NCBI GenBank assembly: GCA_016868835.1 | Contig: VGFR01000010.1 | Location: 1 to 33,672, forward strand | DNA: 33,672 bases | Direction of reading: 5' to 3' | Source: Bacteroidota bacterium | GTDB lineage: Bacteria > Bacteroidota > Bacteroidia > Flavobacteriales_D > Sanyastnellaceae | Shown: positions 1 through 33,672 of the stretch, in pieces | Layout of the letters: every line of letters starts with the position of its first letter | Numbering within the stretch: the first letter of the stretch is position 1 | Translations under genes and position numbers: made by a program | The notes under the pieces: generated by a model | Database searches by the model: none | Told to the model about the DNA's origin: nothing | What the model saw: only the letters and a program-made list of their open reading frames with translations

Positions 1-2347
1 AACATATGTCCTTCATGGCATTGTTATCAATATTCACTTCGGCAACAAGCACATTTAAGTCTCCACGTAATTCAAATTGCTGCATGAGTTCTTTCTTCAC
101 TTGCATGGCCTGCATGTGCTTCAACTGATCCAATTCCTTTTCAGTATGTGCAAGTCTATGCAACAAATCTTCAATGGCTTTGGTAATGTTCTTGTTTTTA
201 AGCAGAACACGGGCTTGCTCCAATTCTGCCTTTTCCATTGCCATCTTGTGCTCAACTGCATCGGCAGTAATGGCTTCAATTCTGCGAATACCTGCGGCAA
301 CGGCGGCTTCGGAAGAAATTTGAAAAGCGCGAATATCACTTGTTTTTTGAACGTGCGTTCCACCGCATAACTCCACACTACTTCCAAATTGAATAACCCG
401 AACAGTAGATCCGTATTTTTCTCCAAACAGCATCATAGCACCTTGCGCCTTGGCCTCGTCCATGGTTGCATTTCTATTTTCCACCAATGGCAAAGCTGCA
501 CGAATGCGTGTATTTACAAGTTGCTCCACTTGTTTCAATTCTTCATCTGTAACCTTTGCGAAATGAGAAAAGTCGAAACGTAAATACTCTGAATTAACCA
601 AAGAACCCTTTTGTTCCACATGTGTACCTAGTACTTCGCGCAGCGCCTCATGCAACAAATGCGTAACGCTGTGATTGCACTGTGAGCGTTCACGCTTCTC
701 GCGATCTACAACGGCGGTGAATGTTGCGCTCACATTCTCGGGCAGTTGTTCAACGAAATGAACGCTGAGGTTGTTTTCTTTCTTCGTATCAATAACCACT
801 ACACTTTCGTTGATGGTTTTTAAGACTCCGGTGTCTCCCACTTGTCCGCCACCTTCGGCATAGAAAGGCGTGTTGCTCAGTACCAATTGAAAACTCTCTT
901 TTCCCTTCGCCTTAATTTTTCTGTATTTCAGAATTTTCGTTTCACATTCCAGTGAATCGTATCCAACAAATGAAGATTCTCCGGCTTCCAATTCAACCCA
1001 ATCATCTGTCTCTAATTTCGTTGCATTTCTGCTTCTCTCTTTTTGTTTTTCCAACTCTTCTTCAAAGCCTTTTGAGTCAACACCAACTCCTTTTTCTGAA
1101 GCAATTAAAGATGTTAAATCGAAAGGAAATCCAAACGTATCATACAATTCGAAAACAGCCTTTCCATCTAAAACTGAAACTCCCTTGCTCAGATGCTCAT
1201 CTAACAATTGAATGCCTTTATCTAAGGTTCGCAGGAAGCTCTCTTCTTCTTCCCGAATTACCCGCTTCACCAAATCTTTGTTCGACACTATTTCTGGAAA
1301 AAATGCGCCCATTTCCTGAACCAATACATCAACCAATTCAAAAATAAATGCTTCTTTACGATTCAAGAAACTGTATCCGTAACGAATGGCTCTGCGCAAG
1401 ATTCGGCGAATGACATACCCAGCTCCACTGCTTGCTGGTAACTGTCCGTCTGCAATGGTGAAAGCAACAGCGCGCACGTGATCAGCAATAACACGAATAG
1501 CAACGTCTTGTTTCGAGTCACTGCGTGTATATGCCACACCCGAAATAGTTGAGATTTGTTCAATGATTGGCGTGAAAACATCTGTGTCGTAGTTAGATGT
1601 TTTTCCTTGCAAAGCCACACAGAGTCTTTCAAAACCCATTCCGGTATCAACATGTTTATTTGGTAAAGGTTCCAAATCGCCATTTGCTTTTCTGTTGAAC
1701 TGCATGAATACGTTGTTCCAGATTTCAATCACTTGCGGATGACTCTCGTTCACCAAGGTTTTTCCATCAACAGCCTCACGTTCAGCATCTGTTCTTAAAT
1801 CGAAATGAATTTCACTGCATGGTCCACATGGACCTGTTTCGCCCATTTCCCAGAAATTATCTTTCTTATTTCCCCGAAGAATTCGGTCCTCAGGAATGCA
1901 TAATTTCCATATATCAAAAGCTTCTTGATCGAATTCCAATCCCTCTTTTTCATCTCCTTCAAACACGGTCACATACAAACGATCTTTTGGAAGTTTATAT
2001 ACCTCTGTGAGAAGTTCCCATGCCCAAGTAATAGCGTCTTGCTTGAAATAATCACCGAATGACCAATTACCCAACATTTCAAACATGGTGTGATGGTATG
2101 TATCAACCCCTACTTCTTCCAAGTCATTGTGTTTTCCACTTACACGCAGACATTTTTGTGAGTTGGCAATTCTTGCATGTTCAATAGTGCCGTGTCCAAG
2201 AAATAAATCTTTGAACTGATTCATACCTGCATTGGTGAACATTAAGGTGGGGTCACCCTTCACAACAATGGGTGCCGATGCTACAATGTGATGTTGTTTT
2301 GATTTAAAAAAATCTAAAAAAGTTTGACGTATTTCTTTGGCCTTCAT
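1..2347 (-). CDS. alaS: alanine--tRNA ligase (C-terminus cut by the window edge)
   Basis: Reverse-strand translation from the ATG at 2347 begins [54 protein letters not shown], the typical AlaRS N-terminus. The frame is open to the left edge, so it is absent from the ORF track. Confidence 0.95.
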
Positions 2348-2411
2348 GATTTGGCAAATTTAGTTAGGGAAGGCTCAAGTGAAAGCTACATTCTGTTGTA
2401 AATTCGCTTTT

Positions 2412-3371
2412 GTGCGTAAAGACAAATCGAAATATCGGTTCAACCCCATTACTCTCGACTATGAGGCCATTACATATACCATTCGAGATTATTCTTGGAT
2501 TGTAGTCCGTTATCTGCTCGCCGGTGTGGTTTTAGGGGGAATTGGAATTGTCTTATACGCGTCTTTTTTTAAAGATCCAGAGACCACCAACCTCGAGAAA
2601 AAAATTGACTATTTGGAAGATCAAATCAAGGTCTACAACCAGAAATTAGATACCCTTGAAATTTTCGCTGAGGAACTTGAAAAGCGCGATGAGACCGTGT
2701 ATAGATCCATTTTTGGGGCGGCCCCATACCAAAGAAAATTCTCTGGCTTCGTTCCCAATGCCACCAATGACTTCAGTACTGATGAAGACATTTTAGAAAC
2801 TCAATACCGCATACGTAGACTTCAAGAAATGTTCGTTTCTCAGAGCAAATCATACGAAGAGATTTATCAACTTGCCAGAAATCAAGGCGAAATGCTCAAT
2901 TCAATACCGGCTATACAACCTGTTTCGAACCAAGACTTAGAACGCATTTCATCTGGTTTTGGATACCGTATTCACCCCATATACAAAGTTGCAAAATTGC
3001 ATACAGGATTGGATTTCGCTGCCGATATTGGAACTGAAATATATGCCTCTGGTGATGGTGTTATAGAGCAGGTTGAGAGCGTACTTACTGGTTATGGCAA
3101 CAATGTTATTATTAACCACGGTTATGGCTATCAGACACTTTATGGCCACATGAGTAAAATACTGTGCGTCCAAGGTCAACAAGTAAAAAGAGGACAGTTA
3201 ATAGGACTAGTTGGAAACACCGGAGCATCAACAGGACCGCACTTGCACTACGAAGTTTGGCGAAATGGTGAAAAAGTGGATCCTGCGTTTTATTTTTACA
3301 ACGATATTACACCTGAACAATATGAAGAGGTGTTGCAAAGGGCAGCCAATGCAACACAAAGCTTCGACTAA
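2412..3371 (+). CDS. M23 family metallopeptidase with N-terminal TM segment and coiled coil
   Basis: HTGLDFAADIGTEIYASGDGVI...LYGHMS...GNTGASTGPHLHYEVW is the LytM/M23 motif set. The ORF track starts at GTG 2379; the in-frame GTG at 2412 (VRKDKSKYRFNP) fits family N-termini and leaves more room for the divergent alaS. Confidence 0.88.
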   Translation: MRKDKSKYRFNPITLDYEAITYTIRDYSWIVVRYLLAGVVLGGIGIVLYASFFKDPETTNLEKKIDYLEDQIKVYNQKLDTLEIFAEELEKRDETVYRSIFGAAPYQRKFSGFVPNATNDFSTDEDILETQYRIRRLQEMFVSQSKSYEEIYQLARNQGEMLNSIPAIQPVSNQDLERISSGFGYRIHPIYKVAKLHTGLDFAADIGTEIYASGDGVIEQVESVLTGYGNNVIINHGYGYQTLYGHMSKILCVQGQQVKRGQLIGLVGNTGASTGPHLHYEVWRNGEKVDPAFYFYNDITPEQYEEVLQRAANATQSFD

Positions 3372-3379
3372 TTACTGCT

Positions 3380-3712
3380 ATGTCTAAGACTTTCGAAATG
3401 GAAAAAATTTATTTCAGCATCTCAGAAGTTGCTGAAATGTTTGACGTGAACGCATCGCTATTGCGTTTTTGGGAGAAAGAATTTCCACAATTGCAACCCA
3501 GAAAAAACAGTAAGGGTAACCGCATTTACACCAAAAAAGACATTGAGCTATTCAAACGTATTCATGAATTGGTTCGTGTGAAGGGCTTCACCTTAGAGGG
3601 AGCAAAAAATGCGCTTCGCACCAAATCAAATGCAGAAGAAGAAGCTCCGAACTTACAAGCAAAACTGTTGCAGATTCGCACTGAGCTTGTGAGTATTGCC
3701 AGCGCTCTTTAA
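3380..3712 (+). CDS. MerR family transcriptional regulator
   Basis: YFSISEVAEMFDVNASLLRFWEKEFPQLQPRKNSKGNRIYTKKDIELFKRIHEL is a MerR winged-helix domain. It lies just downstream of the M23 gene. Confidence 0.9.
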   Translation: MSKTFEMEKIYFSISEVAEMFDVNASLLRFWEKEFPQLQPRKNSKGNRIYTKKDIELFKRIHELVRVKGFTLEGAKNALRTKSNAEEEAPNLQAKLLQIRTELVSIASAL

Positions 3713-4587
3713 TTCAAATAAAGAAAGTAAACAAAGCACGCTCCCCACAAAAGAAGCGCTGAAATCATTACCGGATCCTTCGTAGCTATCTTCACCGGTG
3801 AAGCCGATTTTTTCTCAATGAAAACAAGGGCAAAGTAGCGCAATACACCAAGTATTACGGGTAAAATAGAAATATAGAAATACGCTGTATTGAATTGTTT
3901 CGCTACTTCGGTATCAACTGCATACTGCATGTAACACACGGTAGATAAGGTCATGACAAACACAATGGCGTTTCTGGTAAATTCCATGTTGTACTTCGAA
4001 CCACGCAATTGATCGGCACCGGCAGATTTCTTTTCTAACAAAACCAAATCATCATACCGCTTTCCAAGAACCAATCCCAGAGCCAAAAGAAAGGACATAA
4101 TAAACAACCATTTGGAAGTAATTATATCACTTGCTTCGCCACCTGCTGCAATGCGCAGAACAAATCCAAAAGCAACAACCAACACATCGACAATGGCAAT
4201 TTTCTTAAGTCCAAAACTATATGCAAGGTTTAAGAATAAATACAGCGTAAGTATCCACGTTTCAGATGGAGGCATGTAAAACATACATGCAAAAACAACA
4301 AGAACTAAAAAGAGAATGAGGCCTAGTGCGGCATTCAACGATAGTTGTCCCGACGCAATGGGCCTATACTTCTTGGTAGGATGTACACGATCTGAAGGAA
4401 TATCTGACAAGTCATTGATAATATAAACCACACTACTGAGGGCACAAAATGAAATGAAGGTTAACCATATCTCTTTTGCAGATAGGGTTTCAACAATAGC
4501 GCCTCCAAAAAAGGCAGGAAGGAAAATAAACAGATTCTTCACATAATGAGAAGGACGAAGTGTAGCTATAAGACTGTTTATTTTCAT
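3709..4587 (-). CDS. UbiA-family prenyltransferase, decaprenyl-phosphate phosphoribosyltransferase-like
   Basis: RPSHYVKNLFIFLPAFFGG...INDLSDIPSDRVHPTKKYRPIASG...RYDDLVLLE shows UbiA Asp-rich motifs and multiple TM segments. Confidence 0.85.
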   Translation of the reverse strand: MKINSLIATLRPSHYVKNLFIFLPAFFGGAIVETLSAKEIWLTFISFCALSSVVYIINDLSDIPSDRVHPTKKYRPIASGQLSLNAALGLILFLVLVVFACMFYMPPSETWILTLYLFLNLAYSFGLKKIAIVDVLVVAFGFVLRIAAGGEASDIITSKWLFIMSFLLALGLVLGKRYDDLVLLEKKSAGADQLRGSKYNMEFTRNAIVFVMTLSTVCYMQYAVDTEVAKQFNTAYFYISILPVILGVLRYFALVFIEKKSASPVKIATKDPVMISALLLWGACFVYFLYLN

Positions 4588-4605
4588 GACAGCTCCGAAA
4601 TTACA

Positions 4606-6231
4606 TCAATTCAATTCATATACATAGAGGTCACCAAAAGAATTAAAATTTGGAATTCTCCCCTTCAAATGCACATGTTCATCTTTCTCCAATTCATACG
4701 CTGAGAAAATATAACTCAATTGCAGCATTTTCGCTTTTTCCCAATTCAATACAATTCGATGTTGGGCATGGGTAGGAACAACCAATTTACTTCCCCAACT
4801 TTGAATGTTTTCAGCATACGATTTATTGAACTCAAGCGCAGGAGCAATCAATTCCATGAATTGGTGCTTCAATGTAACCGGATAATTCGTGTGGTACCCG
4901 TCTATAGTTGAATATCCTAAAAATACACCTACCGCTGGATCTATTCCATAATGTAGAACACGCTTCGTATGGTTGGGTTCAGCAAGCACATAGAGTTCAT
5001 TGCACTTATTTACTCCGTAATAGGTGTCCCACTTTTCAACATGCTCTGAATGTTTTTTTCCCGTTACATTCGATAACCATTCTTCATTTTTTGCTAACGC
5101 GAAAATGCAGAATCCAAACGCTCCGCAGAGAGCCAAGTATTGCTTCCACGGCCGATCAGATCGCGATGCATAGAAATAGCATAGTATCCAAGCCACGGCA
5201 TATAGGAAATAAAAACGATCCAATTGAAACGCTTTCAAAAACGGTATCGCATTTCTTACATTTAAGGCATAGAGCGATTTATACCATGCCGCAAAAAATG
5301 CCGCTCCAATAATTCCAACAAGGAGCAACCAAAACTTTCTATCATGTACCCCATTTTTCCAATTGATGATACCGAAGATTGGAATAAACAACAAAAGTGG
5401 CAAATGCTCAGAGGGTGCATGATATTGTCCATTCATAAACAGGTCAAAGGCAGCATGTAACATGGGTTTAAATGCAAAGCCGCTGAGCACCCATTCCGTC
5501 CGATGTGAAACAAATTGACTGTCTGTCAAAAATTGAACAAAAAGTCCAATGTCTGATAAAACCAAGGTTAGCGTCAGTACCACTATGGACAACAACATGC
5601 GCCATTTGCCATTTTCATTGCGAACAAGCATCCACAACAGGTATCCACCGAAAAGCGCTAACAATGCAAAACCACCAAGTACGAAACTACTGGCAAGACC
5701 GTAGAAAAGTAGGAGGCCAAAATTCAAAAGAACCTTTTCGTTTTTTTTAATGCGAAGCAATGCCAATAAGGCCAAAGGAAGGCCCGGTATGGCTAATCCG
5801 TGAATTGCATAAAACGGTAACATGGCGAATCCAATGCTTAAAAATCCAATTGAAAGCTTACGCATCATTGTATTCTCCTGCGTGCTCAATGTTTTCAAAA
5901 GCAACATCATGCCCGTGAATGCAACAATCCGAACACCAATAACCAAAATGAACATGGCCCATGATGCTGGTAATAAGAAAAATAACCAAGAAATTAAATT
6001 GAACGGACTATTGGTATACGCGTTTTTCGGTATGTCACCCATGTAACCCGCAACAACTGACTGATTCGACAATTGGAAAAAAAGTCCCTCTTTCGCCGGT
6101 TGTGTTTTAAAAATAATTTCAGAGTCTAAATTGTCATGGATTATATAAAATGAATTGGAAAGCTGCATGCACCCCAATCCCATGATCAAGAGAAACACCA
6201 AAGCAATGACCCATTCCAATTTTATTTTCAT
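4606..6231 (-). CDS. multi-pass membrane protein, possibly DUF6044/GT-C-like
   Basis: Long hydrophobic ORF with many TM segments. YIIHDNLDSE after the first TM resembles GT-C/DUF6044-type first-loop acidic motifs. The start is probably MKIKLEWV at 6231 rather than the track start 6264. Confidence 0.65.
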   Translation of the reverse strand: MKIKLEWVIALVFLLIMGLGCMQLSNSFYIIHDNLDSEIIFKTQPAKEGLFFQLSNQSVVAGYMGDIPKNAYTNSPFNLISWLFFLLPASWAMFILVIGVRIVAFTGMMLLLKTLSTQENTMMRKLSIGFLSIGFAMLPFYAIHGLAIPGLPLALLALLRIKKNEKVLLNFGLLLFYGLASSFVLGGFALLALFGGYLLWMLVRNENGKWRMLLSIVVLTLTLVLSDIGLFVQFLTDSQFVSHRTEWVLSGFAFKPMLHAAFDLFMNGQYHAPSEHLPLLLFIPIFGIINWKNGVHDRKFWLLLVGIIGAAFFAAWYKSLYALNVRNAIPFLKAFQLDRFYFLYAVAWILCYFYASRSDRPWKQYLALCGAFGFCIFALAKNEEWLSNVTGKKHSEHVEKWDTYYGVNKCNELYVLAEPNHTKRVLHYGIDPAVGVFLGYSTIDGYHTNYPVTLKHQFMELIAPALEFNKSYAENIQSWGSKLVVPTHAQHRIVLNWEKAKMLQLSYIFSAYELEKDEHVHLKGRIPNFNSFGDLYVYELN

Positions 6232-6827
6232 GACACCAAATTGATTTGATTCCCATTCACCCAATATCCAAGACTTACCTCGCGTAGTATGTATAAATCA
6301 GATTTTTCATTTCCAAAAGCGATGGTCTCACATTTGGAAAAATCGCAATACGCTTTTGCCAACTTCAATTTTTCTTTCCCTTTAACATTTCTTTCAACTT
6401 CAAATCCAGAGAAAATTTGGTTGGAATACACGGCAGGTGTAGCCATGCACACATAACCATTACTTTCACAAAATGGTCGAATCCAAAGATCTAATGATGC
6501 AGAGAGAATGACAATCTCGGCCTTGTTGGCCTGGTACTCCGCAATTCGAGTTACGACCTTAGAATTCAATTTTTCTTGCAGCAGGGGAATGAACTTTTGC
6601 GCCACTTGATGCAGTTCTAATTCGGATTTATGTTGCAATAAGCGCTTCATCCATTTGTTTTTCACCTTAGCCTTGTTCGATGAAAATAGGTATTCAGGAA
6701 AAAGTAAAATAAAGGAGGTATATGTTCTCCATTTTCCAACCGAAAAAATTAAAAAATCCAACAGCGAATCGCGTTGGTACAGGGTTCCATCGAAGTCAAC
6801 AAATACAATGGTTTTTTGGCTAGGCAT
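6228..6827 (-). CDS. HAD-superfamily hydrolase, subfamily IB (PSP-like phosphatase)
   Basis: MPSQKTIVFVDFDGTLYQRDSLLDF (DxDGT), ILSASLDLWIRPF (motif II) and FGNEKSDLYIL (motif III/IV-like). Overlaps the start of the downstream membrane protein by 4 nt. Confidence 0.85.
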   Translation of the reverse strand: MPSQKTIVFVDFDGTLYQRDSLLDFLIFSVGKWRTYTSFILLFPEYLFSSNKAKVKNKWMKRLLQHKSELELHQVAQKFIPLLQEKLNSKVVTRIAEYQANKAEIVILSASLDLWIRPFCESNGYVCMATPAVYSNQIFSGFEVERNVKGKEKLKLAKAYCDFSKCETIAFGNEKSDLYILREVSLGYWVNGNQINLVS

Positions 6828-6885
6828 ATAATCTGTTGGGAAGATAAAAAAATAAACAATTCGACCCCCATCTTGTTTGAGAAGT

Positions 6886-8133
6886 ATGGCACGCATTCTC
6901 TATTGGTTCCGCAATACGCTGCGAGTAGAAGATCTACTTCCCTTTCAGCCTGAACCAGACGACACGCTGTTTGGTTGTTATGTTCTAGATGAACGTAACA
7001 CCTCCTCCACGCCCATTGAAAAAATGCGCATGGGTCCAAAAAGGAAAGATTTTTTACTGAATGGACTTCACATCTTGAATCAAGAGATGGTTCGTTTGGG
7101 TGGAAATCTCATTTTTAAAGAAGGAAATGTGGTGAAGCAAATTCTTCAACTTGTCACTGAGTTGCGCATTGATACCTTCATATACAACGAAGAACTGGGA
7201 ACAGAAGAAATAAACGATTCCATGCGCATTCATCTTGCCTTGCAAATACGTGGTGTTCGTGTTGCTAAAACGCAATTGAATTATTTTTCTTCCTTCCCAG
7301 ATGTACCCTTTGATATTGTAGACACTCCCAAAATATTTACTGTTTTCAGAAAGAAGTTGGAACAGCACGGAGCCTTTCAAATGCAACCCCATTTTTCACC
7401 ACAAAAATGGGATGCTCATGCAAGTGATCCCATTCCACATGCCAGCCATGATTCTGTATTTGAAAGTGGTTGTATAGCCGGAAAAAAACGTGTGCTGTCA
7501 TACATTCATGAAACACAACTGGCGAGAACTTACAAGGAAACGAGGAATGAACTTTTGGGAATGGATTTCAGTACCAAATTCAGTCCTTACCTTGCTTTTG
7601 GATTCATTTCACCTGTTCAGATCCATCAAGAACTTGTTCTTCATGAACAAGAATTCGGTGAAAACGATAGCACCTATTGGATCAAATTTGAATTGCTCTG
7701 GCGCGACTTTTTCCGCTATGTATTTCTTCAGCATGAATCGAAAATTTTCCAAGCATCGGGCATCGGAAACAAATCAAACACCCCACGTGAAGATTTTGCC
7801 CTTTTTGAAAAATGGAGAACGGGGAAAACGGGCGATGATTTCGTAGATGCAAACATGATTGAACTGCTGCAAACCGGATACATGAGCAACAGAGGAAGAC
7901 AAAACGTTGCAAGTTTCTTGGTGCATCAATACCAGATAGATTGGCGTTGGGGTGCATGGTGGTTCGAACACCAACTGGTAGACTATGATGTCTGCAGCAA
8001 TTGGGGCAATTGGCTTTATCTAGCCGGCGTTGGAAACGACCCCAGAGAAAATAGAGTATTCAATACACAAAAACAAGCGAGAGACTATGACCCGCAGGGA
8101 AAATACAGAGCTTATTGGCTCGAAAAAAGATAA
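6886..8133 (+). CDS. cryptochrome/photolyase, DASH family
   Basis: ILYWFRNTLRVEDLLPF N-terminal photolyase domain; LLWRDFFRYVF, NRGRQNVASFLVHQYQIDWRWGAWWFEHQLVDYDVCSNWGNWLYLAGVGNDPRENRVFNTQKQARDYDPQGKYRAYWL is the Cry-DASH FAD-binding signature. Confidence 0.93.
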   Translation: MARILYWFRNTLRVEDLLPFQPEPDDTLFGCYVLDERNTSSTPIEKMRMGPKRKDFLLNGLHILNQEMVRLGGNLIFKEGNVVKQILQLVTELRIDTFIYNEELGTEEINDSMRIHLALQIRGVRVAKTQLNYFSSFPDVPFDIVDTPKIFTVFRKKLEQHGAFQMQPHFSPQKWDAHASDPIPHASHDSVFESGCIAGKKRVLSYIHETQLARTYKETRNELLGMDFSTKFSPYLAFGFISPVQIHQELVLHEQEFGENDSTYWIKFELLWRDFFRYVFLQHESKIFQASGIGNKSNTPREDFALFEKWRTGKTGDDFVDANMIELLQTGYMSNRGRQNVASFLVHQYQIDWRWGAWWFEHQLVDYDVCSNWGNWLYLAGVGNDPRENRVFNTQKQARDYDPQGKYRAYWLEKR

Positions 8134-8413
8134 ACTTCGTACAGAAGAAATAGACCGCATTGTTGAAATGGCCTGGGAAGACAGAACCCCATTCGATGCC
8201 ATTTTACTTCAATTTGGTATAAGTGAATCTGAAGTTATTGAACTCATGCGAAAAGAAATGAAACCTTCCTCCTTTCGCATGTGGCGCGAGCGGGTGCAGG
8301 GAAGGGCTACGAAGCATGCCAAAAAAAGAACATCAGATTTAAATGAAGACGCCCGATTCAAATGCACAAGACAGCGTAGTATTTCCAACAATAAAATTTC
8401 AAAACGGAAATGA
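8087..8413 (+). CDS. TIGR03643 / DUF2805 family protein
   Basis: LRTEEIDRIVEMAWEDRTPFDAILLQFGISESEVIELMRKEMKPSSFRMWRERVQGRATKHAKKR matches the family as I know it. Internal start MTRRENTEL at 8087 overlaps the end of the Cry-DASH gene. Confidence 0.8.
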   Translation: MTRRENTELIGSKKDKLRTEEIDRIVEMAWEDRTPFDAILLQFGISESEVIELMRKEMKPSSFRMWRERVQGRATKHAKKRTSDLNEDARFKCTRQRSISNNKISKRK

Positions 8414-9861
8414 AAATTGGACTCGTTTTTCCACATCAATTATTCGAACACCACGAATTGTTTGAACGTTCTGATGTTGTTCTTCTCATTGAAGAACCCC
8501 TCTTTTTCTCTCAATACCGCTTCCATAAGAAAAAAATTATCCTGCATCGAGCAAGCATGAAAGCTTTTCTTGACGAGCAGTCTAGAACATATTCCAACTG
8601 GAAATACCTTTCAAACGACGAAGCAACTTCTCTTCACATTGAAAATGAATTAAAATCATTTGGGGCGAAAGAATTGCTTTGGATTGACACCGTTGATTTC
8701 AACCTGGAAAAAAAAATAAACAAATGGGTACAGCAATTAAATCTTGCGACCCAACGATTCGATTCGCCGAATTTTTACAATACCGTAGACGAGTTGAAAG
8801 CATACTTCAACAAGAAAAAATTCTTCTTGAATGATTTTTACATTCACGAAAGAAAGAAGCGCAAAATTTTGCTTGAAGCCAATGAAGAACCTGTTGGAGG
8901 CAAATGGACTTTCGATTCAGATAACCGTGCAAAAGCTCCCAAAGGCATGGCATTTCCTAAGCCTTATGCGGCGCAAATAAACAACTATGTTCTCGAAGCA
9001 ACACACTATGTAGAAACGCATTTCGCCTCGCATGTAGGCACTTGTACAAACTTCACGTATGCCGTAACACGTGGTGAAGCCAGAGCAGCTTTGCAGTATT
9101 TCGTTCAAAATAAAATAAAAGAATACGGAACGTATCAAGATGCCATTGTACCCGGCGAAGCTTGGTTATTTCATTCTGTCATTTCACCATACCTTAACAT
9201 TGGTTTACTAACTCCGCAAGAGTGCATTTCAGCGGTATTGGTTTCAGGCGCAGAAATAAACAATGTTGAGGGTTTTATTCGACAAATCTTAGGTTGGCGC
9301 GAATTTATTCGTGCGGTGTATGTTTTGAAAGGTGTGCAAGAACGCAACTCAAATTTCTTCGATCATTATCGGAAATTACCTGCTGGCTTTTGGGAGGGAG
9401 AAACTGGCATACGTCCTCTCGACGATTGCCTAAATGGTTTGCGCGAAAACGCCTACTCGCATCACATTGAGCGATTGATGTTGTTGGGGAATTTCATGCT
9501 ATTGAGCGAAGTTCATCCGCATGAAGTGTACGAATGGTTCATGACCTATTACATTGATGCATATGATTGGGTCATGGTACCAAATGTGTATGGCATGTCG
9601 CAGTTTGCAGACGGTGGACTCATGAGTACGAAGCCATACATGAGCGGATCAAACTACATTTTCAAAATGAGTCATTACAAAAAGGGCGAACCGTGGGAGA
9701 AAATCTGGGACGCTCTCTTCTGGAATTTCATTCATAGAAATACTCCTTTTCTAGCGAAAAACTATAGACTAAGTATGATGGTCGCTTTGTGGAATAAAAT
9801 GGTCGAGCAAAAAAAACAAGGGCACTTGGCCCTTGCTCAATCTTTTTTGAATGCGAATTAA
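8410..9861 (+). CDS. cryptochrome/photolyase family protein, FeS-BCP/PhrB-like clade
   Basis: N-terminus MKIGLVFPHQLFEHHELFERSDVVLLIEEPLFF; C-terminal AYSHHIERLMLLGNFMLLSEVHPHEVYEWFMTYYIDAYDWVMVPNVYGMSQFADGGLMSTKPYMSGSNYI is the FeS-BCP FAD domain. ATGA overlap with the preceding gene. Confidence 0.9.
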   Translation: MKIGLVFPHQLFEHHELFERSDVVLLIEEPLFFSQYRFHKKKIILHRASMKAFLDEQSRTYSNWKYLSNDEATSLHIENELKSFGAKELLWIDTVDFNLEKKINKWVQQLNLATQRFDSPNFYNTVDELKAYFNKKKFFLNDFYIHERKKRKILLEANEEPVGGKWTFDSDNRAKAPKGMAFPKPYAAQINNYVLEATHYVETHFASHVGTCTNFTYAVTRGEARAALQYFVQNKIKEYGTYQDAIVPGEAWLFHSVISPYLNIGLLTPQECISAVLVSGAEINNVEGFIRQILGWREFIRAVYVLKGVQERNSNFFDHYRKLPAGFWEGETGIRPLDDCLNGLRENAYSHHIERLMLLGNFMLLSEVHPHEVYEWFMTYYIDAYDWVMVPNVYGMSQFADGGLMSTKPYMSGSNYIFKMSHYKKGEPWEKIWDALFWNFIHRNTPFLAKNYRLSMMVALWNKMVEQKKQGHLALAQSFLNAN

Positions 9862-10013
9862 GATCCGCAGTACAAGCAACCGTCGCCTGACTCTTCCATT
9901 TCACCGTTGCCGTTAACAAGTCTGTTCACTTCGGCCTCAATTTGTGCTTCTGTCCAAGTTGGATTCACAGCCTTGATTCTGGCTTTTAAAAATAGATTTT
10001 CGTTGGTTTGCAT
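9858..10013 (-). CDS. 51-aa small protein with C-terminal CxxC (hypothetical)
   Basis: Manual reverse-strand translation: MQTNENLFLKARIKAVNPTWTEAQIEAEVNRLVNGNGEMEESGDGCLYCGS*. Below the ORF-track size cutoff. Its stop shares a TTAA with the convergent photolyase stop. Confidence 0.55.
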   Translation of the reverse strand: MQTNENLFLKARIKAVNPTWTEAQIEAEVNRLVNGNGEMEESGDGCLYCGS

Positions 10014-10108
10014 AATGGGTTTGTTTTGGTAGTGGGAAGTTACAAAGGTGTATTTGAAGCCCCCATGAAGTTGTGCGAACTTACTAACAACAAAAAGTTT
10101 ACGGCTGC

Positions 10109-11293
10109 TTACTTCTTGATTATGAGTTGAAAAGACAGTTTATAATCTTCCAAGTAAACAAAATACACTCCTTCGGGCAAGGAGGAAACATCTACCAGTT
10201 CCTGCGACCTTATTCTTCCCTTTTGCACCCGAATGCCATTGACATTGTACAATTGATATTTCCCAACATAGCCCGCAATGGAAAATACCTTATTCGTTGG
10301 ATTCGGAAACAACTGCAAGCTAGCGTTCTGGGTTTGAATAATTGCATTGGGAAAAGCAAAGAAAGAATTCAGACTGAACGTGTGTATTTTCTGATCAACA
10401 GAAACGATACTTTGCTGAAAATATTCATTTGTCGCTACCAACGTATAGGGATCAACAAACGCCACCCCTTCTATCTGATGAAAAGGAAGGTTCAAACCAA
10501 TCTTACGTTTGTTTCCGCTGAAGAAATTGTTGTTCGTGAAATCATACAATAAATAAATGAAAGGCTGAAGTAAGGGAGAGTATCCGCAAAGCACTATGCA
10601 TTGCAGTGAATCATTCCAAGTGGCACCGGTAATTAGACCTGAAACGGCATGGTCAAACATACGCTGCGCCTGGTATGTGCCTGGAATTTTAGGTAAGCGA
10701 TAAACCGTGGTTCCTTGAGAGGACCATTCCTTCGTAAATACATAAATACTATCTTCCTTCACTACCATGGCCTCACAATCATAATCTGTACTCTGAGAAG
10801 TGGGTGTAAAATCAACTTGATCTTCGTATTGAAACCAAATGGTATCGGCTAACAGAGGTGGGTTAAGGAAACTTGATTTTAGAATTCTGAGAATATGAAG
10901 ATCCGTTCTACTGCCTTGATTGTTTCCAAAGTCGCCAATATACATGTACAGACTGTCTTGAGTAATTTCTTCCCAATCTGTATTTGTAGTGTTTTCCACC
11001 GTAGGTGTGAATTCAACTTGAAACACATTTGAATTCAATCCATATAAGGTATTATCAGCATTGTCATTGTGTGTCCAAATGCGATTATTCCAAAAAATTA
11101 GACCTGAAGTTTCCGATAACGCAGCATCTAAAACAACTGACAGTTCCGGCGTTAAGGATGCGTTTGGATACAGACAACTGCCATCATTCTCTTGGGCAGT
11201 AATGGCGTAGTTGGTAGCTAACGGATCAGTACAGCCGAATTGGGCTGCGGGTGAAAGAGACAATAAAACAAAAAATAAAAGAAGCAAACGCAT
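10109..11293 (-). CDS. secreted protein with T9SS type A C-terminal sorting domain
   Basis: Signal peptide MRLLLLFFVLLSLSPAAQ; GCTDPLATNYAITAQENDGSCLYP motif; tail LQLFPNPTNKVFSIAGYVGKYQLYNVNGIRVQKG...LPEGVYFVYLEDYKLSFQLIIKK typical of T9SS type A sorting domains. Confidence 0.85.
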   Translation of the reverse strand: MRLLLLFFVLLSLSPAAQFGCTDPLATNYAITAQENDGSCLYPNASLTPELSVVLDAALSETSGLIFWNNRIWTHNDNADNTLYGLNSNVFQVEFTPTVENTTNTDWEEITQDSLYMYIGDFGNNQGSRTDLHILRILKSSFLNPPLLADTIWFQYEDQVDFTPTSQSTDYDCEAMVVKEDSIYVFTKEWSSQGTTVYRLPKIPGTYQAQRMFDHAVSGLITGATWNDSLQCIVLCGYSPLLQPFIYLLYDFTNNNFFSGNKRKIGLNLPFHQIEGVAFVDPYTLVATNEYFQQSIVSVDQKIHTFSLNSFFAFPNAIIQTQNASLQLFPNPTNKVFSIAGYVGKYQLYNVNGIRVQKGRIRSQELVDVSSLPEGVYFVYLEDYKLSFQLIIKK

Positions 11294-11335
11294 CAAACAA
11301 AGTTATATTAACTTTCAAGAAGAATTGGAATTCTT

Positions 11336-13240
11336 ATGAATCGCATAAAAACTTTAAACGAATATTCTGAAAGCTACGCTAAGAGTATTCAAAACAGAGA
11401 TGCATTTTGGAGCGAAATTGCCCATTCTTTTCAATGGAGAAAACCATGGTCTAGCGTGTGTGAAGGATCCATGGAGGCAGGTAGCTATTCTTGGTTCAAT
11501 GCAGGTGAATTGAACATTACTGAAAATTTGCTCGACAAGCATTTGACTGAAAAAGGCAATCAAGTGGCTCTTATTTGGGAACCGAATGAACCTTCGGTTG
11601 ATTTCAGAAAATTCACTTACAACGAACTTCACAACGAAGTTTGTCTGGTTGCCGAGATGCTACGCTCAATGGGAGTAAGGAAAGGAGATCGCGTTTGCAT
11701 TTACATGAGCATGGTACCTGAGTTGGTGTTCAGTGTGCTGGCGTGCGCGCGCATTGGTGCGGTGCACTCGGTAATCTTCGGCGGATTCAGTGCGAAGAGC
11801 ATAGCAGATCGCGTAGACGATGCTGAAGCAGACTTCGTGATAACCATGGACGGAGGGCTTCGTGGCAACAAAACCATTCCGCTGAAAGCAGTTGTAGATG
11901 AAGCATTGACTTCCACACGAAAAATAAAAAATGTGTTGGTGTACAACTACCTCAACCTTCCAACCGAAAAAAAAGAAATTGATGTGGATTGGAATGAATT
12001 GAAAGCTCGAGTTCTTTCCAACAACGATTATATCAAGCCCGGAGAGACAATGCAGTCTGAAGATCCATTGTTCATTTTATATACCAGCGGTTCAACAGGA
12101 AAACCGAAGGGTGTTGTGCACAGCACAGCCGGCTACATGGTATGGACGGCCTATACTTTTTTAAATGTGTTTCAGTACCAAGAAGGTGATATTCATTTCT
12201 GCACCGCAGATATTGGTTGGATAACAGGACACAGTTATTTAATTTACGGCCCCCTCTTGAATGGCTCTACCTCATTGATGTTTGAGGGCATACCTACCTT
12301 TCCGGATGCTGGAAGATTTTGGGACATTGTAGCGAAGCACAAAGTGAGCATCTTTTATACCGCACCTACAGCCATTCGCAGTTTAATGTCGGCCGGTGAT
12401 GAATTTCTAGAAGGAAAAAATCTGACTTCCTTGCGAATACTTGGAAGCGTAGGCGAGCCCATTAATGAAGAAGCGTGGAATTGGTACAACGAAAAAATTG
12501 GAAAAGGTCATTGTCCGATTGTCGATACCTTTTGGCAAACGGAAACGGGAGGAATCATGATTTCAAGTTTAGCGGGTGTTACTCCGTCGAAACCGGTGTT
12601 TGCCACTTTGCCTTTGCCAGGAGTTCAGCCCGTGCTATTGAATGAGCAAGGGCAAGAGATTCTAGAAAATGAAACTACTGGAAATTTATGTTTTGCTCAA
12701 CCCTGGCCTGGAATGATTCGAACCACCTATGGCGATCATGCACGTTGTGTAATGAATTATTTCAGTGCTTATCCGGGATATTACTTTACGGGTGATGGGG
12801 CATATAGAGATTCAAATGGTATGTACCGATTAACAGGAAGGGTTGATGACGTCTTGAATGTTAGCGGGCACCGCATAGGCACTGCGGAAGTAGAGAATGC
12901 CATTAATCATACCCCTGGTGTTATTGAAAGTGCGGTGGTGGGATATCCGCATGACATTAAAGGGCAAGGGATTTTTGCTTTTGTCATTTGTGATCCACAT
13001 CATCATTTGGAAGATCACGAACAAATTCAAGCAATAACGAAAACAGTGAGTGAGCAGATTGGTGCAATTGCGAAGCCCGATAAGATTGTTCTTGTTAGTG
13101 GTTTGCCGAAGACGCGGAGTGGAAAAATAATGCGTCGCATTTTAAGAAAGATTGCGGAAGGAGAATTCGATGCCATTGGCGATACCACTACCTTGTTAGA
13201 CCCGAGTGTGGTGCAGGAAATTATGGCCAAGGCGAAATAG
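11336..13240 (+). CDS. acs: acetate--CoA ligase (acetyl-CoA synthetase)
   Basis: YTSGSTGKPKGVVHSTAGYM, DTFWQTETGGIM, YFTGDGAYRDSNGMYRLTGRVDDVLNVSGHRIGTAEVE, KTRSGKIMRRILR are ANL-family and Acs-specific motifs. Confidence 0.96.
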   Translation: MNRIKTLNEYSESYAKSIQNRDAFWSEIAHSFQWRKPWSSVCEGSMEAGSYSWFNAGELNITENLLDKHLTEKGNQVALIWEPNEPSVDFRKFTYNELHNEVCLVAEMLRSMGVRKGDRVCIYMSMVPELVFSVLACARIGAVHSVIFGGFSAKSIADRVDDAEADFVITMDGGLRGNKTIPLKAVVDEALTSTRKIKNVLVYNYLNLPTEKKEIDVDWNELKARVLSNNDYIKPGETMQSEDPLFILYTSGSTGKPKGVVHSTAGYMVWTAYTFLNVFQYQEGDIHFCTADIGWITGHSYLIYGPLLNGSTSLMFEGIPTFPDAGRFWDIVAKHKVSIFYTAPTAIRSLMSAGDEFLEGKNLTSLRILGSVGEPINEEAWNWYNEKIGKGHCPIVDTFWQTETGGIMISSLAGVTPSKPVFATLPLPGVQPVLLNEQGQEILENETTGNLCFAQPWPGMIRTTYGDHARCVMNYFSAYPGYYFTGDGAYRDSNGMYRLTGRVDDVLNVSGHRIGTAEVENAINHTPGVIESAVVGYPHDIKGQGIFAFVICDPHHHLEDHEQIQAITKTVSEQIGAIAKPDKIVLVSGLPKTRSGKIMRRILRKIAEGEFDAIGDTTTLLDPSVVQEIMAKAK

Positions 13241-13267
13241 CTTATCAATTTTTTGTAACTTTCGAGC

Positions 13268-13936
13268 ATGAGGCGTAGGTTATTTTCGACAGACAAAAAA
13301 AGCAGTTTCTTTCTACTTATTGGCGCGCTTATCCCGAGTTCGGGATTGTTTGTGGCGAACAGTCTTTTCGTGAATTCGAAAGACAACAGCGAGCTGCTCA
13401 TTCTCTATTTCCAGTCCGTTGTTGCGGTTGTTTTCGGTGCTGTATTTTTTGCACCGGCATGGGGAAGAATGCCGCTGAAAACCGAAGGCGAATTTATTCC
13501 TTACAGATTTATTGGTCGTGGTGCTGTTTCATTGGCGCGTTTTCGAGGGTTGTATTTGGGCTTACTTATTTTACCTTTAGCTATGGCGGTAAGTATACAG
13601 CCGTTATCAGAATTTTTATGTTCCGATCTTCAAAGTCAGCGATCCTTTACCATTTTAACTTTAAGTGTTCTAGCATTGAATGTGTTTTTCAATTCATTGA
13701 AAAATCGCATCCGCATTGATTCAATCATTGGATACACCACCTTTTTTATTGCATTGATTTATTTCATAGTGCGCATAATTCAGGGCAATATGCATCATGC
13801 TCAACAAGCGAATCTTTTAGCTGATTGGTTTCACAGTATGCACCTTCAAGAAGTGGTATTGTCATTAACTGTACTTTGGTGGTTTGCTACTATTGTTGAT
13901 TTACCTGATATGCGGGGCAGCTATTGCTTACTTTGA
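13268..13936 (+). CDS. sodium:solute symporter (SSS)-like protein, N-terminal fragment (frameshifted)
   Basis: Multi-TM ORF with SSS-like stretch FFAPAWGRMPLKTEGEFIPYRFIGRGAVSLARFRGLYLGLLILPLAMAVSI. Ends prematurely at a likely frameshift near 13913-13922. Confidence 0.6.
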   Translation: MRRRLFSTDKKSSFFLLIGALIPSSGLFVANSLFVNSKDNSELLILYFQSVVAVVFGAVFFAPAWGRMPLKTEGEFIPYRFIGRGAVSLARFRGLYLGLLILPLAMAVSIQPLSEFLCSDLQSQRSFTILTLSVLALNVFFNSLKNRIRIDSIIGYTTFFIALIYFIVRIIQGNMHHAQQANLLADWFHSMHLQEVVLSLTVLWWFATIVDLPDMRGSYCLL

Positions 13937-14676
13937 AAGATGGAAGTAAATCTCGAAGAACAATGATTTATTCTTTCTTAATATCCTATTTCATTCAGGG
14001 TATATTACTGACCTTTCCGTTGCTTTATGCTGCGTGTGGCGAATGGGATTGGCTAAGTTATTTATTTCTAACCTTGCTCATTATTAATTCGTTTCAGGCC
14101 ATGTTCAGTACAAATCACTGGACAGCCAGTTTAATTTATTCTGGCGTAATTCGGCCTCTTTTAACCCATGATAATTACGAGCGTCTATTTGGAATTGGTG
14201 CCATGCTCTTGGGGCTTATTATTTCGGCTTTGTGGCTCATGTTAGATCAAACAACTGCCGACCTATTCGCAACCATCTTGCTTTTCACAGCTGGTGTTGG
14301 GCCTGTTTTTATTGCCCGTTGGTTTTGGTCGAAGGTGAATGCACAAACGGTTCTTTCGGCTATGATTGGCGCACCGTTGATATGGATGCTTTGGTTGGTA
14401 GTGAAGCAGACCGAAGTGTATCCGTCTATCCTTACCCTTCTTGGCCTATCGGAATCGTTCGTAGACATACTTATACCGGGCATTGCGAATACGATGGTGT
14501 GGTTAATTACCATGCGTGTAACACGCAATGAAGAAGAGGTCTTGCATGCGAAGCAATGGATTAACGAAGTTGGGCCCTACCGTGAAATGAGGGACCTTAA
14601 AAACTGGATCCTTTTCTTTGGGCTAACGCTTCTCTCTGGACTCATTCTTTTCGGACCAACGTTGGTGATGAGGTGA
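13924..14676 (+). CDS. sodium:solute symporter (SSS)-like protein, C-terminal fragment (frameshifted)
   Basis: Multi-TM ORF in the adjacent frame with a TTG-only start. Its coding sense continues upstream (RGQLLLTLKDGSKSRRTM) into the previous ORF. Confidence 0.6.
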   Translation: MLTLKDGSKSRRTMIYSFLISYFIQGILLTFPLLYAACGEWDWLSYLFLTLLIINSFQAMFSTNHWTASLIYSGVIRPLLTHDNYERLFGIGAMLLGLIISALWLMLDQTTADLFATILLFTAGVGPVFIARWFWSKVNAQTVLSAMIGAPLIWMLWLVVKQTEVYPSILTLLGLSESFVDILIPGIANTMVWLITMRVTRNEEEVLHAKQWINEVGPYREMRDLKNWILFFGLTLLSGLILFGPTLVMR

Positions 14677-14694
14677 CAACCTCGAATAAATATG

Positions 14695-14782
14695 CGGAAG
14701 GGGCGGGATTCGAACCCGCGATACGCTTTAGACGTATACACACTTTCCAGGCGTGCTCCTTCAACCACTCGGACACCCTTCC
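14695..14782 (-). tRNA. tRNA-Ser(GGA)
   Basis: Reverse complement GGAAGGGTGTCCGAGTGGTTGAAGGAGCACGCCTGGAAAGTGTGTATACGTCTAAAGCGTATCGCGGGTTCGAATCCCGCCCCTTCCG: 7-bp acceptor stem, anticodon GGA, long variable arm, TTCGAAT T-loop. CCA is not encoded. Confidence 0.95.
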
Positions 14783-14843
14783 TAATTTTTTGTGGTGCAA
14801 AGATAGGTCAATTAAGAGAATTGTTTATATTTGCACCCACTTT

Positions 14844-14916
14844 GGTGCCATAGCTCAGTTGGTAGAGCAAAGGACTGAAAATCCTTGTGTCCCCGGTTCG
14901 ATTCCTGGTGGCACCA
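14844..14916 (+). tRNA. tRNA-Phe(GAA)
   Basis: GGTGCCATAGCTCAGTTGGTAGAGCAAAGGACTGAAAATCCTTGTGTCCCCGGTTCGATTCCTGGTGGCACCA: 7-bp acceptor stem, anticodon GAA. CCA is not encoded. Confidence 0.96.
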
Positions 14917-14924
14917 CAGAACAG

Positions 14925-14954
14925 AAAACCCATTCACTTGAATGGGTTTTTTTA
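14925..14954 (+). terminator. intrinsic terminator after tRNA-Phe (possibly bidirectional)
   Basis: AAAACCCATTC-ACTT-GAATGGGTTTT followed by further T residues. The convergent SGNH-like gene stops at 14952, within the T tract. Confidence 0.8.
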
Positions 14955-15881
14955 TTTTACATTTTCGTTGAAGGAAGGTGTATTCAACAATAAACGATTG
15001 TACAACTCCACCCCTTGCTGATTCAAATGCGAAAAGTCTGCAAACTCATTTAAACCAAATCCTTCAGTGTAGTACGTAAGATCAATGTAGGTTAAGCCGT
15101 AACGCTGAATGAACGGAGTGAAACGCTCTAAAAATTTATCGTGATAAGAATGAAGTCCTGCCGATGCCGGAAGCGGATGACTGCACAACACCACGCGCTT
15201 ACCATCTACCTGCATTTGCTTAATCATTGTTTCGAATGCCACGAACATTTCTTCATTGGCATCAAAGACTGAATCATTCAACGGGTCTACTGCAAACAAA
15301 ATTCCCTTCTTCTCACAGAATCCATTCTTCACATAATCGGCATTCGGAGATTCATCGGGCGGATGCAGACTCGCTAACCTTACTGCCAAGGCATTCAAGG
15401 TATACATTTCCCATTCTTGCTGAACCAAAGCAAGAGCTGCCTCATTGGTGGGCACGTTCTGAATCAAGCGCATGTTGCTCTCGGTGCCTTCCAATTCGAA
15501 TACCGGATCATACACATCTAAAATGAAAACATCGCCTCGGTCTTTCAAGTATTCATTGTACAACACCAACGAGCCCTTCGCGTTCTGCGCACTGGTTCCC
15601 GCATTGAATAACGAAAGACCCTCGCGTTCGAAAATACGTGGATCATAACCCCTGTAAGCATGCGAAGAACCTAGAACCACCACGTTGTATTTGACATGGT
15701 TGGAAGTTAAGTCGTGCATCATCTGCAATTCCTGTCCGCCGTTGCGTTGCAAATTCGGAATGAAAAACAAAGCCATCCGACGGTCTATGAAAATCACATT
15801 CGAGAATATGAAAATCACGGCAACATAAACCACCGCTGCTGCCAACACGACTTTCAAACTATTTCGAATGATTAACTTCAT
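14952..15881 (-). CDS. SGNH/DltD-like membrane-anchored protein, probable MBOAT partner
   Basis: N-terminal TM; VVVLGSSHAYRGYDPRIFEREGLSLFNAGTSAQ (GxSx block) and FADFSHLNQQGVELYNRLL (D..HL block). Abuts the MBOAT gene at 15881. Confidence 0.65.
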   Translation of the reverse strand: MKLIIRNSLKVVLAAAVVYVAVIFIFSNVIFIDRRMALFFIPNLQRNGGQELQMMHDLTSNHVKYNVVVLGSSHAYRGYDPRIFEREGLSLFNAGTSAQNAKGSLVLYNEYLKDRGDVFILDVYDPVFELEGTESNMRLIQNVPTNEAALALVQQEWEMYTLNALAVRLASLHPPDESPNADYVKNGFCEKKGILFAVDPLNDSVFDANEEMFVAFETMIKQMQVDGKRVVLCSHPLPASAGLHSYHDKFLERFTPFIQRYGLTYIDLTYYTEGFGLNEFADFSHLNQQGVELYNRLLLNTPSFNENVK

Positions 15882-17290
15882 TAGAACTGAAAATATATAA
15901 AATCAACTTTTCCCCATTGTCCGAACAACGCCAAACTCGCAAGCAGAAAGGCAAACAACCAAATCTTTCGATTGGAACGCATGCTCCGTTCTCCCAAAAC
16001 AATCTCAGTCACCCTTCGGTCTACAAGTATAAAGACCAATAACATGAGGATTTTTCCAATAATAACCTGACCACTCAGAGGCACAAAAACCCCCGGCAAA
16101 GCACCTCCTTGCGATTGAAACGTAACAATTCCATTCATTACTTGAATGGCCTGATCAAAACTGGTTGCTCTAAAAAAAATCCACAAAAAAGAAACTCCAA
16201 CAAAGGTAAACATTGTACCAACCAACAGCTTCCATCTTCCTTCCCACCGAACATTCATTCGGTTTTCTATCACCAACCACAATCCATGCAAAATCCCCCA
16301 AACAACGAAGGTCCAATTGGCTCCGTGCCACAATCCGCTTATTGCAAAAACAAGAAACAAGTTCAACGAAGTACGCGCGGCTCCTCTCCTATTTCCACCC
16401 ACAGGAATGTACACGTAATCTCGGAACCATGTGGAAAGCGAGATGTGCCACTTCGACCAAAACATTCCTACACCTGTTGAGCGATAGGGCAACTTGAAAT
16501 TTTCCATGAGTCGGAATCCCATCACGCGCGCTGCACCAATGGCAATATCACTGTACCCACTGAAATCGCAATAAATCTGAAAACTGAAGAAAACAACCGC
16601 AATGGCCAAGTACATCCAAGAAACGGTACCTGCATGTTCATACACCGGGGAAACAAATTGCGCCAAATTATCGGCAATAACCACCTTTTTAAATAATCCC
16701 CAAACCATGCGTTGCATTCCCGCAGAAACATTCGCATAACTGAGGGCGTGCTTTTCATAGAATTGATGCAAGATATTCTGCGGACGTTCAATGGGTCCGG
16801 CAACCAATTGCGGATAGAACATCACATACAACGAATAAATTCCAAAATGTCTTTCTGGCTTTTGATTTCCTCTGTATACTTCAATCACATAACTCATACT
16901 TTGAAATGTGTGGAACGAGAGACCTATGGGTAAAATCATTTGCAAGGCAGAAACGGAATAATTCCATCCCAACAGGTGAGCCACATTATTCCAATTCTCA
17001 ACGAAGAAATTGTAATATTTAAAAACACCAAGAACCAAGCAAGTACTGACTATACTGAACCACAACCATTTTTTCTTATTCCCTTCCTCGGCAGCAGCGA
17101 TGCGAATTCCTGCATAGTAATCGATGACAATGGTGAGAAATAATATGAGAATATAGGAGGGAATAAAAAACATATAAAACACGCAACTTGCCAGCAACAG
17201 CCACATCCAACGGAATGCATGCGGAAGCATAAAGTAAATGGCGGTTACAAGCGGAAAGAACAGGAAAAACTCGATTGAATTAAATAGCAT
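15881..17290 (-). CDS. MBOAT family O-acyltransferase (AlgI-like)
   Basis: QSMSYVIEVYRGNQKPERHFGIYSLYVMFYPQLVAGPIERPQNILHQF...DFSGYSDIAIGAARVMGFRLMENFKLPYRSTGVGMFWSKWHISLSTWFRDYVYIPVGGNRRG...GLWHGANWTFVVWGILHG is the diagnostic AlgI/MBOAT pattern. Confidence 0.95.
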   Translation of the reverse strand: MLFNSIEFFLFFPLVTAIYFMLPHAFRWMWLLLASCVFYMFFIPSYILILFLTIVIDYYAGIRIAAAEEGNKKKWLWFSIVSTCLVLGVFKYYNFFVENWNNVAHLLGWNYSVSALQMILPIGLSFHTFQSMSYVIEVYRGNQKPERHFGIYSLYVMFYPQLVAGPIERPQNILHQFYEKHALSYANVSAGMQRMVWGLFKKVVIADNLAQFVSPVYEHAGTVSWMYLAIAVVFFSFQIYCDFSGYSDIAIGAARVMGFRLMENFKLPYRSTGVGMFWSKWHISLSTWFRDYVYIPVGGNRRGAARTSLNLFLVFAISGLWHGANWTFVVWGILHGLWLVIENRMNVRWEGRWKLLVGTMFTFVGVSFLWIFFRATSFDQAIQVMNGIVTFQSQGGALPGVFVPLSGQVIIGKILMLLVFILVDRRVTEIVLGERSMRSNRKIWLFAFLLASLALFGQWGKVDFIYFQF

Positions 17291-17293
17291 CTT

Positions 17294-18391
17294 CTATCGG
17301 GTTTTTAATATGCTATTCCACATGCGCTCGGCAGCTGATTCCCAAGTGTACAACATTCCAGTGTCACGAAGTTTTATTTTGCGTTGGCCAGCTACCAAAG
17401 CGTTCATGGCCTCAACAATTTCTTCAGTCTTGTATGGATTCACCAACCAAGCCGTGCCGTTTGAAATTTCTTCCATCGCACTTCCTTTAGATGTTATTAC
17501 TGGTGTTCCGCACATCTCTGCTTCCAATAAAGGAATTCCAAAACCTTCATAAAAACTAGGAAATACCAAGGCTTCAGCCGATGCGTACACCCCAGGAAGT
17601 TTTTCATTGGGAAGAAACCCAATCTCATGAATTCTTCCTGTGCATGCGTTTTTCAAAGCGTTCTTCAATTCCGAATAATCCCAAAATAATCTTCCCGCAA
17701 GAATCAGATCATGCGTAGAATTCTTCTTACAAAAAGCATTGAACGCCTCAACTATGCCGTGCACATTTTTTCTTGGATGCAGGCTACCAACAAATAATAA
17801 ATAAGGTCTTCCGCCTGTCAATTCCAATTGGGTTTGCTTTTTTTGATCCTCTGAGACGGGTTTAAAGCTGGAATTAAACCCATTGCCAATGACATCAATA
17901 TTTTCAGATTCAAGTGAAAAAGTAGCGCATAAATCTTGTTTGCTAAATTCACTTACCGTGGCAATTCGCGTTGCGTACTGAATAAATTCAGGCGTTCTCG
18001 TTCGCCAATACTTCGCATATTGTGGAATTAAAAATTCTGGGTGATGCATGAAGTTAAGATCATGAATAACACACAATTGATTTATTTTTTTTCGGGAAGC
18101 ATGACCATCTGGAGAAACGAACAAATCAATCTTCAGTTGCTTCAACTTTCGTGGCACAGCCCAATCAAACCAACAATCAAATAAAAAGGGTCTTCGTGCC
18201 GGTGGAAATAAGCAATGCTGAAAAACATTACTACCGAATTGCCATTCGGGAAGGGGTTTGCGATCTGAAAAAAAATGGAATTCCACTTCGGGATGCGCAA
18301 TGACAAGGCGTTTAAAAATCTCATACGTGAATCGACCTATTCCCTCTAATCTGTTAGGAATGAGAAGGCGCGTATTCACTGCAATTTTCAC
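17294..18391 (-). CDS. glycosyltransferase family 4 protein
   Basis: GIGRFTYEIFKRL, GGRPYLLFVGSLHPRKNVHGIVEAF and EALVFPSFYEGFGIPLLEAEMCGTPVITS are the GT4 signature. Confidence 0.93.
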   Translation of the reverse strand: MKIAVNTRLLIPNRLEGIGRFTYEIFKRLVIAHPEVEFHFFSDRKPLPEWQFGSNVFQHCLFPPARRPFLFDCWFDWAVPRKLKQLKIDLFVSPDGHASRKKINQLCVIHDLNFMHHPEFLIPQYAKYWRTRTPEFIQYATRIATVSEFSKQDLCATFSLESENIDVIGNGFNSSFKPVSEDQKKQTQLELTGGRPYLLFVGSLHPRKNVHGIVEAFNAFCKKNSTHDLILAGRLFWDYSELKNALKNACTGRIHEIGFLPNEKLPGVYASAEALVFPSFYEGFGIPLLEAEMCGTPVITSKGSAMEEISNGTAWLVNPYKTEEIVEAMNALVAGQRKIKLRDTGMLYTWESAAERMWNSILKTR

Positions 18392-19353
18392 AACAACGAT
18401 TCAATGATTTTTTCTACTGAATATCCGTCTGCTTCGGCTTTGTAGTTACGTACTATTCTATGACGCAATATATTTACTGCCACAGCCTTCACGTCTTCAA
18501 TATCTGGACTGTATTTTCCATTTAAGGCTGCATTTACCTTAGCTGCTACTATCAGGTATTGTGAGGCCCTTGGCCCTGCTCCCCAGCTGAGGTATTGATT
18601 CGCTAGTTGATCTGCGTGCTCTCTTCCAGGTCTTGTTTTAGATACCAACTTAACGGCATACTCTATGACGTGGTCAGTTATTGGCATTTTTCGAATTAAC
18701 TGCTGATAGAATTCAATTTCTTCTGCAGTGATAATGGTGTTTAGTTGTGCGCTTCCGCCACTCGTTGTTTGTCTTACAATTGCAATTTCCTCTTCTAACT
18801 TCGGATAGTCGACCCAAATATTGAACATGAAACGGTCTAATTGTGCTTCAGGTAACGGATACGTTCCTTCTTGTTCTATGGGGTTCTGAGTTGCTAATAC
18901 AAAGAAAGGAGAAGGGAGTTGATAGGTTGTTCCGGCTGCCGTTACACGTCGTTCCTGCATGGCCTCTAAAAGAGCACTTTGCGTTTTGGGCGGAGTTCTA
19001 TTGATCTCGTCAGCCAGAATGATATTTGAAAACAGAGGCCCCTTCACAAATTTAAATTGTCTGCTTTCATCAAGAATTTCTGAACCTACAATATCACTGG
19101 GCATTAAGTCAGGAGTAAATTGAATGCGATTGAAGGAAAGGCCTAAAACACGAGAAACCGTATTCACCAATAAGGTTTTTGCTAACCCTGGCACACCAAC
19201 AAGTAAGCAGTGACCATTCCCGAGAATAGCAATAAGCACATTTCGAACAGCATCATCTTGTCCGACCATTACTTTCTGTATTTCAAACTTCAGCAACTCT
19301 ACCTTATTCTTTAAGGCCTGCAATGCCTCTGCGTCTGATGTGTAATTCGTCAT
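18388..19353 (-). CDS. MoxR family AAA+ ATPase
   Basis: VMVGQDDAVRNVLIAILGNGHCLLVGVPGLAKTLLVNTVSRVL...FVKGPLFSNIILADEINRTPPKTQSALLEAMQERRVT, a MoxR signature. Confidence 0.95.
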   Translation of the reverse strand: MTNYTSDAEALQALKNKVELLKFEIQKVMVGQDDAVRNVLIAILGNGHCLLVGVPGLAKTLLVNTVSRVLGLSFNRIQFTPDLMPSDIVGSEILDESRQFKFVKGPLFSNIILADEINRTPPKTQSALLEAMQERRVTAAGTTYQLPSPFFVLATQNPIEQEGTYPLPEAQLDRFMFNIWVDYPKLEEEIAIVRQTTSGGSAQLNTIITAEEIEFYQQLIRKMPITDHVIEYAVKLVSKTRPGREHADQLANQYLSWGAGPRASQYLIVAAKVNAALNGKYSPDIEDVKAVAVNILRHRIVRNYKAEADGYSVEKIIESLL

Positions 19354-19359
19354 GATTTT

Positions 19360-20706
19360 CTATTTCAAATTCCAATTAAAACGGTACGTACAATTTTTGT
19401 ATTCTTCTGCTATGAACGAATAGTTTTTCTTCAAAGCTTTCTGCACCCAAGTGTCTGTGACGCGTTGCTTTTCAAGCGCATCTGTCTTGGCTTGGAACAA
19501 CTCATAATCTTGCTCCATATTGGCTCTGTGAGCAGGAATACGCGCATCTATTTTAAAAATAACGTAGGCATCTTTACCGTTGGGCTGCTTCATTACCATA
19601 GGTTCTGAGAATTCCCCGACTTGTAATTTTGAGAGAGCCAAATTCAATTCTGGAGTTAGGCTAGATACGTCATGACGCGAACCTCCAGACTGCATGTTCA
19701 TGACCTTACCGAAAGCATTCTTCGTGTCTTCATCCGTACTGAACCGAGATGCCGCAGCAGAAAAAGAAATTTCATTGCTTTTCAAATTTTGATAAATGGT
19801 ATCCATTTGCAATCCGCACTTGTCGAAATCAGCATCGGAAATTTTAGGCGACATTAAGATGTGACAAGACCTATAAAACTCACCTCTTTTCTCTACTGTT
19901 TTAACAAAATGGTATCCGTATACCGATTTAAACACAGGTGAATAGTCATTCTCTGAAGTGGTGAAAACGGCAGATTCATATTCAGGAACGAAGGAACCCT
20001 TGCGCAACATGTCATAACATCCGCCTTTGTATTTAGACCCCGGATCTTCACTCCAGCGTCTGGCTTGAATGGTCATACTTGTTCTACCTGCAACAATATC
20101 TGCTCGAATACTGTCTAAGAAGTGAATAATTCGCTGATTCTCTTTCTCTGGAATCATGGGAGCTATCACTATTTGAGAATATTGAATTTGCTCACCAATC
20201 AATGGCAGTGAATCCACAGGTAGCGTATTCACATACTTCAAAACCATGGAAGGTGTAATTTGTACATTCTTCGCAATTTCTTCTTGTTTCTTTTGAACCA
20301 ATATTTGGTCTTTAATTAAATCGAAGAAATCAATTTTCAGCTCCGCAACAGATTTCCCGTAATATGACTCAAATGCTTCCACCGAACCGAACATCTCCAA
20401 GAAATAACTGATTCTTCTTTCTACTTGACTGTTTACCTCGCCGTCGGTTACTTCTACACTATCTAATTTCGCTTGGTGCAGCAACAACTTCTGATACATC
20501 AAATCTTCAAACAAGGAGCATTCACGTTGTCTTGGAAAATTTGACTTTCCCTGTGAAATTTCATATTTGGCGTTTTCAAGTTCTGAAAGCAGAATGATTT
20601 CATTTCCCACACCACCAATTATTTTATCAATGGTAATCCCTGGCTTTGGCTGTGCGTGCAGCCCAACAGAGACCAACAGTGATAAAAACAAAATCATTCT
20701 AATCAT
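19360..20706 (-). CDS. peptidylprolyl isomerase, SurA-like parvulin
   Basis: Signal peptide; SurA-N-like region; rotamase blocks ARRWSEDPGSKYKGGCYDML...YGYHFVKTVEKRG and FSTDEDTKNAFGKV. Confidence 0.88.
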   Translation of the reverse strand: MIRMILFLSLLVSVGLHAQPKPGITIDKIIGGVGNEIILLSELENAKYEISQGKSNFPRQRECSLFEDLMYQKLLLHQAKLDSVEVTDGEVNSQVERRISYFLEMFGSVEAFESYYGKSVAELKIDFFDLIKDQILVQKKQEEIAKNVQITPSMVLKYVNTLPVDSLPLIGEQIQYSQIVIAPMIPEKENQRIIHFLDSIRADIVAGRTSMTIQARRWSEDPGSKYKGGCYDMLRKGSFVPEYESAVFTTSENDYSPVFKSVYGYHFVKTVEKRGEFYRSCHILMSPKISDADFDKCGLQMDTIYQNLKSNEISFSAAASRFSTDEDTKNAFGKVMNMQSGGSRHDVSSLTPELNLALSKLQVGEFSEPMVMKQPNGKDAYVIFKIDARIPAHRANMEQDYELFQAKTDALEKQRVTDTWVQKALKKNYSFIAEEYKNCTYRFNWNLK

Positions 20707-20760
20707 ATACTTCGAACTTAAAGACTTCTGTAACGGATAAAGAACAGAATTTTTACTTTT

Positions 20761-22704
20761 TTATTTGGTCAATTGGTACAACACGTCTTCATGTATTTTG
20801 AAGGTGTGTGTATTGCGTAATTCTTTAATCCATTGTTCATCCAGAAGATTCTGATATTGCGTGGTTACCAATCCTCTAGCCTCTGATAATTTTTTAGGAG
20901 AACGTCCTAAAATTTCTTGTATGTCCACCACCACAACCTGACCATTCATTTCTATGTTTTCACTTAAACCTTCGGTCCAACGAATTTTTCCCAATACCTC
21001 GCGGTCTTCAACACTGAAAAGGCCGCCTTCGGTTTGCAGATTCAATTGAGTACCTTGATTCAATTCAGCTGCGGCTTCAGAAGGAGACTTGCCTGCAATT
21101 AACATTTTACGTAGAGCATTCGCTATGTCTTTGTTGGCACAGGTGTAAACCACAACTTGCGCGCGATCTGGCCACATGAAACTCGCTTTGTTTTTTTCGA
21201 AAAACTCATTCAATCCCGTGGTGTCCTTCACTGCTTTGGTCCATACCTTTTCATCTGTCAACTCAAACAATAATATACCCTCCTTGTATTCTTTCATAAG
21301 CAGGCGGAATGCGGGATACTTCTCTTCCAATTTACCATTCTCGAAAGTCATAAGCGCGTTCTCAGCAAATAATTTCGCTTCTGCCTTCACATAATCTTCC
21401 GGATTCAAATTGGTACTAGCACCTGTGCGATTCACCATTGTGGCGTAGAAATCACCAACAGAAGTAGATTTTCCATTGAGAACAAATAGTGGTTTTTTCA
21501 ATAAGCTAGCTTTCGCCTTCAACTTACCCACGTATACACTGCTATCTGCTTTTGATGCAAGTTTGATTGCATATTTTTCGTTGTAAACGAATCCGTATTC
21601 CTTTCCAATTTTCTTTAAAAAAGAGGCTCTTGTTTGATCGGCACGTGTGTCTTTGGAAACCTTGGTTTTAATTTCCTTTTCTACTGCAGTGTATGCAGGA
21701 ACAGGCTTATACCCTGTTCGCTTTACAATGTGCCAGCCGTATGTGGTTTTAAACGGCTTCGAAATTTCTTTATCTGCTTTCAATCCAAAGGCAGCCTCTT
21801 CAAATTCAGAAACCATTTTGTTGGTTCCAAACCAAGGAAGTTCACCGCCTTTGTTTTTAGTTGTTACATCATCACTATACAAAGAGCAAAGCTCTTCGAA
21901 AGTTTGTTTTCCTTCCAAGGCCTTTTGATAGATTTCATTGATTTTAATTTCGGCCATATCCTTATCTCCTTCTTTTTGCGGCTTTACCATAATGTGAGAA
22001 ACGTGAATTTCGCCGCGTGCAGGTCTTCTTCCTGTCACTTGAATAATGTGATAACCATATTTGGTACGAATAGGCATTGACATTTCACCCACCTTGGTAT
22101 CATAGGCTCCTTTTTCAAACGGATAAACCATTTGAAAGGCCGTGAAATAACCCAAATCACCAAAATTTTTCTTTACAGAAGGGTCTGTGCTGTATTTCAC
22201 CGCTACGTCTGCAAATTTTTCTCCAGCAAGTATTTTCTTTCTTGCTTCCATGGCTTTATTCCATGCTTTCAAGGTATCTGCAGCTAATGCCTCTGGCTTG
22301 CACTCAATTAAAATGTGGCTAGCGCGAACTTCTTCTTGCATGTGCGCATAGGCCTCCTTCATAAGTTCATCGAGTTTTGATTGATCGGTCATGTATGGAC
22401 GAGCAAGCTGTGCGCGATAACCATTCAATTCATACTTGAATTTGGAAACTGTATCAAGACCCGCGTCTTTGGCAGCATGCACCTTCAGTTTGAAATTGAT
22501 GAACATTTGCATGTAGTCATCGAGTGCTTGCTTGGTTATAACAGTATCCTTTTTGTTCTTAGAGAAAATATTCTCAAATTCTTCTAGGGTTACTTCTTCC
22601 TTGTCAATGGTTAGTACCACTGCTTGCTTGTTTGGCTGTGCCCAAGCCAACGCCGAAATTGAAATTGCCAACAGGCATAAAACAATTTTCTTCATACTCT
22701 TCAA
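20761..22704 (-). CDS. peptidylprolyl isomerase, PpiC/SurA-type with two parvulin domains
   Basis: Signal peptide; EVRASHILIECKPEA...YSTDPSVKKNFGDLGYFTAFQMVYPFEKGAYDTKVGEMSMPIRTKYGYHIIQVTGRRPARGEIHVSHIMVKPQ and YSDDVTTKNKGGELPWFGT...YGWHIVKRTGYKP. Confidence 0.92.
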   Translation of the reverse strand: MKSMKKIVLCLLAISISALAWAQPNKQAVVLTIDKEEVTLEEFENIFSKNKKDTVITKQALDDYMQMFINFKLKVHAAKDAGLDTVSKFKYELNGYRAQLARPYMTDQSKLDELMKEAYAHMQEEVRASHILIECKPEALAADTLKAWNKAMEARKKILAGEKFADVAVKYSTDPSVKKNFGDLGYFTAFQMVYPFEKGAYDTKVGEMSMPIRTKYGYHIIQVTGRRPARGEIHVSHIMVKPQKEGDKDMAEIKINEIYQKALEGKQTFEELCSLYSDDVTTKNKGGELPWFGTNKMVSEFEEAAFGLKADKEISKPFKTTYGWHIVKRTGYKPVPAYTAVEKEIKTKVSKDTRADQTRASFLKKIGKEYGFVYNEKYAIKLASKADSSVYVGKLKAKASLLKKPLFVLNGKSTSVGDFYATMVNRTGASTNLNPEDYVKAEAKLFAENALMTFENGKLEEKYPAFRLLMKEYKEGILLFELTDEKVWTKAVKDTTGLNEFFEKNKASFMWPDRAQVVVYTCANKDIANALRKMLIAGKSPSEAAAELNQGTQLNLQTEGGLFSVEDREVLGKIRWTEGLSENIEMNGQVVVVDIQEILGRSPKKLSEARGLVTTQYQNLLDEQWIKELRNTHTFKIHEDVLYQLTK

Positions 22705-22712
22705 ATTTGATA

Positions 22713-24188
22713 TTATTTAAAACTATAATTTGGTGCTTCTCTTGTAATTACAACATCATGCGGATGACTTTCTTTGATACCCGCGTTAGTGATGCGGACG
22801 AACTTTGCCTTTTGCAAATCTGAAATGGTACGTGCACCGCAGTAACCCATTCCTGCTCGAAGGCCGCCTATGATTTGATGCATTACTTCCATTACAGAAC
22901 CCTTGAACGGCACACGTCCTGAAATTCCTTCAGGTACCAATTTCTTAATGTCGTCTTCAGCGTCTTGAAAATATCTGTCCTTCGAACCGTGTTGCATTGC
23001 CTCTAAAGAACCCATTCCACGGTACGATTTAAATTTCCTTCCCTCATAAATGATAGTCTCACCTGGCGACTCTTCCGTACCTGCAAGCATAGAACCAATC
23101 ATAATGGTTGAACCACCTCCCGCCAATGCTTTGGAGATATCACCGGTAAAGCGAATTCCACCATCGGCAATAACTGGAACACCCGTTCCTTGTAGTGCCT
23201 CAGCAACATTCATTACTGCTGATAATTGAGGAACACCCACACCGGCAATGATGCGTGTTGTACAGATTGAACCCGGTCCAATACCCACTTTTACCGCATC
23301 GGCTCCAGCCTCTACCAATGCCAAGGCGGCTTCAGCAGTGGCTATATTTCCTACTACTACGTCTATGTTCTGACCAAACTTTTCCTTAACTTTTTTCAAT
23401 GTATCTAAAACTCCTTTGGAGTGTCCGTGAGCAGTATCAATGATAACTGCATCAACACCCGCTTTCACCAAAGCTTCAACACGCTCCATGGTATCCATTG
23501 TAACGCCCACTGCAGCGGCACAACGTAAACGTCCCAAACCGTCTTTACACGCATGAGGATAGCGTTTCAATTTAATAATGTCTTTGTATGTGATTAGTCC
23601 TAGAAGCTTTCCATCAGGAGCAACAACAGGCAACTTCTCAATTTTCTTCTCTTGAAGTATGGCTTCTGCGGCAACCAAATCTTTGGGTTTATCTGTAGTA
23701 ACCAAATTTTGGGAAGTCATTACATCCAAAATAGCTTTGGAATAATCTTTTTCAAAGCGCAGGTCGCGGTTGGTCACAATTCCTTTCAGAATTCCGTTTC
23801 CATCAACAACAGGAATACCTCCAATTTTATGTTCAGCCATGATACCCAAAGCATCGCCTACGTTTGCGGACTCTAAGAGGGTAATGGGGTCTTGAATCAT
23901 ACCGCTTTCACTGCGTTTCACTTTTCGAACTTCAGCAGCTTGAGTAGTAATACTCATGTTTTTATGAATGACAGCAATACCCCCAGCTCTCGCCATTGCA
24001 ATAGCCATTGAACTCTCTGAAACTGTATCCATAGCGGCAGCCACAACGGGTGTATTCAGTATAATATTTTTCGAAAATGAAGATGCAATAGAGACCTCTC
24101 TTGGAAGGACCTCTGAATAAGCTGGAACCAGCAACACATCGTCATATGTTAAACCTTCACCAATAATTTTTGAATTTGGGTTGGACAT
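22713..24188 (-). CDS. guaB: inosine-5'-monophosphate dehydrogenase
   Basis: [23 protein letters not shown] domains, [41 protein letters not shown]. Start chosen at [12 protein letters not shown] (24188) rather than the track start 24218. Confidence 0.97.
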
Positions 24189-24257
24189 GGCCTTGAATTT
24201 TCGTGTAAATTCAGGCAAATGTACAAAAAAATAAGGGTGAACGCTGTTTCAAATCAA

Positions 24258-25187
24258 TTATAAACTGTCGAGTAAACTTGTCAAATTGGGATCTGAAATT
24301 TCGGACATGACCACCATCACGGTCGTGTTCGCATTCACTGTTAATTCTTGGTAGAAATGGAATAAATTTCCACTTGTATTCACAGCAATTGCAATCACTT
24401 TCACCAGAGCGCCTGCTGGTATTCCTGCAATAACCCCATTGCTTGATTGAAGAACCGTATTTGTGCCTGGTAGATAGGCAAAGAACATAACATTGGTTAA
24501 ATCATCTTCCTCAGAATCAAATGTTATGCTCTGAACACTACTTGTGGTAACGCTTCGATCAGCATTGATCCATCCCAATTTCTCTATTAATGTGGAATAT
24601 CCAATGGTGTCTACATTGAACACAGGACTTTGATTTTGGGTAATGCCAAAAACGCCTAAATCTGTGGTCCAATCTACCACATCGCCGTTTTCAATTCCGT
24701 AAAACACATTCATGTAATTTGGTGTTGGTGCTGCATTGGGCATACTTACCTGAAACGCGCACGGTTGAGAAAGCAAAAGTTCTTGCCCATCCTTTTCAGC
24801 TCTCAAGCGTATTTCACCCGCCGTTTCCAGTGGCATTCCTGCAGACACTGTGGGCATTCTATAGTAGATCATATCCTTGGGCGTATATAGCTCAACCAAT
24901 TTTACTAAAAATGGATAGGTTACAGCGCCACCACCGGGCAACTCAAGACAATCAATACTTCCCCAAATGGTGGTTCCTTGATTTCCCACAATTGGACCGG
25001 GTCCAGCTGAATCGATTACGAATATTTGTTCGTCTTGTTTTTTTGAATCTAGATATGCATTTGGAGATTCATACGTATTCAAATCACGTTCTATGCGATC
25101 GCGAGAACATGAAGAGAAAAGAAGAGAAAGACCAATAACCAACGTGGTCAACGTTCCCGAAAATAAATGTGATTTCGTGTTAGTCAT
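24258..25187 (-). CDS. predicted lipoprotein of unknown function
   Basis: MTNTKSHLFSGTLTTLVIGLSLLFSSCSRDR: signal peptide plus lipobox-like FSSC. Start at 25187 overlaps the stop of the upstream outer-membrane-like gene. Confidence 0.7.
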   Translation of the reverse strand: MTNTKSHLFSGTLTTLVIGLSLLFSSCSRDRIERDLNTYESPNAYLDSKKQDEQIFVIDSAGPGPIVGNQGTTIWGSIDCLELPGGGAVTYPFLVKLVELYTPKDMIYYRMPTVSAGMPLETAGEIRLRAEKDGQELLLSQPCAFQVSMPNAAPTPNYMNVFYGIENGDVVDWTTDLGVFGITQNQSPVFNVDTIGYSTLIEKLGWINADRSVTTSSVQSITFDSEEDDLTNVMFFAYLPGTNTVLQSSNGVIAGIPAGALVKVIAIAVNTSGNLFHFYQELTVNANTTVMVVMSEISDPNLTSLLDSL

Positions 25188-25677
25188 ATGCTGCGCATTT
25201 TTGTTTTTTTGGTGTGAAAGCATTTTTGTTGAACAAAAGTCCAATGTGAATGGAAGCTTCGCGATGCTTGGTATTGTATCTCCACTCAGCAAATGATTTT
25301 ACATTCCTTCCAACACGAATACCTACCCCCACTTCTCCATTCCAATTATTGGGTTGTGCATCTTTCATATAAGAATCCTCGAAATTGATCCATCGGTTAA
25401 AACCAACTTGTCCCAATGCATAGGATTGAAATTTTCCGATTTTTACCACTCTATATTGCAGTGCAACCCCGAGGGTCCATTCATGAACTTTATTGAATGG
25501 AAGAAAATAAGCCAACTGAGGACTAATTTGAATTTGTTTTTGTTCTCTGAATAGCGCTCGAGCACCCAAACCCACACTTTCTGTTTGAAAGTTATAAATA
25601 CCAGAGAAACCACCCGACAATTGGGCTGTTGATTTCAAGGCAATAAAAATCACAAATATGAAAAGATATTTCTGCAT
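25180..25677 (-). CDS. predicted outer-membrane beta-barrel-like protein
   Basis: Signal peptide MQKYLFIFVIFIALKSTAQ and alternating beta-strand pattern (AQLSGGFSGIYNFQTESVGLGARALF...GEVGVGIRVGRNVKSFAEWRYNTKHREASIHIGLLFN). Confidence 0.65.
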   Translation of the reverse strand: MQKYLFIFVIFIALKSTAQLSGGFSGIYNFQTESVGLGARALFREQKQIQISPQLAYFLPFNKVHEWTLGVALQYRVVKIGKFQSYALGQVGFNRWINFEDSYMKDAQPNNWNGEVGVGIRVGRNVKSFAEWRYNTKHREASIHIGLLFNKNAFTPKKQKCAAYD

Positions 25678-25727
25678 AGGTGGACTGAATAGCTCAGAAC
25701 GAAGGTAAGTTTAAAATTATTGCCAAT

Positions 25728-25758
25728 GACAAGGGCGGTTTATAAAACCGCCCTTGTC
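25728..25758 (-). terminator. strong hairpin downstream of gdhA, likely terminator
   Basis: Perfect 14-bp stem GACAAGGGCGGTTT-ATA-AAACCGCCCTTGTC just past the gdhA stop. The U-tract is weak. Confidence 0.65.
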
Positions 25759-25778
25759 TGTTGTGATATAACAATAAA

Positions 25779-27215
<1,437 letters not shown>

Positions 27216-27244
27216 TTACTTTGCGGGTTGGAATTTTTTACATT

Positions 27245-28585
27245 ATGTGGGCATCGATTGCAGCCTTTATTTTACGAAATCGTGTATTACTCGGAGTAAT
27301 TACACTTCTGCTTACTGCATGGATGGGTTGGGAAGCTCGAAAAGTTCGCATGAGTTACAAATTCAGCGGGGTGCTTCCTCAAGATGATTCAACCTATGTT
27401 CAGTACCAAAGGTTCATTAAACAGTTCTCAGAAGATGGGAACGTGGTGGTGGTTGGATTAGACGACTCGGAAATTTGGGAACTTCAAAATTTCAAGGCTT
27501 GGAAAGATTTAGGTGATGAATTGAAGCAAATTACGGTTCCGGTAGATACCCTTATTAACGGCCAACTTCAATCCATACAAAAAAATGTTGTTGATTCTGT
27601 TTTTTCGGTTGCGCATTGCTACGAGATGTATGCTGACACCACAGAACAAAAATTCAAATTCAGAAAAATAGGTTCGGGCACACCTGGTTCACAGCTAGAA
27701 TTAGATAGCTTACATGAGCGAATTACCTCGCTTCCATTCTACGACGGGTTATTATACAAGTCGAAATCTGAAGCTACGCTCATGATGGTTTTTGTGAATG
27801 CGCAACTTTTTAATTCAGAAAACAGGGGGAATGCGGTTGAGCAAATTGTAGAGAAGACCAATTCATTTACCAATCACACTCGAATAGATACATACGTTAG
27901 CGGACTTCCCTTCATTCGCACGCAGATGACCACCAAAGTCAAAGCGGAGTTGAAATTCTTTACTCTTTTGTCTTTGTTGGTAAGTGCGGTCTTACTCTTT
28001 ATCTTTTTCCGAAGCATTCGTGCAGTATTGGTTTGCATGTTAATCATAGGAATTGGCGTAGTGGTATCTATGGGAACCATTGCCATGTTTGATTATCCAA
28101 TTACTATGCTCATGGGGTTAATTCCTCCATTAATGATTGTTATTGGGGTACCTAATTGCATTTACTTACTGACCAAATACCATCAAGAATTCATTCGTCA
28201 TGGCAATAAGATGCGTGCCATGTCTCGCGTTATTCAAAAAGTGGGTGAAGCGGCCTTCATGATTAACGCAACAACTGCAGTAGGATTTGCGACTTTCATT
28301 TTTGTAGAAAGTGATTTATTAAAACAATTCGGGGTCATTTCAGCATTGAATGCTTATGTTTTTCATTTCGTTGATAGCCTTCCCCATTTTGTTCTCCTTT
28401 ACAGCTGCGCCGAAGGCCCGACATTTAAAGCATTTAGACATGCGTTGGTTGTATGCCTTTTTAGAGAAACTTGTTCGTGCCATTACCAAAAACCGAAGTG
28501 TCATTTACATTATTACCACAGTGATCACTGTAGTTTCTATGTATGCCATGACCATGGTAAAAACAACTGGGAACATTGTAGATGA
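27245..28585 (+). CDS. MMPL/RND family transporter, N-terminal fragment (frameshifted)
   Basis: MWASIAAFILRNRVLLGVITLLLTAWMGWEARKVRMSYKFSGVLPQDDSTYVQYQRF...PPLMIVIGVPNCIYLLTKYHQEF is SSD/RND-like. Family-like sense is lost after GVISALN near 28352 (AYVFHFVDSLPHFVLLYSCAEGPTF). Confidence 0.8.
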   Translation: MWASIAAFILRNRVLLGVITLLLTAWMGWEARKVRMSYKFSGVLPQDDSTYVQYQRFIKQFSEDGNVVVVGLDDSEIWELQNFKAWKDLGDELKQITVPVDTLINGQLQSIQKNVVDSVFSVAHCYEMYADTTEQKFKFRKIGSGTPGSQLELDSLHERITSLPFYDGLLYKSKSEATLMMVFVNAQLFNSENRGNAVEQIVEKTNSFTNHTRIDTYVSGLPFIRTQMTTKVKAELKFFTLLSLLVSAVLLFIFFRSIRAVLVCMLIIGIGVVVSMGTIAMFDYPITMLMGLIPPLMIVIGVPNCIYLLTKYHQEFIRHGNKMRAMSRVIQKVGEAAFMINATTAVGFATFIFVESDLLKQFGVISALNAYVFHFVDSLPHFVLLYSCAEGPTFKAFRHALVVCLFRETCSCHYQKPKCHLHYYHSDHCSFYVCHDHGKNNWEHCR

Positions 28586-29756
28586 CTTACCCGATAGCGA
28601 TCGCGTAATTACAGATTTGCGATGGTTTGAAAAAAGGTTCGATGGCGTTATGCCCTTTGAAATCATGATTGAGGCGAAACATGGTAAGATTTCGCATCCG
28701 AAGACCATTGCTCGTATAGATAGTTTGCAAAGTGTGTTAGATACCTTACCGAGAGTGTCAACACGGTTATCGCGTTCACTATCCATTGCAGATGCAATGA
28801 AATTTGGAAGACAAGCTTATTTTGAAGCGAAGCTAGGCGGAGACGCTTCAGATTACAAGCTCATTCGAGGGGGTGAACGCATGGAGATTGGTCCTTATTT
28901 CGAATCTTCCGACAGCAGTGCAAAAGGGAATGGAAATTCAAAATACTTGAATTCATTTATTGATGATTCATTGAAAAAAACCCGAATTACAGCGCAAGTT
29001 GCGGATATTGGTACATTGGCTATGGATAGTTTATTGAGTGATTTGCAACCCCACGTGAATCGCTTGTTTCCCGATAGTCTTTACCGCGTTACCATGACTG
29101 GAACGAGCATTGTATTTTTGAAGGGGACCACTTATTTGGTAGACAATTTATTTAGTAGTTTGTTGTTCGCAATTGGCGTAATTTGTTTGTTGATGGCGAT
29201 CATGTTCCGTAGCATTCGTATGGTTATTATATCACTTGTTCCGAATGTTATTCCTCAACTGATTACGGCCGGATTTATGGGTTTATTCAACATACCCTTG
29301 AAACCATCAACCATACTTGTATTCAGCATTGCATTTGGGATTACGGTAGACAATACCATTCACTTTTTAGCGAAATATAGGCAAGAATTGCGTGGTCAGG
29401 GTTGGAACATTAAACAAGCGGTGTTATTGGCAGTGAAAGATACAGGGGCGAGTATATTGTTTACGAGCATTGTCTTATTCTTCGGCTTCGGTATGTTTGT
29501 ATTCTCTGAGTTTGAGGGAACGCGTGCGTTGGGAATATTAACTTCGCTGACATTATTCACGGCCATGCTTACGAACTTGGTTGTACTGCCGGCCATGTTA
29601 TTGAGTTTGGATCATTACGTGAGCACGAAAGCATTTGCAGAGCCCTTTGTTCAGGTCATTCATGAAGAGGATGATTTGTCATACGAAGACTGGCAAATGA
29701 AGCGAATAGACCCAACAATGACAGCTGGGTTTCACGAAGATGAGCACGAAGATTAA
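28350..29756 (+). CDS. MMPL/RND family transporter, C-terminal fragment (frameshifted)
   Basis: MFFISLIAFPILFSFTAAPKARHLKHLD...TGNIVDDLPDSDRVITDLRWFEKRFDGVMPFEIMIEAKHG...VFSIAFGITVDNTIHFLAKYRQEL. Direct continuation of the previous ORF in another frame. Confidence 0.8.
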   Translation: MLMFFISLIAFPILFSFTAAPKARHLKHLDMRWLYAFLEKLVRAITKNRSVIYIITTVITVVSMYAMTMVKTTGNIVDDLPDSDRVITDLRWFEKRFDGVMPFEIMIEAKHGKISHPKTIARIDSLQSVLDTLPRVSTRLSRSLSIADAMKFGRQAYFEAKLGGDASDYKLIRGGERMEIGPYFESSDSSAKGNGNSKYLNSFIDDSLKKTRITAQVADIGTLAMDSLLSDLQPHVNRLFPDSLYRVTMTGTSIVFLKGTTYLVDNLFSSLLFAIGVICLLMAIMFRSIRMVIISLVPNVIPQLITAGFMGLFNIPLKPSTILVFSIAFGITVDNTIHFLAKYRQELRGQGWNIKQAVLLAVKDTGASILFTSIVLFFGFGMFVFSEFEGTRALGILTSLTLFTAMLTNLVVLPAMLLSLDHYVSTKAFAEPFVQVIHEEDDLSYEDWQMKRIDPTMTAGFHEDEHED

Positions 29757-30331
29757 GCTTCTTGTTTTACCTCGTTGATTGATTTCTCAAGTTCATTGAG
29801 TTCAGCTACAACCTCATTTGTTGCAACTTCATCATATCCTCTCAGTCTTTCAATAATGAGACGAATGCGAGACACCCCTGCTTGAAGTTTTCCTTTGGTT
29901 TTTTGCCATGAACTTGCACCACCATTTTGAGTTAGCCCGCGTGTATTGAGTTCGTACCTATCAATGGCGTTGAGAATACAAACGCGCAGGTCGTTTTCGT
30001 TCCAAGGTTTTGCAACATAACGGTACACTTGTCCTCTATTAATAGCATCAATGACTGCTTCAATATCTGCATAACCTGTAACTAATATTCGCACGGCTTG
30101 TGGAAAATCTGCCAGGGTGAGTTCGAAAAATTCCACTCCACTTAGCTCTGGCATTTTTTGATCGCTCAGAATTACTGGAACCTCGTTGCTATTGAGATAT
30201 GCTACGGCTTCTTGGGGCGACGTTGTTGTGAACACATCGAATTCTCTGCGGAACAGAGCTTTGAATGCAATTAGATTATGTTCTTCGTCATCAAGATATA
30301 AGATTTTTATTTTGTCTGAAAGGTTATCCAT
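29753..30331 (-). CDS. response regulator receiver protein without recognised output domain
   Basis: KILYLDDEEHNLIAFKALFRREFDVFTTTSPQEAVAYLNSNEVPVILSDQKMPELSGVEFFELTLADFPQAVRILVTGYADIEAVIDAINRGQVYRYVAKPW is an RpfG-type receiver. The C-terminus is short and helical, with no HTH, HD-GYP or GGDEF. Confidence 0.92.
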   Translation of the reverse strand: MDNLSDKIKILYLDDEEHNLIAFKALFRREFDVFTTTSPQEAVAYLNSNEVPVILSDQKMPELSGVEFFELTLADFPQAVRILVTGYADIEAVIDAINRGQVYRYVAKPWNENDLRVCILNAIDRYELNTRGLTQNGGASSWQKTKGKLQAGVSRIRLIIERLRGYDEVATNEVVAELNELEKSINEVKQEA

Positions 30332-32402
30332 GCAGTTGATTTGTTATTGGCAAATGTATAGTAAAGCGGGTACCACCTTCGGGTACATTTTGGAAATCGA
30401 TGATGCCGTTGTGTTCGGCAACAATACCGTGAACAATGCTTAAGCCGAGGCCAGTACCTTCACCAACGTCTTTGGTGGTAAAGAAGGGCTCGAAAATTTT
30501 GTCGTGAATTTGATCTGGAATACCGACCCCATTATCGGAAATATGAATGAGAATATATTCATTTCGTTGAACAGATTCAATGGTAATGATTCGGTCTTTT
30601 GGCTGTCTATTTGGAAGTTTTGTTGCCTGAACTGCGTTGGTAATTAAGTTCATGAAAACTTGGCTGAGTTTACCCGGATAGCAGTCAATTTTGGGAAGAT
30701 CTTTTGCTAAGTGTATGTTGAGCGTTACTTCCGCTTTTGTCATATTCTTCATGACTACAAGAGTTGAAGAAAGGCATTCATTGATATCTGCAGAGACGCG
30801 TTCACTTTTATCCATTCGCGAGAAGATTCTCAATCCTTTCACAATTTCAGCAGTTCTTTTAGAGCCTTCTTCGATGCCGTTTAGGAGTTGCGATATTTCT
30901 TCTTTCAGGAAGTCGATTTCAAGATTTTTATATTGAGCTTTGAGATTATTTAATTTGAGTTGTAGATCGCTATCATTTTCGAGATTGGCGTATTGTTCAA
31001 GGAGAGACAGAATATCTTGAACATCGCGTTTTAAAGGGCCAACATTAGATTGAACGAAGTTGATTGGATTGTTGATTTCATGGGCTATACCAGCGGTCAT
31101 TTGGCCCAAGGATGCTAGTTTTTCCGATTCAACGAGTTGCTGTTGGGTGGTTTTCAGATCGGCCAGCGCTTGATTAAGTTCTGAATTTCTATTTTCTAGA
31201 TCAAGCGTACGTTCATGCACTTTATTTTCGAGGTAGGTGTTTTGTTCTTTCACGAGCCTCTCATTTTCTTGCATGGTTGTAAAAGCGAGTTGTTGTGAAA
31301 TTTCTTTTTCTTGTTTGAGTACATTAATCCGATCTGCCAATGCGAAGGAAAGGAGAAGAATTTCAATAACAGAACCAACGGGCAATGCGAAGTTTGTGAA
31401 CGTATTGAATGGCAGTAGTCCGAAATTTCGCAAAGCATAGACCATTAAACCCACTATAAATAAACACCAAGACAGAAGAAAAAATCTCGCAGGTCTAAAT
31501 CCTGATCTAATAGCCTTCATGGATGCAAAGATCAAGATCAATGCAGAGGCAGCGCCAAGATTAAGAATTAGCTGTACATAAAAATGCTTGCCAAAAAAGG
31601 AACAAACAATGGCAAATAAATACAAGCTTAAAAAAACATTTAACACTTTATGAATTATAGGCACAAATTCTTTTGTTCTGATAAAGTTTTGTGTGAATAA
31701 GATTGTTGCCACACCACTTAGAGCTGGAATTATAGATATTAGAATTGATTTGATTTCAATTTCGGGTGGAAACCAAGATTGTATAAAACCATAAAGAACA
31801 AATTGAGTAATGCCTACCGTAGAAATATAAAAAATATAGTAGAGGTAAACATTATCTCTTACAGTAAAATAAATAATTACGTTGTATATGAACATTGCCA
31901 ATAATATTCCCAAGTAAATCAAGAATATTGAATTTTCAGACTCCTCTGTCTTCTGAAGTGTACTCAAATCAGAAAAGATTATTGGAACGAGAAGCTGATC
32001 ATAACTACTCACAACAAGTAGCAACTCCAATTTGTCGGTCCCATCATTTACGAGTGGAAATGAAATACGTCCCTCATTACTGACGAGTTCACCACCTGTA
32101 TGAGAATATATTGAATCATTTGTTACCTGAAAAAACTCAATGCTATCAAGTATTGGATTATCTATTAAAAGAATCTTATCACCACTCCAAAAATCTTTTG
32201 AAACTATTTTTCTAATCCGTATTGTATACTTATCCTCAGAAAGTCCAAAATTCAAATTCTCACCTTGATTTTGTATCCATCCTAATTTTTCTGATGACCG
32301 AATCTCTGATTTTGAAATCCTCCCTGAAATAAATTCAACTTGCCCAAAAATATTTAGGCAACTGAAAACAGAGATCACGAATAATATACTGACTCTATTC
32401 AT
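30324..32402 (-). CDS. sensor histidine kinase with 7TMR-DISM-type sensor module
   Basis: Signal peptide, N-terminal extracellular domain, about 7 TM segments (IFLIYLGILLAMFIYNVIIYFTVRDNVYLYYIFYI...), coiled coil, H-box LASLGQMTAGIAHEINNPINFVQSN, N/G boxes LITNAVQATKLPNRQ, ISDNGVGIPDQIHDKIFEPFFTTKDVGEGTGLGLSIVHGIV. Confidence 0.92.
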   Translation of the reverse strand: MNRVSILFVISVFSCLNIFGQVEFISGRISKSEIRSSEKLGWIQNQGENLNFGLSEDKYTIRIRKIVSKDFWSGDKILLIDNPILDSIEFFQVTNDSIYSHTGGELVSNEGRISFPLVNDGTDKLELLLVVSSYDQLLVPIIFSDLSTLQKTEESENSIFLIYLGILLAMFIYNVIIYFTVRDNVYLYYIFYISTVGITQFVLYGFIQSWFPPEIEIKSILISIIPALSGVATILFTQNFIRTKEFVPIIHKVLNVFLSLYLFAIVCSFFGKHFYVQLILNLGAASALILIFASMKAIRSGFRPARFFLLSWCLFIVGLMVYALRNFGLLPFNTFTNFALPVGSVIEILLLSFALADRINVLKQEKEISQQLAFTTMQENERLVKEQNTYLENKVHERTLDLENRNSELNQALADLKTTQQQLVESEKLASLGQMTAGIAHEINNPINFVQSNVGPLKRDVQDILSLLEQYANLENDSDLQLKLNNLKAQYKNLEIDFLKEEISQLLNGIEEGSKRTAEIVKGLRIFSRMDKSERVSADINECLSSTLVVMKNMTKAEVTLNIHLAKDLPKIDCYPGKLSQVFMNLITNAVQATKLPNRQPKDRIITIESVQRNEYILIHISDNGVGIPDQIHDKIFEPFFTTKDVGEGTGLGLSIVHGIVAEHNGIIDFQNVPEGGTRFTIHLPITNQLHG

Positions 32403-33112
32403 ATTGAAAGCGCATATTCAATTTTAGTAATTCCATTTCCTATTGATTCTTCGCACAAAATCAATGGATTTTGACGTATCTCAATGATTTTTTTTCTTTC
32501 ATTCTCATCTGAATCGAACATGTGATTAACATCTCTCTGCAGAGTAATATGTGCAAATTGATTCGCACCGTCGTAATAGATTCTTCCACCGTCTGCCAAA
32601 GATTCAACGAGTCGAAAACCATATTTGGAAGAAATACGATATGTGTAGGCTGAGCAAAGGGCTATAACTGATTGGAAATTCAATATGCCCGCTAAGGCTA
32701 AAGCGGCTCGAATACTATAAACACTACCTATACCCAATCCAGCAACAGCAACAGAGTTCCAAAGACCGCATAACTCCACAATTGGCGGGTTAAATACACT
32801 CAAATATTCGTTTAAGTTTGGTATGTCATCACCGACTGCACTTTGAATAGGCAATTGTATTTTATCACCTATTTTCTGTAATCTTGACCCTCCATATACC
32901 TCGCCCTCTGGCGATTCAATTACAATAACATAGGTGTCAGGATTAAACATCCACTCTTCTGTTGCACTCGATAATTTAAATCCAAAAGCTTCTAGAACAC
33001 CTAAATGACCCACCCTAAACTGCATACAACTTTCAAAATCATCAACAGCTCTAAATGCACGAATTCTGAGTTCGGGTATACTACTTTCTGATGCAGAAAT
33101 ACTAAAACTCAT
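32399..33112 (-). CDS. GNAT-fold acyltransferase, autoinducer-synthase/FeeM-like
   Basis: RAFRAVDDFESCMQFRVGHLGVLEAFGF, YVIVIESPEGEVYGGSRLQ and VELCGLWNSVAVAGLGIGSVYSIRAALALA...YTYRISSKYGFRLV resemble the LuxI/FeeM-type N-acyltransferase layout (R motif, vGxxRL strand, E-L-x-x-x block, C-terminal Gf). Family assigned by eye. Confidence 0.6.
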   Translation of the reverse strand: MSFSISASESSIPELRIRAFRAVDDFESCMQFRVGHLGVLEAFGFKLSSATEEWMFNPDTYVIVIESPEGEVYGGSRLQKIGDKIQLPIQSAVGDDIPNLNEYLSVFNPPIVELCGLWNSVAVAGLGIGSVYSIRAALALAGILNFQSVIALCSAYTYRISSKYGFRLVESLADGGRIYYDGANQFAHITLQRDVNHMFDSDENERKKIIEIRQNPLILCEESIGNGITKIEYALSI

Positions 33113-33672
33113 TAGCTAAACCTTTCTGATATATCCAAATAATACCGGCCACTATTGATATGCTCTCCTAGTAAGAGTTTTCTTGACAATATAGTAGCAG
33201 TTGCCCCCCCAAACATGACATCACCACCCAATTGAGGCCATGTATCCAATGTCCTCCCTATCTCTTTGAAAGACTCTACTCCTCTTTTTGACGCACTATT
33301 CAGATCTACAAATCTCATTAATACTTCTTTGTTTGTTGATCGCAATAACAATTCTATTTCTGAATCCTTTATTAATCCATGGAAAATTTCTTCGACGAAC
33401 CTATAATCTTCGACATCCAATAGTCCCCGGTCACTTGTCTCCATCAATAATGGAATTCTTTTTTTTCGTGCCTCAATTCTTAACAATAGTTTAACTATAC
33501 CAGAATCACATTCATCTACTACAAGGTCAATTCCATTGCTATCATTAAAAAATGATTGAATATTTGAAGAATCAATACCCACATCATAGGTTTTAACAAT
33601 AATAAACGGGTCTATTTCCAATATCCAACGATAAGCAAGCTGCACTTTTGAGACACCAACGTCTTTTATTCC
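33112..33672 (-). CDS. E1-like/ThiF-family protein, Rv1355c-type C-terminal portion (N-terminus beyond the window)
   Basis: The open frame runs past the track's GTG start to the window edge: GIKDVGVSKVQLAYRWILEIDPFIIVKTYDVGIDSSNIQSFFNDSNGIDLVVDECDSGIVKLLLRIEARKKRIPLLMETSDRG matches the E1/ThiF post-nucleotide-binding region (K(V)xxAxxxxxxIDPxIxVxxYxxGI...DLVVDExD...ARxxxIPLL). The tail TWPQLGGDVMFGGATATILSRKLLLGE is Rv1355c-family-like. Confidence 0.65.
   Translation of the reverse strand, partial: GIKDVGVSKVQLAYRWILEIDPFIIVKTYDVGIDSSNIQSFFNDSNGIDLVVDECDSGIVKLLLRIEARKKRIPLLMETSDRGLLDVEDYRFVEEIFHGLIKDSEIELLLRSTNKEVLMRFVDLNSASKRGVESFKEIGRTLDTWPQLGGDVMFGGATATILSRKLLLGEHINSGRYYLDISERFS

Follow-up and report, generated by a model that had tools for sequence, protein, structure and literature searches.

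The four overlapping genes that close the window (the whole 33,672-nt stretch analysed here) quite probably form a self-contained, polymorphic small-molecule system of the quorum-sensing type, in which a FeeM-type N-acyl amino-acid signal would be finished by interchangeable caps and sensed by a 7TM kinase dedicated to it. Central to this proposal are comparisons with related genomes, in which the synthase and the sensing part of the kinase (the sensor with TM1-6) are seen to be swapped jointly, as a single cassette, in five or more lineages.

Gene content of the unit

The unit at positions 29753-33672 comprises the following features, listed with the evidence used to assign them.

33112..33672, minus strand: ThiF-family cyclase (Rv1355c/TrzS family), C-terminal 186 codons, 5' end cut by the contig end (NF005901, Pfam ThiF)
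32399..33112, minus strand: FeeM/LuxI-fold acyltransferase, predicted signal synthase, 237 aa (AlphaFold, Foldseek, profile match)
30324..32402, minus strand: 7TMR-DISM sensor histidine kinase, predicted receptor, 692 aa (Pfam, intact motifs)
31425..32402, minus strand: swappable sensing half of the kinase, with signal peptide, ectodomain (aa 24-145) and TM1-TM6 to aa 326 (AlphaFold, Foldseek, change point)
30324..31355, minus strand: conserved half of the kinase, with TM7/signalling helix, HisKA and HATPase (78-100% identity across the exchanges examined)
29753..30331, minus strand: receiver-only response regulator, 192 aa (Pfam Response_reg, motifs)

A sequence-only reading of this DNA had placed all four genes on the minus strand with every junction overlapping, and the same coordinates were recovered here. 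The ThiF stop and the acyltransferase (GNAT) start share TAATG at 33110-33114, the GNAT stop and the kinase start share ATGA at 32399-32402, and the kinase stop falls 8 nt inside the receiver gene (ATGGATAA, 30324-30331). From this arrangement we infer translational coupling and stoichiometric co-expression of the four genes. Neither a carrier protein nor a dedicated exporter was seen in the unit.

The draft genome consists of 216 contigs, of which the window is one in full, and the 5' part of the ThiF gene is accordingly lost at the assembly end. Searches of the rest of the genome found neither the missing N-terminal half nor the gene that lies beyond ThiF in sister species (gene X), so that an assembly gap is assumed. 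The C-terminus and stop codon of ThiF are intact, and a C-terminally fused nitroreductase is thus absent from this protein.

Assigning the GNAT was less direct, as Pfam and NCBIfam hold no family for it, no Pfam autoinducer-synthase model matches it and a sequence search of the PDB returned nothing significant; its identity was settled by fold comparison only. The AlphaFold model (pLDDT 91) has FeeM as its top Foldseek match (2g0b, E=1.9e-7), along with MesI, BjaI, RpaI, EsaI and LasI, and this check upheld the FeeM/LuxI-type fold initially proposed. The top matches comprise FeeM and acyl-homoserine-lactone synthases of the CoA-dependent kind. FeeM and BjaI have also been reported as the closest structures to TyzA of Mtb (PMC10404671), and these shared matches support the reading of the GNAT as a FeeM-type synthase. 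When a small set was searched with a profile of the GNAT family, the Rhodococcus protein at the TrzA position, encoded beside an Rv1355c gene, was picked out at E=1.2e-5; hhalign matches this protein at 2e-4. A Streptomyces GNAT beside a ThiF gene (L219) was considered as the same module and rejected, its similarity to this GNAT family being undetectable.

The kinase carries the parts that define a 7TMR-DISM histidine kinase, namely a DISM ectodomain, a 7TM region, HisKA and HATPase (Pfam 7TMR-DISMED2, 7TMR-DISM_7TM, HisKA and HATPase_c), with an H-box AHEINNP at 440 and intact ATP-lid motifs. Its sensing half is modelled at a pLDDT of 88, and the ectodomain (aa 24-145) folds as a RetS-like beta-sandwich, matched by Foldseek to the RetS sensor domain (2xbz/3jyb, E ~2e-5). 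The receiver protein (Response_reg, E=3.4e-15) retains its motifs (LDDEE/LSDQKMP/LVTGY/AKPW) and an intact phospho-acceptor site, and is without an output domain. Pfam domains and motifs thus agree with the 7TMR-DISM kinase and receiver-only regulator recognised from the letters alone. In other genera the receiver position is taken by two proteins, one a receiver+kinase hybrid (~362 aa) and the other a further receiver of ~133 aa. A LuxR-type gene was recognised in the conserved unit neither in the window nor in its relatives.

The ThiF cyclase and the tailoring slot

Beyond its match to Pfam ThiF, the truncated protein aligns with positions 153-338 of 722 of NF005901, the 'Rv1355c family' (E=1.7e-55), scoring below the full-length cut-off with its C-terminal half alone present. 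This half contains an adenylation-type DECD motif, a candidate equivalent of TrzS Asp217, and, of the Zn-binding CxxC pairs and catalytic Cys that mark sulfur-carrier E1 enzymes, shows no CxxC and a single Cys, the N-terminal half being missing; full-length orthologues in sister genomes are ~342 aa long. TrzS itself combines an ATP-dependent N-acyl-amino-acid cyclase with a flavin oxidase in one fused protein (PMC12856293). By homology, the window ThiF probably belongs to this oxazolone-forming cyclase family rather than to the sulfur-carrier E1 enzymes. The E1/ThiF fold named in the sequence-only reading stands.

That reading also awaited a nitroreductase, an expectation borne out in about half of the loci, where one is fused to ThiF (53/106 relatives surveyed), but not in the window genus: no nitroreductase-type oxidase, stand-alone forms included, was detected in the window genome (G000) or in eight congeners. 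The window locus would hence represent at most an oxidase-less variant of oxazolone biosynthesis. Matches of the pathway enzymes in the PDB were TcdA/MoeB and the Acg nitroreductase.

ThiF is not the sole occupant of its position. An ICMT-type methyltransferase replaces it in place in 2 of the 13 GNAT-bearing genomes of an even phylum sample, and at Chitinophagaceae-type loci the tailoring slot holds ThiF with an oxidase, ThiF, ICMT, a class I methyltransferase, an FAD-binding oxidase or nothing.

Linkage of synthase and kinase across genomes

The GNAT occurred in 13 of the 396 genomes of the even phylum sample, with the kinase adjoining it in 13/13. The same adjacency held for all 34 loci fetched in an even sample of the Chitinophagaceae-type family, and for 52 of the 53 loci uncut by a contig end among 100 relatives. 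Such a survey had been suggested as a means of separating recurrent from accidental juxtaposition, and at these frequencies chance is not a credible explanation. Across the Bacteroidota as a whole, about 160 GNAT loci (a rounded count, the locus sets overlapping in a few loci) have the kinase beside the synthase, and three uncut loci (L047, L147 and L155) do not.

Scanning the genome collection with the ThiF profile yielded at least 550 relatives. The 80 loci listed are mostly from Bacteroidota (Algoriphagus, Pedobacter, Mucilaginibacter, Chitinophaga, Cryomorpha and others), and among these listed matches 66/80 carry ThiF, GNAT, full kinase and receiver. Within the same family or order, the genes run ThiF (with or without oxidase), GNAT, kinase, receiver (usually the hybrid of ~362 aa), second receiver and a divergent receiver gene; the order is reversed to GNAT-ThiF-HK in Sphingobacteriales-type genomes, and ThiF and GNAT are fused at L147. 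A PorX-type gene, TsaE, alanine dehydrogenase and a pyrophosphatase were rejected as members, since they flank the Algoriphagus locus outside the conserved unit. The surroundings of this ThiF family were also inspected at six actinomycete plasmid loci, which have neither a kinase nor a receiver of these families next to it. The enzyme family thus exists without the kinase outside the Bacteroidota, and its molecules can have other uses.

Joint exchange of the synthase and the sensing half of the kinase

Two members of the window genus, G001 and G005, illustrate the pattern. Their kinase halves are 96% identical, their receivers 99% and the downstream MMPL genes 97%, as against 28% for the ectodomain, 44% for the 7TM region, 26% for the GNAT, 40% for ThiF and 41% for X. 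At the DNA level, flanks of 95% and 90% identity enclose 3.74 kb without blastn similarity, and the exchanged segment runs from the 3' end of X to about codon 301 of the kinase. The window allele is of the type found in G001, G003, G004 and G007 (GNAT identity 63-65%). The pattern recurs in another genus, where flanks of 95% identity surround 3.99 kb (G060 against G053), while between Algoriphagus limi and G208 the swapped piece is confined to the stretch that begins at GNAT codon ~51 and ends at kinase codon ~358.

In all of the 101 close pairs compared, which come from five lineages, a change point is located at aa 327-350 of the kinase, where TM6 gives way to TM7; identity rises there from 27% to 83%. 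The one other 7TMR-DISM kinase that these genome pairs encode served as a control and is free of any breakpoint, being 80-96% identical throughout in one pair and varying gradually between 42% and 88% in the other; in this latter pair the control locus is more diverged than the flanks of the exchanged locus, implying that those flanks may themselves have been recently exchanged. One genome per species was compared, the flanks of the closest pairs being 95% identical, and the pherotype pattern is one seen between species.

The ectodomain is the fastest-evolving part of the kinase. Its identity is only 25-31% between loci whose GNATs are ~62% identical, and, divergent as it is even among similar synthases, it may answer other pressures.

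Co-inheritance of synthase, sensor and tailoring enzyme

AU tests on 20 Cyclobacteriaceae-type loci show that the GNAT and the sensor+7TM region accept each other's tree (p=0.20 and 0.10). Both data sets reject the kinase tree (dlnL 1675 and 1482) and the ThiF tree, and the kinase data likewise reject the trees of the GNAT and of the sensor+7TM region. For close relatives, the partial Mantel correlation between GNAT and 7TM given kinase distance was 0.87 (0/1000 permutations), and 0.78 with ThiF also controlled. Over all 106 loci the same correlation is weak (r=0.05), probably through saturation, and we relied on close relatives and trees because the larger comparison was uninformative for this pair.

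The tailoring enzyme offers a second view of co-inheritance. On quick FastTree estimates, whose resolution may be poorer for the kinase region because it is more conserved (a weakness of which the AU tests are free), the oxidase domain needs six changes of state on each of the 7TM and ThiF trees, as against 12 for the GNAT tree, 13 for that of the ectodomain and 19 for that of the kinase, compared to ~35.6 with shuffled labels. As the GNAT mostly lies between ThiF and the kinase, proximity would predict its tree to track the oxidase better than that of the 7TM region, which is not the case. Changes in tailoring type over 45 Chitinophagaceae-type loci, counted on trees of the same kind, number nine on the 7TM, 10 on the ectodomain, 13 on the GNAT and 14 on the kinase tree, with ~24 for shuffled labels (L282, which has two GNATs, was scored as 'none'). 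By these counts, receptor 7TM clades appear to follow the tailoring enzyme. Co-inheritance of adjacent segments could in part reflect physical hitch-hiking.

Proposed mechanism and competing explanations

In the scheme we favour, the GNAT, which has the FeeM/LuxI fold, would join an acyl group to an amino acid, and the ThiF cyclase, by analogy with its homologues, would activate the carboxylate with ATP and close an oxazolone-type ring. With no detectable nitroreductase oxidase, a saturated product is expected in the window genus; other lineages would employ a fused oxidase, a carboxyl-methyltransferase-type enzyme or no cap. Co-inheritance suggests that the product is recognised by the ectodomain and TM1-6 of the adjacent 7TMR-DISM kinase, which, given its domains, would signal via TM7 and HisKA to the receiver protein, a step that relatives would lengthen to a relay with several receivers. 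The synthase would move together with the sensing half as one cassette, so that distinct signal/receptor types (pherotypes) arise while the kinase/regulator chassis stays constant. The sequence-only reading had supposed that the operon both makes and senses an acylated metabolite, a view which gains support from the joint exchange of synthase and sensing half and from receptor clades that seem to follow tailoring chemistry. We lean, with somewhat less assurance than for the unit itself, towards a quorum-sensing class spread through the phylum Bacteroidota and characterised by N-acyl amino-acid signals, swappable tailoring enzymes (ThiF, ThiF-oxidase, ICMT or class I methyltransferase, FAD oxidase, or none; carboxylate-capping or other), chemotype-matched 7TM clades and a cassette of maker and sensor.

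The product might instead be a membrane lipid, antioxidant or antibiotic, as has been proposed for other oxazolones and for N-acyl tyrosines, with the kinase sensing stress or product load on behalf of its own biosynthesis and no communication between cells. Oxazolones elsewhere are without a proven signalling role and are found mostly in the cell pellet, and N-acyl tyrosines are antimicrobial (PMC12856293). We nevertheless regard this explanation as unlikely, since repeated swaps of maker and sensing half, leading to highly divergent types against a conserved kinase and conserved flanks, are what specific signal/receptor pairs would produce, and not what housekeeping sensing would. The reported antimicrobial activity of related N-acyl tyrosines (PMC12856293) also favours self-recognition in antagonism, in which the product would inhibit neighbours of another cassette type, self-immunity being signalled by the kinase, as with bacteriocin-like types. 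Such a system would give the same pattern of co-inheritance; however, no immunity or transport gene was recognised as travelling consistently with the cassette in the loci surveyed, and the receptor is a kinase feeding receivers, leaving this a slim chance.

Finally, rapid evolution of the ectodomain might be taken to mean that it diversifies for an unrelated reason, such as phage adsorption, with GNAT and ThiF merely carried along by recombination. We find this very improbable: the 7TM region is exchanged too and not just the ectodomain, the 7TM tree tracks the nitroreductase/ThiF/ICMT state better than does the physically closer GNAT, and the GNAT adjoins this kinase almost everywhere. Maker and sensing half swapped together between related species are the expected look of private communication with changing dialects.

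To our knowledge, Bacteroidota are without typical LuxI/LuxR systems, and no endogenous ligand is known to us as established for 7TMR-DISM kinases like this one. What oxazolones do physiologically has been termed a major unresolved question, and their similarity to signals has been noted (PMC12856293). If the kinase does read the molecule made by its neighbours, then the role of oxazolones, signalling in Bacteroidota and the DISM ligand would all become testable in culturable genera (Algoriphagus, Pedobacter, Mucilaginibacter and Chitinophaga), with the exchangeable cassettes as ready-made specificity controls.

Relation to known systems

The enzyme module is a known pathway in other phyla. 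As in oxzAB, tyzACB and trzAS (Pseudoalteromonas, Mycobacterium and Rhodococcus), a FeeM-like N-acyltransferase is combined with a ThiF cyclase from the Rv1355c family, which includes the TrzS proteins of Mycobacterium and Rhodococcus and, by homology, probably the window ThiF, and with an Acg-like nitroreductase oxidase, fused in many relatives. The differences are that the window genus is without the oxidase, that ICMT or other enzymes can stand in for ThiF in Bacteroidota, and that the kinase adjoins in Bacteroidota, whereas none is adjacent in the six actinomycete loci. Neither of two papers on the Mtb pathway mentions a histidine kinase or two-component system, and the literature searched, coverage of which is incomplete, yielded no report of a linked receptor, of a spread across the phylum or of swapping like that of pherotypes.

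With LuxI/LuxR the unit shares a GNAT-type acyl synthase of the same fold, but it is without LuxR and its predicted receptor is a kinase. The synthase is genetically paired with its own sensor kinase, as in two-component quorum sensing. CqsA/CqsS and PhcB/PhcS are small-molecule quorum-sensing systems acting through a membrane kinase, in which the synthase gene is linked to a multi-TM sensor kinase, and PhcB makes a methyl ester. The dedicated synthase linked to a sensor kinase is common to these systems and to ours, and the PhcB ester is comparable to the ICMT variants, although synthases and sensors are unrelated, the chemistry differs and so does the phylum.

In the agr system of Gram-positive bacteria, the genes that make the signal covary with the sensing half of the kinase, against a conserved kinase half and regulator. 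The same holds for Gram-positive comQXPA (PMC4408185). The covariation of synthase and sensing half against a conserved kinase half among relatives of the window unit parallels both, with the difference that their signals are peptides, whereas a small molecule of the FeeM/ThiF type and a 7TMR-DISM receptor are predicted here.

Variation in the tailoring slot

The gene position beside the GNAT, held in the window by a ThiF cyclase of the Rv1355c/TrzS family, accommodates several other enzymes among the loci fetched from relatives' genomes (L-numbers). An ICMT-type carboxyl methyltransferase replaces ThiF between the GNAT and the kinase in L243, L244, L288, L291, L296 and L306. The slot is occupied by a class I SAM methyltransferase in L275 and L276, and by an FAD-binding oxidase in L304.

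ThiF and GNAT lie within a single 632-aa ORF, with no adjoining kinase, in a Saprospiraceae MAG (L147), and a tandem pair of GNAT genes precedes the kinase in L282. ThiF and GNAT occur with no kinase in the fetched stretch of L047, the sole such locus unbroken by a contig end among 100 relatives. On two Streptomyces plasmids a ThiF gene of this family has no kinase beside it; its neighbour is an unrelated GNAT in L219 and a beta-ketoacyl-ACP synthase 3 gene in L222.

Flanking transporter and relay proteins

Window 27221-29756, plus strand: MMPL-family transporter, broken up as two ORFs, of 454 and 468 aa, that overlap

Sister genomes hold a single intact MMPL gene of 844-857 aa at this position, and the split in the window represents either a frameshift or an assembly error. 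Receiver proteins of ~155 aa, encoded divergently beside ThiF (L042, L043, L054 and many others), bear an LRQxLLS-like motif at their C-terminal end. No DNA-binding domain was found among the relay proteins examined.

Sensor ectodomain and gene X

Window 31968-32339: RetS-like ectodomain of the histidine kinase
L034:10408-11586: gene X, ~375 aa (equivalents in L032, L033, L035, L037, L038, L048, L050, L052 and L053)

The kinase ectodomain evolves faster than any other part of the unit, and does so even between loci sharing a synthase type. Gene X, for which no family was found in Pfam or NCBIfam, adjoins ThiF in divergent orientation in the genus to which the window belongs and in a small number of further genera. 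Exchange of the synthase/sensor cassette between relatives takes gene X along, and its product is possibly a further specificity partner.
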